From: Armatimonadota bacterium
GTDB taxonomy: Bacteria; Armatimonadota; UBA5829; DTJY01
DNA length: 64,000 nucleotides
Direction: 5' to 3'
Assembly (NCBI GenBank): GCA_029907255.1
Contig: JARYMF010000006.1
Coordinates: 196,426-260,425, forward strand
The notes beneath the pieces were generated by a model. That model was not told the origin of the DNA. It was given only the letters and a program-made list of their open reading frames with translations, and made no database searches. The position numbers and the translations under genes are program-made. Positions 1 through 64,000 of this stretch are shown here, piece after piece (the stretch's first letter is position 1; each line of letters starts with the position of its first letter).

Positions 1-2381
1 TCTGCAAGTTTGATTTCGTCTGCCGCTAGCTTATGAAGTTTGTCTATGCCCTCGTTTATGATGCGGTATTTTCTCAAGCGATTGATGCGGAAATCGTCGA
101 GAATCCACATATCTTTTGCAACCCTGAGGGAGGTATTCTTTATCGGCACGCCATTGCCAACCACATATCCTATGCCTTCAGGCTTCTCTTTTGTGGCATT
201 TATTAATACTAGGCGAGTCGCCGCCGGGCCAGCAGACATTGTTATCTTCAAAAGGGTGTTCGGCATTGTAAAGATGACGGCAACATCTTCAACATGCGAG
301 ACCTGCCACTCCGGCACTGCGAGGGAGACGCCATACATCCTAGGCCTTGCATTTGATTCGCCTTCAAAGATGTCTATTTGCGGCAGGGTGCGCAGGGACT
401 GGGGGTCTATTAGGTCGAAAATTGCAGTCGAGCGGCACTTGAATACAACAATAGGTATGTCCTTAATTCCAGTATTTATCGGAATTTCCGTGGGGTAGAA
501 ATCCGCACCCCATATGCCTTGGTCAGGTGAATATATGATTTCGCCGCTGTCAGGATCAAGACGATAAGCCGCCACGGACATCTTTCTGGGTGGGCCAGGA
601 TATGTGGTCAGCGGCGCAACTCCTGGGAAGCTAAACCTTGCCTCCTTATCCACAGTTCCGATCATGTTCCCGCGAACACCCATAAGGGTCTTGTTTAAAT
701 GAACATGTCTAACTATTACTAATGTGTTTGGCACGGGTGTGTTTGGGATGAAGCTTTTCTTCAGGTTCAAGATTAGAACTTGGCCCTGCAGCCTGGCGAA
801 GCCGCCCTGAAGCGTCATTCGAGCGAAGTTTGACGGCTCGGTGATTGGAAACTTAGGCACATCCACAGCCTCAGGGCTATTAGTGTCATGCAGTATATGA
901 TAAAAAAGACAGGCAAGCAGTCTAGTTTGCTGGACAAGATTTGCTACGTTTACTTTCTCGGCAACATCAAACGGCGTATCTACAAGTGCGCGGCCATCAT
1001 CTGTGCTTACAAATGATATCCCTCTAGCTCCTGCAAGCGTGACTGCCTCCGCATCAAGGGCGATTTTGCCTGGAATGAAGTTTCGCCAGTTCTTTCCTGC
1101 AATTGGGTTCACGCCGTCTGCAAAGGCTTTTGCAGGGTCAAAGCCAAGTACAGCTCCTATTTTTTCTGTGTTCTCGCGGCAGACTCTGGCAATATCGGAA
1201 AACTTATTCTGAATATCTTCCCTGCAATCATAGAAATAGCCCTTGTAGAAAACGCCAACTCCCTTTGTCTGGCTCGATAGGTCCAGCCCAACAAATAGAT
1301 AAATTTGGGGCGGCTTTCGGACAGTCCGATGGGCCATTCCGGGGATGATTCGAGAGAACCATGCGGCCATTTTCTCGCGGGTGCCCGGCCGCTGGAACTC
1401 ATGAAGGTGGCGGTCAACATATTCACGGATACCCTGCAGACTTTGGAAGTGAGCACTGGTCGCTATGAACCAAACAGTTCTACCAGGCGGATGCTTTTTA
1501 AATATTCGCGCCAGCTCGAGCATCGAGGCAATGCCACAGGCATTCTCCGCACCCGGCGATAAAGAAGGAACTACCGAGGTCGAGTCATAATAGGATTCGA
1601 TTATTATAATCTGATTTTTAAGCTTCGGGTCGGTACCTTTAATGACGCCTGAAATATTATAAGTCGTCCGACGCTCCCACGGCATACGACACTTGACACG
1701 CACCACAGGGGGCCGATTCACCGCACAAAGTGCCTGAAGTGATGCTGCATCTGCCTTCGATATCCAGAATCTAGGGATGGAAACAGGGATGGAGATGAAT
1801 TTGGCTTCAGCTTCGCCGCGCATCGTGCTGTCAGGCTCAATGAAAATGACTGCCTTGGCACCTAGCCTCGGAGCATTAAGCCACTCAGAGCCGGAGTTAA
1901 AGTCCAACATGACGATGCTTCCGTCAACATCATATCCGTCAAACTCTGCGAGCTTTCCTGAGCCAGCGTAAATTAATTGCCCTGTTATGCCCTCTTTAGG
2001 AAGTTGTGATGTCCGTACAAGATTGGGCCATATTGGATAAAGACGGTAGGACTTTCCATTGAATTCAAGGGATGCACCTTTATCAACGGGGACGGCAACC
2101 TTAAAGGGCTCAACCTTGATATCCTCAAGCCCCAATTTTTTGAATTCGTTTAACACATATTGCGTTGCCGCATCACAGCCTGGATAACCGGCAACACGGG
2201 ACTCTTGTGCCGATAGAGTATTGATCGTCCGGGCAATATTAGCAGCGCTTACTTCGCCTGCAAGCTTTTGATAGTTTGCAGCTAGAACCGGATCTACTTT
2301 GGTCTGCTCGGCAGCGTAGGATACGGATAAGATTAGAAAGCAAAACAGGAAAACTAAGGAGACAGTCCTTCGCACAGACAT
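1..2381 (-). CDS. M28-like secreted protein with degenerate metal site (partial)
   Basis: The frame is open from an ATG at 2379-2381 to the left edge, giving 793 residues with the C-terminus missing. An AAAGGAAAG ribosome site lies just upstream. The first ~24 residues are a clear signal peptide. The segment at about 30-120 (SAQESRVAGYPGCDAATQYV and following) matches the start of M28 aminopeptidases, and residues about 120-240 look like a PA-type insert. The metal site is altered: the usual HxD is Y264-Y265-D266, the usual GA(D)DNAxG reads GAENACG at 277-283, and the usual EE pair is H311-F312. Members of this family need those residues to bind two zinc ions, so I infer a binding or scaffold role rather than peptidase activity. 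It lies 97 bp downstream of the M16 pair and may be co-transcribed with it. Confidence 0.85.
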   Translation of the reverse strand, partial: MSVRRTVSLVFLFCFLILSVSYAAEQTKVDPVLAANYQKLAGEVSAANIARTINTLSAQESRVAGYPGCDAATQYVLNEFKKLGLEDIKVEPFKVAVPVDKGASLEFNGKSYRLYPIWPNLVRTSQLPKEGITGQLIYAGSGKLAEFDGYDVDGSIVMLDFNSGSEWLNAPRLGAKAVIFIEPDSTMRGEAEAKFISIPVSIPRFWISKADAASLQALCAVNRPPVVRVKCRMPWERRTTYNISGVIKGTDPKLKNQIIIIESYYDSTSVVPSLSPGAENACGIASMLELARIFKKHPPGRTVWFIATSAHFQSLQGIREYVDRHLHEFQRPGTREKMAAWFSRIIPGMAHRTVRKPPQIYLFVGLDLSSQTKGVGVFYKGYFYDCREDIQNKFSDIARVCRENTEKIGAVLGFDPAKAFADGVNPIAGKNWRNFIPGKIALDAEAVTLAGARGISFVSTDDGRALVDTPFDVAEKVNVANLVQQTRLLACLFYHILHDTNSPEAVDVPKFPITEPSNFARMTLQGGFARLQGQVLILNLKKSFIPNTPVPNTLVIVRHVHLNKTLMGVRGNMIGTVDKEARFSFPGVAPLTTYPGPPRKMSVAAYRLDPDSGEIIYSPDQGIWGADFYPTEIPINTGIKDIPIVVFKCRSTAIFDLIDPQSLRTLPQIDIFEGESNARPRMYGVSLAVPEWQVSHVEDVAVIFTMPNTLLKITMSAGPAATRLVLINATKEKPEGIGYVVGNGVPIKNTSLRVAKDMWILDDFRINRLRKYRIINEGIDKLHKLAADEIKLA

Positions 2382-2478
2382 TCCGCTTTCCTTTCTACAA
2401 CTAAGCTTCAGTGCATCTGAAGCGCCAGAATTATAGCACACCAATATAGGCAAAATCAACAGATAGCCAAGGGTTTCG

Positions 2479-3792
2479 TTAACTGCTAGCACTGCCACTA
2501 GAAAAAGCTATCGGAACGCCTAAATATCGCTCACTTACTCGACAAATATCGTCCCTCGTAACGGCTCTAATTTTGCTGGCGTACTCTGTGTCGTACTGAT
2601 AACCAAGGCCCATTATCTCGTACCAGCCAAGGTAGAACGCTCGGTCTCGTACTCTTTCGTGCTTAACGGCGTACGTCCCTATCAAATATCGCTTTGCCCT
2701 TTCAAGGTCATCATCGGTGAATAATCCCTCTTTAAGTCTTGCCACTTGCTGGAGGATGGCATCCTTTGCAGTATCTATAACCTGCTGAGTCGCCCGACCT
2801 GAATCCATCCCCACAAAAGCTACTATGTGGCTTGGCCCTCGCAGGCTCGGATAGAAGCTTCCCACTTGGTAGCCTATTCCTAGTTCTTCTCGGAGCCTGC
2901 GAAATAGCATAGAACTTTTATTGCCGCCAAGCATAACGTTCGCCACTGCCAATGCTGGATAATCAGGCGATGCCATGCCTGCTGTAGGGAAACCAAGCAT
3001 CAAGTATGTTGCAGGCCCAACAGTTTTGACGACGAATTTGCCTTCAACCGGTGAGTCCCACTTTTGGGCGCCTTCGCTCCTTTGAACAAAGGGCATATTG
3101 CTAAAAAGTTTATGCACCTGTTCAGAAACTTTCTCAAAGGAGACCTTTCCAGCAATAGAGATTACTATGTCATTTGGCGCTACACAAAGCCTATGGAAAG
3201 CTTCAAGCTGTTCTCGTGATACTCTGCCAATGGCTTGAGGGTCTCCAATAAATGCGTGCCTGTAAGGACCTGCTGGATAAAGAGACTTTCTGAGTTCGGC
3301 ATATGTAGCGTTGAAGGGTTCGCTCTCGAACGCCTTTGCCTGTTTGAGTACGACCGAGCGAGAGTATTCCACTATTTCCGGATAAAATGCAGGCTTTCGA
3401 ACTGAATCAGCTAGCAGAGCCAGCGCCTCGTTGCACATCTCGGGAACAGTCACACCATAGATTTCCAAATAGTCCCATTGCCACACTGCATGGAAGCTTC
3501 CTCCGACCTCGGAGAATAGGCGTGCTACTTTCCCAGGCGAGCGGCTTTTCGTGCCGCCCAGGATTGACCCTGCAAACAGGTGCCCCAACCCCTGGGTGGC
3601 TTTGTCTTCGCCGCTGACATTCATTCTTATAAAGATTTCAATCGCCACGGTCGAGGCTTTTGGCTCAGGTTTGACTATTAGCACCAAGCCGTTGCTGAAA
3701 ATTGTTTTTACAGCAGGCTGATTGGCAGCTGATACTTGAAAATTAAAAACAAATGTTACGATAATTGCGATTATGATAAGGCGAATATACAT
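2479..3792 (-). CDS. M16 peptidase family, non-catalytic subunit
   Basis: This 437-residue exported protein has an N-terminal hydrophobic signal and the two-domain M16 (pitrilysin/processing peptidase) layout. The zinc motif HxxEH is lost: the aligned positions read H71-L-F-A74-G75, so the catalytic Glu and second His are gone. It does keep the C-domain segment FRRLREELGIGYQVGSF, which carries the Arg/Tyr substrate-binding pair of the family. Its ATG directly abuts the TAG of the upstream M16 gene (TAGATG), so the two are surely translated together. By analogy with bacterial heterodimeric M16 peptidases and mitochondrial processing peptidase, it is likely the partner that completes the active chamber. 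Confidence 0.88.
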   Translation of the reverse strand: MYIRLIIIAIIVTFVFNFQVSAANQPAVKTIFSNGLVLIVKPEPKASTVAIEIFIRMNVSGEDKATQGLGHLFAGSILGGTKSRSPGKVARLFSEVGGSFHAVWQWDYLEIYGVTVPEMCNEALALLADSVRKPAFYPEIVEYSRSVVLKQAKAFESEPFNATYAELRKSLYPAGPYRHAFIGDPQAIGRVSREQLEAFHRLCVAPNDIVISIAGKVSFEKVSEQVHKLFSNMPFVQRSEGAQKWDSPVEGKFVVKTVGPATYLMLGFPTAGMASPDYPALAVANVMLGGNKSSMLFRRLREELGIGYQVGSFYPSLRGPSHIVAFVGMDSGRATQQVIDTAKDAILQQVARLKEGLFTDDDLERAKRYLIGTYAVKHERVRDRAFYLGWYEIMGLGYQYDTEYASKIRAVTRDDICRVSERYLGVPIAFSSGSASS

Positions 3793-5163
3793 CTAACTTC
3801 CTTCAGCTGAAACCTGTGGTCCTATTACCACAAGAGTATATTTGTTCCCGCCAAGGTATTTCCGAATGGCAGCGTTAACTTCGGCACGGCCGAGGTTCTG
3901 AACGATCTCCACATAATGCGATGCCAGTTCAGGTAATCCAAGCACATAGCCGAGACCGAGCGTCCGTGCTTCGCCAGAGAAGGTTTCCCGCTCGAAAAGG
4001 TCGCTTCCCACGACAAGACGCTTACCTTGGCCTATCTCCGATTCCGACAATCCTTCCTGCGCAAGCCTATCAAATTCGCCCAGAAGAGCCTCTTCTGCCT
4101 TTTCTGCATCCTCAGGGTCAACAGCTACGAGCACTAAGAAAACAGTTGGGTCTCGTCGAGTCGTGAAATCAGGATCAATTTTCGTGAACCGTATCCCCTT
4201 TTCGGTAAATATCGAGGACAACCTTCCACGGTAGCTATCCCCCAGCACACCAAGAAGTATGTCAAGTGCGCATATATCTTTGAACTCGGACGCTGAGGGT
4301 GCCCGCACACCCAGGACAATGTAAGCCTGATCGATGTCCATATGAACCCTTCGAACAATTGGCTTTGTCTGCAGGGGCTCTTGTGGCACCTGCACAGCCT
4401 CAGATGATTTCATGCGAAAATCTGCAAACTTTGTCTTAACAAGATCGAGCGCCGCTTCAGAGTTTACATCCCCTACTATTACTACGCAGGTGTTTTCCGG
4501 CGTGTAGTGGGCTAAATAGTATTCTTCTAAATCCTTTAAGGTAAGCTTTTGGACAGATTCTCGCGTTCCGGTGCTAGGAAACCGGTAAGGATGAACCGAG
4601 TAGGCTGTTTCCATGAACAAGCTGAGTGCTCTTTGGGAAGGGTCGCTCTCTGAACGTGCAATCTCATCGAGTATGATACCACGCTCCTTTTCAAAATCTT
4701 CTGGGGCAAAACGTGTATTAATAATTGCATCTGCTAAAACGTCCAATGCTACCGGCAGGTACTCGCTGGCAACCGTTGTGTAGAAATGTACATAATCCTT
4801 TGATGTACCACCATTCAGCTCGGCGCCAATTCCTTCGATAGTGCGGTCAATCTCGCCAGGACCGTACTTTCGCGTACCTTTAAAGATCATATGTTCAACG
4901 AAATGAGAACCACCACGATTTTCCTCTGTCTCATTAATACTGCCAGCTTTAATCCAAATATCAACCGCCGCTAGGTTGATTGTGTGCTCCTCGCGGATGA
5001 TGACAGTCAAGCCGCTTGGCAGCTTAGCTACTAACGTATCGGTTGAGTCTGATTGAGCGATATTGGCAAGTAGAAAAAGGAAAACTATAATAAATGATAA
5101 GTTCCAAAGACTTCTCAAGTTTGGGGATCCCCGGCTTTCAAGTGATAAGCTTATTTTAAACAC
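3793..5163 (-). CDS. M16 peptidase family, catalytic subunit
   Basis: A zinc metallopeptidase of 456 residues. The zinc-binding motif HFVEH is intact at 87-91 and the third ligand fits E167 in ILDEI, 76 residues later as expected for the family. A hydrophobic stretch at about 21-37 is a signal peptide or anchor, so the enzyme acts outside the cytoplasm. The C-terminal domain lacks the usual Arg/Tyr pair (the equivalent stretch reads IFTEKGIRFTKID), and that pair is present in the abutting downstream gene. The start codon is GTG with a weak ribosome site, so the exact N-terminus is less certain than the function. The substrate cannot be told from sequence. Confidence 0.9.
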   Translation of the reverse strand: MFKISLSLESRGSPNLRSLWNLSFIIVFLFLLANIAQSDSTDTLVAKLPSGLTVIIREEHTINLAAVDIWIKAGSINETEENRGGSHFVEHMIFKGTRKYGPGEIDRTIEGIGAELNGGTSKDYVHFYTTVASEYLPVALDVLADAIINTRFAPEDFEKERGIILDEIARSESDPSQRALSLFMETAYSVHPYRFPSTGTRESVQKLTLKDLEEYYLAHYTPENTCVVIVGDVNSEAALDLVKTKFADFRMKSSEAVQVPQEPLQTKPIVRRVHMDIDQAYIVLGVRAPSASEFKDICALDILLGVLGDSYRGRLSSIFTEKGIRFTKIDPDFTTRRDPTVFLVLVAVDPEDAEKAEEALLGEFDRLAQEGLSESEIGQGKRLVVGSDLFERETFSGEARTLGLGYVLGLPELASHYVEIVQNLGRAEVNAAIRKYLGGNKYTLVVIGPQVSAEGS

Positions 5164-5220
5164 TTACGTATATAATACCTCCAAACGCATCTGAGAACAG
5201 AATTCTGCGATTCGATTCAC

Positions 5221-5249
5221 TTGCATTGTTTAGCAAGTAATGATATAAT
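5221..5249 (+). promoter_or_regulatory. sigma70-type promoter of tRNA-Pro
   Basis: TTGCAT at 5221-5226 and a perfect TATAAT at 5244-5249 are separated by exactly 17 bp. The tRNA begins 10 bp after the -10 element, so the primary transcript should start only a few bases before the mature 5' end. Confidence 0.7.
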
Positions 5250-5258
5250 TTGTTTTGT

Positions 5259-5336
5259 CGGGGTGTAGCTCAGTTTGGTAGAGCGCTCGTTTCGGGTGCG
5301 AGAGGTCCGCGAGTTCAAGTCTCGCCACCCCGACCA
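5259..5336 (+). tRNA. tRNA-Pro (anticodon CGG)
   Basis: The cloverleaf can be folded by hand: acceptor CGGGGTG pairs with CACCCCG, D-stem GCTC/GAGC, anticodon stem CTCGT/GCGAG with loop TTCGGGT (anticodon CGG, reading CCG), T-stem GCGAG/CTCGC with loop TTCAAGT, discriminator A and an encoded CCA at 5334-5336. The variable loop is 6 nt by this fold. The C1:G72 start and CGG anticodon both fit proline. Confidence 0.95.
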
Positions 5337-5365
5337 TTTTATTTGCATATGCAAGAGAAGATCCG

Positions 5366-6784
5366 TTGAGAAAAGGTCCGCCAATCGAACACGGATACAA
5401 AAACCGCCAAAGGTTTTCTTTCGCATCTTGTTTTGCTTTTGTTTTTCTTTTCTGCGTTTCCAAAATCCCCTTACACTCACTGAGTGCTAATGAAATTCCA
5501 AAGGATATCATCATTCGAGTTGGGCTTACCAGGAATTTCGCCGGCGTCAACTGTCTGACGCTGACATCCGCCAAGGAGTTCCGAATAGTAGATTCGTCAG
5601 GGGAATGCCCAGCTTCCCCAGTGAAAGCCCTAAGCAAGGTTGAAACCTCCCTCAAAGACGGCCTAATCACACTTGCTATAGATAGCAATCAAATTGGTAC
5701 CTTTAAAGGACCGATTCGGTTCAAGCCTGAAGATTCGGACCAAATTTTTGAGATCATCCAGCCCGCAAAAGTTCGTAATAAGTATTTTCGCGGGACACTA
5801 ATCATATATGGCGGTAGCGAGCTTTCGGTCATAAATGAAATAGACCTTGAACACTATGTCTACGGAGTATTGCCTAGCGAGGTTCCCCGAGGTTTCAGCC
5901 CGGAATCTCAGAAAGCGTTTGCAATTGCGGCAAGAACATATGCGCTTCGATGTATGAAACGCCACTTCGACGCCGGTTTCAACCTATGTGACTCAACCCA
6001 CTGCCAGACTTATTGTGGTGCTAGCAGGGAGGCGGAATGGGTACGGCAAGCAGTGGACGAAACAAAAGGCCTTGTCATTTCTTTCGACGACAAGCCGATT
6101 TTTGCCACCTACATGGCCGACTGCGGTGGGGCAACGATGAATAGTGAGGACTCTGGTGATGGAGTGGTTTCTTTCCCATATTTGCGCTCGGTTGTTGATA
6201 ATCCCTCAGGCATACCGACGCCCATTAAACCTCCTTCTGCTGATGAAAACAATGGCGTGAATAACGTCAGCGAAGCGGAACCTCCAACTGAGAATATCAC
6301 TCCAAAGGACTACTGTTCAAAAAGTCCCCATCATCTTTGGACGATTACCTATACCATTGATGAGCTAGCAAACAAACTTTCGGCTTGGGAAGGTAAGATT
6401 GGCAAACTTAAAAGCATCGAGTTCGCCGAGTTCGATTTATCAGGGCATGTGAAAGCTGTTCTACTCAAAGGTGATAAAAGTGAGTGTGTAATTCACGGCA
6501 AAGAACTAAGAAACGCACTTGGGCATGATAAATTAAAGAGCACTAGGTCAACTTTGACTATTTCACCGGAAGGAAAGTACATCATCACTGGCAGTGGCTA
6601 CGGACATGGACTCGGTGCTTGTATGTATGGTGCAGACCAACTTGGCCGCCTGGGCAAAACAGCAGAGGAAATCCTCAAGCACTATTATACAGGCGTTGAG
6701 ATTAAACCAATATGGGAATGCAAAGCTTGGCTTGAGGAACTGCCGAGCCTAATTATAAAAGATGATAAACCTGCCGAGAATTAG
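5366..6784 (+). CDS. SpoIID/LytB-domain protein
   Basis: This 472-residue protein starts at TTG with an AGAAG ribosome site. A hydrophobic segment at about 20-40 is a signal peptide or membrane anchor. From about residue 150 it matches the SpoIID/LytB domain: LEHYVYGVLPSEVP carries the family's catalytic Glu, followed by AFAIAARTYAL and the conserved C-terminal GSGYGHGLGACMYGA. SpoIID is a lytic transglycosylase cutting denuded glycan strands; in non-sporulating bacteria such proteins act on cell-wall peptidoglycan or in amidase activation. Four cysteines in the middle (near LCDSTHCQTYCG) match the insert seen in many family members. No sporulation genes are nearby, so a wall role is more likely than sporulation. 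Confidence 0.85.
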   Translation: MRKGPPIEHGYKNRQRFSFASCFAFVFLFCVSKIPLHSLSANEIPKDIIIRVGLTRNFAGVNCLTLTSAKEFRIVDSSGECPASPVKALSKVETSLKDGLITLAIDSNQIGTFKGPIRFKPEDSDQIFEIIQPAKVRNKYFRGTLIIYGGSELSVINEIDLEHYVYGVLPSEVPRGFSPESQKAFAIAARTYALRCMKRHFDAGFNLCDSTHCQTYCGASREAEWVRQAVDETKGLVISFDDKPIFATYMADCGGATMNSEDSGDGVVSFPYLRSVVDNPSGIPTPIKPPSADENNGVNNVSEAEPPTENITPKDYCSKSPHHLWTITYTIDELANKLSAWEGKIGKLKSIEFAEFDLSGHVKAVLLKGDKSECVIHGKELRNALGHDKLKSTRSTLTISPEGKYIITGSGYGHGLGACMYGADQLGRLGKTAEEILKHYYTGVEIKPIWECKAWLEELPSLIIKDDKPAEN

Positions 6785-6806
6785 CTTCCCATGCGAAATG
6801 TAGGTT

Positions 6807-8153
6807 TTACATCCGACGCCTGATTATTTCGCGCGCCGCTACCACCCCTGATGCCGATGCTTGCACCAAACCGCGAGTGACGCCCGCTCCATCACCAATG
6901 GTGAAGAGGTTTTGGATATCCGTTTCAAGCGAAGGTGTCAATCTAAGACGCGAAGAGTAGAACTTAACCTCAACTCCATAGAGGAGGGTATGCCTAGAAG
7001 CCACGCCAGGCGCAAGCTTATCCATCGCGTCGAGCATTTCCATTATACTCGTAAGATACCGATAGGGGAGCACAAAGCTTAGATCGCCTGGGGTCGCTGT
7101 CTTGAGCGTCGGCTCGACTAAGCCACGCTCTATCCGCGACAATGTTGACCTCCGTCCTGCTTTCAAATCTCCCAACCGCTGGACTATAACGCTGCCGCTC
7201 AGTAAGTTCGAAAGTGAAGCTATATACCGACCATAGGTAATCGGTTCGCGAAACGGCTCGGTAAACATCGTGGAAACTAAGAGGGCGAAATTCGTGTTTT
7301 TTGTCTTTTTCGTCGCATAGCTGTGCCCATTAACTGTCGTAACGCTATCATTGTATTCCATTACGACCTCGCCATAGGGACAAACGCAGAACGAGCGCAC
7401 CTTGTCATCAAAAGTCGGCGAGTAGAATATCAGCTTGGGCTCATATACTACGTCCGTGATTGGCTCCAGAACAGGCGCTGGAAGCTCTACTCGAACACCA
7501 ATGTCAACAGGATTTATAGTCAATTCCAAATCGAGGCGGCGGCTCTCCTCCACTAGCCAGTCTGCTCCTTCGCGACCGGGCGCGACTATCACGAAATCTC
7601 CCTCAATAACTTCTCCGGTGGAAGTCTCAACGCCAACAGCTTTTCCTTCGCGAGTAAGAATTCGGCTGACAGCGGTTTCCATCCGTATGTCAGCTTTTTT
7701 CTCAATGACCTCGCGAAACTTCCGAAGCATTGCAGGCCACTGGTCGGTGCCAACGTGGCGGACAGCTGACGGGATTAGTTTTAGGTCGGCTAAGGTCGCT
7801 TTATGGGCAATGCGGCTTACCTCGTCCTCATTAGTGCCAAAAAGTTTTTCAGGAGCGCCAAATTCAACGTAAATTCGATCAACATAGTTAATAAGACGCT
7901 GGACTTCTTCCTCGGGGATATACGTCGTAAGTTGGCCGCCAACTTCAGTAGAAAGCGTGAGCTTCCCATCAGAGAATGCACCTGCGCCACCCCAACCGCA
8001 CAGTAGCGACCTAGGGACTTCCTTAATGCGTTTTTCGATATCGCTCCCTTTGTCGAGGATTAGGATTTTAATTCCCTTAACTTTTGAAAGCTCAAGCGCA
8101 GCAAATATTCCTGCTGGTCCAGCGCCAACGATTATGACATCATATCGCTTCAT
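6807..8153 (-). CDS. FAD-dependent dehydrogenase (COG2509 type)
   Basis: The 448-residue protein opens with the FAD-binding dinucleotide motif VGAGPAGIFAALELS and later has GGAGAFSDGKLTL, the signature of the uncharacterised FAD-dependent dehydrogenase group COG2509. A second nucleotide-binding segment around FVIVAPGREGADWL and the C-terminal FTIGDGAGVTRGLVQASASG complete the flavoprotein fold. The physiological substrate of this group is unknown. The gene lies alone between a convergent SpoIID gene and a same-strand SRPBCC gene 49 bp away. Confidence 0.88.
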   Translation of the reverse strand: MKRYDVIIVGAGPAGIFAALELSKVKGIKILILDKGSDIEKRIKEVPRSLLCGWGGAGAFSDGKLTLSTEVGGQLTTYIPEEEVQRLINYVDRIYVEFGAPEKLFGTNEDEVSRIAHKATLADLKLIPSAVRHVGTDQWPAMLRKFREVIEKKADIRMETAVSRILTREGKAVGVETSTGEVIEGDFVIVAPGREGADWLVEESRRLDLELTINPVDIGVRVELPAPVLEPITDVVYEPKLIFYSPTFDDKVRSFCVCPYGEVVMEYNDSVTTVNGHSYATKKTKNTNFALLVSTMFTEPFREPITYGRYIASLSNLLSGSVIVQRLGDLKAGRRSTLSRIERGLVEPTLKTATPGDLSFVLPYRYLTSIMEMLDAMDKLAPGVASRHTLLYGVEVKFYSSRLRLTPSLETDIQNLFTIGDGAGVTRGLVQASASGVVAAREIIRRRM

Positions 8154-8202
8154 TTTTCACCATTATAAGCGATTGAAAACTGGGAATGAAAAAACATTTA
8201 GT

Positions 8203-8652
8203 CTAGCCCTCTTCAGCCTTCTTTTTGATTGCTTGGAGCATATTCTCCACGTTTTGCTTCATCAATTTAGCAACCAGTGCCTTAATCATCGGACCAATTA
8301 ACGGAATATCATATTCAAAGTCAATTACGGAAGTGAATTTTGTACCATCTTCGACTGGTTCAAACGTCCATAAGCCGGAATAGTTCTTGAAATCGCCTTT
8401 TACTAGCTTAAATCGGCAGGTTTTTGCCTGCTCGTCCCATTCATCTTCTTCAACCCATTTGACGGTGATCTTAAACTGCTTTATATCGCCGACGAACTCC
8501 GAGATTACATGGCTTCCGTCGGGGCTTTTATCAAGGATGGTGACTTTCTTTAGGTCTGGCATAAAATTTGGGAACGATTCGATATCCCTTGCCAGGGCAA
8601 ATACCTTGTCAACATCGCTTTTAATAACTACCGAACTTTCAACTCTTGGCAA
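8203..8652 (-). CDS. SRPBCC / COQ10-START family protein
   Basis: At 149 residues this is a typical length for a polyketide-cyclase/START-like lipid-binding protein. It opens with MPRVESSVVIKSDVDKVFALARDIESFPNF, cut here as two pieces of one conserved N-terminal strand-helix that defines the family (VESSVVIKSDVDKVFALA, then RDIESFPNFMPDLKKV). The start is TTG with a strong GGGAGG 7 nt upstream. Family members bind hydrophobic ligands; relatives of COQ10 chaperone quinones. Nothing in the neighbourhood (lexA upstream, a flavoprotein downstream) fixes the ligand, though a flavoprotein neighbour is compatible with quinone handling. Confidence 0.8.
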   Translation of the reverse strand: MPRVESSVVIKSDVDKVFALARDIESFPNFMPDLKKVTILDKSPDGSHVISEFVGDIKQFKITVKWVEEDEWDEQAKTCRFKLVKGDFKNYSGLWTFEPVEDGTKFTSVIDFEYDIPLIGPMIKALVAKLMKQNVENMLQAIKKKAEEG

Positions 8653-8705
8653 TAGAAACCTCCCTTATGATAAGTGGCTTGCAACGAGAAATTGCAAATC
8701 TTCGA

Positions 8706-9320
8706 CTACATCTTACGTATTAGACCAACTACCTTGCCAATTATTGTAGCTTCGTCGACAATTATCGGACGCATTGAGGAGTTCGCAGGCTGGAGGCGAA
8801 TTTTCCCATTTTCTTGGTAGAATCGCTTAACAGTTGCTTCGTTATCAATCAGCGCAACGATGGTATCGCCATTCTCTGCAACAGGCTGCCGACGTACTAT
8901 TACCAAATCGCCATCTAGGATGCCATCTTCAATCATGCTGTCGCCGTGAACTTCGAGTATGAAACCATCGGCACCAGCAAGGAAATCGTATGGAAGCGGG
9001 TAGTAATCTTGGATATCCTCGATAGCTAGAGTCGGCTTTCCGGCGGCAACCTGTCCAACTATTGGCACGTTAACCACTCTGCGTGTCTTTGTCTTCGCAA
9101 CCGGGCCTGGGAGCAGTTTGATTGCCCGGGTCAAAGCTGCATCCCTTTTGATTAGGCCAGCATCTTCGAGACTTCGGAGGTGCGCATGAACCGTCGAGCT
9201 CGAGCTGAGATTAACCGCCTCACCTATCTCCCGCACAGTCGGCGGATATCCTCTCATCTCGATGTGCTGCAGGATATATTGCAAAATTTGCCTTTGTCTT
9301 GCCGTCAATTCTTTTGGCAT
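8706..9320 (-). CDS. lexA: LexA SOS repressor
   Basis: I start the gene at the ATG at 9320 because GGAGGG lies 8 nt upstream and the protein then begins MPKELTARQRQILQYI as in LexA; an upstream in-frame extension lacks support. The 204-residue protein has the winged-helix domain (about 1-70) with TVREIGEAVNLSSSSTVHAH, the autocleavage site A93-G94 in VAAGKP, and the Ser-Lys dyad S128 (GDSMIEDG) and K165 (TVKRFYQ). All residues for RecA-stimulated self-cleavage are present. A 7-bp direct repeat just upstream of the start may be its own operator. Confidence 0.96.
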   Translation of the reverse strand: MPKELTARQRQILQYILQHIEMRGYPPTVREIGEAVNLSSSSTVHAHLRSLEDAGLIKRDAALTRAIKLLPGPVAKTKTRRVVNVPIVGQVAAGKPTLAIEDIQDYYPLPYDFLAGADGFILEVHGDSMIEDGILDGDLVIVRRQPVAENGDTIVALIDNEATVKRFYQENGKIRLQPANSSMRPIIVDEATIIGKVVGLIRKM

Positions 9321-9334
9321 ATAAATCCCTCCGG

Positions 9335-9356
9335 GGAAGTTCAATATCCGGAAGTT
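9335..9356 (-). promoter_or_regulatory. direct repeat upstream of lexA, possible operator
   Basis: The heptamer AACTTCC (minus strand) occurs twice, at 9350-9356 and 9335-9341, with a 15-nt period, ending just before the lexA ribosome site. LexA boxes differ greatly between phyla and some are direct repeats, so autoregulation through this element is possible. Nothing else supports it. Confidence 0.3.
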
Positions 9357-9434
9357 GAAGAGCTGATTTGGAATCAAACTGCCATTTATTAAGCTGAATG
9401 CTGCATACTTAATTTTTAAAATTTCTCTGAAAGA

Positions 9435-9857
9435 TTACACATCAAATATAACTTGAGCTTCCCAGCAACTGTCTGTTTGACGAACATAAAGGCCGTGGTG
9501 AGTAACAGCTTTAATGGTAGCACCAAGCCACTCAATTTGATGGTCGAACGGCAGACCCCAGGCAATACCAATCAGTCGTCCATCCTCGACCTTAGTTACC
9601 TTAAACTCAACAAAGAGAACTTCATCAACCTCAAACTGATAGAGTAATTCGCCCAGCCAAGCTCGCAAAAGCTCTTCAGGTTCATCCGCCGACACTTCAA
9701 TTGTTCTAGAGAATACCGGCTTGTATCTTTCAAGGTCGGCCATCAAGGAAAACATGCCATAGGCAGCATTCTCACACAGCTCTTCAAAAGTAGAGCCATA
9801 TGCCTTTATACCTTTGTCTGCCGTATGCTCGAGTGCTTCAAAACGTTTGCACGCCAC
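9435..9857 (-). CDS. archease
   Basis: The 140-residue protein begins FEALEHTADKGIKAYG, followed by TFEELCENAAYGMFSLM, both hallmarks of archease. It ends with the conserved WEAQVIFDV. Archeases activate the RNA ligase RtcB by promoting its guanylylation and allowing several turnovers. The GTG start shares one base with the gyrA stop (TAGTG), so translation is coupled to gyrA. No rtcB gene is in this window. The acidic residues thought to bind metal near both ends are present. Confidence 0.92.
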   Translation of the reverse strand: MACKRFEALEHTADKGIKAYGSTFEELCENAAYGMFSLMADLERYKPVFSRTIEVSADEPEELLRAWLGELLYQFEVDEVLFVEFKVTKVEDGRLIGIAWGLPFDHQIEWLGATIKAVTHHGLYVRQTDSCWEAQVIFDV

Positions 9858-12313
9858 TAGCCTTTTCCGTTATCCTCTTCGTCCTCGTCTTTTCTTGCTA
9901 TTACAGCGACCGAAGATACCCAGTCACCTTCCTCAAGGTTAATCAACTTGACGCCTTGAGTGCTGCGGCCACAGCATCGAACTTCGCTTAGTCTGATATG
10001 AATTCCAATACCTTTTGCAGTCAGGATGAAGACGTTATCATCGCCGGTGACGACATGCGCACTTACTACCTCCCCGCCCTTTGGGGTGATTGCCATAGTT
10101 ATAAGGCCCTTGCCACCACGGGTTTGGTGCTTATACAACTTAAGAGGTGTCCGCTTCCCAAGACCCTTCTCACTTACGACTAGGAGCTCGCCGTCATCCT
10201 TGACTACATCCATGCCGACGACATAATCACCTTCTTGAAGCGAAATTCCTCTTACACCGCCCGACGCTCGGCTTGCTACTCTAAGCTGCGTTTCGGGAAA
10301 TCGTATTGCCATCCCTTTTCTGGTGACCATAATTATGTGGTCCTTGCCTGTAGTCAGCTTGACCCATCGGAGCTCATCGCCTTCTTCGAGGTCGAATGCT
10401 CGAAGGCCGTTTGCTCGGAGATAATGGAATTCGCTTATTGCCGTCCGCTTTACTTCGCCATTTTTAGTGGCCATTACCAAATAGCCCTCGCCCTCAAGTT
10501 CTCTCACGGGCACAGTAGCTGTAATTGCTTCGCCTGGTTCAATTTGAATTAGGTTGATTATAGCCGTCCCCATCGCCTGGCGGGAGCCCTGCGGTACTTC
10601 ATAGGCTTTTAAACGATAAACCCTACCCTTATCCGTGAAGAATAGGATATAGTGGTGGGTTGTAGCAACAAAAACATGCTCCAGAATATCTTTTTCTTTA
10701 GTATTCGCCGCAATAACGCCCTTGCCAGGTCTTCGCTGGCTGCGGTATGTATCTGCCGGCACGCGCTTTATATATCCGCCTCTTGTTATGGTGACAATTG
10801 TCTCTTCCTCGGGGATTGTATCTTCTTCGCCAATTTCTTCAGCCTCCACTGGGATAATGCGAGTGCGCCGGTCATCGCCATATTTTTCTTTGAGAACTCT
10901 CAGCTCCTGCTTGATGATTTCAAAAACTCTTTGCGGATTTGCGAGAATATCCTCGAGGTAAGCTATTTGCTTTAGTACTTCGCGGTACTCGTTCTCAATC
11001 TTCTCACGCTCCAAACCAGTGAGCTGGCGAAGAAGCATATTTAGAATCGCCTCGGCTTGGACCTGGCTTAAGCCAAATCGAGACATCATAGTCGTCCGAG
11101 CAATTTCAGTTGTCCTCGACTCACGAATTATCTTGATAATCTCATCAAGGAACTGAAGTGCAATTCGCAGGCCTTCTAGGATATGTGCCCTCGACTTCGC
11201 TTTCTCGAGCTCATAGCGTGTCCGGCGAACAACAATCTCTCTGCGGTGGTCTACATAAAGCTGGATAATTTGCTTGAGGTTGAGCACCCGCGGCGTCCCG
11301 TCAACAAGCGCGAGCATTATCACGCCAAAATTGGTTCTAAGCTGGGTATGTTTGAGTAGATAATTGAGCACCTTTTTGGGATGAGTGTCTCGGCGGAGTT
11401 CGATGACTACCCGCATGCCGGTTCGGTCGCTGAAATCGTCAAGAGCGGTAATGCCATCCACCTTTTTCGCCTTCACTAATTCGGCAATGTCCTCAATAAG
11501 CTTTTTCTTGTTGACCTGGTATGGGAGCTCTGTGATGACAATTTGGCTCTTCCCGCTCTCGTGCTGTTCGATGGTTACCTCCGCCTGCATTGTGACTTGG
11601 CCCCTGCCAGTCTCGTACGCCGCACGGATACCTCGAGTCCCAAGTATTAGCCCTGCCGTCGGGAAGTCTGGGCCCTTTATATGCTGCATCAAGTCCCCAA
11701 CCGTACATTCGGGATGATCTATCAACCAAATTGTCGCATCTACGACTTCACGCAGATTATGCGGCGGTATGTTCGTCGCCATGCCAACCGCGATTCCTGC
11801 CGACCCGTTGCAAAGGAGATTTGGGAATTTGCCCGGCAGAACCATCGGCTCCTCGCGCGTTTGGTCATAGTTTGGCTGCCAATCAACTGTATCTTTATCG
11901 AGGTCCTCCAACATCTCGACGGCAAACGGCGACATGCGCATCTCGGTATAACGCATTGCCGCTGGAGGATCGCCATCAATGCTGCCCATGTTCCCTTGGC
12001 CGTCAATGAGAGGATAGCGAGCGTTGAAATCTTGGGCCATTCGAACCATGGTTGGGTAGATTATCTGCTCGCCATGGGGGTGGTAATTTCCAGATGTGTC
12101 GCCTGCAATCTTTGCAGATTTTCTATAGTGGGAGTTCGGGGTCAGGTTGAGGTCGTGCATCGCCATAAGGATTCGACGCTGGACCGGCTTCAAACCATCC
12201 CGAACATCAGGAAGCGCACGGGCTATGATCATGCTGACAGCATAGCCCAAATATGAGCGCTTCATTTCGTCTTCGATGTTTATTGGTATTACTTCTCGTG
12301 CAATTTGATTCAC
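9857..12313 (-). CDS. gyrA: DNA gyrase subunit A
   Basis: An 818-residue type IIA topoisomerase subunit that, with GyrB, introduces negative supercoils. The catalytic Tyr lies in [11 protein letters not shown], and the N-terminus [20 protein letters not shown] is the quinolone-resistance-region fold. The C-terminal beta-pinwheel has the GyrA box as QRRPGKG, slightly different from the usual QRRGGKG; this marks it as gyrase rather than ParC. Translation starts at GTG (12311-12313), preceded by a consensus promoter about 50 bp upstream. The archease gene is coupled to its stop codon; gyrB is not in the window. Confidence 0.97.
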
Positions 12314-12617
12314 AGAAGAGCCCTCGTTTATTAAAAATCAGTACATATGTTCGCACTAGTAATTATACTGGTTATTGCAGGCAATGTCAAACAAAACAGA
12401 AAAAGAAAAAGAGTTTGCTTTCTTTATCAGCAAATTATCTTGCAGAAGAGTGTCAGATTCAAAGCATTTGTCACAAAACACGAGATGCCAAACGCACAAT
12501 CTCATTATTAGAAGCCAAAATGCTAATATCTTGGTTAAGCTTGCCTTTTGGGGGTAAGAAGGAATCTTGGAGAATTTCATTAACTTGTACAGAAAACAAT
12601 ATTGCTTTAGAGCCGCA
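12314..12617. other. intergenic region between gyrA and the UROD-like gene
   Basis: This 304-bp divergent region holds the gyrA promoter and leader at its left end. The remainder is A+T-rich with short frames in all directions that show no family resemblance. I found no convincing promoter for the rightward gene and no RNA gene. Confidence 0.6.
12362..12390 (-). promoter_or_regulatory. consensus sigma70 promoter of gyrA
   Basis: On the minus strand, TTGACA (12385-12390) and TATAAT (12362-12367) are both perfect consensus and 17 bp apart. The predicted start of transcription lies about 40 nt ahead of the gyrA GTG. It indicates a standard housekeeping sigma factor in this organism. Confidence 0.88.
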
Positions 12618-13658
12618 ATGACTTCAAGAGAACGTATACTCTCGGCCATAAGGTTTGATAGGGTTGACCGCATACCTGTTTCTCCTTGGGGCTTTGGGAA
12701 AATAAACCCCGAAACTCCGCTTGGCCGACAATTGATACAGAAAACGGACATAATAATTGATGTCGGCGCTGGCTATGATCCTTTCCTCGGCAAAGCAGCT
12801 AAGATAGAAAGTCGGCAAGAAGGCGAAACTATAATTACAGTTATCCATACTCCAAAGGGCGACCTTACGAGCCGATACCGCAGGACAGAAGTCACCGGCG
12901 CTACAATTGAGTTCCTTCTCAAGGATCCCAGTGATGTTGAAAAAGCACTTTCCATCCCATTCGAGCCGGGTGACCCAGACCTCTCGCATTATTGGAAGCA
13001 GCGCGAAAAGATTGGCGATGAAGGGCTTGTAATGATTGGCATGGGAAATGGGGTAGCAACACCAGCCTCATGGTTTTCTCCAGAGGGGTTCTGCTTTGCA
13101 TGGGCAGATGCACCCAATCTTGTCGAACGCTTGACTGCCGTTGCCACAGAGAGATTGATTGTTTTCGTGGAAAAATGCTGTAAATTAGGCGTGGACGCAT
13201 TCCGCATTTGCGGCGGGGAATATGCAACTGTTCAATTAGGCCCTGAAGGATTCCGCCGACTCTGCGTGCCCTATGATAGGGAGTTAATTGATGTTATGCA
13301 CCGTTATGGGGCGGTTGCCCACTATCATAATCATGGCCCAGTGATGCACTACCTAGAAGACTTTGCCATAATTGGCATGGACTCGCTAGACCCACTAGAA
13401 GCGCCTCCGTGGGGCGATGCTGACCTCCACGAAGCACGCAAGCGCCTTGGAGATAAAATTTGCCTTGTTGGGAACCTCGATGATATGGAAGTAATTGACA
13501 AACTTACTACCGAGCAAGTTCTAGCCATTGCCAGGGAGCGACTTGAGGCGGCGGGTGATAGTGGCTTTATCCTCGGCGGCACGTCATCTGGGACCTATGG
13601 CGAGAACGGCGCCCACAACTTCATAGCAATGGCGGAAATGGTACAAGGCAATCTATGA
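12618..13658 (+). CDS. uroporphyrinogen decarboxylase-like (URO-D superfamily) protein
   Basis: I place the start at the ATG at 12618, giving MTSRERILSAIRFDRVDRIP, which matches the usual N-terminus of this superfamily; a longer TTG frame begins at 12567 but adds nothing conserved. The 346-residue TIM-barrel protein ends with a glycine-rich segment ILGGTSSGTYGENGAHN. True HemE decarboxylates uroporphyrinogen, but divergent members of this kind are often corrinoid-dependent methyltransferases or unassigned. The expected cofactor motif is replaced by AHYHNHGP, so neither activity can be asserted. A second, unlike member lies at 54-55 kb. Confidence 0.8.
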   Translation: MTSRERILSAIRFDRVDRIPVSPWGFGKINPETPLGRQLIQKTDIIIDVGAGYDPFLGKAAKIESRQEGETIITVIHTPKGDLTSRYRRTEVTGATIEFLLKDPSDVEKALSIPFEPGDPDLSHYWKQREKIGDEGLVMIGMGNGVATPASWFSPEGFCFAWADAPNLVERLTAVATERLIVFVEKCCKLGVDAFRICGGEYATVQLGPEGFRRLCVPYDRELIDVMHRYGAVAHYHNHGPVMHYLEDFAIIGMDSLDPLEAPPWGDADLHEARKRLGDKICLVGNLDDMEVIDKLTTEQVLAIARERLEAAGDSGFILGGTSSGTYGENGAHNFIAMAEMVQGNL

Positions 13659-13696
13659 AGCGGTATGCAACCAATGCCGCTTAAACAGCGCAGTGT

Positions 13697-13725
13697 TTGA
13701 CAGCATACCACCCTGATGGTATACT
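13697..13725 (+). promoter_or_regulatory. sigma70 promoter of thiC with overlapping palindrome
   Basis: TTGACA (13697-13702), a 17-bp spacer and TATACT (13720-13725) form a near-perfect promoter 55 bp before thiC. The spacer and -10 contain the inverted repeat ATACCA-6 bp-TGGTAT, which would be well placed for a repressor. I looked for the TPP riboswitch landmarks in the leader and did not find them. Confidence 0.8.
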
Positions 13726-13780
13726 GCGTTAAGGAATCTGGCACTCCGCTATTCCACACAATTATTCCAAAGAAGGTACT

Positions 13781-15064
13781 ATGACTCAGCTTGAAAGTGC
13801 GAGAACAGGCAAAATCACCCTCGAAATGAAGATAGTGGCAGAGCAAGAACACCTGGATGCCGAAACTATCCGCTCGGGTGTTGCTGCGGGAACTATTGTT
13901 ATTCCCGCAAATGTCAATGCGATACCAAAAAAGCCTTGCGGGATTGGCGCTGGCCTCCGAACGAAGGTTAATGCCAACATTGGTACTTCCGCAGACTTTC
14001 CAAACCTTGATGATGAGCTAAAAAAACTGCAGGTAGCCATTGAGGCCGGAGCCGACACAGCGATGGACTTAAGCACAGGTGGGGATCTTTCAGCAATCAG
14101 AAAAGCAATAATTTCAAATTGCACCATACCGCTTGGAACCGTCCCCATTTATGAAGCTGCAATTAAGGCGGCGGAAAACAGCTCTGTTGCAAACATGTCA
14201 GAGGACCAACTTTTCAGAGTGATTGAAAGAAACGCCGAGGATGGCGTTGACTTTATAACCGTTCACTGCGGAATCACGCGAGAATCGCTTAGGCGGCTTC
14301 GCGAATCAGGACGGGTTACGGATGTCGTGAGCAGAGGCGGGGCATTTCTAGTCTGCTGGATGCTACAAAACGATAGGGAGAACCCTTTCTACGCCCGATT
14401 CGATGATCTCCTCGAAATATGCCGAAAGCATGACGTAACGCTTAGCCTTGGCGATGGAATGCGCCCTGGTTGCTTGGCTGATGCTAGCGACCGAGCACAA
14501 ATCCAAGAATTGATAATCCTCGGCGAACTAGTCGACCGTGCGCGGAAGGCTGGCGTACAAGTTATGGTCGAGGGACCAGGACATGTGCCAATGCATCAAA
14601 TTGCCGCTAACATTCAAATCCAGAAAACGATTTGCAAAGGCGCCCCGTTCTACGTGCTTGGGCCACTCGTGACCGACGTTGCACCTGGCTATGACCACAT
14701 AACTTCGGCGATAGGCGGAGCAATCGCAGCCGCTTCAGGCGCAGATTTTCTGTGCTACGTCACACCTTCCGAACACCTAGGGCTCCCCGGACCTGACGAA
14801 GTTCGCGTGGGAGTCGCTGCTGCGCGCATCGCAGCCCATGCAGCCGACATAGCGAAAGGCATCCCTAGCGCTATTGAATGGGACAATGAGATGTCAGCCG
14901 CACGAAAGGCTAGAAATTGGCAAAAACAGGCTGAGCTTGCACTTGACCCAATAGCGTTCAAAAAGTATCGCACCGAGCGCGCCGGCAACGCGGAAGATGT
15001 GTGCTCAATGTGTAGCCAATACTGCGCAATGAAGGTCGTTGACGAATATCTGCGTCGGAAATAG
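13781..15064 (+). CDS. thiC: phosphomethylpyrimidine synthase ThiC
   Basis: This 427-residue radical-SAM enzyme converts aminoimidazole ribotide to the HMP-P pyrimidine of thiamine. Family hallmarks include IPANVNAIPKKPCGIGAGLRTKVNANIGTS (read as two adjoining conserved pieces), MDLSTGGDLSAIRKAI, TVHCGITRESL and VEGPGHVPMHQI. The cluster-binding cysteines near the C-terminus are CSMCSQYC, a CX2CX3C spacing; longer ThiC proteins have CX2CX4C, and I believe short ThiCs commonly differ but cannot check. The length fits the short form found in many anaerobes. Expression is driven by the promoter at 13697; thiE is elsewhere in the window. Confidence 0.96.
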   Translation: MTQLESARTGKITLEMKIVAEQEHLDAETIRSGVAAGTIVIPANVNAIPKKPCGIGAGLRTKVNANIGTSADFPNLDDELKKLQVAIEAGADTAMDLSTGGDLSAIRKAIISNCTIPLGTVPIYEAAIKAAENSSVANMSEDQLFRVIERNAEDGVDFITVHCGITRESLRRLRESGRVTDVVSRGGAFLVCWMLQNDRENPFYARFDDLLEICRKHDVTLSLGDGMRPGCLADASDRAQIQELIILGELVDRARKAGVQVMVEGPGHVPMHQIAANIQIQKTICKGAPFYVLGPLVTDVAPGYDHITSAIGGAIAAASGADFLCYVTPSEHLGLPGPDEVRVGVAAARIAAHAADIAKGIPSAIEWDNEMSAARKARNWQKQAELALDPIAFKKYRTERAGNAEDVCSMCSQYCAMKVVDEYLRRK

Positions 15065-15075
15065 GGCTTTTCTTA

Positions 15076-15963
15076 TCAGGCACGAGGATGAGACTTCTTA
15101 TACGTCTGCTTTAATTTTTCTCGAGAAATATGTGTATAAACCTGGGTAGTAGCAATATTAGCATGTCCAAGCATCTCTTGAATCGAGCGCAAATCAGCTC
15201 CTCCTTGGAGAAGATGGGTAGCAAATGAATGCCTGATGGTATGCGGTGTTATGTTCTTGGTGATTCCAGCTTGAGCAGCATATTTCTTGATTAGCTTCCA
15301 GAAGCCGACGCGCGACATCTTTCGGCCGCGATTTGTGAGAAAAAGAAATTCTGAACTTCCTGACCTAGCAAACTTTGGTCTACCGGTAGACAAATAACGT
15401 TCAAGATATTCAATCGCCACCTTGCCCAAGGGAACTATACGCTCTTTTGAGCCCTTTCCAAAGCATTTGAGGAAGCCGACGCTTGTGTTTACATCGCTTA
15501 TCCGAAGGCTTAGAAGCTCCGAAACTCGAATTCCTGTTGCGTAGAGCACTTCAAGCATTGCCTTGTCCCTACATCCAGATGGGTCGCGCCAATCGGGCTG
15601 GGCTAGGAGTTCTGATACCTCCTCGATTGATAATATGCTAGGCAAGCGAAGTGCTGACTTCGTAGTCTCGACGCCCGAGGTAAAATCGATTGTAATCAGC
15701 CCCTCCCGACAGGCAAATTTGCAGAACGTCTTTATTGCAGAAAGCTTCCTGCTAATGCTACTAGGCGACATCCCGGCTTTTCGCAATTCCTCGAGAAACC
15801 CCACCAGCACTTCCTCCGAAAGGCCTTCGGGAGAGTTAATGCCTTTCCCGGCAGCGTAATGCGCAAATTGCGAGAGGTCGCGTGCATACGCTGCCACAGT
15901 ATTCTGTGAAAGTCCTCGCTCAATAGCAACGTAATCAACAAATGCTTGGATTGCTTCATCCAT
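15076..15963 (-). CDS. xerD: tyrosine recombinase XerD-like
   Basis: The 295-residue protein has the SAM-like N-terminal core-binding domain (about 1-90) and the catalytic domain with Arg in YATGIRVSELLSL, Lys in GKGSKERIVP, HTIRHSFATHLL, and the nucleophilic Tyr in TTQVYTHI. Full conservation and the absence of mobile-element hallmarks suggest the chromosome-dimer resolvase rather than an integrase. The ATG overlaps the 3' end of the glycosyltransferase gene by 8 bp, so the two are co-transcribed. XerC versus XerD cannot be strictly separated without a tree. Confidence 0.9.
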   Translation of the reverse strand: MDEAIQAFVDYVAIERGLSQNTVAAYARDLSQFAHYAAGKGINSPEGLSEEVLVGFLEELRKAGMSPSSISRKLSAIKTFCKFACREGLITIDFTSGVETTKSALRLPSILSIEEVSELLAQPDWRDPSGCRDKAMLEVLYATGIRVSELLSLRISDVNTSVGFLKCFGKGSKERIVPLGKVAIEYLERYLSTGRPKFARSGSSEFLFLTNRGRKMSRVGFWKLIKKYAAQAGITKNITPHTIRHSFATHLLQGGADLRSIQEMLGHANIATTQVYTHISREKLKQTYKKSHPRA

Positions 15964-17629
15964 TGCTCAACACAATATCGTTTCGCGCATATATTTTTAT
16001 TGTTGGATTGGCATATGACATATCGTGCGGCAACTCAACTAAAAGCGGGAATTTCTTTCCAAAAATAGATGGCGGTGAATCAAATTGGCGAACAAGCCTA
16101 TATTTTTTATCCAAAACAGCAAAATAGTCTATCGCTGCTTGATCGCCAATCCGAAGCCTATCTTCATACTCAAACTCGGAGAGAATAACAAACTCAGGTT
16201 CCATTTCGCTAAGCAGACGCCAATTCCATTCCTTGCTTTCGTCTGTGATAATCCCATATTCAGCGATGCTCTGAGCGGCCTCGAAACGTGCGCGGGCGCT
16301 TCCATACCCAAAGCGGGGGTCTAGCGGGGGCGTATAAAACCAAGGAATTGTCGGCATGGCGATGCTGCTTCCGGGGGGAATGTTTTTCCTAATCCACGTG
16401 AGAGCCGCGTCTCTGTTATCCTCTCGTGCCATAACTCCATCGAGCGAAATAGAGTAAAATAAAGTGTATAGAACTATCAGGCCGGTGAGCGCACCGGTGA
16501 CAACCCTGGCAACGCCCCTAGCAAAACCTCTTTCATCCTCAAACCTTTCCATTAGTTTACCAGGAATTCGAGCCCCAAGCAGGACAAGCGGCGGCAATAT
16601 TGGCATGGTATACCGCGCAAACCTGACTTGTGCTACACCAATTAGTACGTAGTACGGCACTAGAAAAGCAATAAGCATGGCATCCTGCGGGGTCCATTTC
16701 CTTATAGCGTAAATTACCCCCGCCAGAGCAAGGACCATTATGGGCAAACCCATCCCTGGGAGAAGAGAATGAATCAAGTGGTAGATAAAACCGGAGCCTG
16801 TCTCGGCAAAGAGCAACCCATGACCTGTTTGTACGTGATGGGCTTCATAAAGAAAACCTCGCAGAAAACTTTCGGAGTTGAGCACTGCACCTGGACAACC
16901 AATAAGGAACCCTGCTGCTAAACCAATAATTACCAAAAGCAAGTTCAAAGACATTAGGCGCCTAAAGAAAGAACCTCCTTTGGAAAGGTGGGCTACAATA
17001 GGCGCGAGCACAACCAAGCCGGCGTTGTATTTCGTCGCGGCAGAGAACCCAGCGAAAAGTCCCGAAAGCAAATAATATCGGGTTCTAGATTTTTCCTCAG
17101 GTATACGAGATGCAAATAGCAAACTGCATGTTACAAAGAACGTTGCAGGGACATCCACTGCCAGAAAATGTGAGTGCATAACGTGAATTGGCAATATCGC
17201 CATAAAGACTGCAGCTATCAGCCCTGTTCTTCGGCCATACATACGACGCCCTACGTAGTAGACTAGCAGCACTGTCGCAACTCCCATCAACAATGCGACA
17301 ACGCGTCCAGCCAAGTACATTTGCGCATAGCCGCGCACTATCAACTCAGGGTCTCTTTTGCCGAGAACTATAAGCCCCCAACCCATCCCCATAAAGATTG
17401 CAATGTATACAAGATAAATATAGAGAGAACCGTAATTGTAGAATCCAGGGTCTATTTGCCCACTAAAGAAGTCAATCCTTTGAGCTGCCTCCAAAATCGT
17501 TGTTTCATCAGGATGATAGGAAAAATAATGGTCCATGTTCGGCAGCCCCCACTTAAGGCCATAGAGTCGAAGTGCGAGCGCTACTGCCGTGATTAGAATT
17601 GCGAAAAAAGGCGAAAATCTCCTGACCAC
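15956..17629 (-). CDS. GT39-type membrane glycosyltransferase
   Basis: A polytopic membrane protein of 557 residues with about ten hydrophobic helices. After the first helix comes HYFSYHPDETTILEAAQRID, an extracytoplasmic loop carrying the acidic DE pair that is the catalytic hallmark of GT-C enzymes (PMT/ArnT type). Such enzymes transfer sugars from polyprenyl-phosphate donors to protein or lipid outside the membrane. The C-terminal ~130 residues form a soluble domain. It starts at GTG and lies in a same-strand series below the DUF5317 gene (66-bp gap) and above xerD. Acceptor and sugar are unknown. Confidence 0.82.
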   Translation of the reverse strand: MVRRFSPFFAILITAVALALRLYGLKWGLPNMDHYFSYHPDETTILEAAQRIDFFSGQIDPGFYNYGSLYIYLVYIAIFMGMGWGLIVLGKRDPELIVRGYAQMYLAGRVVALLMGVATVLLVYYVGRRMYGRRTGLIAAVFMAILPIHVMHSHFLAVDVPATFFVTCSLLFASRIPEEKSRTRYYLLSGLFAGFSAATKYNAGLVVLAPIVAHLSKGGSFFRRLMSLNLLLVIIGLAAGFLIGCPGAVLNSESFLRGFLYEAHHVQTGHGLLFAETGSGFIYHLIHSLLPGMGLPIMVLALAGVIYAIRKWTPQDAMLIAFLVPYYVLIGVAQVRFARYTMPILPPLVLLGARIPGKLMERFEDERGFARGVARVVTGALTGLIVLYTLFYSISLDGVMAREDNRDAALTWIRKNIPPGSSIAMPTIPWFYTPPLDPRFGYGSARARFEAAQSIAEYGIITDESKEWNWRLLSEMEPEFVILSEFEYEDRLRIGDQAAIDYFAVLDKKYRLVRQFDSPPSIFGKKFPLLVELPHDMSYANPTIKIYARNDIVLSNG

Positions 17630-17695
17630 CTTCGAAGGTCTCCTCCAAAATTGCTACCGAAGATTTAATGGGTTCGACATCCGCGAAATTGCAAG

Positions 17696-18274
17696 CTAGT
17701 GCGGTTTCTTCTTTTCGAGCGATGATTTTCGGATGCACATATATCTCTGGATTAGCATAAATATACCAATTGTTATCACTACATCCCCAATGCTTGCCAC
17801 TTCTGGGGTATGAGGGCCAAACCCCGGAAGGGGAATAACGTCTGCCAACCACTTAAGTTTTGAATCGGCCGTAAGAAGCACATGGCGTACGAATTCCCCC
17901 TCCCGGCTAGGATTGATTATGTTGGCAAGCCCAGCTATTTTAGCAGCCTTCTCACTAATGGGCATGTAGCCGCCATTTGCCGCGCAGACCAAGAAGTTTA
18001 AAAATGTGCCTCCCCATATTATGCGCAAATCTTGGATATGCAAGTTCGCACCGAGAGCTACAAGCAAAAGAATGTAATTAACGATATTCAGTAACCCTGC
18101 ATACCCACGAAATGAAAAATGCCCAAAAAGAGCGACAATGTACATTGCTACGAAAGCCACAAACGGGAACGCAAAAAGGTATAAATGCTTTAGAGGGATA
18201 CTTGAAAGATTTCTTAGGCTCCCTCTCCTAACTATCCCCAATATTAAGGAAAGTATGGCAAATTCAATAATCAA
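17696..18274 (-). CDS. DUF5317 family membrane protein
   Basis: The 192-residue protein has about five hydrophobic helices. Features that I recognise for DUF5317 are a basic turn after the first helix (LGIVRRGSLRNL), a central ANGGYMPIS motif, and DVIPLPGFGPHTPEVASIGD before the last helix. Function is unknown. Its TTG start overlaps the stop of the degenerate HD-GYP gene (TTGA), so the two are translationally coupled. DUF5317 genes next to HD-GYP genes are, to my recollection, common in other phyla, which argues for a shared pathway. Confidence 0.82.
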   Translation of the reverse strand: MIIEFAILSLILGIVRRGSLRNLSSIPLKHLYLFAFPFVAFVAMYIVALFGHFSFRGYAGLLNIVNYILLLVALGANLHIQDLRIIWGGTFLNFLVCAANGGYMPISEKAAKIAGLANIINPSREGEFVRHVLLTADSKLKWLADVIPLPGFGPHTPEVASIGDVVITIGIFMLIQRYMCIRKSSLEKKKPH

Positions 18275-18954
18275 GATAGCTGCCTTTCATTTCGCCAGCG
18301 CCTCTGTAATACTTTCAAGAAAGCTTCTACTACCGCTGGGTCATATTTAACTCCTGCGTTACTCTTTAGTTCCTCAATTGCACGCTTATCATCCATCTTG
18401 TCGTGAAATGATTTTTTCGATTCCATAGAATCATACGCAGTTGCTACAGCTAGGATTCTCGCACCAAGGGGAATTTCTTCACCTTTTAGCCCATCCGGGT
18501 ATCCCGATCCATCCCAGCATTCATGATGATGGCGAATCAGCGGCGCAAGATCTTTGAGTAACCTGACTTGTTCCACCATCTCGGCGGCGATTACGGCATG
18601 TTGTTTTAGAATCTCAAACTCCTTGGCGGTAAGCTTGCCTTTTTTGCTGAGGATTGCATACGGTACCCTCACATTGCCGATGTCTGCAAGTAAAGCCGCA
18701 TACTCCATCCGCAGAATTTGCGACCTAGGTATGCGCATCTCGCGGGCAATATCTACCACATATCGTGCTACACGTTCCCCATGCCCCTCAGCACCGACGT
18801 CTTTTGTTTCAACAGCACGGGCAAGTGTCAGGAGGGACTGTCTATAAGCGCGACGCATTTGTAATGGCAGATATATATATGAATAGCACCCAAACACGAT
18901 GGTGAATGCTACAGCCATGAGGAAAACCGGACTAACCCAGAAGCTATTCCCCAT
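18271..18954 (-). CDS. degenerate HD-GYP domain protein
   Basis: This 227-residue protein has one N-terminal transmembrane helix and an HD-GYP-like domain. The signature Asp doublet is damaged: LLHDIGK is LLADIGN, KxHP is KQHA, and the late VADxxDA is VATAYDS. By contrast HHHECWDGSGYPDGLKG and the first HGERVARYV are intact. HD-GYP enzymes hydrolyse cyclic di-GMP using a metal centre made by those residues, so I infer that this copy has lost or changed catalysis. It overlaps the intact HD-GYP gene by 11 bp and may act as its regulatory partner. Confidence 0.87.
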   Translation of the reverse strand: MGNSFWVSPVFLMAVAFTIVFGCYSYIYLPLQMRRAYRQSLLTLARAVETKDVGAEGHGERVARYVVDIAREMRIPRSQILRMEYAALLADIGNVRVPYAILSKKGKLTAKEFEILKQHAVIAAEMVEQVRLLKDLAPLIRHHHECWDGSGYPDGLKGEEIPLGARILAVATAYDSMESKKSFHDKMDDKRAIEELKSNAGVKYDPAVVEAFLKVLQRRWRNERQLS

Positions 18955-20251
18955 GCTCCAACTCCTCTCTCGCCATTACTTGCATGAACGCCTTTACAAC
19001 TCGCGGGTCAAACTGAGTCCCGGCTCCGTAGCGTACTTGATCTATTGCTTGGTCAATTGTTAATGGCGCCCGGTATACGCGTCTATCTTTCTCGTCAGGT
19101 CCCCCCGTCATGGCATCAAAAGCGTCGGCAACGGCAATTACAGCTGCCTCTATTGGAATCTCGCCATCCTTGAGGCCATCTGGATAGCCCTTGCCATCTG
19201 GACGTTCGTGATGCCCACGTACCCATGGGACTATCGCCTCAAGGTGTTTCATTTGTGAGAGAATTTCTGCTCCTCGTGCGGGGTGCTGCTTTATAATAGC
19301 CCAATCTTCTTCCGAAAGAGCTCCGACTTTGTCCAAAATCTGCTCGTCTACTCCAATCTTACCTACATCATGCAAAAGGCCCGCATCGCGTATTAACATC
19401 AAACTTCGCAACGGTAAACCCATTTGCCTGGCAATTTTATCGGAGATGTCCGCCACCCTTTCGAGGTGTCCTTTTGTATATGGGTGGTAATGCTGCATAT
19501 AGATGCCTAGTGAAGTAATCGTCTCGCGGTAAGTATCAAGTCGTTTGGCATATTGGTTGAGAGCCTGTCTCCCCATCAAAAATGGGATTATCATGAGCAA
19601 TATTCCATGTATACCATAGGCTAAGTAAAGGTATGCAAACAGTATTCCCGATGGGCCAGTCACGAGATTGTTAGTGGCTGTCCATCTCAATTGTTGAGCC
19701 GCATGAATTCGCCAGGGTTCGCGAAGATGTAAGGCCAAAGCGGTTGCTAGTAATAGTGCATTTGTCGTTGTGCAGGTAAATACCCATAGCAACACAGGTA
19801 GCACAACAGCAGACAAAGTGACTTCACTTCCTGTCTGCAAGGTCATGCCGCCAGCAAACACGTAGGCGATAGATGCAACTGTTATCGAAATTATAGTATT
19901 GCACAAGTTGTAGCACGTTAAATCTAAGAGCAATCTTAGCGGGTATTTGCCGCGGTGGAACACCATGTTTGACGCAATTAAACCCAATGAAGTTATAAGT
20001 ACGGTATCGGTGAATCCACGGCTAATAAATAAGGCCAGCACCGCTGGCATAGTCATAGTATATTCGGTTGCTGAGCTGGGGAATATAACGGGAAGTATTT
20101 CGGCAAAGAAGATAAGGATAAAGAAAATAACTAATTCAGGCCAGGCGTGCAGTTCTATTCCCCCAAACGCCACGGCTGAAGTCAAAATAATAAAACCGAG
20201 GAGGTATATTGTGTACTTATACTGAGTGAATGCTTTGGCGACCTGACGCAC
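18944..20251 (-). CDS. membrane HD-GYP phosphodiesterase
   Basis: The N-terminal ~220 residues contain six to eight hydrophobic helices and are probably a sensory membrane domain. The C-terminal domain has every HD-GYP hallmark: HLERVADIS, LLHDVGKIGVDEQIL, KQHPARGAEIL, GHHERPDGKGYPDGLKDG and AVADAFDAMTGG. Proteins of this class usually degrade cyclic di-GMP. Translation begins at GTG with AGGA 8 nt upstream. The gene follows a 28-residue peptide ORF by 81 bp and precedes the degenerate copy, so membrane sensing, hydrolysis and a pseudo-enzyme lie in one transcript. Start choice is moderately sure. Confidence 0.9.
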   Translation of the reverse strand: MRQVAKAFTQYKYTIYLLGFIILTSAVAFGGIELHAWPELVIFFILIFFAEILPVIFPSSATEYTMTMPAVLALFISRGFTDTVLITSLGLIASNMVFHRGKYPLRLLLDLTCYNLCNTIISITVASIAYVFAGGMTLQTGSEVTLSAVVLPVLLWVFTCTTTNALLLATALALHLREPWRIHAAQQLRWTATNNLVTGPSGILFAYLYLAYGIHGILLMIIPFLMGRQALNQYAKRLDTYRETITSLGIYMQHYHPYTKGHLERVADISDKIARQMGLPLRSLMLIRDAGLLHDVGKIGVDEQILDKVGALSEEDWAIIKQHPARGAEILSQMKHLEAIVPWVRGHHERPDGKGYPDGLKDGEIPIEAAVIAVADAFDAMTGGPDEKDRRVYRAPLTIDQAIDQVRYGAGTQFDPRVVKAFMQVMAREELEHGE

Positions 20252-20297
20252 TTGAACTTCCTGTTCAGAGTTGGGCCGACGGAGGTGGCTACTTTGG

Positions 20298-20315
20298 TTT
20301 AGGCATTAGCCTAAA
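20298..20315. repeat. hairpin between the peptide ORF and HD-GYP gene
   Basis: TTTAGGC and GCCTAAA form a perfect 7-bp stem with an ATTA loop. No T-run follows on the minus strand, so it is not a canonical terminator. It may attenuate or stabilise the message between the two reading frames. Confidence 0.5.
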
Positions 20316-20332
20316 TTTAGCCGTCCTAGATC

Positions 20333-20419
20333 CTAGGGCGGTGGCCAGAATCTACCGAACGCGCCGGATGTAAGCACCAGCGACGCCAGAGCAAGCAGTA
20401 CTTTGACCAAGGTCTTCAT
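20333..20419 (-). CDS. putative 28-residue hydrophobic peptide
   Basis: An ATG at 20417-20419 with AAAGGGG about 10 nt upstream opens a 28-codon frame ending in TAG at 20333-20335. The peptide begins MKTLVK, has a hydrophobic run LLALASLVLTSGAF, and ends GRFWPPP. The layout (two lysines, one helix, aromatic/proline tail) resembles secreted signal-peptide precursors such as the AgrD type, but the Cys needed for a thiolactone is absent and no AgrB-like processing protein is nearby. Alternative views are a short membrane peptide or a leader peptide controlling the HD-GYP gene. The ribosome site and position are seen; the function is inference. Confidence 0.5.
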   Translation of the reverse strand: MKTLVKVLLALASLVLTSGAFGRFWPPP

Positions 20420-20544
20420 TTACGTCAACCCCTTTCGTCGTGAGGATAATGTCTATTTCCGCTAGACATAGACATTTCCACCGCTTCGCTCGGGATTTGA
20501 ATCGTTTTGCGACCCTTTCACCGCCTGCCGTCGGCCCAAACAAA
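20420..20544 (-). ncRNA. structured leader upstream of the peptide/HD-GYP genes (candidate)
   Basis: The 125 nt between the upstream gene and the peptide ORF contain an 8-bp stem, AATGTCTA with TAGACATT (20448-20455 / 20469-20476). A tandem TAGACA repeat allows a second register, in which 20449-20455 pairs with 20463-20469 over a 7-nt loop. A further 6-bp stem with G-U pairs can form around GTCGCAAAACGAT. The position before c-di-GMP genes suggested a riboswitch, but I could not fit the sequence to the class I or II c-di-GMP consensus. Confidence 0.35.
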
Positions 20545-21201
20545 TTATTCTTTTTCTTCGCCCATTAAGCCTAGCCGTCTATTGACGGCATCTAGCGTTG
20601 CATTCACCACCGCTTTCCATAAATCCTGCTTGACGATTGCTGAACCTATAAGTGGTTCTTCGCCCCGTGAAGTTATCATGTTTATTAAAACTATTACTAT
20701 TTGCCTGCCTGACAAAGTAATATTTGGATTGATGTCTTCAACAACGAATGTCCCATCGGTACCTTCACAATTTTCAACTGCCCGGAGGGTTGCCGTCGCG
20801 ATTAGTCTGAGTTGGCTCAGGCTTGAACTATGACCTGTTGCACTGCCAGTATACACTTCTTGGTCTTTTTTAAGATGAACAGTAGCCTGAGAATGAGCTC
20901 CATTAAGTGAGATTGAGACATCCGAAAACTTCAATCTTCCTACGTCGAACCTGAAGCGCTTTCCATCCTGTGTTTGTGCCACGCTCACTTTTTTGTGGTC
21001 TAGTTCTATACCAAACTTGGCCATGAGTGCCGACTCTACATCCCTTACCACCTGCTTTGGTGCTCTGCTCGACTCTGCTAGAACATGAATCTCTTCTATG
21101 ACGCCTGCATTGTTTGTTACAACACGGCTTGAGATGATATGGTTGAGCGAGCGAATAACTGATTCAATTTCTGAAGCCGATATTTTTCTTGTGGTCCCCA
21201 T
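20545..21201 (-). CDS. conserved hypothetical protein, pheT-linked
   Basis: I do not recognise the 218-residue family by name. The N-terminal half (ASEIESVIRSLNHIISSRVV, then IEEIHVLAESSRAPKQVVRD) looks like a small alpha/beta domain with a conserved SRAPKQVVRD stretch. The middle has GHSSSLSQLRLIATATLRAVE, reminiscent of a substrate or dimer interface in a repeated alpha/beta unit. No signal peptide or membrane helix is present, so it is cytoplasmic. It begins 15 bp after pheT with a GGAGG ribosome site and is probably the last gene of the translation operon. Confidence 0.75.
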   Translation of the reverse strand: MGTTRKISASEIESVIRSLNHIISSRVVTNNAGVIEEIHVLAESSRAPKQVVRDVESALMAKFGIELDHKKVSVAQTQDGKRFRFDVGRLKFSDVSISLNGAHSQATVHLKKDQEVYTGSATGHSSSLSQLRLIATATLRAVENCEGTDGTFVVEDINPNITLSGRQIVIVLINMITSRGEEPLIGSAIVKQDLWKAVVNATLDAVNRRLGLMGEEKE

Positions 21202-21216
21202 TTTTCTTCCTCCGAG

Positions 21217-23250
21217 CTACGCATCTCTAAAGGATGCTGCAAGCTTGTCTCCAAGGAGACTTCTTATCCTTGCCATGCGGTCGTCTACTTCCTCGTCACG
21301 TAGAGTCTTCGTGGGCGAACGAAATACCATTCTAAACGCAAGACTCTTCTGGCCTGCAGGTAAGGGGGGGCCCTTATATAAATCAAACAACGATAAGCTT
21401 TCTAATAGGTCTCCCGCCCCTTCTTCCAAAACCTCTCTAACTCTATCATACGGAATCTCGTCGGCCACCACGACGGCCAAGTCCCTCGTAAGAGCTGGAT
21501 ACCGAGAGAATGGACGATATGTTTCAGCTTCTCGGCGACGGCTAATCAATTCGTCAAAATCAAGTTCAAAGGCGTAAGTCCGACCGGGGAGGTCGAACTT
21601 AGCAGCAAGGTCCGAGCTGACTTCGCCAAGAACGCCGACTTCGGTATTTCCTATTTGTATGATTGCTGCTCTAGTTGGGTGGAATCCATCAAGCAGCGCC
21701 TGTCTGAAAAGCACTTCGCCTTTTACCAATCGGTTGAAAATAGTTTCAACTATGCCTTTTGCCAAGAAGAAATCTGCTTCGAGGCTACTTTTATCCACAT
21801 TCCAAGCCGTCTGCCACATCGAGCCAGTTAAAGCCCCAGCGATGCTCAAACGTTCGATAATCGCGCCATTATCGGTGGAGGCCACGCGTCCAATCTCGAA
21901 TACGCCGATATCCCTTATACCTCGACTTGCGTTGTAGCCAATTACTCCTAATAGATTTGGAATAAGGCGCTTTCGTATCCGGCTTAGATCATCGCTTATC
22001 GGGTTGCGAATCACAACTTCGCCGTGTTCGCCCTCTGTTGGAGGTACAAGTGAATGAGTGACAACTTCCTGAAGGCCGCATGCAATCAACGTTTCCGCAA
22101 CTTCAGAAGCAAACCTTCCTTCCGAGCTGTCGCTCCCTTGCATTGTTTCACCTACAGGGAGTTTCTCTGGGATTGCATTGTATCCGTACAATCTGCCGAC
22201 TTCTTCAATCAAGTCAATTTCACGCGTTATGTCCGGCCGAAATGTGGGAACGGTCACCAATAGCGGGTCACCTTTCGCAACAGACATGCCTAGTCTGGAA
22301 AGGTAGTCTGCGATTTGCTCTGAGCTTACTTGAACGCCCAAGACTTCGCTTGTCCGTTGAGGTCTAATCTCTATGGTTACCGGGTTGATCTTTTTTGGAT
22401 AGGCATCAACAATGCCCTTAGCGATTGACCCGTCAGACCACTCCACAATTAATTGGGCTACACGGTCAAGGGCATAGGTCGTTAATTCAGGATCAACGCC
22501 GCGCTCAAACCTATACGATGCTTCGGTACTCATGCCGAGATATTTTGCGGTTTTTCGTATAGAGATTCGGTTAAAATGGGCCGACTCTAAAAGAACGTTG
22601 CGCGTGCTAAAGCTTACCTCGGTGTCTGCCCCGCCCATCACTCCTGCGATGGCAATAGCCCTCTCAGAATCTGCTATCACCAAGATTTCCTCGTTTAGTA
22701 TGCGCTCTTCGCCATCTAAAGTTACGATTTTTTCGTCAGGCATTGCTTGACGAACGATTATATGGTGATTCTTCACTAAGTCATAATCGAAAGCATGAAG
22801 GGGCTGCCCTAGCTCAAGCAACACATAGTTCGTTGCATCCACGACATTATTTATGGGCCGGAGACCCCCAGCGATTAGCCTTTCCTGAACCCATGCCGGT
22901 GATGGTCCGACTTTGACATTAGTAACTACGCGTGCTGAGTATCGCGGACAATTGATGGGGCTTTCTATATCAACTTTTACGAGGTCAGACGCCTTCGTAT
23001 CACTTTCGACCAACTTAGGGATTGGAGGATTTAGTTGAGTTCCAAGTAGAGCTGAAACCTCACGTGCCACGCCAACTATTGAAAGCAAATCAGGCCTATT
23101 AGGGGTAACGTAGGTTGAGAAGACAAGCTTGTCACCTATCTCGGTTACCTCTTCCACTTCGAGACCAGCGAGTGTCAATCGCTCCGCTAGTTGCTTCGGA
23201 GGGACATCAAAGCTCACATATTCTCTTAGCCATTCGACAGGTACTAACAC
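21217..23250 (-). CDS. pheT: phenylalanyl-tRNA synthetase beta chain, lacking the tRNA-binding OB domain
   Basis: The 677-residue beta subunit pairs with PheS to charge tRNA-Phe. It begins with the usual LVPVEWLREYVSFDVPPKQL and GLEVEEVTEIG, but then jumps at about residue 40 straight to STYVTPNRPDLLSIVGVARE. The ~110-residue EMAP-II-like tRNA-binding domain that lies between these blocks in most bacteria is missing. The B3/B4 editing module, B5, the degenerate catalytic-like domain and the C-terminal anticodon-binding domain (RYPALTRDLAVVV) are all present. No frameshift is needed, so this is a genuine compact form. The gene follows pheS by 23 bp. Confidence 0.93.
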   Translation of the reverse strand: MLVPVEWLREYVSFDVPPKQLAERLTLAGLEVEEVTEIGDKLVFSTYVTPNRPDLLSIVGVAREVSALLGTQLNPPIPKLVESDTKASDLVKVDIESPINCPRYSARVVTNVKVGPSPAWVQERLIAGGLRPINNVVDATNYVLLELGQPLHAFDYDLVKNHHIIVRQAMPDEKIVTLDGEERILNEEILVIADSERAIAIAGVMGGADTEVSFSTRNVLLESAHFNRISIRKTAKYLGMSTEASYRFERGVDPELTTYALDRVAQLIVEWSDGSIAKGIVDAYPKKINPVTIEIRPQRTSEVLGVQVSSEQIADYLSRLGMSVAKGDPLLVTVPTFRPDITREIDLIEEVGRLYGYNAIPEKLPVGETMQGSDSSEGRFASEVAETLIACGLQEVVTHSLVPPTEGEHGEVVIRNPISDDLSRIRKRLIPNLLGVIGYNASRGIRDIGVFEIGRVASTDNGAIIERLSIAGALTGSMWQTAWNVDKSSLEADFFLAKGIVETIFNRLVKGEVLFRQALLDGFHPTRAAIIQIGNTEVGVLGEVSSDLAAKFDLPGRTYAFELDFDELISRRREAETYRPFSRYPALTRDLAVVVADEIPYDRVREVLEEGAGDLLESLSLFDLYKGPPLPAGQKSLAFRMVFRSPTKTLRDEEVDDRMARIRSLLGDKLAASFRDA

Positions 23251-23273
23251 AGCAGGAACCCTTTGTAGGAAGC

Positions 23274-24296
23274 CTAAAATTGCTGAAGAAAACGCAAGTC
23301 GTTCTCAAGGAACAGGCGCAAATCGTCGATGGCATGCTTAAGCATCGGCATGCGCTCAATTCCCAGGCCAAAAGCAAACCCAGTGTACTTTTCCGAGTCT
23401 ATGTCAAACCGCTCAAGTACGTTTGGGTGAATCATTCCGGCACCGCCTAATTCAAGCCAGCCGGTAGACTTGCAAAGTGAACATCCGGCGCCTTTACACA
23501 TCACGCAGCTAATAGCCCACTCAGCGCCAGGTTCTACGAACGGGAAGTAGTCTGGGCGAAACCGCACTTTGGTTTCTGGTCCGAACATCTCGCGCACGAA
23601 TTGTGCCAAAGTCCCCTTTAGGTTTGCCAAGCTTATCCCTTCGTCGACCGTAAAACAGTCAACCTGGTGAAAGGTGTGTGAATGCGTGGCATCCACAGCA
23701 TCGAACCTAAAACATCGCCCAATTGTCGCGATGCGGAATGGCGGTTTCTGGCTTTCCATTACCCTTCCCTGCAGAGCAGTTGTCTGAGTCCTGAGTAGGA
23801 GGTCATCAGTTATATAAAATGACATCTGCTCATCCAGCGCCGGATGTTCTTCGGGATAGTTTAAGGCTTCGAAGTTGTAAAGATACTGCTCGATTTCCGG
23901 TCCTTCGACCACTTGATAGCCCATCCCGATGAAGATTCGCTTTACTTCTGCGACGGTTACCGACAGGATATGGCGCCTGCCTACTCGGAACAATCTGCCT
24001 GGCAGCGTGACATCCACAGCTTCGCGGGCGAGCTGGGCATCCCGCTCCTCGATTAAAATCTTCTCGCGCTTTTCGGCGATTTTCCTTTCTAGCAGTTGTC
24101 GAAGTTCGTTTGCGCTCTGGCCAAACGATGGCCTTTGCTCTGGGGGCAGCGTTTTCACGCTGCGCAATAGCTCAGTAACCTTGCCCTTACGTCCAAGGTA
24201 CTCGGTTTCCAGCTCCGCCAACGTCTGCGAAGATGCAGCTGATGCAATCCGTTGCTCTGCTTCACGGCGCAGGGCTTCGATTTGCTCGTAAACCAA
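23274..24296 (-). CDS. pheS: phenylalanyl-tRNA synthetase alpha chain
   Basis: The 340-residue catalytic subunit has an N-terminal coiled coil (about 1-90) and class II motifs: THSHTFHQVDCFTVDEGISL, VRFRPDYFPFVEPGAEW and the C-terminal GFAFGLGIERMPML. A cysteine-rich turn CVMCKGAGCSLCKSTGW is present where many bacterial PheS proteins have a related sequence. It lies 24 bp after rplT, the classical order for this operon. Confidence 0.97.
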   Translation of the reverse strand: MVYEQIEALRREAEQRIASAASSQTLAELETEYLGRKGKVTELLRSVKTLPPEQRPSFGQSANELRQLLERKIAEKREKILIEERDAQLAREAVDVTLPGRLFRVGRRHILSVTVAEVKRIFIGMGYQVVEGPEIEQYLYNFEALNYPEEHPALDEQMSFYITDDLLLRTQTTALQGRVMESQKPPFRIATIGRCFRFDAVDATHSHTFHQVDCFTVDEGISLANLKGTLAQFVREMFGPETKVRFRPDYFPFVEPGAEWAISCVMCKGAGCSLCKSTGWLELGGAGMIHPNVLERFDIDSEKYTGFAFGLGIERMPMLKHAIDDLRLFLENDLRFLQQF

Positions 24297-24320
24297 ATCC
24301 TACTCCCCGTTCTCTGAAAG

Positions 24321-24680
24321 TCAAGCTGCTAGCTGTTCTGAGGCATGTTTAACCAGCGCAGCGAAGGCGGCTTTGTCGTTAACAGCCATTTCCGCAAGAA
24401 CCTTGCGGTCTATGGCTACCCCGCCTTTCGCTAAGCCCTGGATGAATCTGCTATAGGATATGCCATTTTCTCGGCATGCCGCATTGATGCGTGTTATCCA
24501 AAGACTCCGAAACTCTCGCTTCCTAACTCTGCGGTCGCGGTATGCATAGTTGAGCGCCTTTGCGACTGCTTCATTCGCAGTTTTGAAGAGGCGGCTTCTT
24601 GCGCCCCAGTAGCCTTTTGCGCGCTCCATGACTTTTTTGTGCCGCTTATGGGTCATTATCCCACGTTTTACCCGTGGCAT
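24321..24680 (-). CDS. rplT: 50S ribosomal protein L20
   Basis: The 119-residue basic protein opens [21 protein letters not shown] and contains [18 protein letters not shown] and [19 protein letters not shown], all diagnostic of L20, an early assembly protein that also represses its own operon in several bacteria. It follows rpmI by 64 bp. Confidence 0.98.
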
Positions 24681-24744
24681 CTAACCTGCTCCTTTCAATA
24701 TTGCAACTTGTATTTGGCCTTCTAATGTTTACAGCCGTCTCCTG

Positions 24745-24945
24745 TTATGCACCGTAAGGAATCATGCGATGAACTTTCTGCTTTTCGCCGCCAAAAACCA
24801 AAGACTCTACGCTCAGTCTGCGCTTTCTGGCTGGGGACTTCTTCATCATTAGGTGTCCTTTCCCCGTATTTCGCCGTACAATTTTACCTGACGCAGTTAT
24901 CTTGAATCTCTTGGCAGCTGTTTTTCTTGTCCTTATCTTTGGCAT
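24745..24945 (-). CDS. rpmI: 50S ribosomal protein L35
   Basis: The 66-residue very basic protein begins MPKIRTRKTAAKRFKITASG and has RRNTGKGHLMMKKSPARKRR, the L35 signature. It sits between infC and rplT as in most bacteria. Confidence 0.98.
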   Translation of the reverse strand: MPKIRTRKTAAKRFKITASGKIVRRNTGKGHLMMKKSPARKRRLSVESLVFGGEKQKVHRMIPYGA

Positions 24946-25068
24946 TTGACACTGTTCCTTTCAAGATACAAGTTGCCACGCGACCTCTCGAGCCAAGCTC
25001 CGGATCCGTGGCACGGCTGGGCGTTCCGTATGATTAGTTCACCAATCGGCAGACCTAGACAATCCTTC

Positions 25069-25575
25069 CTACTTTGGGCTTAACACCATCGTCATCGTCC
25101 TGCCTTCCATGGCGGCAGGCTTTTCAACCACCGCTATATCAGCGGTTGCCTCTGCAATCCGATCAAGTGCGCGCTTGGCGAACTCCGGATGGGTTATTTC
25201 GCGACTCCGGAATATTACTATTATTTTAACCTTGTTTCCTTCTCCAAGGAACCTCAGGGCGTGCTTCAGCTTGACCTGAAAATCATGCTCATCAGTGCCA
25301 GGGCGCATTTTGATGCTTTTCACTTCGGTAACCCGCTGCTTCTTTCGAGCCTCCCGTTCGCGCTTTCCTTGCTCATACTTATATTTCCCATAGTCCATTA
25401 TTTTGCATACAGGAGGCACAGCGGTCGGCGCCACCTCAATTAAGTCAAGGCCCTTCTCCCTTGCAATCGCTAGTGCTTCGTGAACGGGTTTGATCCCAAG
25501 CTGGTTTCCCTGTTCGTCAACCAGCCTGCATTCTCGAGCCCGAATCCGCTCGTTAACCCTGAGATCTTTATTTAT
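25069..25575 (-). CDS. infC: translation initiation factor IF-3, AUA start
   Basis: IF-3 prevents premature 30S-50S joining and proofreads start codons. The downstream part, from an in-frame GTG at about 25434, is only the C-terminal two thirds. The conserved N-terminal domain (NKDLRVNERIRARECRLVD, then EALAIAREKGLDLIEVAP) is encoded upstream to 25575, where the only plausible initiator is ATA, three codons after an in-frame TGA. A very strong ribosome site, GAGGTGAT, lies 5 nt before it. That gives 168 residues, the usual size. Known infC genes start at rare codons such as AUU, which lets IF-3 regulate its own synthesis, so AUA fits the family. Confidence 0.93.
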   Translation of the reverse strand: MNKDLRVNERIRARECRLVDEQGNQLGIKPVHEALAIAREKGLDLIEVAPTAVPPVCKIMDYGKYKYEQGKREREARKKQRVTEVKSIKMRPGTDEHDFQVKLKHALRFLGEGNKVKIIVIFRSREITHPEFAKRALDRIAEATADIAVVEKPAAMEGRTMTMVLSPK

Positions 25576-25719
25576 GCTCCATCACCTCGTAAAAATTAAC
25601 CACAGGGCCATATGCGGACTGCACACACAGCCCGGAGTTGGTGTGCTAAACCCCAGAAACCGCGTCTCCGTGCGCCATCCGAACCCTGCGGTCGTAGCGT
25701 TTAAAGTATTATTGGAGTT
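25576..25719 (-). promoter_or_regulatory. infC-rpmI-rplT leader
   Basis: About 140 nt of untranslated leader separate the promoter from the infC ribosome site, with several G+C-rich inverted segments (for example GGGCTGTGTGTGCAGTCC). Autoregulatory leaders of this operon bound by L20 are known in other bacteria. I cannot fit this one to a known L20 or IF-3 consensus. Confidence 0.4.
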
Positions 25720-25748
25720 AGTATAGCATAATATCATTAATTCGTCAA
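25720..25748 (-). promoter_or_regulatory. sigma70-type promoter of the infC operon
   Basis: TTGACG (25743-25748) and TATACT (25720-25725) on the minus strand are 17 bp apart. The -35 lies inside the last codons of thrS, so infC-rpmI-rplT-pheST can be transcribed separately from thrS. Confidence 0.78.
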
Positions 25749-27434
25749 CTCGTTTTTAGCAAATGCGATAAAGTCCTCTATTAGCATAACTCCTATGTCA
25801 CCGCTTTCGCGCTTCCTCACCGATACTTTGCCTGACTCGGCCTCTTTATCGCCAACTATGAGCATGTACGGTATTTTTTGTACCTGGGCTTCACGGATTT
25901 TAAAACCTGTCTTTTCATTTCTTGAATCTACCGATACCCTAAAGCCCGCCTCACTAAGACGACCCGCTACTTTCTCTCCATACTCCAGATGCCTGTCTGC
26001 GATTGGCAACACAATTATCTGTATTGGGGCAAGCCAAAGAGGAAATGCTCCGGCATATTCCTCAATCAGAACACCCATAAATCGTTCAATGGCACCCAAA
26101 GCCGCCCTATGAATCATCACCGGTCGGTGGGGCTTGCCATCCTCGCCGATGTACTCTAGGTCGAAGCGCTCTGGCATCGAGAAATCGAGCTGTATCGTGC
26201 CTAGCTGCCAAGAGCGTCCCATCGAGTCTTTGACGTGAAAGTCAATCTTCGGCCCGTAGAAAGCTCCATCACCTGGGTTTACTTGATAAATTATGTTATT
26301 TGCGCGGAGGGCTTCATGAAGGGCATTCTCCGCAGTCTCCCATATCTCGTCAGAGCCGATGGATTTTTCCGGCCGCGTGCTGAGCTCAATGCGGTAATCT
26401 TTGAATCCATACTTCGCATACGTTGTGCGAATTAGGTCAATGACGCCCGTTATCTCTGACTGTATTTGCTCAGGGCGGCAAAAAATGTGTCCATCGTCAA
26501 TTGTAAAGCTCCGCACTCGGAACAAGCCGGTCAACACTCCCGACAGCTCGTGCCGATGGACAAGCCCTAGTTCGGCATATCTAAGCGGAAGGTCGCGATA
26601 TGATTTTAGCGTTTCCTTGTAAATTAGAATTGCACCAGGGCAATTCATTGGCTTAACTGCATAGGTCTGGTCATCTATCTCAAGGAAATACATGTTATCG
26701 CGATATGTTTCCCAATGGCCGCTCTGGCGCCAAAGTGATTCGTTTAAGATCATTGGTGTGCGAATTTCTAGATATCCGCGCTTTTGATGTTCTTGCCGCC
26801 AAAAATCAATAATCTGGTTATAGACAATTGCTCCTTTTGGATGCCAGAAAGGAAATCCCGGGCCTTCCTCATGGAAACTGAAAAGGTCAAGGTCTTTACC
26901 AATCTTTCGATGGTCGCGTTTCTTAGCTTCCTCAAGGCGCTTTAAATATTCATCCAGCTCCTGCTGGGTAGGAAACGCTGTACCATAGATGCGTTGTAGC
27001 ATTGGATTCTTTGAATTGCCACGCCAATAAGCTCCTGCAACGCTAAGAAGCTTGAAAGCCTTCACCAAACCAGTGCTTGGAAGATGAGGACCACGGCACA
27101 AATCGACAAAAGACCCCTGGCTGTAGATGGTGACAACAGGTTCTTCGATTTCACGAAGAAGATCAAGCTTGTAGGGCTCATCAGCAAAAAGGCTAAAAGC
27201 CTCTTCCTTTGATATTTCCTTTTTCTCGAACGGAAGATCCGCTGCGATAATCTCGCGCATTCGGGCCTCAATTTTCTCTAAGTCTTCCGGCGAGAAACCA
27301 CCTTTGCGGTCGAAATCATAATAAAAGCCGTCCTCTATTGCGGGCCCGATTCCAAGCTTGACCTCAGGATAAAGTTCTTTCACTGCTTGTGCCAGTATAT
27401 GCGCTGCACTATGTCTCAACGTAAGAGGATCCAC
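25737..27434 (-). CDS. thrS: threonyl-tRNA synthetase without TGS domain
   Basis: I choose the GTG at 27434 because GAGAGG lies 6 nt upstream and the protein then begins DPLTLRHSAAHILAQAV; a TTG 36 bp earlier has no ribosome site. Either way the ~60-residue N-terminal TGS domain is absent. The editing domain has HSAAHILAQAV and LCRGPHLP, and the catalytic core has MNCPGAI, RYAELGLVHRHELSG and LFRVRSFTIDDGHIFC with the zinc ligands, followed by the anticodon-binding domain. It charges tRNA-Thr. The length is 565 residues against about 640 in most bacteria. A promoter is predicted 89 bp upstream. Confidence 0.94.
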   Translation of the reverse strand: MDPLTLRHSAAHILAQAVKELYPEVKLGIGPAIEDGFYYDFDRKGGFSPEDLEKIEARMREIIAADLPFEKKEISKEEAFSLFADEPYKLDLLREIEEPVVTIYSQGSFVDLCRGPHLPSTGLVKAFKLLSVAGAYWRGNSKNPMLQRIYGTAFPTQQELDEYLKRLEEAKKRDHRKIGKDLDLFSFHEEGPGFPFWHPKGAIVYNQIIDFWRQEHQKRGYLEIRTPMILNESLWRQSGHWETYRDNMYFLEIDDQTYAVKPMNCPGAILIYKETLKSYRDLPLRYAELGLVHRHELSGVLTGLFRVRSFTIDDGHIFCRPEQIQSEITGVIDLIRTTYAKYGFKDYRIELSTRPEKSIGSDEIWETAENALHEALRANNIIYQVNPGDGAFYGPKIDFHVKDSMGRSWQLGTIQLDFSMPERFDLEYIGEDGKPHRPVMIHRAALGAIERFMGVLIEEYAGAFPLWLAPIQIIVLPIADRHLEYGEKVAGRLSEAGFRVSVDSRNEKTGFKIREAQVQKIPYMLIVGDKEAESGKVSVRKRESGDIGVMLIEDFIAFAKNELTN

Positions 27435-27479
27435 TTTGCACCTCTCATCAACCAAGTAAGGAAATTCCAAAAGACCAAT

Positions 27480-27517
27480 AGGTAATTATGGGCATCCTTT
27501 CTATTACCTAATTACCT
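27480..27517. repeat. inverted repeat in the thrS leader
   Basis: AGGTAATTA (27480-27488) and TAATTACCT (27509-27517) form a perfect 9-bp stem with a 20-nt loop ahead of thrS. I looked for T-box landmarks and did not see them. The stem could affect thrS translation. Confidence 0.4.
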
Positions 27518-27522
27518 TAGAG

Positions 27523-27551
27523 ATGATACAGGATTCTTCAGAGATTTGCAA
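27523..27551 (-). promoter_or_regulatory. probable promoter of thrS
   Basis: TTGCAA (27546-27551) and TATCAT (27523-27528) on the minus strand lie 17 bp apart. Both are one or two bases off consensus. Confidence 0.45.
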
Positions 27552-27552
27552 A

Positions 27553-27768
27553 TTACGCATGCGGGTAACGCCGCAAACTATTGAATAATCGGGCAATATC
27601 GCCAATCCGACCAAATATGGCGGTAATAAAGGAAACAACATTGCTAAAAATATCTAGGCTTATCATTTTAAGTCGGTTTTCTTCCAAACATCCACATACA
27701 CAGCATCTCCTACCCCGAAGAATAAGCTTTTGATCCTTTCTTCTCATCGTCCTATCCTTGAACACCAT
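27553..27768 (-). CDS. small basic hypothetical protein
   Basis: A 71-residue frame starts at an ATG that overlaps the mscS stop (TGATG). It has a basic N-terminal half (RKDQKLILRGRR) with the cysteine cluster CCVCGC, then an amphipathic or membrane-like helix FSNVVSFITAIFGRIGDIARL. No family is recognised. The coupled start argues for it, the low complexity of the first half against. Confidence 0.4.
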   Translation of the reverse strand: MVFKDRTMRRKDQKLILRGRRCCVCGCLEENRLKMISLDIFSNVVSFITAIFGRIGDIARLFNSLRRYPHA

Positions 27769-28592
27769 CAAACTAAATTGATTTCGCCAGCAGAAGCCTT
27801 CTCCAGAATGCGCTCACGTAGAGCGGTTTGCAACGACTCCTGATAGCCTGGCTTTACGGCACCGGTAATGCGAATAGTAACTTTAGACGCATCTATGGCT
27901 GTAATCCCGTCAGCACGCGGCGGAGTGACAACGCCTTCAACCTCATCCGCAACCCTTCTGCCCAATTCATTTATCAAAGACCGTACCATCTCAAGATTGG
28001 AATTCGAAGCAATGTTAACATCCAACGACACTTGTATCGTCCCGCGGGAATGGTTAGTTACTAGAGTTACATCGCCATTTGAGATAAATACAAGCTTGCC
28101 AACATCGTCGCGAATTTTAGTGACTCGCATACCGAGCTCCTCAACCAAACCCGAGATGTTGCCGATGGTAACATAATCGCCAACTGCATACTGATTTTCC
28201 AAAACTATAAAGAAGCCAGAAATAACATCGCGAACAAGCCTTTGGGCACCAAAACCTATTGCCAAACCAGCGACTCCAGCGGTTGTGAGCACAGGAGCAA
28301 TGTTAACCTTGAAGACCTCCAGGACCATTACACCTGCTATAAAGATTAGGACATAAGAAATCACACTCTTAACGAGAGTACCGAGCGTTTTTGCACGTGC
28401 AATCGTTTCCGGTGTCGGTCCTTTGGTTTCGCGCTGAGTTATCACTTGAATCACGCGTTCAACAAACTTGTTAACCACAGCGCGAATTAATAGAAAGATA
28501 ACTACTATCTTAACCACGGCCAAAGTGGAGGGAACAATCTTGTGTGCCGCAGTCCTCCAAAACTCAGCAATAAACAGCAGATCCCAATTCAT
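27768..28592 (-). CDS. MscS-family mechanosensitive channel
   Basis: I start at the ATG at 28592 because a promoter with a -10 at 28634-28639 lies just upstream, inside a longer open frame, and AGAGG precedes this ATG. The 274-residue protein has a short N-terminal segment, two or three transmembrane helices (about 15-100), and the pore helix and beta domain with GVAGLAIGFGAQRLVRDVIS and YAVGDYVTIG, hallmarks of MscS. Such channels open under membrane tension to release solutes during osmotic downshock. The C-terminal alpha/beta domain is short. It reads away from the tonB cluster. Confidence 0.9.
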   Translation of the reverse strand: MNWDLLFIAEFWRTAAHKIVPSTLAVVKIVVIFLLIRAVVNKFVERVIQVITQRETKGPTPETIARAKTLGTLVKSVISYVLIFIAGVMVLEVFKVNIAPVLTTAGVAGLAIGFGAQRLVRDVISGFFIVLENQYAVGDYVTIGNISGLVEELGMRVTKIRDDVGKLVFISNGDVTLVTNHSRGTIQVSLDVNIASNSNLEMVRSLINELGRRVADEVEGVVTPPRADGITAIDASKVTIRITGAVKPGYQESLQTALRERILEKASAGEINLV

Positions 28593-28942
28593 ACCTTGAA
28601 CACCTCTGGCGGAGCTTTCAATAGCCAAAACGGATTGTAACAATTTTCCTTTAGATATGCAAAAGCAGGGGCTACTCCAAGGCACGAGCGTCAGGAGTTA
28701 CACTGAATGCTAGTTTGCAGTTAACCGATAATAAACATGTGAAATGTGTTTTAAGAATTTGCCAAAATTTTTTGCCCCCGTCGACTCTGAATCTCTCCTT
28801 GGAGGCTGAGGCTTCTCTCGGTCTTCGCCGATAATTATAAAATAGCAGTTTACGTCTTTTGAAGACACAGCATGGAGACATCTTATGGGACGATTTGGTG
28901 GGCTTGCGCTTCCACCTTTAAAAGCGAGGAGGAAAAAACTTC
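28593..28942. other. divergent intergenic region, mscS / exbB
   Basis: Of this 350-bp region the mscS promoter occupies 28634-28662. Towards exbB there is A+T-rich DNA with a TATAAA at 28836-28841 lacking a good -35 partner, so a promoter for the exbB cluster is likely but not assigned. Short frames here show no family resemblance. Confidence 0.5.
28634..28662 (-). promoter_or_regulatory. sigma70 promoter of mscS
   Basis: TTGCAT (28657-28662) and TACAAT (28634-28639) on the minus strand are 17 bp apart. The start of transcription would fall about 35 nt before the chosen mscS ATG. Confidence 0.72.
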
Positions 28943-29602
28943 ATGATTTGGTTTGTTGACGCATTCAATTTCCTGTGCAAGGGCGGCCCCGTAATGATTC
29001 CACTAATAGCCTGCTCAATAATCTCAGTAGCAGTAATGATTGAGCGCTTTATACGCCTAAGGAATGCAGGAGCCGACCCTGACGAACTAATGGAACGCAT
29101 TGAAAAATGCCTTGCTCTTGGCAAGGGCTCAGATGCAGTCAACCTTTGCCGAACCGTCGGCACCCCTTTAGCGGAAATGCTCGCCCGAGGGCTTGAATGT
29201 CGTGGAATAGGATCACGGCAAGCTGAGAAATGCATGGAGGAGTATGCTCTCAGAATGACTCCAAATTTGTTTTGCCGGCTACCTATCCTAGACACAATAA
29301 TCACAATTGCTCCTCTCTTGGGATTGCTAGGAACAGTCACCGGTATGATACGCTCATTCCACGTAATATCCACTAAGTCGGGCATTGGAACGCCTACTGC
29401 AATCACCGGCGGCGTCGCCGAGGCTTTGATTGCCACTGCAACGGGCCTTGCCATTGCAATTGCCACCCTTATTGGCTACAACTACTTAACTGAAAAAGCC
29501 AAGGCATTGGTTAGCGACATGGAGATATACGGAACACGCTTAGTTAATATCCTGTCAGCCGGCGAGGAGGACCAGCATGAGGCTAAAGCGCTTCGAGCCT
29601 AA
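28943..29602 (+). CDS. exbB: ExbB/TolQ/MotA proton channel family protein
   Basis: The 219-residue protein has three hydrophobic helices and the family block FCRLPILDTIITIAPLLGLLGTVTGMI, here reported as LDTIITIAPLLGLLGTVTGM, followed by the conserved ITGGVAEALIATATGLAIAI. With ExbD it makes the proton-driven stator energising TonB or Tol systems. An AGGAGG ribosome site precedes the ATG. It overlaps exbD by 26 bp and is followed by a TonB-type protein, so it belongs to an ExbB-ExbD-TonB set; TolQ or AglQ-like use cannot be ruled out. Confidence 0.9.
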   Translation: MIWFVDAFNFLCKGGPVMIPLIACSIISVAVMIERFIRLRNAGADPDELMERIEKCLALGKGSDAVNLCRTVGTPLAEMLARGLECRGIGSRQAEKCMEEYALRMTPNLFCRLPILDTIITIAPLLGLLGTVTGMIRSFHVISTKSGIGTPTAITGGVAEALIATATGLAIAIATLIGYNYLTEKAKALVSDMEIYGTRLVNILSAGEEDQHEAKALRA

Positions 29603-29990
29603 GAGGGCAAGGATTGAGATCGTGCCGATGATAGACACGATCTTCTTTCTTCTCGTTTTCTTTATGATTGCCTCGCTGGCAATGACCACAATGAAAGGCA
29701 TGCCAGTAAACCTACCGAAGTCAAGCACGGCTCAAGATAGGTCTATGGTGAAGACCGTTGTCACCATAACTGCAACTGGCAAATTCTATGTGGACAAGCG
29801 CCCTGTTCCATTCGCGCTTATCCAACCAACTTTGAGGGAGAAACTGAAAGAGAATCCCAAAATGGTTGTTGTAATCAATTGCGACAAGAGCCGCAATTGG
29901 GGCGATGGAATCGAGGTGATGGATGAAGCAAAAAAGGCAGGCGCTGAAATCATCACCATCGCCACAGAACCAAAGATTGAGAAAAAGTAA
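29577..29990 (+). CDS. exbD: ExbD/TolR family protein
   Basis: At 137 residues with a single N-terminal transmembrane helix, this is a typical ExbD. The helix carries PMIDTIFFLLVFFMI with the essential Asp of the proton path, followed by a periplasmic domain (VVTITATGKFYVDKRPVPFA). The ATG has GAGGAGG upstream and lies inside exbB, ensuring coupled translation. It ends 1 bp before the TonB-like gene. Confidence 0.92.
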   Translation: MRLKRFEPKRARIEIVPMIDTIFFLLVFFMIASLAMTTMKGMPVNLPKSSTAQDRSMVKTVVTITATGKFYVDKRPVPFALIQPTLREKLKENPKMVVVINCDKSRNWGDGIEVMDEAKKAGAEIITIATEPKIEKK

Positions 29991-29991
29991 T

Positions 29992-31026
29992 ATGCGCGAT
30001 CGGTTGCTTACATACGCAATTGCTGCTTCGATTGGAATTCATCTTGCCATTCTTGGTTTGGTTGGCAAAACATCGGCCGCCCGCCCGATTGAAATCGAAG
30101 ACCTTAAGCTAGTTCGAGTAGAGGTTGTTGACATCCCAGAGAATGTGAAAGTTTCAGAGCCGCAGGACATCAAAACTGCACCTAAACTCAAACCAACCGA
30201 GTCTGAACACTTATCACTCCCACCGCCAGAAAAGATACCATTAGCACCGCCAGCAAAGCCAAAACCAAAGCCAGGTAAACAGCCTACATATCAAGAGACT
30301 AGAAAAAAGGCGCCAATTTCTGGATACTCTCCTGGCTCAACCATTGCTTCTAATAAACCGCCGGGCGATCCGGGCGGGGACTTGAACTTCGGCTCACCAA
30401 GCCATCATGGCGATATCAACATTGGACCAAGTGGCCAGACACCTGTTGGATGGGTTCCTGGAAACCCAGGCGGCAAGGGCATAGGTTCAGGCAGTGGAGA
30501 AGGTGTTGGAAAACCAGAACCCATACCGAATGCGACGCCAGGTCCTGGTCAAGAACCAAACCCAGCGCCACCACCTCCACCGCCGCCACCCCCTCCACCG
30601 CCACCCGACATAGACGTAAAGGTATGCGCCGAATCTGGAATGCTGCCAGGCCCATACTGCGAAAAAACAGTGATTAAGTCATTTAGGCCTGGCAAAGAAC
30701 CAACTTCAATTTGCACAATCTGCAAGCCAAAACATATCTCAACCCTGGCCGACAGGGCTGAGCCAGAACTGGTCAGCGGGCCAAAGCGTCCAAAATACCC
30801 TCCATCAGCCAGGGACCAAGGAATCGAGGGCTCCGTAACAGTCGAGTATACCATCAACACAGAAGGCAATGTTGTGGGCGTGAAGGTTACAAAATCTTCC
30901 GGCAGCATCGAACTTGACCGCGCGGCGACCGAAACCGTCCAAAGTCGAAAATATAAGCCCGCCGTTCAGGGCGGCATTCCTCGAAACTTTCGCAAACGGG
31001 AAACTTTCCACTTTGCACTGGATTAA
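29992..31026 (+). CDS. tonB: TonB-like energy transducer with PBP-type Cys motif
   Basis: I start at the ATG at 29992, two bases after the exbD stop; the protein then begins with a short basic stretch and the anchor helix YAIAASIGIHLAILGLV. A long Pro/Lys linker (about 60-200), including a run of 14 prolines, spans the periplasm. The C-terminal ~90 residues (YPPSARDQGIEGSVTVEYTI to the end) are a TonB C-terminal domain. Between them lies VKVCAESGMLPGPYC followed by CTICKPKH, a four-Cys motif like that at the C-terminus of some class A penicillin-binding proteins. TonB transmits the proton force from ExbBD to outer-membrane receptors. Confidence 0.88.
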   Translation: MRDRLLTYAIAASIGIHLAILGLVGKTSAARPIEIEDLKLVRVEVVDIPENVKVSEPQDIKTAPKLKPTESEHLSLPPPEKIPLAPPAKPKPKPGKQPTYQETRKKAPISGYSPGSTIASNKPPGDPGGDLNFGSPSHHGDINIGPSGQTPVGWVPGNPGGKGIGSGSGEGVGKPEPIPNATPGPGQEPNPAPPPPPPPPPPPPPDIDVKVCAESGMLPGPYCEKTVIKSFRPGKEPTSICTICKPKHISTLADRAEPELVSGPKRPKYPPSARDQGIEGSVTVEYTINTEGNVVGVKVTKSSGSIELDRAATETVQSRKYKPAVQGGIPRNFRKRETFHFALD

Positions 31027-31404
31027 GCTAATCAAGAAGTTCAGTGCTCATCCCATTTTCTATTTATCGCCCATTCATCCTCATAGCCGCAAGACTTGGT
31101 ATGCTTTGAAGAAGCAATCAAAAACTTTGTCAGCACTTCCCGCCATGAGATGTTGTCGCAGATGTGTCCAGCCCATGGGTGAATCCATTTTGCATGCAAA
31201 TTTCTGCTATAATGTCTTAATTATCGGTGATATCGCCGAAGTATTAACTATCTTGACATAGAGCGTTGTTTAGATTTAAAATCATAAGTTGCAATTTTCG
31301 AGCTTTGTCATCTGATATTTGATTGAAAAGCCAAGCGGTTAGGTGCGTAGTTATTTGGTTTACTATCACCGCCAACAGTTTCATAATGTGAAAGGGGATT
31401 CGGA
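31027..31404. other. intergenic region between tonB and rpoZ
   Basis: No gene is supported in this 378-bp stretch. It contains a TATAAT at 31208-31213 lacking a -35, a near-palindrome CGGTGATATCGCCG at 31225-31238, and the rpoZ promoter candidate at 31253. These three elements lie within 75 bp and suggest a regulated start of the rpoZ-dnaJ-prmA transcript. Confidence 0.5.
31253..31281 (+). promoter_or_regulatory. probable promoter of rpoZ-dnaJ-prmA
   Basis: A perfect TTGACA at 31253-31258 is followed after 17 bp by TTAAAA (31276-31281), a weak -10. Transcription would give a leader of about 115 nt before rpoZ. Confidence 0.45.
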
Positions 31405-31851
31405 ATGATATATCCTTCGATAGATGAGCTTGACGCCAAGGTAGGAAGCAAGTATGCACTAGTTATAGCAGTGGCGAAGCGAGCGCGCCAATTGCGGGAG
31501 GGTGCCCAACCGCTGGTGGAAAGCACATCCAAAAATCCGATCACCATTGCTCTTGAAGAAATTGCGGCTGGAAAGATTCGCATTCACAAGCCAACTCCAG
31601 AGGAACAAGCGGCCCGGGAAGAGCAGCTTGCCCTTCCTCGCGAACGCAAGCGTGAAATAGAAGAAGCAGTCGACCTTCTCAGAGCTCCAGTACAAGAAGT
31701 CACTGAAAAGACGGGTGATGAAGAAACATCCCATGAGGAAGAAGGAGAGGAAGGGTTCACTGCTTCGGGCAATGGCTTGTCCAATGTAAATGACCAAGGT
31801 TCATCGGCCGAAATCGGGCTCGAAGAAGAAACCGAAATCGTAGAAGAATAA
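31405..31851 (+). CDS. rpoZ: RNA polymerase omega subunit with long acidic tail
   Basis: The first ~65 residues match omega: [48 protein letters not shown]. Omega helps fold and assemble the beta-prime subunit of RNA polymerase. The ATG has a GGGG-type ribosome site. The protein is 148 residues, and its last ~80 are hydrophilic and strongly acidic (EEEGEEGF, then [13 protein letters not shown]), well beyond the usual 70-90 residue length. It is followed 69 bp later by dnaJ, an uncommon pairing. Confidence 0.88.
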
Positions 31852-31920
31852 TACTCGTAGGACTTACAAGAACAAGCCTCAAAATAACTTAAGCACACGT
31901 TGAGTAACTAAACAACCAAG

Positions 31921-33060
31921 ATGCCTGTGAAAAGAGATTACTATGAGGTATTGGGAGTTGACCGCGGGGTATCTCAGGAAGAAATCAAAAAGGCATACCG
32001 ACGGTTAGCTCGCCAATACCATCCAGATGTAAATAAGGGCGACTCGAACGCCGAGGAAATCTTCAAGGAAATCAACGAAGCCTATGACGTCCTGAGCGAC
32101 CCAAAGAAGCGCGAGATATATGACCGGTATGGTCATCAAGGGCTAAATGGCCGCTTCTCAGGGTCTGGACCTGGGTTTGGATTTGAGGACTTCGGCATAG
32201 GTGGATTTGGCGATATCTTCGATTTGTTCTTTGGCTCAGGCATGAGAACAGAACAACATCGAAGATCAACCGCCGAACCTGGCGCCGACCTTCAATATGA
32301 ACTTGAGATTACCCTGGAGGAAGCTGCCACTGGCGTTGAACGCGTATTCCGACTATCAAGAATGGAACGATGCGAAGCCTGTAATGGGGCTGGGTATCCA
32401 CAAGGCAGTTCGCCAGGGATATGCCCTGACTGTGGTGGCACTGGCAAGATAGAACATCGTCGCTCAACAATACTTGGGTATATCTCATCGGTAAGCACAT
32501 GCTCCCGATGCCGGGGCACAGGTGAGATACTTACGAACCCTTGTCGCGATTGCGGCGGCCAGGGGCGCATTCGCCAGACGAGTGAGCAAACTGTTCACAT
32601 ACCGGCCGGTGTTGAAAACGGCTCTCGAATCAGAATCCGTGGGGCTGGCGACGCAGGCATTCGAGGCGGGCGACCGGGAGATCTGTACGTAATAGTCTAC
32701 ATCAAGCCTCACAACATATTTGAGCGTCGGGGGGACGATATCATTTGCGAGGTTCCCATAAGCTTCGTTCAAGCCGCGCTTGGTGATACGATTGAGGTGC
32801 CAGTGCTTGGCGGAACTACTACTCTGCGCATTCCGCAGGGAACCCAACCAGGACAGGTTTTCAAACTTGATGGCAGGGGTATGCCTAATCTTGATACAGG
32901 TCGGCGGGGCGACGAACACGTGGTTATCAAAGTAACAATCCCAACTGAGCTTTCGGCCCAGCAGAAAGAATTGCTCGAGCAGTTCGCTCAGTTGAGCGGG
33001 ATCTCGGTGGAAAACAGCCGAGGCAAAGGCTTATTTAGAAAAAGACAACGAAAGAAGTAG
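31921..33060 (+). CDS. dnaJ: chaperone DnaJ
   Basis: A complete type I (class A) Hsp40 of 379 residues: J domain at 1-70 with the H34-P35-D36 motif, a Gly/Phe-rich linker ([20 protein letters not shown]), four zinc-finger repeats ([32 protein letters not shown]) and the C-terminal substrate-binding domain. It stimulates DnaK. No ribosome site is obvious before the ATG, so coupling to rpoZ is possible. DnaJ is here apart from the hrcA-grpE cluster at 59-63 kb, and dnaK is in neither place. Confidence 0.96.
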
Positions 33061-33071
33061 GCTGAAATATC

Positions 33072-33938
33072 ATGCGTTGGGCCGAAATAGAAGTCCAAAC
33101 CAACGTGACGGCTCAAGAAGCCGTCGAAGCGATAATGTTTGAGAACGGATGCGGCGGCTTAGCCATTCAAGGTGAAACCCCTGTTTTCATTAAATGCTAC
33201 CTCCCAGTTGATGACCGGTTAGAAGAACGCATTTCCAACATCCAAAGTGGCATAACAAATCTCACCAAGTTTGGGCTCGACCCAGCTCCAGCCGAAATTA
33301 CTATCAAATATGCCGAAGAACAAGAATGGGCAGAGGCGTGGCGTCAGTTTTTCCGCACAACCCGAATTGGAAAGCATATAGTCATTAAACCCCCCTGGGA
33401 AAAATTTAATCCCGAACCTGGCGATGTCGTGATTGAAATCGAGGCAGGCATGGCATTTGGAACAGGGCAACACCCAACTACTCGTATGAGCCTTGAAGCT
33501 CTTGAGAAGCGCATTCGGCGATGCATGACTGTCGTAGATTTTGGTACTGGTTCGGGAATCTTGGCGATTGCAGCGGCGAAGCTAGGCGCCTGCCTTGTAA
33601 TCGCATTCGACATAGACGAGCTAGCCGTCCGAGCAGCAAGGGAAAACGTCCAACGTAATAACGAAGAAGAGCATATCGAGGTCCACCAAACTGACAACTT
33701 AGGGTTCATTCAAAATACTGTTGACCTAATCACGGCAAACATAGTAGCCGAAACTATCATAAAAAACGCGCCTGACATCGCCCGCGTGCTTCGCAGGGGC
33801 GGCATCCTGATTGCCTCAGGTATTGTAGACGAGAAATCGGCAGACGTCGAACGCGCACTTCGAAATGAAGGTTTTGACATAGCGGAGATCCTCAAAGATG
33901 GCGAATGGGCAACTTTGGTAGCACATAAAGCCAGCTAA
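33072..33938 (+). CDS. prmA: ribosomal protein L11 methyltransferase
   Basis: The 288-residue enzyme has the N-terminal L11-recognition domain and the SAM-dependent methyltransferase core with DFGTGSGILAIAAAKLG, IAFDIDELAVRAARENV and ADLITANIVAETI-like NxxA motif (read here as DLITANIVAETI). PrmA trimethylates L11. It starts 11 bp after dnaJ; dnaJ-prmA is a common pair across bacteria. Confidence 0.95.
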   Translation: MRWAEIEVQTNVTAQEAVEAIMFENGCGGLAIQGETPVFIKCYLPVDDRLEERISNIQSGITNLTKFGLDPAPAEITIKYAEEQEWAEAWRQFFRTTRIGKHIVIKPPWEKFNPEPGDVVIEIEAGMAFGTGQHPTTRMSLEALEKRIRRCMTVVDFGTGSGILAIAAAKLGACLVIAFDIDELAVRAARENVQRNNEEEHIEVHQTDNLGFIQNTVDLITANIVAETIIKNAPDIARVLRRGGILIASGIVDEKSADVERALRNEGFDIAEILKDGEWATLVAHKAS

Positions 33939-33960
33939 CTCTTAACATAGGAGGCCAACA

Positions 33961-35727
33961 ATGAAGCCCCACATAGGCCTTGTGTTTCGGATCTGCGCCA
34001 TAATAATTTTCGCGTCCACCATATATGCCAAATGCTCCGCAACACACGACATTTCCTACCGGTGGAAAACCCGTCATGTTGAGATCGCCTATAGAGATTG
34101 CGTTGGCACACCAATCCCCCCTAGCTACGGCTTCTGGGCGTTAATGCAGAATTTGGCCCATCAAAAGCGGCTTTTTGAAAGCTATATGCGTTCGCCGGCG
34201 GGAAGTTCCATTGGCAATAAGCTGGACGTGAAAATTTCGGTGTTTGGTTTTAGAGGTAAACCGCCAGGAATGGTGCTGAAAGGCAAGAATGTCAAGGCAG
34301 TAATCAAGCCACCATTTACTGACCCAAGGGTTATGCATGCTTTACTTGAAATGTCTGCAGGCAATAGCCTTGAACTTTCCGGCGAACTTTCAGATTACCA
34401 TACACGTCGCGCGAAGCATGCACTGGCCGCATTTCCAGATGATGGCTTTCCAGTCTTTTCTCCATCGGGAAGCCGACTTGCGTTCCAGTCATGGCGCGGA
34501 GATATTGTGGACGTCCTAATAGCATCGCCTGATGGGAGCCAACCTATACGCATAGGCGGAACAGCAGCGACGAAGAGCGTGCGGTCGCTTGCTGGAACAC
34601 ACAGCGTCCTTGGCTTGCCTGTTTGGTCGCCTGACGAGCGGATGATTGCATACATCGCAGACGGTAAGGTTGTGGTGGGAGATTTAACACGAAGGACTGT
34701 TCGCTTAATCACCGACTGTAAGAATGCAATCACAAAGGTTTTATGGTCACCGAATGGAAAAATGATAGCGGCAATTGTCTCGGGCGCGGATGACGACATT
34801 TACTACATGTCAGATGTGCTCCTTTTGAATCCTCATACCGCGAAAGCGGTTTCTTTAAAAAACAAATTGCCGGTTTTCAAATTTGGTTTTTTCCTGACGA
34901 ACTTGAGCTGGCAACCCACTTCAAGGGTTTTAGCAGTGGTGGTAGGACTCGAAGGCGTCGTCTTTGGAGCAAGTCTAAGTCCTGAGAAAATGGGAAATTC
35001 CAATGTATACTTCGTGGATGCCTTTTCTCAGAATACCCGGTCAATCCGCTTGCCTGGATTGTACGTTGATGATGGGTGGAGCAATGACGGCAAAACCTGG
35101 GCAGTCGTTGTTAGGGCTAGAGATAAATACATGCTCCTGTGCATTTCCAAAGAAAACCTCCGCATAAAGACCATCGCCACGAGTGCCAAAGAAATGTGCA
35201 TCCTAGGCATAAAAGACGGCTACATCTTCTATCTCGATGGCGAAAAGCCAATGCTCGCCAATCTTAGCCAAGGGAAAGCTAAGCCCCTAGGCAACGTGCG
35301 GGTGGAAAATATCCAGCTCATGCCTGGAATTTACGGTGGTTACATTGGCACAAGCGAAGATTACACGACAGAGAACGAGGAGGGCGAGAAGATTATATTA
35401 ATTGAAGATGGGTCCTCACAACATTACCTACTAGGGGCTAGCGATAGCAAAGTTATCGAGAAGGAGTGGGGCAAAGTAATCATTACCGCTCCTGGGACCT
35501 TCCCAAAAGGCTGGCTATCTCGGTTCTCAAAGGAAAACGACCTCATACATCTTGACTGGTCTCCAAAGGCGAAAGCATTTGCAGCATCGGCAAGTCAGCA
35601 TGGAGGATTAATTGAGATGCTTACTGCCAAGCCAGGAGGAGTTCCAATAAACATTAGCAGAAAGCTTGATTCGCAGGCAGTTAGAATATTCAAGGTGGAA
35701 CAAAAAGACCGCAGCAAATCACCGTAG
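33961..35727 (+). CDS. exported beta-propeller protein (TolB/PD40-like)
   Basis: The 588-residue protein has a signal peptide (about 1-27) and no later helices. From about residue 150 it shows repeats of the PD40/TolB type: FPVFSPSGSRLAFQSWRGD, LPVWSPDERMIAYIADGK, KVLWSPNGKMIAAIVSG, LSWQPTSRVLAVVVGLEG, a pattern of a six-bladed propeller. Residues 30-145 form a separate domain of unknown family. The propeller suggests protein or envelope binding rather than catalysis. An AGGAGG ribosome site precedes the ATG, 22 bp after prmA. It overlaps the convergent thiE by 9 bp. Confidence 0.8.
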   Translation: MKPHIGLVFRICAIIIFASTIYAKCSATHDISYRWKTRHVEIAYRDCVGTPIPPSYGFWALMQNLAHQKRLFESYMRSPAGSSIGNKLDVKISVFGFRGKPPGMVLKGKNVKAVIKPPFTDPRVMHALLEMSAGNSLELSGELSDYHTRRAKHALAAFPDDGFPVFSPSGSRLAFQSWRGDIVDVLIASPDGSQPIRIGGTAATKSVRSLAGTHSVLGLPVWSPDERMIAYIADGKVVVGDLTRRTVRLITDCKNAITKVLWSPNGKMIAAIVSGADDDIYYMSDVLLLNPHTAKAVSLKNKLPVFKFGFFLTNLSWQPTSRVLAVVVGLEGVVFGASLSPEKMGNSNVYFVDAFSQNTRSIRLPGLYVDDGWSNDGKTWAVVVRARDKYMLLCISKENLRIKTIATSAKEMCILGIKDGYIFYLDGEKPMLANLSQGKAKPLGNVRVENIQLMPGIYGGYIGTSEDYTTENEEGEKIILIEDGSSQHYLLGASDSKVIEKEWGKVIITAPGTFPKGWLSRFSKENDLIHLDWSPKAKAFAASASQHGGLIEMLTAKPGGVPINISRKLDSQAVRIFKVEQKDRSKSP

Positions 35728-36399
35728 ACCAGATTGGAATTCGGCAATTAAGGCGGCGGTTGCAGCTTTCATATCCTCAGCACAAACGACTGCCGATATG
35801 ACTGCCGCCGAATCAGCACCAGCCCTGGCAATTTCGCGTATATTCTCAAGCGAGATTCCACCAATCGCTACAATAGGAATTTTACAAACTTTGCGAATGG
35901 CTGCCAAGCCCTCAATCCCAATAGGAGGCCCAGCATCCGATTTAGTAGAAGTCGAGAAAATTGAACCTACACCAATGTAGTCGGCACCAGCCTCCTCAGC
36001 CGCTAGGGCTTCCTCAATTGTTGACACGGAAACTCCGATGATTCCGCGGGGGAATAGTTTGCGGACTTCTTGAATCGGCTGGTCTTCTTGACCGATGTGT
36101 ACTCCGTCCGCGCCGCATGCGATAGCAACCTCGACCCGGTCATTAACAATGAACAAAGCCCCAGCCCTAGTGGTAAACCGAACGATCTCAGATCCAACTT
36201 CGATTAAGCGGCTATCATCGGCAGTTTTATCCCTCAGCTGGATAATACGAGCTCCGCCGGAAATGGCAGCCCTAGCAATCTCAAGATGGGTTCGCCCTGG
36301 GGTTAGCTGCTCATCGGTAATAACATAAATACCAGCTATTTGATGGCGTAAGCTCTTTCTGCTGGCTGCTTGGGTGCTGTTCGAAAACTTTAAAGTCAA
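35719..36399 (-). CDS. thiE: thiamine-phosphate synthase
   Basis: ThiE joins HMP-pyrophosphate to the thiazole phosphate. The 226-residue TIM barrel has IYVITDEQLTPGRTHLEI, GGARIIQLRDKTADDSRLIE, LFIVNDRVEVAIACGADGVH, IGVGSIFSTSTKSDAGPP and VAIGGISLENIREI, all ThiE hallmarks with the phosphate-binding loops. The start is TTG; no better in-frame start or ribosome site was found. With thiC in this window the pyrimidine arm of the pathway is partly covered. It follows the small membrane protein by 44 bp. Confidence 0.93.
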   Translation of the reverse strand: MTLKFSNSTQAASRKSLRHQIAGIYVITDEQLTPGRTHLEIARAAISGGARIIQLRDKTADDSRLIEVGSEIVRFTTRAGALFIVNDRVEVAIACGADGVHIGQEDQPIQEVRKLFPRGIIGVSVSTIEEALAAEEAGADYIGVGSIFSTSTKSDAGPPIGIEGLAAIRKVCKIPIVAIGGISLENIREIARAGADSAAVISAVVCAEDMKAATAALIAEFQSGLR

Positions 36400-36443
36400 C
36401 TTATTTACCGACCAATTTACCCCTGATAAAGCTCATCTTGCCT

Positions 36444-36695
36444 TCATCGTTTATCAGGAACGGGCGATGGTAGAGGCGTTGCTTGATTTTGATTCGCAGG
36501 CTCTGCAGGCTTGCCAATGTCCGGGGCGGGTTCGATATGCCGCAATTCGGAAGGCGAGGCTGGCCTGGAGGATTTGCTTGCAACCAGTGGGTAGGTGACT
36601 ATGGCCGCGGCAACGGCCAAAACAAGTATGATCACCACCGCTGCCACCACCGGGCTTATCTCAGCTTTGGTATCGAACTTTGTTATCAGAATCAC
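36444..36695 (-). CDS. small single-helix membrane protein, unusual start
   Basis: The frame has a hydrophobic helix (EISPVVAAVVIILVLAVAAA) followed by a Pro/Ala-rich tail (PSPSELRHIEPAPDIG type). The helix preceded by a charged N-terminus resembles pilin-like or anchored small proteins. A strong promoter at 36731 drives it. The GTG at 36695 lies inside the GGAGGTG ribosome site and cannot be a normal start; ATA at 36686 would be ideally spaced (8 nt), CTG 5 nt. No ATG, GTG or TTG follows at a good distance. It may be co-transcribed with thiE. No function can be named. Confidence 0.55.
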   Translation of the reverse strand: MILITKFDTKAEISPVVAAVVIILVLAVAAAIVTYPLVASKSSRPASPSELRHIEPAPDIGKPAEPANQNQATPLPSPVPDKR

Positions 36696-36730
36696 CTCCC
36701 TGACGCTGGCGGTTCACCCACACCAAAGCG

Positions 36731-36759
36731 AATATACCACTAGCAAGAACGCTTGTCAA
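36731..36759 (-). promoter_or_regulatory. consensus sigma70 promoter of the small membrane protein/thiE
   Basis: A perfect TTGACA (36754-36759) and TATATT (36731-36736) on the minus strand are 17 bp apart, about 36 bp before the ribosome site. Confidence 0.82.
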
Positions 36760-36851
36760 GTACTAAAATGAAAACTATTCAATCTTTTTGTAATCGTTTT
36801 CTTGATTAAAATTTCTTTAGTTGAAAACATGTAATCGTTATCAGCTTATTT

Positions 36852-37415
36852 TTACAAAGATGGCGCATTGAAGCGGTTCATAGCCTGTTCTATGCCTTGC
36901 TCGAGGATAGTTTCGACAGCATCTGCGGCTCGTGAAATCACCTCGCGAATAATTGGCATTTCCGAACGGCTAAATTTGCTAAGCACATAATCAACCATGT
37001 CCCCGGCTGGCATGCCAATGCCAATTCTAATTCTTGGAAAATCTTCAGTGCCTAGTTCATTAATAATGGACTTTAAGCCGCCATGCCCTCCAGCAGAGCC
37101 ACTAGCTCGGATTCTAAGCCTTCCCAATGGGAGATTGACATCATCACTGATAACAATCAAATCGGCAGGCGTTACCTGATATTTGCGAACTAACGCCGAC
37201 ACTGCCTGACCACTCAGGTTCATGAAAGTGAGCGGCTTGGCAAGCACCACTTCTTGGCCTGCTATAATCCCCTGGCCTATATGTGCCCTCAGCGCTCGTG
37301 CCCTGATAGGAATATGATGCCTGCGACTCAACAAATCCACAGTCATATATCCAACATTATGTCGTGTGCCTTGGTATTTTCTGCCGGGATTGCCAAGACC
37401 AACGATGATTTTCAT
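36852..37415 (-). CDS. pth: peptidyl-tRNA hydrolase
   Basis: The 187-residue enzyme recycles peptidyl-tRNAs released from ribosomes. Hallmarks are [20 protein letters not shown] with the catalytic His, [37 protein letters not shown] and FPRIRIGIG. Its ATG overlaps the prs stop by 4 bp (ATGA). The order glmU-prs-pth is widespread, though the ribosomal L25/ctc gene often found between prs and pth is missing. Confidence 0.97.
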
Positions 37416-38362
37416 TCTCTGAACAACTCGCTTACGGACTCATCTAGGTGAATTCGCCGGATTGCATCTGCTAACAACGGCGCCACCGAGAGAACTGTAA
37501 TTTTACCGTTCGGCTGAGCTTTAACCGGTATTGTGTCAGTCACAACAACTTTTTCAATCGGCGCCGCATCTAGTCTTTCAATCGCCCCGCCAGATAGCAC
37601 AGGATGCGTGCAACATGCATAAACCTTCTTTGCCCCGCGTTTCTTCAGCTCAAGTGCTCCTGTGGCGATTGAGCCTCCGGTATCTATCATATCGTCTATC
37701 ATCACTGCAATCTTATCATTTACGTCGCCGATGATTTCCATGACCTCTGCCCTGTTTGGTTCCGGCCGACGCTTTGCAATTATTGCAATTGGGCTTTGAA
37801 GCATTTCGGCAAGTGCCCTTGCTCGCGCCACGCCACCGACATCAGGGGAAACTACAACCAAACCTGAATCTGTTAGCCCCAATTTCTTTAGATGCTCTGC
37901 GATGATGGGGCAACCCGAAAGGTGGTCCACAGGAATATCAAAAAAACCTTGGATTTGGTCGGCATGAAGGTCTACAGTAAGAACACGACTTGCACCAGCA
38001 ACTGTCAAAAGGTCCGCCACCAACCTGGCAGTAACAGGTTCGCGCGGCTTTACCTTCTTATCCTGGCGGGCATAGCCGTAGTATGGGATTACGCATGTGA
38101 TGCGCTTTGCAGAGGCTCTTCTGAATGCGTCAAGCATTACAAGAAGCTCCATGAGATTTTCGTTGACGGGCGCGCATGTTGATTGTATAAGAAAAACGTC
38201 CGTGCCCCTAGCGCTTTCATCTATCTTAACTCGCACTTCGCCATCAGAGAATCGGGAAACCAACATTTTCCCAAGCGAAAGGCCGAGCTCCCGAGCAATG
38301 GACTCCGCCAATCCAGGATTTGAGTTCCCGGCAAATATTCGCAAATCAGAATTCCTCGGCAT
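37412..38362 (-). CDS. prs: ribose-phosphate pyrophosphokinase
   Basis: I start at the ATG at 38362, which has AGGAG 8 nt upstream and gives 316 residues; the longer frame adds 21 residues of no family match. The enzyme makes PRPP. Motifs: [53 protein letters not shown] and the PRPP loop [11 protein letters not shown]. Glu/Asp residues for magnesium are in place. Confidence 0.97.
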
Positions 38363-38488
38363 CTCATATCTCCTTTTTTCTAGCTTTCTCCCCCTTGCTA
38401 GGAGAGCATCATTAGGGGATACCACGATTTTACTTGGAAAATAAAGGGTTGGCAGCTAAAGCAGCCACAATTATGGAAGGCAAATGGA

Positions 38489-39880
38489 TTAGGTATTGCC
38501 ATCCTTTTGGCTTTTCTCACGACGGCGCTTTGCCCAGCCTTCTTTAACTTCTTGACGCTTTCTTGCAACCGCAAGCGAGTCTGCAGGAACGTCCTTTGTG
38601 ATTGTAGACCCGGCAGCAATGTAAGCACCATCGCCAATAGTAACAGGCGCTATTAAGGTTACATTCGACCCAACAAAAGCGTTCTTGCCGATTATCGTGC
38701 GGTTTTTCTTGATGCCATCGTAGTTGCAGGTAATTGTTCCGGCACCGATGTTGGTATTATCGCCAACTTCAGCATCACCTACATAAGCAAGGTGAGCCAT
38801 CGAAACCGAATTTCCAATTATCGCATTCTTTGCTTCGACAAAGTCGCCCACTCGAACATCCTTACCTATTTTGCATCCAGGACGTATATTTGCAAATGGT
38901 CCTACGCGTGTTCCATCATCTATGACGCTTTCAATAACGGTTGAGTAAAGGATTGTAACTCGATCGCCAACCTCCACATTAACCAGCCGTGCCGCAGGGC
39001 CTATTAAGCAATCGGCACCTATCCGACATCCTTTTTCGATAATTGTGCCTGGATAGAGAATGGTATCCTGGCCAATTTCCACATCCCAATCAACATATGT
39101 TGACGATGGGTCAACCACCGTTACTCCTTCCAACATCAGCCGCTCGAGGATTCGCCTTCTAATGACATCCCCCAGCTTCGCAAGCTGAACGCGGTCATTA
39201 ACTCCAAGAACTACATCCGGGTCGTCTGACACCACTCCGCCCACTCTCAGACCATCATTAGCCATAAACTCGATTACATCTGTAAGGTAATACTCTCCCT
39301 GCTTGTTATTTGGCGAAATCTTCTGCAAGTAAGTTCGGAGGCATGCAAGTTTGAAGCAATAGATTGCTGTATTGATTTCACGAATTTTAATCTCTTCAGG
39401 CGAGGCATCCTTTGCCTCTACAATTCGTTTAATTGAGCCATCCGAACCGCGTACAACCCGGCCATAGTGCGCACCGTCTTCGAGAACGGCTGTGAGAACA
39501 GTTGCGTCTGCCTCAGACTGAGAATGCTCGCTGATTAATCGCTTTAGGACATCGGCTGTCACGAGCGGTGTGTCGCCCGGGAGGACTAGGACATTGCCAA
39601 AACGGTTGCCAAGTGTATCAACAGCCCGCCGGCATGCATCACCCGTGCCTAGCTGTTCTTCCTGGACGACATATGAGACATCTCCGCCAAGTCCTTCTCT
39701 AACTTGCTCGGCGCCGTGCCCGATTACAACAATGCATTCACTAATTCCTGCGTCTTTACATGCGTCAATAATATATCGCGTCATTGGTTTGCCGCAGATT
39801 GGATGAAGGGCTTTCGGTAACTTTGACCTCATTCTCGTGCCCTTTCCAGCGGCAAGAATTATCCCAATAATATCCTGCAT
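38489..39880 (-). CDS. glmU: bifunctional GlmU
   Basis: I start at the ATG at 39880 (GGGGAG 6 nt upstream), giving 463 residues starting MQDIIGIILAAGKGTRMRS. The N-terminal half is the UTP-binding uridyltransferase (LAAGKGTRMRSKLPKALH, QLGTGDA). The C-terminal half is a left-handed beta helix with hexapeptide repeats and the acetyltransferase active site region (VEAKNAIIGNSVSMAHLAY). Together they make UDP-GlcNAc for peptidoglycan and LPS. It is the first gene of glmU-prs-pth, 126 bp ahead of prs. Confidence 0.96.
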   Translation of the reverse strand: MQDIIGIILAAGKGTRMRSKLPKALHPICGKPMTRYIIDACKDAGISECIVVIGHGAEQVREGLGGDVSYVVQEEQLGTGDACRRAVDTLGNRFGNVLVLPGDTPLVTADVLKRLISEHSQSEADATVLTAVLEDGAHYGRVVRGSDGSIKRIVEAKDASPEEIKIREINTAIYCFKLACLRTYLQKISPNNKQGEYYLTDVIEFMANDGLRVGGVVSDDPDVVLGVNDRVQLAKLGDVIRRRILERLMLEGVTVVDPSSTYVDWDVEIGQDTILYPGTIIEKGCRIGADCLIGPAARLVNVEVGDRVTILYSTVIESVIDDGTRVGPFANIRPGCKIGKDVRVGDFVEAKNAIIGNSVSMAHLAYVGDAEVGDNTNIGAGTITCNYDGIKKNRTIIGKNAFVGSNVTLIAPVTIGDGAYIAAGSTITKDVPADSLAVARKRQEVKEGWAKRRREKSQKDGNT

Positions 39881-40120
39881 CTCATGCTCCCCGGAGATAA
39901 TTTTACTAGATTTTGGACATCCCAATCGAGAGCAACATCTTTAATACCTTCGTCGAGATGTATGGGAATTCCTTCGGAAGTAGATTTTGCCTGCGTTACT
40001 AAGGCAGTACTAGTGGCTAGCAACTAGTATATTTACTGGTTGTCTTTCTGAAATTTATTTGGTAGTCTAATTTATGGGAATTTTACACATTTTCGGTAAT
40101 TAATGTTTCGGAGAAGAAAC

Positions 40121-43100
40121 ATGAGCGGTGGCTTTAGACTTTTTATCGCCCTCCGCATAGTATACATTTTGTGGCTTATTCTGTCTGCCGTTAGAATATT
40201 AGCGGCGGAATGCCCGTACCTCTACGGCATTCATGACCACGATCCTGCTCCTACCGAATATCTCAATCACATCAAACAATACGGTGTCACCGGCGGCTGG
40301 ATTACTGCCACCGTTGCAGTTGGGCACAACCCAAATGATCAGAGCGGCGTAGACTTTACGCCCTTCGCGAACGCTGGACACACGGTAATCTGTCGAATTA
40401 ACAATGGTTATTGCGACGTTGGCACAATTCCGCTACCTGAATATTACGCCGATTTCGCTCAGAGGTGCGCCAATTTTGTTTCAAATTCGCCGGGCTGCAA
40501 TATTTGGGTCATTGGGAATGAGACAAATCTAGCAGTCGAATGGCCGCCAAGAAATGGACATAAAGCATATGTCTCGCCTGAGAGCTATGCCCAATGTTTC
40601 CGTTTGTGCTACAACGCAATCAAAGCAGTTAGACCAAACGATAAGGTCGTCTGCCAAGCAATTGCCCCTTTTGGAGGGCCGTATGGCTCGGGTACAGTAT
40701 GTGGATATACCCACGATGCGTGCCCAATCAACTGGGTGACATATATGAATCGAATGCTCACAGCCATTAAGAGCACCGGGGGCATTGATGGCATAGCATT
40801 GCATATTAACTCCCGAGGCTATACCTACGCCGACATCCACAGCACTCAGAAGGTGAACGCAGGCGGCCAGATGCTCTACTTCAGCTTCTACGTGTACAAA
40901 GACTGGATTGACTACGGCATCCCTACCGATTTGTATCACCTTCCACTTTATGTCACAGAGTGCAATGGCGTTTACTATTGGAAGGGAGGCCACCCAGAAA
41001 ATCCGACTAGCCATTATGAACCGGGATGGATGCAGGAAATTTACGCTGAGATTAATAGGTACAATCAACAAGCAAGGACAGAAGGAAAGCCGATTTTCCG
41101 CTGCATCAATATGTATCGCTGGTGTGCCTATTGCGATGACTGGAATATTGATGGGGCGAGCAATCCGTACAAGAGCCAAATCCTAAGTGACCTCGACCAA
41201 GCAGTCTCACAAAAATACCGCTGGCCTGACCCTGGCATTATCATTGATAATTCAGATTCGCAGTTTACCGTGATATCTGGCACTTGGAATACCGGCACGT
41301 CCGCTACAGATAAATACGGCGCCGACTACCGCTGGAACAGCACCGGAACTGGCGAGGACGTAGTGAGATGGACACCAAACTTGCTCCAAAGCGGCAATTA
41401 TGAAGTAATGGCATGGTACTCAGCGGGCACGAATCGCGCCGTCAACGCTCCTTTTACGGTTGTTCATAAGGACGGTTCGAACACAATCCTTATCAACCAG
41501 ACGATAAATGGCGGGAAATGGAATTCATTAGGAACATTCCCATTCAACGCTGGTCAGTCTGGTTATGTTTCCCTCTCAGACAACGCAGAGCCCTCAAAAG
41601 TCGTAATTGCAGACGCTGTGCGATGGGAGTACAAGTCGCCGCTCCAGCTCCCCGGAACGATCACCGGCTATGTGCGCAATAGGAACGGAAGCGGAATATA
41701 TGGCGCAACAGTTTCCGCAAGCCCAGGAGGCTATTCTACTACTACCAACAGTAGCGGTGAATACACTCTAACCAATGTCATGCCAGGAACTTATACGGTT
41801 ACCGCCTCAAAGCCAGCATACTGCTATCAGACCATCCCCAATGTAACCGTAGTTTCAGGTGGGACTACAAATCAGGACTTCACACTTACAATGATTGGCA
41901 ACAATATGTTATTAAACGGCGATTTTGAGGGTGGCTTCCAAGCAAATGGTGTGGCAAACTATTGGACCCCATGGATTTCACCTTGGAGCAACCCAATTAC
42001 ATATGCTGATTCAACATCGCCAGTTCACGGCGGAAGCCATGCGCAGAAATGGGGAAGACCCGACCGTTACCGCGTCCACGGAGGAATATGCCAATCGGTA
42101 GGCGGGGTGACCCCCGGACGACAGTACACTGTTAGCGGCTGGATTAGGTTTCAAGCTACCGATCCCGGCGCTTGGGCCGAGATAGGATACGATCTGACTG
42201 GCCAGACCTCAAACGGCGAAGCAAGCACGGTCCAATATACAAAGCTTGAAAGCGGCGGCCAGAACACTTGGCTATACTATACAAAAACCGTGACAGCAAC
42301 TACCGACAAAATTTCCATTTTCTATAAGTTTGGGCAATATTTCGAAGGCGGCACTGGGCCAAGCTGGGCTTATGCCGATGACGCCGAAATATACGAGGTG
42401 CCCACTCCACCCGTGATGGTGTACGTCAACGACGATGGTGTCTACCAGACAAGCACAACATCCATCCACGGTTCATGGCTAGCATCCGACCCAGAATCAG
42501 GCATTCAGTTATACAGCTATGCGATTAGCACGACGCCGGATGAATCTGGAATCATTCCGGGTGGAGGTTGGCTTTACACCGGTGCCCCGCAAGGTACCAG
42601 GACTGGCCTCTCGCTTGTCAATGGACAAGTATATTACATCCTGGTAAAGGCTAGAAACCCCCACAATCAATGGAGCGACATCATGGCGTCGGACGGCATA
42701 CGCGTGGTGCAATCAGTGCCATCTCTTGCGGAGGCAAAGAAATGCCCGGACGGCCGATGGGTAGAAGTTCAAAACCTTGTCTGCACTCTTCCTGCAACGG
42801 CCAACTGCATGGGGGTACGTCAATCCAACAGCTATGTTGGGATCAAACTCACAAAGGGCACAGGGACTCTGCCATCAATAGCAAGAGGCACTCAGCTTAC
42901 GGTAATGGGTCGAATGTCCAGTACAGGCCACACTAGAGAGCTGACAGATGTGTATATTACCACTGGAGGTTCGGCTAACGGTGACCCAGTTCTTCTGACA
43001 AGCCGTGACGTTGGAGGATCTGACTTCTTCTATGAACCGGGGCCGCCAGTTCAAGGACAAAAAGGAACACCATGGGGAAGAGGCCCGAACAACGTTGGGC

Positions 43101-43309
43101 TGACTGCCGTCGTTTTCGGGCGGGTAATAGGTTCGGACCCAGGGGTCTTCTATATCTCCGATGGGTGCCCCATACCCAGCAGTCTGCCGATAAAATACAT
43201 TCCGGGAATAACGCCACCGGCTATGAACGCATACGTTAGGGTAACTGGTCTAGTGGAAGCAGACGGCATCTTAGTACTCCGCCAAGAAGACATCTTGACT
43301 TTGCAATAA
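40121..43309 (+). CDS. large secreted multidomain glycoside-hydrolase-like protein
   Basis: I choose the ATG at 40121 (GGAG 7 nt upstream). Of 1062 residues, 1-29 form a signal peptide. About 30-370 are a TIM barrel of clan GH-A type, with acid/base E134 in IWVIGNETN and likely nucleophile E280 in YVTECNG. About 380-510 resemble the golvesin/Xly C-terminal binding domain, 515-605 a carboxypeptidase-regulatory-like beta domain (TITGYVRNRNGSGIYGATVS), 608-765 a CBM4/9-like module (NMLLNGDFEGGFQ), then an FN3-like strand region and a C-terminal OB-like domain starting VPSLAEAKKCPDGRWVEVQN. The last type is common in Armatimonadota secreted proteins, in my memory. Sugar target unknown. Confidence 0.85.
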   Translation: MSGGFRLFIALRIVYILWLILSAVRILAAECPYLYGIHDHDPAPTEYLNHIKQYGVTGGWITATVAVGHNPNDQSGVDFTPFANAGHTVICRINNGYCDVGTIPLPEYYADFAQRCANFVSNSPGCNIWVIGNETNLAVEWPPRNGHKAYVSPESYAQCFRLCYNAIKAVRPNDKVVCQAIAPFGGPYGSGTVCGYTHDACPINWVTYMNRMLTAIKSTGGIDGIALHINSRGYTYADIHSTQKVNAGGQMLYFSFYVYKDWIDYGIPTDLYHLPLYVTECNGVYYWKGGHPENPTSHYEPGWMQEIYAEINRYNQQARTEGKPIFRCINMYRWCAYCDDWNIDGASNPYKSQILSDLDQAVSQKYRWPDPGIIIDNSDSQFTVISGTWNTGTSATDKYGADYRWNSTGTGEDVVRWTPNLLQSGNYEVMAWYSAGTNRAVNAPFTVVHKDGSNTILINQTINGGKWNSLGTFPFNAGQSGYVSLSDNAEPSKVVIADAVRWEYKSPLQLPGTITGYVRNRNGSGIYGATVSASPGGYSTTTNSSGEYTLTNVMPGTYTVTASKPAYCYQTIPNVTVVSGGTTNQDFTLTMIGNNMLLNGDFEGGFQANGVANYWTPWISPWSNPITYADSTSPVHGGSHAQKWGRPDRYRVHGGICQSVGGVTPGRQYTVSGWIRFQATDPGAWAEIGYDLTGQTSNGEASTVQYTKLESGGQNTWLYYTKTVTATTDKISIFYKFGQYFEGGTGPSWAYADDAEIYEVPTPPVMVYVNDDGVYQTSTTSIHGSWLASDPESGIQLYSYAISTTPDESGIIPGGGWLYTGAPQGTRTGLSLVNGQVYYILVKARNPHNQWSDIMASDGIRVVQSVPSLAEAKKCPDGRWVEVQNLVCTLPATANCMGVRQSNSYVGIKLTKGTGTLPSIARGTQLTVMGRMSSTGHTRELTDVYITTGGSANGDPVLLTSRDVGGSDFFYEPGPPVQGQKGTPWGRGPNNVGLTAVVFGRVIGSDPGVFYISDGCPIPSSLPIKYIPGITPPAMNAYVRVTGLVEADGILVLRQEDILTLQ

Positions 43310-43319
43310 AGAGCGCCAC

Positions 43320-43505
43320 CTATAGCAAGTGAGCCTTCCCAACAATTAACGCATATATTACATAAAACCAGCCGAAGATCATGTGCACGAAGGTCCACAC
43401 TACCGAGGTGGTATGTGACCACGAAATAAGCGCAGCTAGTACTGAGCCAAAGCCAATGCCAAGAGTAGCCGCTGGGTTTCCTGAATTGCCACTGCTATTT
43501 CTCAT
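43320..43505 (-). CDS. small two-helix membrane protein
   Basis: The 61-residue protein starts inside the 3' end of ttcA (11-bp overlap). After a Ser/Gly/Asn-rich N-terminus come two hydrophobic helices, GIGFGSVLAALISWSHT and WTFVHMIFGWFYVIYALIV. Similar short proteins ending with a FGWFYVIY block recur in unrelated bacteria. Function unknown; gene status is supported by overlap and composition. Confidence 0.65.
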   Translation of the reverse strand: MRNSSGNSGNPAATLGIGFGSVLAALISWSHTTSVVWTFVHMIFGWFYVIYALIVGKAHLL

Positions 43506-44256
43506 CCTCTGCCCTCCTTAAAGATTCCTTCTCATAAATCTCGCTCTTTAATGCTGCTCGCACAATATTCTCCCTAATCCTATGAGCATCCTTACCCAAT
43601 TCCTCAATTAATTTCCTCATTAGCTGTCTTTTAGTTTGCTCACCCCTCGGGCAAGGCGGCGGAGGGAAGGGCAACTCAATGAGCGAAGAGAAGCGTTTAA
43701 TCTCGGCCTCCGGAACATAAGCTAAGGGACGAATTAGCTTAAACATTCCGCCAAAGTAGGACGCACACGGAGCCATTGTTTCCAATCTTCCATGATAAAT
43801 GAGATTAAGAAGGGCAGTCTCTGCCAAATCATCGAGATGGTGGCCAAATGCTACTTTATTGCATCCCAATTCCCTTGCCATCTCAAAGAGGGTGCGCCGG
43901 CGGTTCCAAGTGCAACGTTCGCAGGTCATCGGAATCGCCTCACCCTCGGGCACAAACATTTGTCGAACCAGATATTCGATTTCGTGCGCCCGGAGCCACT
44001 CCTCAAGCTCTAGGTATGGTGGCAGGTGCGACCCTCTAGCATCACCGACGACGTGAATGGCAACGACGCTGTATTTCTCAGGCACAAAACGCATCCTGAA
44101 TCTAAGGATATACAGCAAGCTGAGGCTATCCTTTCCGCCCGAGAGCGCAACAGCTATGCGGTCGCCATCCTCAATCATTCCAAACTCATAAATTGCTTTG
44201 TTGACTTTCTTCAGCATGAATCGAGCTAATCGCTCAGCTTTAAGATTAGTAGCCAT
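43495..44256 (-). CDS. ttcA: tRNA 2-thiocytidine biosynthesis protein TtcA-like
   Basis: The 253-residue ATP-pyrophosphatase has the PP-loop VALSGGKDSLSLLYIL, CERCTWNRRR with the CxxC pair, and a third Cys in PPPCPRGEQTKR, the set used to hold an iron-sulfur cluster in TtcA. GHHLDDLAETALLNL is also typical. It thiolates C32 of some tRNAs; the TtcA-like TtuA group that modifies U54 shares the motifs, and the spacing fits TtcA better. It lies alone, diverging from the next gene. Confidence 0.88.
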   Translation of the reverse strand: MATNLKAERLARFMLKKVNKAIYEFGMIEDGDRIAVALSGGKDSLSLLYILRFRMRFVPEKYSVVAIHVVGDARGSHLPPYLELEEWLRAHEIEYLVRQMFVPEGEAIPMTCERCTWNRRRTLFEMARELGCNKVAFGHHLDDLAETALLNLIYHGRLETMAPCASYFGGMFKLIRPLAYVPEAEIKRFSSLIELPFPPPPCPRGEQTKRQLMRKLIEELGKDAHRIRENIVRAALKSEIYEKESLRRAEDEK

Positions 44257-44354
44257 GGCGATTCATTGTATCAAATTCAGCTATCCACTGCTATTAAAAA
44301 CCATTCTGCCGCCTTTCCTGCTTTAACAGCATCAAAGCTAAAACTAGCAAGCAT

Positions 44355-44383
44355 TTGACGTATTCGCGTCTTTTTGTTATATT
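44355..44383 (+). promoter_or_regulatory. sigma70 promoter of the glycosidase-like gene
   Basis: TTGACG (44355-44360) and TATATT (44378-44383) are 17 bp apart, 40 bp before the ATG at 44424. Confidence 0.78.
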
Positions 44384-44423
44384 GCCGCTCGGTAGCAAAA
44401 GTAATAATTCATCGGAGGATTCC

Positions 44424-45575
44424 ATGAGGTTGCGTGACGTGCTTTCCATATGTCTCTTAAGCTTAATCCCAATGCTCGGCTCTACTAGCCCGCAGATTAG
44501 CTTTGACAAAGACGGATTTTTGAACGTAAATGGGAAGCCGTTTTTCCCAATAGGAATATACACCTTGCAGAATAAAGACGGGAAAAACCACGATGCAGTT
44601 ATGGCTGAGGGCAAAGCTGCTGGGTTCAACATGACCGTTTTTTATGCTTACACACCCGAAACAGTGACCCCCCTCTTGGACGCGGCGGCTCGCAACGGGA
44701 TATTAGCTTTTATCTACCCTACAATTCCCTTCAGCATAGAGGGAGGAAAGACTCTCACCGACGAAGCTATTGTCAAAGATATTGAATTGCGCAAGAACCA
44801 CCCAGCTCTTCTCGGTTGGTATGTTGTTGACGAGCCCGAAGGCATTGGAAAGGCCTCAGTCGAGGAGGTACTTCACCGCTATAAACTTATCAAAAAAACA
44901 GACCCAAAGCATCCTTGTTCCTTGGTTGTAATGAGCCCCCAGGCGGCTGAAAAATACAAACTATGTACGGATATAATGTGGATTGACCCATATCCTATAC
45001 CATACAGACCCGTAACCTATGTCACCGACTGCGTGTCGGGCGCCATTAAAGCAGTTGGCAAGGACAAACCTGTATGGGCGGTTCTACAAGCATTTGACTG
45101 GAATGTTTGGAAAACTGGAAAGGTAGATAAAGTACATAGGCCAACACCCGAGGAAGAGCGATGCATGACCTACCTTGCCCTAGTTCATGGAGCAAAGGGC
45201 ATCATTTACTGGGCTCACCTCGGCTCAAGGTACTATATTCACGACTACCCACTCCATTGGGCAACCGTTAAGAAATTGGCTGGTGAGATGAAGCTCCTAA
45301 CACCAGCGCTCCTTGCTCGAAATATTGAAGGTGCCCTTGCTGTATCGCCGGCAGATGCGCCCATAGATACAATGGTCAAGCAAGTAGGAGATGCCTTCTA
45401 CGTTTTTGCTGTAAATCACAATTCAGACGCATGCAAAGCAACCTTTAATCTAAAGGGTCTCCAAAAGAACGCACGCATCGAGGTCGTCTTCGAATCCCGC
45501 ACATTGGAAGCAAAAGACGGTGCCTGGAGCGACAACTTTGCCCCGCTAGAAGTGCATGTATACAAAATAAAGTAA
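44424..45575 (+). CDS. secreted TIM-barrel glycosidase-like protein
   Basis: I start at the ATG at 44424 (GGAGG 5 nt upstream); the longer frame overlaps the promoter. The 383-residue protein has a signal peptide (about 1-22), then FLNVNGKPFFPIGIYTLQN, the opening of many GH2/GH5/GH42-like proteins. WYVVDEPEGIGKAS carries the candidate acid/base; a second acid was not clearly identified. MTYLALVHGAKGIIYWAHLG is a late barrel strand, and the last ~70 residues are a beta sandwich. It resembles glycosidases of clan GH-A without close match to a named family. Confidence 0.78.
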   Translation: MRLRDVLSICLLSLIPMLGSTSPQISFDKDGFLNVNGKPFFPIGIYTLQNKDGKNHDAVMAEGKAAGFNMTVFYAYTPETVTPLLDAAARNGILAFIYPTIPFSIEGGKTLTDEAIVKDIELRKNHPALLGWYVVDEPEGIGKASVEEVLHRYKLIKKTDPKHPCSLVVMSPQAAEKYKLCTDIMWIDPYPIPYRPVTYVTDCVSGAIKAVGKDKPVWAVLQAFDWNVWKTGKVDKVHRPTPEEERCMTYLALVHGAKGIIYWAHLGSRYYIHDYPLHWATVKKLAGEMKLLTPALLARNIEGALAVSPADAPIDTMVKQVGDAFYVFAVNHNSDACKATFNLKGLQKNARIEVVFESRTLEAKDGAWSDNFAPLEVHVYKIK

Positions 45576-45668
45576 TTTTTCAACAACGCTCCATCTTTAT
45601 CCCATCACCATCACGGGTATAATTCCTCCAAGATTGTCGCGTTCTTATTTTGAAAGGAGACCCAAGAC

Positions 45669-46427
45669 ATGAAACTACGTGAAAAATGTGCGGTAGTGAC
45701 CGGTGCTCAGCAAGGAATTGGCAGAGGAATTGCGCTTTCAATGGCTTCTGAAGGCGCAGCAGTGGTGGTTGCTGACATAAATCCAGACAAATCCAAAGCC
45801 GTAGTAGCAGAAATTGAGTCGCAGGGCGCAAAGGGCCATGCAATTTTATGTGACGTAAGCTCAAAAGAGCAAGTAGATAATCTCTTTGACGAGACTATTC
45901 GAACGTTTGGCAAAGTAGACATACTGGTGAACAACGCGGGCATTGCAAAGTTCAAGCCATTCCTTGAAATTACCCCTGAAGAATGGGATGAAACAATAAA
46001 TATAAACTTGCGAGGGCAATTTCTCTGTGCCCAGGCAGCGGCCCGAGACATGATTAAGCGACGCTGGGGCAGAATCATAAACATCGCTTCTGTTGCATCA
46101 GGCCAAATCGGCATAGGCTTCCCGAACCTTGTGCATTACACCGCCTCAAAAGGTGGAATAACAGGCATGACAGAGGCGATGGCGATTGAGCTGGGACCTT
46201 ATGGTATAAACGTCAACGCAATTGGCCCAGGGGTAATAAAAACTGTTATGATTTCCCCTTTGGAAAAAGAAGGCGTCCTTGAAACACTCGTCAAACAGCG
46301 AATACCCAAGGGGCGAGTGGGCACTCCTGAAGATATCGCCAACCTAGCAGTCTTTTTAGCATCTGAAGAAGCGGATTACATCACAGGAGCTACAATATTT
46401 ATTGACGGCGGATGGCTCGCAACTTAA
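45669..46427 (+). CDS. short-chain dehydrogenase/reductase
   Basis: The 252-residue SDR has the NAD(P) motif VTGAQQGIGRGIALSMA, VNNAGIAKF, the catalytic Ser in NIASVASGQ, the YxxxK motif in VHYTASKGGITG, and a C-terminal TGATIFIDGGW. AGGAG precedes the ATG. Asp at the end of the second strand (VVVADINPDKSK) favours NAD over NADP. It could oxidise a sugar or sugar alcohol in the surrounding carbohydrate genes; the substrate is not fixed by sequence. It is convergent with the unknown gene at 46436. Confidence 0.93.
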   Translation: MKLREKCAVVTGAQQGIGRGIALSMASEGAAVVVADINPDKSKAVVAEIESQGAKGHAILCDVSSKEQVDNLFDETIRTFGKVDILVNNAGIAKFKPFLEITPEEWDETININLRGQFLCAQAAARDMIKRRWGRIINIASVASGQIGIGFPNLVHYTASKGGITGMTEAMAIELGPYGINVNAIGPGVIKTVMISPLEKEGVLETLVKQRIPKGRVGTPEDIANLAVFLASEEADYITGATIFIDGGWLAT

Positions 46428-46435
46428 GGAAAGTC

Positions 46436-47473
46436 CTACTCAAACAACTCCTTAAGTTTGGCATCGGCAATGCGAGATTGTTCAATCTCTTCATCGGTAA
46501 GCGAGCGGTTTTTAGACATATCGAATCGTGAAAGAGCCAGTATTTGGTCTACAAGATAGGTCGTCGGCGAGTTTTCCAACGCCGCTCGTTTCTCCTCAAT
46601 TTCCTCTAAAGTCGCCTGGCCCTTAACAAATATCAACTTTGCCAATAGTTCGGCAAGCTCCTCGTTACTTTTCCCCTCCAGTTCAGCGCGCGTAAATACA
46701 TGCGAGCAGAGGTATTCAAGGTCGGCTTGATAAGGCGGCTCATCTCCAAATGCCTCTGCAAGAAATGATGCCGCTCGCCAATTTAGTATCTTGCGTCTTC
46801 CATTTGTTGTATAAACCGCCTTAATTTCCACGTCATAGAAGTCAGCTTCTTCGCCATTATCTAGCTTGATGTGGTAGGATTTCAGCACCTTGTAAACGCC
46901 AGGCAACATGCCACCCTTCCCAGGACCAACCTCCAAGGACTCGATATCTGCAGGTGCAACTGCTAAGACTTTGCCATATAGGTTATGATATTGTTCCATT
47001 TCTGGGCGGAGGTCGCCCCGAACCCTAACATAATCCCCTGGGGCAAGGCCGAGATTGACACCCTCTTCTCGCGCACGAGCTTCCTTTTCCTCGCGTTCAC
47101 GAAGCTTTCGCACCCCTGTTCGGAGAAAACGTTTAAGCGCACGTTGCCAGTGCTGGCTCCTTGCATCCTCGTCATCGAATCGAGAAGGTGATTCTCTCGT
47201 GAGAAATATCGAATCACGCCTGTAAAAATCCAAATACTCGCAGTCAGCTCCGTGGAAAATCTCGCTTTCGGCAATCTGCCGCACCTCACCGGTGAAGCTA
47301 TTCCTCACTATATATTCCCAGTGAGGGTTTCCCTCCCCAACAAGCATGACTTCAAGTACAACGCCATAGGTTCGATCTGGCCCAAGTGGGCCATATACCT
47401 CCTTTGGTTGTTCCGGGTCGGGATGTCTATATGCCACTATTCGACGGACGCTGTACTTGTGATCGTCTACCAT
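46436..47473 (-). CDS. conserved hypothetical protein, cytoplasmic
   Basis: I do not recognise this 345-residue protein. It has no signal peptide. The N-terminal half contains two beta-rich segments (RTYGVVLEVMLVGE and VRVRGDLRPEMEQYHNLYGK) with a charged coiled coil (RKLREREEKEARAREE) in between, and the middle has the repeat-like IKLDNGEEADFYDVEI. The C-terminal ~80 residues are a helical bundle (SNEELAELLAKLIFV). It is the last of seven same-strand genes. Beta barrels plus coiled coil would suit a nucleic-acid or protein binding role; that is only a guess. Confidence 0.72.
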   Translation of the reverse strand: MVDDHKYSVRRIVAYRHPDPEQPKEVYGPLGPDRTYGVVLEVMLVGEGNPHWEYIVRNSFTGEVRQIAESEIFHGADCEYLDFYRRDSIFLTRESPSRFDDEDARSQHWQRALKRFLRTGVRKLREREEKEARAREEGVNLGLAPGDYVRVRGDLRPEMEQYHNLYGKVLAVAPADIESLEVGPGKGGMLPGVYKVLKSYHIKLDNGEEADFYDVEIKAVYTTNGRRKILNWRAASFLAEAFGDEPPYQADLEYLCSHVFTRAELEGKSNEELAELLAKLIFVKGQATLEEIEEKRAALENSPTTYLVDQILALSRFDMSKNRSLTDEEIEQSRIADAKLKELFE

Positions 47474-47526
47474 AAGCTACTCTTCTCATTAGAAGTATTT
47501 AGTTTGTTTCCATACGCCAAATAAGT

Positions 47527-49710
47527 CTACTCTACTACAACTACTTCATAGGTACTTATTTCCGGAATTGTAAATTCGATACCCACGTCTGTGCGCTTGA
47601 AATTCAAATTCAGTTGGGCCCAGAGCGTGTAGACACGGCTTGCATTTTCTGTTTTTAAGGCTATTCGAATATTGCGAATAGGGATAATCTCCGACATTGG
47701 TCTTTGCATATCTCCCGTGTTGTTGACAAGATGAATAATCGTCCGAGTTGGACTCGATTGTCTTCGGAGCTCAACCTCGACAGATGCAGGGCATTCAACG
47801 AATATTGGAAGAGTGCCACCACATGCCCATCTAACAGCATTGCCTATAAGGGCTTGGTATTCCCACATTCGATATCTCGCGTAGAACTCGCCGACTAAGG
47901 CTGGGAAATAAACAACACGTCCTTTTCCAACCTGGTTAGCGATAACCGCGGGATGTGGTGACTCGCCGGTTAGACCCGAATACAATCTCCCGGTTGGGTT
48001 CATGAAGATAACAGGTGCCTCCCCCAAGTCCACCTTTTTAATCTTAACACTAAACTGTGGGCGCGCGATAAGCTGACCCAGATTGAACTGCTCAGTAATT
48101 GGATGCTTATCTTTGACTTTAACATACTCTTCAGCAACTGAAGGGGTCATCACTTCAAGTATATCCAATGCGCCGTGAATTTCGCCCAGCGGATTTGTTT
48201 TGCGCCGATTGCCTCTTTCATCATACCTCCCTGTCTCAAATTCGGCAATGAGGCCGCCGCCCTCTTCAACAAATTGCCTCAGCGTCTCAACCTGCATATC
48301 CGATAGACAGGCGGCATTTCCAAGAATTATTGCCTTGTATTTTGCAAGCCCTTCATGAGTCAGGTCGGAGTCGAGTATAACGTCAAATGGTATGTGCTCG
48401 CGAACCAGGGAAGTAAAATAACCAAGGTATGTGTTGCCGTGGAGCTCGTCGCAGATTTGCTTTCGCTTTTTCCAATCAACAATGCGTTTGCCGCTTCCCA
48501 GGTCTGCAATTAAATCTTGCTCCCGGCCGCTTCCCTGTTCGCCGTATAGTTCTTCTAATTCCGATAAATAAAAAGTCGCACCTTGCCTAGAGAAGTACAA
48601 AGCTACCTCAGCGGCCGATGTGCTTGCGCAATAATACTCTTCATTCTTTTCAAGGAAACTTTGAATCTTCTTAATCGGTGCAACTGCTAGATGGCGGCTG
48701 TGGTCGAGAGCATAATCAAAAACCGCAAACCAGGGATTTGCCCCGCACGCGACTGTTTGTGCGATTGCAATCTCTGCTTCAACAGGAGGCAAAGGAACAT
48801 AATGCCACGAACCTAGCGCATGGTGGCTGAAAACAACTGCTGGTTTCTTTCCCGCAACCAAATGCTTTGCCGCCGTTGACCAGAAATGCAGGATGTGGTT
48901 CCTAGGCCCTGGGTGAAAAAACGCCTCAGCGCCGTTGAAGTCCTCGTACGGGCCAACTTTCTCAATATCGCGCGCTACTCTCCACGCGCCAGCATGCCAA
49001 CTGCCTGCATTAAGGAAAATCACCCCTTCAGAATTCACCGACTTCACCGCAGCCCGGCAATCTGCAAGAAACTGCGCTAGCGAATCCTCTCGGAACTCTA
49101 TAAAGTCCTTCCAGATTGGATTACTCCAATCCTCGGCTGGCGGAATTTCTCTCCCATACCGCTCCGCGAACAGCAAGCGGCAAGAGTCGCAGTAACAACA
49201 ATCAGGATAAACTACTGGTCCATCGAGAAATACTCCATCAATGCCAGTTTTCATGCACTCTACAATCAGTTCTTGTGCCCAGTCCCGCCAGCCGCTGTTC
49301 ACGCAAAAGGTTGTTCCATTCCCATAAAGCGGACGTACCCTGCCATAAGGCGTTCCATCAGCCAAAACTTGTTCCCATCCTGGGTTTCGGTCGGCAAACT
49401 CATAGGAGAACCAGTGCATGTTAAGGTAAGCAATCACATGAATGCCATATTTATGCGCATAGGGGAGGTACTCACGAATAAGGTCAAAGTCACCAAGTGC
49501 CGGATACTTCTCGAATTTTTGAGTATTAAATGTTGTCATATATCCGAGACCTGGCGCAATGCCCGGCGTGCCTATAACCCACTCGCAGTTGATATGCCAA
49601 TCATCGCGTTTACTTCGAGCTAGAGCATCAAGATCAGTGTCTTTCATCCGCTCAAGCTTGTCAACATAGTCGAGCCTCATCATCCTGACCGGACGCTGCC
49701 ACCAATGCAT
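47527..49710 (-). CDS. glycosidase-like protein (GHL6-like, beta-galactosidase trimerisation type)
   Basis: I start at the ATG at 49710 (GGAGGAG upstream). The 727-residue protein has no signal peptide. Residues about 1-330 form a barrel with IGIDGVFLDGP-type catalytic Asp (here MKTGIDGVFLDGPVVYPD) followed by CCYCDSCRLLFAERYG. The middle (about 410-560) resembles the class I glutamine-amidotransferase-like trimerisation domain of GH42 (KAIILGNAACLSDMQVETLR, EEGGGLIAEFETG), and the last part is a beta sandwich. It is a paralogue of the next gene; the present copy appears cytoplasmic. Substrate unknown. Confidence 0.78.
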   Translation of the reverse strand: MHWWQRPVRMMRLDYVDKLERMKDTDLDALARSKRDDWHINCEWVIGTPGIAPGLGYMTTFNTQKFEKYPALGDFDLIREYLPYAHKYGIHVIAYLNMHWFSYEFADRNPGWEQVLADGTPYGRVRPLYGNGTTFCVNSGWRDWAQELIVECMKTGIDGVFLDGPVVYPDCCYCDSCRLLFAERYGREIPPAEDWSNPIWKDFIEFREDSLAQFLADCRAAVKSVNSEGVIFLNAGSWHAGAWRVARDIEKVGPYEDFNGAEAFFHPGPRNHILHFWSTAAKHLVAGKKPAVVFSHHALGSWHYVPLPPVEAEIAIAQTVACGANPWFAVFDYALDHSRHLAVAPIKKIQSFLEKNEEYYCASTSAAEVALYFSRQGATFYLSELEELYGEQGSGREQDLIADLGSGKRIVDWKKRKQICDELHGNTYLGYFTSLVREHIPFDVILDSDLTHEGLAKYKAIILGNAACLSDMQVETLRQFVEEGGGLIAEFETGRYDERGNRRKTNPLGEIHGALDILEVMTPSVAEEYVKVKDKHPITEQFNLGQLIARPQFSVKIKKVDLGEAPVIFMNPTGRLYSGLTGESPHPAVIANQVGKGRVVYFPALVGEFYARYRMWEYQALIGNAVRWACGGTLPIFVECPASVEVELRRQSSPTRTIIHLVNNTGDMQRPMSEIIPIRNIRIALKTENASRVYTLWAQLNLNFKRTDVGIEFTIPEISTYEVVVVE

Positions 49711-49845
49711 TTGTTCTCCTCCCAATATAATAAGCAGAATGGGAGAAAGGGATAATTATCATAGGCTCCCTACTCCCCCATTCCCACTTAATCTCTAGCT
49801 ACTGAACAATAGCCTCTAAATTGCTTTTGTTAGCCAATGTAAAAG

Positions 49846-52128
49846 TCATGAGCGCTTTTCGGTTTTTATTCTTATAATTGCCCAAGTTGGTTTGATTTTA
49901 TCAATTTTAATAACTGAATTGCCGCTCGGAGAAGCCACGTCCATCTTAACTGGAGTAATGGTGCCGTCGGACTGCATCATTTCAGCTGAGACGGGGAAGT
50001 AGCCTTTGTCAGCGTACAACCTTATCTCAAAATTAGACTCGCCGTCTGGAGTGAGAATGTGAAGATATCTCGTAAGGCCATCCTCCGATTTGAACACATT
50101 TAAACTCGACGCAGGCGACATGCCGACTGGCATTATTAGCTGGCTTGTGCCAGAGATGTAGGTTGCAAAATTAACAAATAGCTGGTTCATTTGACCTGTG
50201 AAGCCTTTCGCCTCGCTTGAGTTAATATAGCCAATTCTCCCGCGCCCTATTCGCTTCTCCAAGACGCAAGCTCGCCTTCCCGAATCCGTCACCTCTTCAG
50301 CCATCACCGACCACGTATCATCATACCGCGGTTTGTAACTCGCTGCGTCATTCTTATCCGGACTTATTCGGAAACTACCAAAACTCCCCGTCCCTTCTAC
50401 AGCCATGAACACTGGATGCTTCTCCTTTTTTATCACAAACCCCGAAGGTTCAGGACCACCCTCGGTAGATATTCCAAAGATTTGGTAGGCATCATCGGCG
50501 ATGGACGTGCCGTCCAGTTTCTTCTCTGACCCTATGCTTCCCATTAGGAGCAATCCATTTCCTGCCTCGACGTATGCGCGAAGGGTTTCCAAGTCTTCCC
50601 TAGTTACATGGTCAAGACCCGGAACGATTAAGGCACGATATCGCTTTAGCTCATCTAGGTTGAGCCTTCGTGACGGCGCTCCAGGTTCGGTAGGATCACC
50701 GACAGAAATAAGTTCAACGGGGTTCTTTTTCCAACACTGAAGCAGAGAGTAGACGCCGCCTACCGACCGGAAGCGTTTCCAATAGTCTCCGTTCCAGAAG
50801 CTTGCGCCCCTGTCGTAAATTATGCAAGTTCGAGCATCCGGCTTCATGTCAGCAATCCACCTTCCATGTTCACCGGATGTCAAACCTTTTAGATAGCTAA
50901 TAAACTTCGAATCAGCCCAGGCAGTCTTACTAACAGTACCTTTCTCTATGGCGGTACCCAAATATCCAAAGAAGCAGAAGCCTTTTGCACCACCGCCTAT
51001 GCCCGACTCAATCTGTGCAATCTCTAGGTCAGTTGGTCCCATTAGCCCAGCAGCTTCGTCGGTAAACCAATATCGGCTGATTGGGATAACAGGTTTGCCA
51101 CCGCCGTCCGCAAGCATTGTCTTGACCATGAACTCGTTGTAGCCATACCTGTTCATGTTCCAGCTAATCTCTTGCTTGGCAAGTTCGCGCTCGTCAAGAG
51201 GCGGCTGTCCAGCCTTCTTGCGCTTGAGATTCTCGGTGGCAGCATACATCCGCGGAGTATTGACCGGTTCAGGCGTGAGCATGGTGACGCTTTCCGCAGC
51301 AGCGCTCGTCGAAAGGCCATCCTTATAAGAATTATAACCGCCGCTAACATTTAGGAGAGCAATCGCGCCAGGTTTAGCTTCATCAACTACTTTGCGGTAT
51401 TTCTGGTAGAACTCATTTAGCCACTCAACACGCTTAGTGGCATACAATTTGACTACCGGGTCGTTCCAATTCTCTTTGTCGACAGGCTTCATCGGAAGCC
51501 TTTTCCCAGTCTCTTTCTGGAACCTATCTTGGCAGTTGGAACAGAAACATGTATCCGAGTTAGGAAACACCACCTGGCATGTATCGAAGTAAAACCCATC
51601 TACTGCGTAGTTCGCGCCAATCTCGCGAATCATAGGGAAGAAAACCTTGTCCCAATATGGCGAATTTACGCAAAAGTTTTTTAACTTACCGCCCCAAAGA
51701 ACATCATTTGCCTTGCTATCCTTCATTCGCCAATTTGGATTCTTATCCCACAAAACATCATTGCTGCCATGGAACTTGATTATTACGCTCATATTTCGCT
51801 TTTTTGCCTGCGCGATAACGTAACTGAGGTAGTCATCATTTGCCCACTGGCCAGTCTTGAATTTTTGAGCAGTCGGCAAGCCGGTTAGGGTGGTCTTCTT
51901 ATAATTTACCGTGCCCTGGGTATACATCTCGACCTGCACCCAAATGCCGTTAATGCCGTGAGCCTTCAGGTTATCAAGGTAGGAATCTATCTTTGCTTTG
52001 TCAGCAAATGCGGCAAAAGTAGTATCAGCTTCCCAAAGGAACGGCCCTTTACTAGTGTCAGCCGCCTGGGCAACACCTACAAACATAAAGGCCAAAAGCG
52101 CAATCACACAAAAATATCTGCAAGCCAT
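49846..52128 (-). CDS. secreted glycosidase-like protein (GHL family)
   Basis: The 760-residue protein has a signal peptide ending about residue 22 (ALLAFMFVGVAQA). It shares the architecture of its neighbour: barrel with YAVDGFYFDTCQVVFPN, then CFCSNCQDRFQKETG, a flavodoxin/amidotransferase-like middle (YRALIVPGLDHVTREDLETL, EAGNGLLLMGSIG) and a C-terminal beta domain. The order and the CxCxxC motif agree in both, so they stem from a duplication, one copy retained in the cytoplasm and one exported. This pair could split work on an oligosaccharide. No substrate can be assigned. Confidence 0.8.
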   Translation of the reverse strand: MACRYFCVIALLAFMFVGVAQAADTSKGPFLWEADTTFAAFADKAKIDSYLDNLKAHGINGIWVQVEMYTQGTVNYKKTTLTGLPTAQKFKTGQWANDDYLSYVIAQAKKRNMSVIIKFHGSNDVLWDKNPNWRMKDSKANDVLWGGKLKNFCVNSPYWDKVFFPMIREIGANYAVDGFYFDTCQVVFPNSDTCFCSNCQDRFQKETGKRLPMKPVDKENWNDPVVKLYATKRVEWLNEFYQKYRKVVDEAKPGAIALLNVSGGYNSYKDGLSTSAAAESVTMLTPEPVNTPRMYAATENLKRKKAGQPPLDERELAKQEISWNMNRYGYNEFMVKTMLADGGGKPVIPISRYWFTDEAAGLMGPTDLEIAQIESGIGGGAKGFCFFGYLGTAIEKGTVSKTAWADSKFISYLKGLTSGEHGRWIADMKPDARTCIIYDRGASFWNGDYWKRFRSVGGVYSLLQCWKKNPVELISVGDPTEPGAPSRRLNLDELKRYRALIVPGLDHVTREDLETLRAYVEAGNGLLLMGSIGSEKKLDGTSIADDAYQIFGISTEGGPEPSGFVIKKEKHPVFMAVEGTGSFGSFRISPDKNDAASYKPRYDDTWSVMAEEVTDSGRRACVLEKRIGRGRIGYINSSEAKGFTGQMNQLFVNFATYISGTSQLIMPVGMSPASSLNVFKSEDGLTRYLHILTPDGESNFEIRLYADKGYFPVSAEMMQSDGTITPVKMDVASPSGNSVIKIDKIKPTWAIIRIKTEKRS

Positions 52129-52156
52129 TTGGTGGAACCTCCAATTGAAATATTGT

Positions 52157-53065
52157 TTATGCCTGAGGCATGATGCCTGCTCTCTTCATAATCGAGCGTA
52201 TTTTCTCCATTGCCGCAGGAGATGCCGCTGGCGTTGGACGCATAGTCGCCGGCCCACAAATTCCGAGAAGAGATACAGCCGCTTTCATTCCACCTATCGT
52301 TGATTCGGCAGCCCAGAATAGGTCCCATAACTCAGTCATAATTGTCTGAAGCCTTGCTGCTTCTTTTGCTCGTCCGGCAGATGCCGCTTCGTATATATCT
52401 ACGCACAGTTTAGGCGCAACGTTTCCCAAGCCTAGAACACCACCATGGCCTCCCATTAGCACACTAGCCGCCAATTGGGGCTCACTACCCTGAAAGATGG
52501 GAAACTTCCGTTCCTTCAGCTTTATGATTACCTGCTGGAAGTGATTGAAGTCACAAGTGCTATCCTTAAGAGCGAATATAGTTCCATCTTCAGCAAGACT
52601 TGCAATCGTTTCGGCTTTGATGAAGCCCTTGACTGCTTGCGGGACGTTGTACATTGCTAGCGGCATGTCTATATGTTCCCTGACATAACGGAAATGTGCC
52701 GCCATATCTTCCTGACGAACAGGTGTCGCATAGTATGGAAGCACAAGTACTGCAGCATCTGCACCAGCCTTCTTTGCATCCTTGCCGTTTCTAATCGCCA
52801 AATCAGTTGCTGCATCGCTAATTCCAGCAAAGACGGGTACGCGGCCAGCTACTTCGTCCACCACGAATTCAACGATGCGCCTACGCTGGTCCGGTGTGAA
52901 TGCATAGAATTCTCCGCTAGATCCCATGACGAAGACGCCATGCACTCCGCTCTCAAGTACGAAGCGAATCAACCGCCGCATCCCGGCTTCGTCAAACTCA
53001 AGGCCGTCAGTCAGAGGCGTTATAAGCGCAGGTATGACCCCCTTAAGGTTACTCAAATCATGCAA
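52157..53065 (-). CDS. DapA-family aldolase/lyase
   Basis: The 302-residue TIM-barrel lyase has the GSSGE box at 48-52 (GVHGVFVMGSSGEF), Y139 (PLAMYNVPQ) and the Schiff-base K167 (FALKDSTCDF), the catalytic set of the family that includes dihydrodipicolinate synthase and N-acetylneuraminate lyase. The TTG start has GGAGG 8 nt upstream. It sits in a carbohydrate-type gene run, so a 2-keto-3-deoxy-sugar acid or sialic-acid-like substrate is more likely than lysine synthesis; this is inference. Confidence 0.86.
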   Translation of the reverse strand: MHDLSNLKGVIPALITPLTDGLEFDEAGMRRLIRFVLESGVHGVFVMGSSGEFYAFTPDQRRRIVEFVVDEVAGRVPVFAGISDAATDLAIRNGKDAKKAGADAAVLVLPYYATPVRQEDMAAHFRYVREHIDMPLAMYNVPQAVKGFIKAETIASLAEDGTIFALKDSTCDFNHFQQVIIKLKERKFPIFQGSEPQLAASVLMGGHGGVLGLGNVAPKLCVDIYEAASAGRAKEAARLQTIMTELWDLFWAAESTIGGMKAAVSLLGICGPATMRPTPAASPAAMEKIRSIMKRAGIMPQA

Positions 53066-53167
53066 TAGCCTTACCTCCTGTCTTTGATTTTTGAAAAGTT
53101 AATCGTAAATAAGCACTACTAGCCAGTATTAAATCCCTTTTCTCCCTTTTCAATATTTGCCAGCGGC

Positions 53168-53968
53168 TCAGGCTCCAAGGACGCGAGCAAAAGCCTCTTT
53201 CACACTGTTCCCTGTGTAGGCAACTGTCAGAGGCCCAACCTTGCGAACGCCCTTCCGTTCCTTTATCCTTTCTACCATATCTGTGCGAAAGTATGTTACG
53301 ATTAATTCAATGGGTGGTTGAATTTTGAAGGGTTTGATTTCCTTTGCCTTACTAATGGCCTCCCTTGCTTTCTCTCGTATAAGGTCTCGAGCCGCTTCAA
53401 TGGGCAATAAAATTGCACTAGTGCGGCTGATTCCATATTTCACTATTGCGCACTCGATGCCCGGCGAGAGGGCGGCTGCCTCAGCGCAGGCTTTGTCGTC
53501 ACCGCTCACCATCGCGAAAGGCACATCGTACTCCCCAGCAATTGCCGCACAAAGGCCTATTTCGCCCATCGGTTTGCCATTGATTGTCATCTCGACCCAT
53601 CCCTCTGACGACATAGTATGCTCAAGAACGGCGCCGGGAGTTCCAGACATTGCATGAGCACCAATGTGAAAAAGAGCATCGTAGGAATTATCCAATGCTT
53701 GAAGATACTCAGTCCAGGGCGTGCCTTGAATATACCTCGCGCCACGGGTCAACTTTTCATAAACGAAATTACGTCCGCCACGCGCCCCATGGCCATCAAT
53801 CACCAAGATATCGGTTGCACCTCCCTCAATGGCACCCTCCACTGCGGCATTCACTTCCTGGGTAAGCCACTCACAAGCCTTGGGGTAATCAGGCTGATTT
53901 GAAAAGGTCTGCTCCTTGCTAATTACTCCGGCAACGCCTTCAAGGTCGGTGACAATATAGACCTTCAT
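53168..53968 (-). CDS. D-aminopeptidase DppA family (M55)
   Basis: The 266-residue enzyme begins VYIVTDLEGVAGV with D8 and E10, and has VIDGHGARGG with H60, HIGAHAMSG and TINGKPMGEIG, all zinc ligands and catalytic residues of the DppA (M55) family, which removes N-terminal D-amino acids from peptides and forms a decamer. AGGAGG precedes the ATG. No dpp transporter is adjacent; the context of aldolase and UROD-like enzyme differs from the Bacillus operon. Confidence 0.92.
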   Translation of the reverse strand: MKVYIVTDLEGVAGVISKEQTFSNQPDYPKACEWLTQEVNAAVEGAIEGGATDILVIDGHGARGGRNFVYEKLTRGARYIQGTPWTEYLQALDNSYDALFHIGAHAMSGTPGAVLEHTMSSEGWVEMTINGKPMGEIGLCAAIAGEYDVPFAMVSGDDKACAEAAALSPGIECAIVKYGISRTSAILLPIEAARDLIREKAREAISKAKEIKPFKIQPPIELIVTYFRTDMVERIKERKGVRKVGPLTVAYTGNSVKEAFARVLGA

Positions 53969-54007
53969 CCATTCCTCCTTGCTTGCATAGCTCAGCGGTT
54001 AGCCATG

Positions 54008-55108
54008 CTAAATTCTAATCGGATATCTTCCCACTTCTTTTGCGTACTTTACCGCTTGCACCAAGGTATTAGGATTAACTCCTACGTAGGTCTCGCCGCC
54101 AACCGCCAGGATAAACCCACCTCCGGGCGCACCAATGCGTATCGCGCGGTCAATAGCCGGCTTTGCAGTCTCCAAGTCATAATACAAATCCCGACAATTT
54201 AGCCCACCAGAGAAAACTGTCTTTCCATGTAATGCCGGTTTGGCTTTCGCTATATCGCTAAAGCCACCGATATCCATGCTAGTAAGCTTCATGTCATTCG
54301 CATACATCTCGAAATGGTGGTCGTTTGGGCCGTCGGCATGAAGATGCCGACCCTTCTTGCCGTATCGTTCATAGATTGCCATGTTGTATGGAAAGACAAA
54401 TTCTCGGTGCATTGCATTTGAGATAAATGCAGAATGATCATCAGCCAAACCGATGCTCTCTGTTTTCCGACCAGCAAGTTTGTCGCGATAGTCTTGAAGC
54501 CGGCAGAATGCTTCTAGGAGCTTTGCAAAGAAACGGTGAATTAAGTCGGGGGCTTCATACATTAGTGAGAATATAAGCTCTGGTTCGGCTAGGGCACATG
54601 CACAGCTCAATGGTGGATGGATTCCAATACCTCCTCCTGCCGGCAATCTGATTCCACGTTTTTCGACCAACTCCTTAAATTTCTCAATTCGGCGATAGGC
54701 TTCCTGAATTCCTGGACTCTCGGCAGGGTCTGGCACTTCGAATGCCTCAATTTGCTCCGGCGTCTCAATCGCCTTCACAACCCATGGGGATGTGTCGTCC
54801 GGATACTCGATTGGAAAGCCAAAATAAAGCCCTTCGCCAATTGGCCCAAAATCCAGATGGAGCCCATAGCTGACTCTATCGTCTTGCAGCTCATCAAATG
54901 CCCATTCCAAACCCTTGAGCTGTACTTCCAAGCAGACTTCTAGGTCGGTGTAGTAGTCGCGGATATTATAGCCAAAAAGCTTCGCATAGAAGCTGCCGCC
55001 AGTGCTTATTTGAATTGGCACGCGGTCTGGCTCTTCAAATCTCCATGTTATTTCCAGCCGCTTTTTAGATTCCTCGATGCGGTCTATATAGTTATCAGGA
55101 TTAAACAT
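54008..55108 (-). CDS. uroporphyrinogen decarboxylase-like protein (second)
   Basis: The 366-residue protein has the superfamily N-terminus (RLEITWRFEEPDRVPIQIS) and C-terminal GAPGGGFILAVGGETYVGVN. It lacks the HemE signature Arg-Arg and Asp residues, so it is not HemE. Family members in carbohydrate contexts are often unassigned; corrinoid methyltransferases of this fold require a partner protein that is not here. It starts 10 bp after the PH-like gene and belongs to the same run of genes. Confidence 0.8.
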   Translation of the reverse strand: MFNPDNYIDRIEESKKRLEITWRFEEPDRVPIQISTGGSFYAKLFGYNIRDYYTDLEVCLEVQLKGLEWAFDELQDDRVSYGLHLDFGPIGEGLYFGFPIEYPDDTSPWVVKAIETPEQIEAFEVPDPAESPGIQEAYRRIEKFKELVEKRGIRLPAGGGIGIHPPLSCACALAEPELIFSLMYEAPDLIHRFFAKLLEAFCRLQDYRDKLAGRKTESIGLADDHSAFISNAMHREFVFPYNMAIYERYGKKGRHLHADGPNDHHFEMYANDMKLTSMDIGGFSDIAKAKPALHGKTVFSGGLNCRDLYYDLETAKPAIDRAIRIGAPGGGFILAVGGETYVGVNPNTLVQAVKYAKEVGRYPIRI

Positions 55109-55117
55109 TGAGACTGC

Positions 55118-55585
55118 TCACAGCTTCTCGCCAAAGCCGATAACTCGCGCATTGCTGGCTTCGCGCAACACTGCTGCAAGAGACATCATTGCATCTTTCG
55201 GAAACAGATACAGATAGTAGATAGGACGATCTTCAGAAACCAGCACTGCCCGATTGCTCTTTCCTCGGAGGAGGCGTATTTCGGACCACTTGATGCTCTC
55301 CTTCGAGCCAAGGATTGTTATCAACTGCAGGCCAAAATCGGTGACAGCAAAACTTATAGCTATGCGAGTGTAAAGCCAAATAACTATAGCTAAAATTGCT
55401 ATAACAAAGATTCCAAACGCCAAATTGAAGGGGCTGTGCGAACGAACAAGAAGGTCAACAAGTAAGTACAAATCCGCTAGGGCAGCAATTAGCAATGTCA
55501 GCCTAAGACTTAAAACAATTCTAGGTTCAAGATCACATGAGATAATATTGGAACCCCCGGATATGTCGCCCCCAGCTCTCTCCAC
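55118..55585 (-). CDS. PH-like membrane protein
   Basis: The GTG at 55585 has AGGAGG 6 nt upstream, giving 155 residues; the preceding frame encodes that ribosome site itself. Two hydrophobic helices (LRLTLLIAALADLYLLVDLL and FNLAFGIFVIAILAIVIWLY) are followed by a ~70-residue beta-rich part (ISFAVTDFGLQLITILGSKE, SEIRLLRGKSNRAVLVSEDR) like bacterial PH domains of the YdbS/YdbT kind. Function unknown. First gene of the run ending at 46436. Confidence 0.7.
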   Translation of the reverse strand: MERAGGDISGGSNIISCDLEPRIVLSLRLTLLIAALADLYLLVDLLVRSHSPFNLAFGIFVIAILAIVIWLYTRIAISFAVTDFGLQLITILGSKESIKWSEIRLLRGKSNRAVLVSEDRPIYYLYLFPKDAMMSLAAVLREASNARVIGFGEKL

Positions 55586-55743
55586 GATATGCCTCCTGCT
55601 AATCGCGCACTCCTGAATCAGCAAAACCATTATAGAATTGTGTTAAAAGGAGGTCAAGCAGTACTATGTGTAGGGAAATATATGATAGGTGTCGAATTGG
55701 CTTATGCTAGAGAACTTGAGAATAGCAAGGAGCTGCATGCGCA

Positions 55744-56526
55744 TTGTTATGGGTACTACTCGCAGAATTTGGGGTGCTTGTGTTGCTAGGAATACCAGCT
55801 GTTCTTGTATATAAGCGCTGGGTACGATGGGTTGACCGCTTATCACCTTATCAGCGACCATTCGAGCATTCGCGCCGATTCGGCATGAGAAGTTGGGCAG
55901 CAAGAGCATTCGTCGTCACCACATCACCTATTGCAGTCAAAGAACGCATTAATGCTTTGGGCGAAATTACACTGGAAAACCTATTGAAGCGTGAAGAGGA
56001 TAAATCTAGTCTTCTCTCTATGGCGGCAATGTTTGGGAAAAGCAGCTTTCCAACAGGGATTCAAGTTGAATGGCTGGACCAAGAGACCGCCGACCTTCGA
56101 GCTAGAATGTATGCCGATTGGCCAGAAAACCTGGAGGATTCAGTAAGACTTCCTTTAAGGCAGAGGCAGATGCTTGCAGAACATGCAGTAATCTATATAA
56201 AGCCGGAAGACGAGAGATGCACTAAAATTGAGTATGAAATTGAGAAGCCGATGTGGGTTTATATTTTGTTGGGAGCTTTGATACTGCTCGCGCTGTGGAC
56301 CGCATGGGGTGCGTCGAATTTGGCACGGATTCTAACACCCTCCCATCTTCAAAGCGCTCTTCTACCTTGGCTATATGTGAATACAGCAGTCTTCGGGGCT
56401 GCGCTTGCATGCGTGATTGGAATAATTCTACCAATACTCAAACTACAAAGCATAAGCCTGTTTGATAACGTCATAGCGGGGTTTGGAGAAATTATAAGCC
56501 CACGCAATCATTGTACCCAAAAGTAA
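55744..56526 (+). CDS. hypothetical membrane protein
   Basis: The 260-residue protein has an N-terminal helix (LLAEFGVLVLLGIPAVLVYK), a hydrophilic centre (about 30-165) and two further helices (YILLGALILLALWTAWGA and YVNTAVFGAALACVIGIIL). No known family is recognised. The TTG start with AAGGAG 11 nt upstream is uncertain. It diverges from the PH-like gene with which it may be functionally linked, and ends shortly before a hairpin terminator. Confidence 0.65.
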   Translation: MLWVLLAEFGVLVLLGIPAVLVYKRWVRWVDRLSPYQRPFEHSRRFGMRSWAARAFVVTTSPIAVKERINALGEITLENLLKREEDKSSLLSMAAMFGKSSFPTGIQVEWLDQETADLRARMYADWPENLEDSVRLPLRQRQMLAEHAVIYIKPEDERCTKIEYEIEKPMWVYILLGALILLALWTAWGASNLARILTPSHLQSALLPWLYVNTAVFGAALACVIGIILPILKLQSISLFDNVIAGFGEIISPRNHCTQK

Positions 56527-56530
56527 AAGC

Positions 56531-56552
56531 GGGAGCGGTTTTATCCGCTCCC
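56531..56552. terminator. bidirectional hairpin terminator
   Basis: GGGAGCGG and CCGCTCCC form a perfect 8-bp stem with a TTTTAT loop, between two convergent genes. There is no strong T-run, so termination may depend on Rho or other factors. Confidence 0.6.
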
Positions 56553-56588
56553 GTGCGAACATTTCACCAAACAAGATTTTTAGCTCTC

Positions 56589-57674
56589 CTATTGCGCCGG
56601 TGCTGTCGGCAACGGTGGAGGTGTCTGCATCTCTTCCTCATCCTTGCTAAACGGCCAACCGCTCACATCCATCATCTTTTTCATATCTAAAGCACGGTCA
56701 ATGATGATGGTTTGCCATGGTAGCCCTTGAATTCTCCTGATGCGAAGCAGGTCATCAACACTCTCCCCCGTCTCGGCAGCAATATTCGCCGCTATAGCCA
56801 CACTTTGCCAATCATAGCCACGAACACGGAGTTCATTCCACTTCTGCTGAGTTATGAGCGGTGCGTTATTTGCCCCTCTCTTATAGTAAAGCAGGGGTGC
56901 AACCACACCAGAGGGCGCCGTAGCAGAAGGCAACTCCATCAGGGCCCCTGCAACCTCTACCCTTGGCACGGGAGTGAGAAGCTCAGCAACTGTCATATTG
57001 CATGACTGTGCAATGTCGCTCCAAGTCTTCCCGGATTCAAGCATTGAAGCCACCTCAGACACCTGTCTATTGCACCTATAAGCCGCATTTGCCATAACGG
57101 CTATATCCGAATAGCTCCAACCACGCATCCGTAAATCATTAGCCGTGTCACTGCTCAACCCAAATCTCTGAGTGATGATGTGGCTTAGGAACGCCTCATC
57201 CTCGGGAAGTACTGCAACCCGCGAGAAATCAGCCGCTGAAACACGACTGCCAGGAAGGTTGCCTTGAGCGACTATAGTGGTCGGCATTGGATTGGAATCA
57301 TCCGCCGGTTCAAGAGAAACCGCCAGCATATCAAATGGCATGGCGTCTGAAAAACGGACTAGCCTCGTTCTTGCGCTGAACCTCATGCCCGTGAAAGCCC
57401 CGAGGCTAAGCTTGTAGTTGGCATCGTTATCAACAAACCATGCTTCATAGACCATGTTTGCCGGTGGGGCCTTATCCGCTCGGGCGTTTACCTCGACATT
57501 GTAATATGGGCTAGTTCCCGAAACCTTGGCCGAAATTATCGTGGCCAAACCAGACACTCCCTGATCCCCTACGGGTTTCAGGTCCACATTGTACACATCG
57601 GCCGCCTGGGCACGCAATCCCAGCACAAACATAGCGGCCAAGCTCAACATTAGTGCTAACCTTGCGCTTCTCAT
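56589..57674 (-). CDS. exported protein with internal helical repeats
   Basis: The 361-residue protein has a signal peptide (1-25). Residues 26-140 form a beta domain with VYEAWFVDNDANYKLSLGAF, like the anti-sigma/RskA-type extracytoplasmic beta domain. Residues 181-226 and 282-325 are a repeat: LRMRGWSYSDIAVMANAAY with SGKTWSDIAQSCN, and LRVRGYDWQSVAIAANIAA with QGLPWQTIIID. The pattern LRxRGxxWxxIAxxANxA is seen in both. The tail is Pro-rich. I do not know a family for the repeat. An A+G-rich ribosome site precedes the ATG; hsp20 lies upstream behind a hairpin. Confidence 0.75.
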   Translation of the reverse strand: MRSARLALMLSLAAMFVLGLRAQAADVYNVDLKPVGDQGVSGLATIISAKVSGTSPYYNVEVNARADKAPPANMVYEAWFVDNDANYKLSLGAFTGMRFSARTRLVRFSDAMPFDMLAVSLEPADDSNPMPTTIVAQGNLPGSRVSAADFSRVAVLPEDEAFLSHIITQRFGLSSDTANDLRMRGWSYSDIAVMANAAYRCNRQVSEVASMLESGKTWSDIAQSCNMTVAELLTPVPRVEVAGALMELPSATAPSGVVAPLLYYKRGANNAPLITQQKWNELRVRGYDWQSVAIAANIAAETGESVDDLLRIRRIQGLPWQTIIIDRALDMKKMMDVSGWPFSKDEEEMQTPPPLPTAPAQ

Positions 57675-57733
57675 GCTTTTCTTTCCCCTTTCCTCATGCT
57701 TTTGGTTGTCTATTTACTGCTTCATAAAGCCCT

Positions 57734-57760
57734 GCGGCCGAGCCTAACCGGCTCGGCCGC
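57734..57760. terminator. strong hairpin downstream of hsp20
   Basis: GCGGCCGAGCC and GGCTCGGCCGC form a perfect 11-bp stem with a 5-nt loop. It follows hsp20 by 20 bp on the minus strand and probably ends the hsp20 transcript. No T-run follows. Confidence 0.65.
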
Positions 57761-57780
57761 CCGTAATTAGCACTTAGTTA

Positions 57781-58227
57781 TTATCCCTCAACAGGGACTT
57801 TCTTCTCTTTCTCCTTCGCCTCCTCGGCCTTTGGAGCTACGACTTCTAGGACACCGTTCTTGAACATAGCCTTAACCTCTTCGGGCTTAATGGCTACTGG
57901 CATGGGAATGCTGCGATAGAACCTACCAGCTCGTCTCTCCCGGCGATAGTAGCCCTCTTCTTTAACCTCCTCCTCGCGCTTGAACTCGCCTTTCAGGCTG
58001 ATGCTGTCTTCCGTAGCCGTTACTTCCACGTCCTCCCGCTTTAGGCCAGGAAGCTCAGCCTTGATGACTATGTTGTTATCTCTTTCAAACATGTCAATCG
58101 CCGGGGAGATTACCTCCTCTCGTGGCATCACAAGTAAAGGAGTTCTCCAGAATTCCTCGAACAGACGGTCCATCTCCTCTCGCATGCGTCTTAGCTCAGA
58201 GAATGGTTCCCATCTCATTAAACTCAT
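57781..58227 (-). CDS. hsp20: small heat-shock protein Hsp20
   Basis: I start at the ATG at 58227 (AGGAGG 8 nt upstream; a nearer GTG lies inside the ribosome site). The 148-residue protein has an N-terminal arm (MSLMRWEPFSELRRMREEMD), the alpha-crystallin domain (about 40-130: IKAELPGLKREDVEVTATED, RSIPMPVAIKPEEVKAMFKN) and GVLEVVAPKAEEAKEKEKK as tail. It holds unfolding proteins for the ATP-dependent chaperones. It is 190 bp beyond corA, so it is probably its own transcript; no CIRCE element was seen. Confidence 0.95.
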   Translation of the reverse strand: MSLMRWEPFSELRRMREEMDRLFEEFWRTPLLVMPREEVISPAIDMFERDNNIVIKAELPGLKREDVEVTATEDSISLKGEFKREEEVKEEGYYRRERRAGRFYRSIPMPVAIKPEEVKAMFKNGVLEVVAPKAEEAKEKEKKVPVEG

Positions 58228-58426
58228 ATCTCTCACCTCCTAAGCATGTTATTCTCAAATGCCCTAGCGAATTAGGATTTTGCGTTTTGTGGACAAGTGT
58301 CTATCGCAATTTTTTAATACCCAGGAGAAAAAAGAGCTTAAACTATTCGGATAACGAAATTTTGGGGTTTTTCAAAGCAAGTTGGGGCACAAGGGCTAAC
58401 TAAGCACCTACACTAAAATTAAGATA

Positions 58427-59395
58427 TTACAACCACTTAATACGCCTAAAGTAATAGAGAAGAACGACACCAATCAATGCCATTAGGCCTAAAGCGTAAG
58501 GATAACCATATCGCCAAGTAAGCTCCGGCATGTAACGGAAATTCATACCATAAATAGCCGCTACCAATCCCACTGAGATCAAGACTGTCGCTGCGACCGT
58601 GAGCGATTTCATCACGGCGTTGAGCTGATTGGAAATTACCGTGAGATAGGCATCCAGCGCACTTGCCAGGATGTCACGGTAGGTATCTATGGTGTCTACA
58701 ATTCGCAAGGTGTGGTCGTAAATGTCGCGCAGATATGTCACGGCCTGCTCCGAAAGAAGCGGTTGGTCCCTTCGGGTTAGGATATTGAACATATCCCTCA
58801 GTGGAGTTGCAATCCTTCGCAAGACCAGCAAGGTTCGCTTTAGCCGAAATATTCTTTCTGGGGACTCCGCTGCTTCCTGCTTAAATATACTGGTCTCAAT
58901 TTGGTCAAGCCTTTCGTCTATTTGGTCAAGGATGGGGAAATAAGAGTCTACCAGCGCGTCAAGAATATCGTACAATAGCAGTCCAACACCGCCCACAAAT
59001 GCCTGGGGATGCCGACTCCATCTATCCGCAACCTCATGGAGAACTGTGAGCTCTTGCTTATGTAGGGTTACAATATAGTTTTTGCCCACAAAAATATCGA
59101 GCTCTATCGGCCGAACATCTTCCTTCTTTGGGTTGTATGTTACAAAGTGCGAGACCAAGAAAAGGTAGCCTGGATATTCGTCAACCTTAGGCCTGTGATG
59201 TGGAGTAAAATAATCATCTATCGCGAGCGGATGGAAACCAAACTCTAAAGCGAGCTTTTCCATCTCCTCTTTCGAAGGATTCATAGCGTCCAACCAAACA
59301 ATAGTCTCTGGATCGGCAATAAAATCGCTAATTTGGGCTATGTTTTTTATAATTTGGACGCCTTTATTCGGGTGGTATGCTGTAATGCGGAACAC
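58427..59395 (-). CDS. corA: magnesium/cobalt transporter CorA
   Basis: The 322-residue protein has a large N-terminal cytoplasmic domain and two C-terminal helices, with the signature YGMNFRYMPELTWRYGYP between them (GMN motif). The tail ends in a basic FRRIKW. Its GTG start is 12 bp after the grpE stop, so CorA is in the same transcript as a chaperone gene, an unusual neighbour. Confidence 0.93.
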   Translation of the reverse strand: MFRITAYHPNKGVQIIKNIAQISDFIADPETIVWLDAMNPSKEEMEKLALEFGFHPLAIDDYFTPHHRPKVDEYPGYLFLVSHFVTYNPKKEDVRPIELDIFVGKNYIVTLHKQELTVLHEVADRWSRHPQAFVGGVGLLLYDILDALVDSYFPILDQIDERLDQIETSIFKQEAAESPERIFRLKRTLLVLRRIATPLRDMFNILTRRDQPLLSEQAVTYLRDIYDHTLRIVDTIDTYRDILASALDAYLTVISNQLNAVMKSLTVAATVLISVGLVAAIYGMNFRYMPELTWRYGYPYALGLMALIGVVLLYYFRRIKWL

Positions 59396-59406
59396 GTCGT
59401 GTTACC

Positions 59407-60078
59407 TTAACCATCTTGCTCCACCCTGGGATGGTGGGCTACCTTCACGGCACTCGGTCTTATCACACGGCCATTCATGGTGTACCCTGTCCGAACCTCT
59501 TCAATGATAGTTTCGTCGGGGTACTCCGTCGTATCCACACGTGCAACAGCTTCATGCTTCATTGGGTCGAATTTTTCACCAACGGCTTTTATCGGTTCAA
59601 CGCCTTCCTTCGCGAGGAGATCACGAAGTTGACGCAGGATGAGTATTACACCTCCATGCAGAGAGTCAAAATTCTTTGTCTCTTCTGCAGCTTTGATAGC
59701 CCTTTCGAAGTTGTCGAGAATCGGAAGTAATCTAATAATAAAGTCTTCGGTAGCAAATTTCCTTACTTGCTCCAGCTCCTCCCTAGCGCGGCGTCGGTAG
59801 TTAGTAAAATCAGCAAGCGTCCGAAGGAAATTGTCATGTTCCTCCTCCGCTCGCCTCTCTGCTTCCTCACACCGTTCCTTTAAGATGCGAATGTCTTCGG
59901 GAAGTACCTCTTCTGCGGTGGATTCCACGACAACATCCGCTTCTTCTGGCGATTCTGAAAACACCTCAGGCGGAACTACGCCAGTCTCCTCAAGCTCTTT
60001 ATCCCTGTGTTGTGCCTCAGACTCAGAGGAGTTTTGCGCTGAATTATCATTTATTGGAATTTTTCGTTTATTCGCCAT
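59407..60078 (-). CDS. grpE: nucleotide exchange factor GrpE
   Basis: The 223-residue GrpE has an acidic, Glu-rich N-terminus (about 1-65), a long helix (RCEEAERRAEEEHDNFLRTL, ADFTNYRRRAREELEQVRKF) and the C-terminal beta domain (VGEKFDPMKHEAVARVDTTE, GYTMNGRVIRPSAVKVAH). It speeds ADP release from DnaK. GAGGT precedes the ATG. dnaK, its partner, normally follows but corA is found instead. Confidence 0.95.
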   Translation of the reverse strand: MANKRKIPINDNSAQNSSESEAQHRDKELEETGVVPPEVFSESPEEADVVVESTAEEVLPEDIRILKERCEEAERRAEEEHDNFLRTLADFTNYRRRAREELEQVRKFATEDFIIRLLPILDNFERAIKAAEETKNFDSLHGGVILILRQLRDLLAKEGVEPIKAVGEKFDPMKHEAVARVDTTEYPDETIIEEVRTGYTMNGRVIRPSAVKVAHHPRVEQDG

Positions 60079-60175
60079 TTTTCTACCTCAATGAACAAAT
60101 TTTCACAGCTTGTTCTTTTCGAATTGGACAATTTTTAACCCTGATATGTTTTTTCACACCAAAAGCGAATTCCGT

Positions 60176-61750
60176 TCAACTGCCTGCTTGCGGCTGAGCA
60201 GCCGCCTCGGTGTCATCATTCCGCTTTTTAATTATGGTATTAATCCTTAGAACGGCGTCTGCAATTTCAGCAGCAGCCTTTAGAGCGTGAACTTTAACTT
60301 TTAAGGGATCAACTACCCCCAGCTCCCACATATCGGCAACTTCGCCAGTATCGCATTCAATGGCAAGTGAAACCTTGCCTTGTTCTGCTTGGGCGGCTAT
60401 CACGTCCTCGACTTTCTCAAGGGGGTTGAACCCAGCATTTGCAACGATTTGGCTCAGAGGTTTCTTAAGGGCCTCCGCCACGCAATCAACGCCATAGGCT
60501 GCCATGCCCTTAACTCCGTCTCTCAGGAAAGAAACCTCTCTTGATGCAGCAATCTCGATAGAGCCACCGCCTGGAACAACGCCGCCTATAATAGCGGCCT
60601 GAACTGCTGAGGCGGCATCGCGCGCTATCCGCTCGCGTTCGTCTCTGACCTCCCTTGTTGCTGCACCGACAAGTAGTGTGGCGGCAGGCTTCCCAACTCC
60701 GCCCATAATACGCGTATGTTCCAACCTCTCATCTTCATATACCCGTGCGCATCGCCCGACAAACAAAGATAACTCCTCAAGCGGTTTCTTTAGACCCGCT
60801 CGCTTTATTGTCTTAGCACCTGTATGTTCCACAATCCTTGCTATGTCCCTCGTAGATACGCGACGGAGAACTATAATACCGGCATCGGTAAGTAACTCCT
60901 CTGCCAAATCTGCAACGCCCTTATTTGCAACAACGAGACCAATTCCTAAATCAACGATTTTTCGCAAATTCTCACAAAACTCGTTTTGAAGTTGGACATA
61001 CCGCGCAAAACCCGATTCTGTGCCAAGTGCATCATCTTCCATTCGTTCGGGCTCAAGCGCGTCGTCAACTACCAAAACCTTGACATCTTCGAGCGAGCGC
61101 GGCATCTGGCTGTTCATGCGCTCTTTTTCTATAATGAGACCCGTAAATACTTCGTTCTGCGCGCCTTCTTTTGCAACAATAGTATCAGCAAGTTTGAATG
61201 CTGGTTCCGCCAGTTTTTCTTTACCCACAAGCTTCGCCGCTTGGACGACCAAATCTGCAATCTCGGCATCCTCTCTTCCGGCGATATAAGCCGCCTGCCA
61301 CAGAAGCGGGTCGTCGAAGTCCTTGACTTGTCTGCTTGCGGCTTCCAATACCTCAAGGGCTTTCTTCATACCAATGGAAAGCCCTTGTATTACCTTTGTC
61401 ACCGGCACGCCTCTCGACACCCTGCTGACCCCTTCCATTACAAGGGCAGAAGCTAGGATGGCAGCGGTAGTTGTGCCGTCGCCTACTTCTTCATCTTGAG
61501 CCTTGGCTGTACGAATAACCAACCTTGCGGCAGGGTGATTTATATCAATTTTGTCGAGAATCGTGCTGCCATCATTGGTAATTGTCACGTCGCCGAACTT
61601 GTCAACGAGCATGCAGTTCAGACCTTTAGGTCCAAGTGTTCCTTCAACAGACGAAGCAACCGCGCGCACTGCGGTTGCATTCGCAAGCAATGCCGCAAGG
61701 CGCTCATCTACGTCCGCCGACTTACTTACCTGCTTAATGTTTGAACTCAT
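60176..61750 (-). CDS. archaeal-like (Group III) chaperonin
   Basis: The 524-residue protein is thermosome/CCT-like rather than GroEL-like. VEGTLGPKGLNCMLVDKFGD, NDGSTIL (59-65) and EEVGDGTTTAAILAS (90-96) bind and hydrolyse ATP, followed by a Group II-type apical domain (DTIVAKEGAQNEVFTGLIIE, MEDDALGTESGFARYVQLQN) and VVPGGGSIEIAASREV. Bacteria known to carry such genes have been described as having Group III chaperonins, with built-in lids and no GroES. The gene lies between hrcA (69 bp) and grpE (97 bp), which in described cases is exactly the dnaK operon site. No groES or groEL is in this window. Confidence 0.94.
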   Translation of the reverse strand: MSSNIKQVSKSADVDERLAALLANATAVRAVASSVEGTLGPKGLNCMLVDKFGDVTITNDGSTILDKIDINHPAARLVIRTAKAQDEEVGDGTTTAAILASALVMEGVSRVSRGVPVTKVIQGLSIGMKKALEVLEAASRQVKDFDDPLLWQAAYIAGREDAEIADLVVQAAKLVGKEKLAEPAFKLADTIVAKEGAQNEVFTGLIIEKERMNSQMPRSLEDVKVLVVDDALEPERMEDDALGTESGFARYVQLQNEFCENLRKIVDLGIGLVVANKGVADLAEELLTDAGIIVLRRVSTRDIARIVEHTGAKTIKRAGLKKPLEELSLFVGRCARVYEDERLEHTRIMGGVGKPAATLLVGAATREVRDERERIARDAASAVQAAIIGGVVPGGGSIEIAASREVSFLRDGVKGMAAYGVDCVAEALKKPLSQIVANAGFNPLEKVEDVIAAQAEQGKVSLAIECDTGEVADMWELGVVDPLKVKVHALKAAAEIADAVLRINTIIKKRNDDTEAAAQPQAGS

Positions 61751-61819
61751 TTTTGAACTTAAGAAGGGATCCTGGGGCTGAGGGATTTAGGTATCCAGAA
61801 ACCCGCCGTAGCATGCTGA

Positions 61820-62857
61820 TTATCCAATACTTAATTGGGTCAGCATCTGGCTGAGGCTCGATGCCATTAGCTCAACAGCGGCCACTGCACGCCGATAGTC
61901 CATCCTTGTAGGCCCTACAACTCCTATGCTCCCGCATACGCGATCGCCGATGTGATAGTTTGCTGTAACAAAGCTGCAATCGCTTAGCTCACAGAACTGG
62001 TTTTCCTCACCGATAATGACGGTTACATCCTTGCCAAGCAATGCCGTGCTCAAAACCTGGAATAGTACTTTGCGCTTTTCTAGGGCGTCGAGAATCATCG
62101 TAAGCTTTTCTGTTCGGGAAAATTCCGGCTGCTTGAGAATGTGGCTTGTTCCATCTATGAAAACCTCGCTATCAGTAGCTGCAACCAGCGCCTGCTTTAC
62201 GAGGGCAACCACCTTTTTGTAAAGAGCGGTCATTCTAAAAAGATCCGCCGGCAGAGCATTTCTAATCCTAGTAGTAAATTCGCGCAACTCAGCACCTTGT
62301 AGACGCTCGTTAACCAGATTCCCAATAGAATTAAGGTCAACAGTGTTGAGGTCGCTCTCCCAATCTAGCAATCGGTGATCAATATGTCCGGTGCTAAGTA
62401 CAGTGATTACAAGAAGCTTGCCTCGGCCAATTGGAGAGAGTGCTACGTGGCGAATACTTATGGTGCCCATCTGTGGCTTAGTTGCCAGAGAAGTATATTG
62501 GGCCAATCCAGATAGAATCCGGCACGTCTGTAAAAGGATGTTCTCAATTTCGCTCTCATAAGGATTATATGCCGCCCTTGCACGCGAAGCTTCTGCTCGC
62601 CCCAGCTTGGGGTCAGGCATTAGCTTGTCAACATAGTACCGATAGCCAAGGTCTGATGGCACGCGGCCCGCAGATTTGTGCGGTTGTTTTAGATAGCCCA
62701 GCTCTGACATAGCCGCAAGCTCATGACGAATCATCGCGGGCTTAATTCCAAAGTTGTAGTTCGCCGCTAGCGTTTCCGAACCTACCGGTTCCGCAGTCCT
62801 CACGTATTGATTTACAATTGCTTCCAGTATTCTGCTTCTCCGCTCGCCGAGTTCCAT
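61820..62857 (-). CDS. hrcA: heat-inducible repressor HrcA
   Basis: I start at the ATG at 62857 (GAGGTG 6 nt upstream), giving MELGERRSRILEAIVNQYV. The 345-residue protein has the winged-helix domain (VRTAEPVGSETLAANYNFGI, SELGYLKQPHKSAGRVPSDL) and the GAF-like regulatory domain with GEENQFCELSDCSFVTANY, typical of HrcA. It represses heat-shock operons through the CIRCE element. I found no good CIRCE near its promoter or in the cluster, so the operator may differ. Confidence 0.95.
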   Translation of the reverse strand: MELGERRSRILEAIVNQYVRTAEPVGSETLAANYNFGIKPAMIRHELAAMSELGYLKQPHKSAGRVPSDLGYRYYVDKLMPDPKLGRAEASRARAAYNPYESEIENILLQTCRILSGLAQYTSLATKPQMGTISIRHVALSPIGRGKLLVITVLSTGHIDHRLLDWESDLNTVDLNSIGNLVNERLQGAELREFTTRIRNALPADLFRMTALYKKVVALVKQALVAATDSEVFIDGTSHILKQPEFSRTEKLTMILDALEKRKVLFQVLSTALLGKDVTVIIGEENQFCELSDCSFVTANYHIGDRVCGSIGVVGPTRMDYRRAVAAVELMASSLSQMLTQLSIG

Positions 62858-62911
62858 CGGCTTCACCTCAAATAACAAGGTAGCCGTATGCGCAAACCTT
62901 CTTCTGATAAG

Positions 62912-62940
62912 AGTATACCATTAGCAACGTCTAGAGTCAA
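62912..62940 (-). promoter_or_regulatory. sigma70 promoter of hrcA
   Basis: TTGACT (62935-62940) and TATACT (62912-62917) on the minus strand are 17 bp apart, about 55 bp before the hrcA ATG. The spacer has a GTTGCTAA that resembles one half of CIRCE, but the mirror half is missing. Confidence 0.78.
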
Positions 62941-63024
62941 CATGGGAAAGCTTGCGGTGATTAGCTAACATTACACAGGGAGTTCTCACAAACTTACATT
63001 TAAACAAATAAGGGATACTTGGCG

Positions 63025-63351
63025 CTATGTAGTATTACCCACAATAAAAAGTGCCATGCCTATGGAAACTGCCGCCATTCCAATGTACTGCATTGGCGAC
63101 ACTTTTGGGCTAAAAATCAGGAGAATTGCTATTTGAGCGCCCAGGAATCCGCCAGCAGTACCCAAGCCAAGTGCAACATTTGGATTCATTGAACGATAGA
63201 GTAACATTAGAAACCATATGCTTGAGGCTCCAAAAACATTGCCGCAGATATAACCTATCAACCATTTGCTTGGATGGGCGCTACCATACTTAAAAAACAC
63301 CTGTGCCGCCGCTTGCATTAGCCAAAATACAATTAGCCAAACGAGGTTCAT
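63025..63351 (-). CDS. small DMT/SMR-like transporter
   Basis: The ATG at 63351 follows GGAGG and CAGGGCAGGT; a longer frame adds 22 non-hydrophobic residues. The 108-residue protein has four hydrophobic helices, the last containing MQYIGMAAVSIGMALFIVGN, and the second following a small cytoplasmic loop (GSAHPSKWLIGYICGNVFGA). The length and four helices match small multidrug-resistance/EamA-like proteins, but the conserved Glu of SMR drug pumps was not identified. Substrate unknown. Confidence 0.7.
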   Translation of the reverse strand: MNLVWLIVFWLMQAAAQVFFKYGSAHPSKWLIGYICGNVFGASSIWFLMLLYRSMNPNVALGLGTAGGFLGAQIAILLIFSPKVSPMQYIGMAAVSIGMALFIVGNTT

Positions 63352-63583
63352 ACCTGCCCTGCCTCCAATTCCAAAAGCTTGATCTCGACAACCGGAAAAT
63401 AAAGCCTTATCCCTCAACGACGTCTAATTATGGATAGGAACGCAAGCTTAGTGGCAGCCTAGGTCACAAGCAAGCATAGCTCGGATTGAAGGATTTCATA
63501 CACCTGCATTGCCCACTTAACTGCCCGCCTAAAAGCGAATTAGGACAACCGCTATTCTGCTAGCCAAGCTCCCCCCTCAACTT

Positions 63584-64000
63584 CTACTTTAACCCCATCT
63601 CTCTTAAGTTGCGAAGGCTGATTGCTAGGCTCTCGAATGGATCTCTTTCGCAAATATCCTGCTCAACAAGGTACCATTCAACTCCGGCTTCCATAGCAGC
63701 TTCCAATATCTCAGGCCAGTTCAGGTTGCCCTCGCCAACCTCCATCATGATTTGCTGGCCGCCCCTATTGCCCATATCCTTCAGGTGAAGCAATGGAACG
63801 CGGTCTTTGCACCGCAAAATCCACTCTGCTGGGTCGCCTCCACCATACTGAACCCAATATGTGTCAATCTCAAAATTGAAGTAAGTGGGGTCGCTCTCGG
63901 TGCGAAGGATTTCTAAGCCAATCTTGTCGCCGAATTTTTCGAATTCAAAGCTATGGTTGTGATAGCTGAAAGTCAGACCACCTTGGGCTAGCCTCTTTGC
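63584..64000 (-). CDS. sugar phosphate isomerase/epimerase (partial)
   Basis: The frame is open to the right edge; 138 residues of C-terminus plus stop are visible, ending SLAISLRNLREMGLK. It shows LTFSYHNHSFEFEKFGDK, YFNFEIDTYWVQYGGGDPAE, LLHLKDMG and MMEVGEGNLNWPEILEAAME, hallmarks of the AP-endonuclease-2-like sugar isomerase fold with the metal-binding His and Glu. The N-terminal half lies outside. Specific substrate unknown; it fits the sugar-oriented neighbourhood. Confidence 0.88.
   Translation of the reverse strand, partial: AKRLAQGGLTFSYHNHSFEFEKFGDKIGLEILRTESDPTYFNFEIDTYWVQYGGGDPAEWILRCKDRVPLLHLKDMGNRGGQQIMMEVGEGNLNWPEILEAAMEAGVEWYLVEQDICERDPFESLAISLRNLREMGLK

Follow-up and report, generated by a model that had tools for sequence, protein, structure and literature searches.

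Armatimonadota that carry a Group III chaperonin (CPN3) usually have the gene order hrcA-chaperonin-grpE, with no dnaK. The window analyzed here, a stretch of 64,000 nucleotides (positions 196426-260425 of contig C6) interior to a contig of 271,904 bases in a draft assembly of 3.23 Mb (33 contigs, 99.7% complete), holds one such cluster. The reading of it that we consider probable, judging from sequence, is that the cluster is the remnant front half of a larger operon, that a dnaK of another type (type B) took over, that hrcA has a promoter without the CIRCE operator, and that HrcA would act at groESL and HspR at dnaK. A Group III chaperonin, an archaea-like folding machine, within a heat-shock repressor operon is known but uncommon; what appears to distinguish this cluster from its Bacillota relatives is that the usual dnaK and the control site of hrcA itself are gone, with dnaK residing elsewhere under what is predicted to be a different repressor. 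Our search of the open-access literature found no paper on Group III or thermosome-like chaperonins in Armatimonadota.

The chaperonin and its gene cluster

The genes that the sequence-only reading had described as a one-strand series of hrcA, a thermosome-like chaperonin, grpE, corA, and hsp20 all lie on the minus strand, and each of the five could be confidently assigned to a family (Table 1), with gaps of 69, 97, 11, and 190 bp separating them in this order. The start of hrcA is more likely to be the ATG at 62857, with GAGGTG ahead of it, than the TTG at 62878. Neither dnaK nor dnaJ is present in the cluster, and grpE has no adjoining dnaK, an absence claimed earlier that held. In the whole genome, there are a single dnaK (contig C18), two groES genes, and two groEL genes (contigs C11 and C9), the latter making three Cpn60 genes together with the window chaperonin; grpE and hrcA are also single-copy in the genome, being those of the cluster. 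It is very improbable that a dnaK next to grpE was lost at an assembly break, as the draft state of the 33-contig assembly might lead one to suppose, and we rule this explanation out: corA starts 11 bp past grpE, and corA, hsp20, and more genes run on unbroken; relatives carry the same order; and the sole dnaK of this nearly complete (99.7%) genome has a complete operon of its own that includes hspR.

Table 1. Features of the window, with positions counted from its first base
Feature	Coordinates	Strand	Evidence and remarks
rpoZ-like ORF beside dnaJ	31405..31851	+	PF01192, 74 bits
dnaJ	31921..33060	+	TIGR02349, 455 bits (cut-off 377)
prmA, next after dnaJ	33072..33938	+	PF06325, 263 bits; dnaJ-prmA order also in Bacillota
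Terminator-like hairpin, past the tail ORF	56553-56530		
Tail ORF, 361 aa	56589..57674	-	Weak anti-sigma RskA_C-like segment
hsp20, small heat-shock protein	57781..58236	-	PF00011, 75 bits
corA-type Mg2+/Co2+ transporter	58427..59395	-	TIGR00383, 302 bits (cut-off 201); PF01544
grpE	59407..60078	-	PF01025, 172 bits
Group III chaperonin CPN3, 524 aa	60176..61750	-	PF00118, 386 bits; archaeal thermosome models best
hrcA, heat-shock repressor	61820..62857	-	TIGR00331, 306 bits (cut-off 197); PF01628; ORF from TTG 62878 (61820-62878)
Sigma70-type promoter before hrcA, TTGACT-N17-TATACT, extended -10 TG	62912..62940	-	10/12 consensus matches

The corA gene had been taken to replace dnaK. It does follow grpE, but as a late neighbor, restricted to four of the five genomes of the window's family, and is no special replacement; a functional meaning of the adjacency was rejected, its support being at the family level only. 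The tail ORF at the end of the cluster is conserved and family-specific, recurring in the same terminal position in relatives L044, L046, and L050.

As a Group III protein, the window chaperonin is ordinary, and the identity proposed earlier is supported by sequence score, fold, residues, and phylogeny alike. In phmmer comparisons it scored 457 bits against Ch-CPN of Carboxydothermus versus 233 bits against the nearest natural archaeal thermosome; the resurrected ancestral chaperonin 9rwq reached 638 bits, above Ch-CPN. The AlphaFold2 model (pLDDT 87.6) has its top fold matches in Ch-CPN (5x9v/5x9u, closed and open forms; TM 0.88-0.89, rmsd 2.1, 45-46% identity), with thermosomes at a TM of ~0.83 and 32% identity, and predicts a built-in lid and a fold nearest to that of Ch-CPN. 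Ten mapped residues (D60, D91, T93, T95, R159, D378, L242, F248, Y251, and F258) are identical to those of Ch-CPN, the catalytic and lid residues of which have been named (PMC5635000): Asp56, Asp373, the gamma-phosphate Arg155, and the GDGTTT motif correspond to D60, D378, R159, and D91-T95, and the hydrophobic lid residues Leu237, Phe243, Tyr246, and Phe253 to L242, F248, Y251, and F258. The nucleotide-sensing loop is absent, this region being six residues shorter than that of the Thermococcus thermosome and aligning without a gap to that of Ch-CPN.

In a maximum-likelihood tree of Group I, II, and III sequences, in which Ch-CPN and one thermosome form long branches, the window protein falls within the Group III clade (95/95), outside both the thermosomes (100/99) and GroEL, and a larger quick tree agrees. 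The Armatimonadota chaperonins form one clade within Group III (97/99), placed among Bacillota (91/83). The tree also bears on the alternative that the gene encodes an archaeal thermosome, acquired by recent transfer or belonging to a contaminating contig, for which one could cite the best named NCBIfam models, all archaeal thermosome subunits. The thermosome model, however, scores far under cut-offs (303 vs 671 bits), Ch-CPN is much closer, thermosomes are excluded by the tree, and the gene, interior to its 272-kb contig, has a 98% identical orthologue with matching neighbors in a genome of the same genus. Given the tree and the orthologues, which occur across Armatimonadota, we regard this alternative as refuted, with a residual probability close to nil. 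By analogy with Ch-CPN, CPN3 would form a double ring with eight identical subunits per ring, and its built-in lid would shut the ring upon ATP binding, without GroES.

Gene order and the types of dnaK

A Group III chaperonin was found in about 40 of the 291 Armatimonadota genomes sampled, which extends the range of the group well into this phylum. We compared the neighbors of 37 Armatimonadota and 69 Bacillota chaperonin loci in draft and metagenome-assembled genomes (the collection scan covered the best 80 loci; denominators are assessable loci). Adjacent to the chaperonin, grpE is present in 29/36 Armatimonadota versus 58/69 Bacillota loci and hrcA precedes it in 23/35 versus 67/67, whereas dnaK follows in 2/30 versus 55/64, and dnaJ is adjacent in 0/26 versus 62/63. 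Of the split arrangement that had been called unusual, the uncoupling of the chaperonin from dnaK thus stands, but it is not peculiar to one genome, given the two Armatimonadota loci among 30 with an adjacent dnaK. According to the published description, Group III genes lie in the dnaK operon, with one exception (PMC5635000), a location that is a usual trait and no structural definition, and from which the Armatimonadota loci depart. A Bacillota lineage near Armatimonadota in the tree (L104, L117, L122, L125, L135, L144, L153, and L154) has the order hrcA-CPN3-dnaJ, with no intervening grpE or dnaK and with CIRCE kept. The idea that this sister group lacks DnaK was rejected, since dnaK was found elsewhere in eight of nine genomes, the exception being the 1.5-Mb genome that contains L122.

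The single dnaK of the window's genome belongs to an operon with the order dnaK-hsp20-dnaJ(CbpA-like)-hspR, the last gene of which matches HeatShock_HspR with 119 bits (NCBIfam cut-off 105), and two HAIR-like sites, each with 2 mismatches in 14 positions, lie 32-126 bp upstream of dnaK. Two matches with up to three mismatches occurred anywhere in the 14-kb stretch in 22 of 200 shuffles; the real pair is located just before dnaK, where bifidobacteria have two HAIR sites, too (PMC9004370). Similar sites precede dnaK in the four other members of the family, and they are not found at every hspR-type dnaK. This operon thus combines an internal hspR with upstream HAIR-like sites, the marks of HspR/HAIR control; in the whole window, the scan gave a single HAIR-like match, which is fewer than expected by chance and is distant from the cluster. 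Divergent from the dnaK operon are large CxxCH-rich, multihaem cytochrome-like ORFs (L040 6872-10768, contig C18). The dnaJ of the window, as had been noted, lies ~26 kb from the cluster after the rpoZ-like ORF; it is followed by prmA and stands without dnaK, and we read it as the end of the former operon, now displaced.

In an unrooted DnaK tree, the hspR type (type B) forms a clade with a support of 100 and the other Armatimonadota copies (type A) one with 95. Only the hspR-type dnaK was found in the window's family (with the copy of G225 cut by a contig end), in which the dnaK-hsp20-dnaJ-hspR operon recurs. Elsewhere, dnaK comes right after hrcA-CPN3-grpE in G192 and G193 (INTERMEDIATES), both of which also carry the dnaK-hsp20-dnaJ-hspR operon, and in G218, G220, G221, G227, and G229 it is found with dnaJ, mostly also with prmA, apart from the chaperonin, which is gone from G218; all of these five also hold the hspR-type dnaK, except G221, where only the dnaJ-linked copy was seen. 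Where a relative has a second dnaK next to grpE or dnaJ, the arrangement resembles an intermediate in the splitting of an hrcA-chaperonin-grpE-dnaK-dnaJ-prmA operon, and we read the series as the stepwise break-up of a Bacillota-like operon, the direction of which we infer, the DnaK tree being unrooted. The window cluster would then represent the surviving front half of an operon, hrcA-CPN3-grpE-dnaK-dnaJ-prmA, which most Bacillota carriers of Group III keep whole. Following its break-up in Armatimonadota, dnaJ-prmA would have moved off, the operon-type (type A) dnaK would have persisted in some families and disappeared from that of the window, and the type B dnaK, in its dnaK-hsp20-dnaJ-hspR operon, would have taken over. 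Transfer of the operon in pieces is possible as well because the DnaK tree has no root and the Armatimonadota chaperonins are placed among those of Bacillota (91/83).

Alternatively, the dnaK-less order could be ancestral in Armatimonadota, with type A dnaK arriving later beside grpE or dnaJ-prmA, which we hold to be quite improbable. The scarcity of loci with an adjacent dnaK (two of the 30) and the long branches of the operon dnaK copies of G192 and G193 in the DnaK tree are in keeping with late arrival; yet the Bacillota order is obtained by joining grpE-dnaK, seen in one lineage, to the dnaK-dnaJ-prmA of others, and both kinds of dnaK, grpE-linked and dnaJ-linked, fall into one clade. A tie between the loss of CPN3 and that of grpE, prompted by G233, was rejected because other CPN3-less relatives keep grpE; hrcA-grpE occurs without CPN3 in G218 and G045. 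In G233 itself (100% complete), DnaK is present, with no detectable GrpE and no CPN3, through either gene loss or an assembly gap, and its congener G234 has CPN3-grpE. Family f30 comprises three genomes without hrcA and CIRCE; at L160 (G206), it has a dnaK-hsp20-grpE-dnaJ-hspR operon, with the chaperonin alone.

Promoter, operators, and proposed regulation

The promoter before hrcA, which the sequence-only reading had singled out as consensus, is near-consensus. It is the best of seven matches in the region, where 7.7 are expected by shuffling; what supports it, therefore, is its conservation among relatives, as 18 of 23 Armatimonadota loci have a strong sigma70-type promoter upstream of hrcA, in most cases one with an extended -10, versus 0.3 expected in shuffles. 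No CIRCE with up to three mismatches was found in the whole window, and the cluster thus lacks the element that, in an autoregulated HrcA/CIRCE operon, lies between the promoter and the first gene. Upstream of hrcA, CIRCE (up to one mismatch) is present in 65 of 67 Bacillota loci versus none of 23 in Armatimonadota (Fisher p 2e-19, with related loci amounting to few independent events). Most of the same Armatimonadota genomes keep CIRCE just before groES, and both groES genes of the window's genome are preceded by it, once exactly and once with 1 mismatch. That CIRCE works with HrcA in Armatimonadota is supported by its absence from the four hrcA-less genomes tested; in G229 and G245, hrcA is present and no CIRCE was found within two mismatches.

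The cluster might still be regulated by HrcA through a diverged, non-CIRCE operator overlapping the promoter, with the feedback loop intact, a scenario that we judge unlikely. In its favor, hrcA remains beside CPN3 in 23 of 35 loci, and candidate operators can be pointed out, namely, a degenerate CIRCE-like sequence overlapping the hrcA promoter in G220 and G221 (one family) and a weak imperfect palindrome overlapping the -10 region in the window. However, the specificity of HrcA looks unchanged, because these genomes retain canonical CIRCE at groES, and the likeness among relatives upstream of hrcA is limited to the promoter hexamers.

Under the preferred reading, the vegetative sigma70-type promoter probably drives CPN3 and GrpE constitutively and without HrcA feedback, because this promoter has no CIRCE; HrcA would be left controlling the two groESL operons only, and HspR would control dnaK. 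In other bacteria, GroE is known to titrate HrcA (PMC6032397); here, such titration would then likely act on groESL alone. Clients may, if at all, be handed over between DnaK and CPN3. More broadly, we put forward, as possible rather than probable, a phylum-wide rewiring in which CPN3 would have lost both its place in the DnaK operon and its feedback control by HrcA, becoming a constitutive housekeeping chaperonin, with GrpE, made only from the CPN3 operon, tying CPN3 to the HspR-controlled DnaK. The proposal that DnaK passes clients to Group III chaperonins rests on their location in the DnaK operon (PMC5635000, PMC5220055); if the rewiring is true, any CPN3-DnaK partnership would be independent of operon linkage in the Armatimonadota lineage. 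These bacteria keep the chaperonin but have neither the dnaK linkage nor the shared repressor site, and their relatives hold intermediate arrangements, providing a natural comparison in which grpE is the neighbor retained (29/36) and dnaK and dnaJ are dispensable.

Comparison with known systems

The window protein resembles Ch-CPN of Carboxydothermus hydrogenoformans (5x9u/5x9v; PMC5635000) in fold, domain order, catalytic and lid residues, and the missing nucleotide-sensing loop, but the two are only about 45% identical, and the gene context in the window is without dnaK/dnaJ and CIRCE. With the hrcA-CPN3-grpE-dnaK-dnaJ-prmA operon of Bacillota, such as Pelotomaculum, Sporomusa, and Heliobacterium, the cluster shares the order hrcA-CPN3-grpE, whereas dnaK, dnaJ, and prmA are detached and no CIRCE stands before hrcA. 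The split control by HspR and HrcA in Bifidobacterium (PMC9004370) and Helicobacter (PMC6032397) is matched by hspR, HAIR-type sites at dnaK, and CIRCE at groES. Unlike in both of these bacteria, hrcA in the window is the first gene of an operon for a Group III chaperonin and the only grpE, and it lacks a CIRCE; the hrcA of Bifidobacterium, by contrast, does bear a CIRCE site (PMC9004370).
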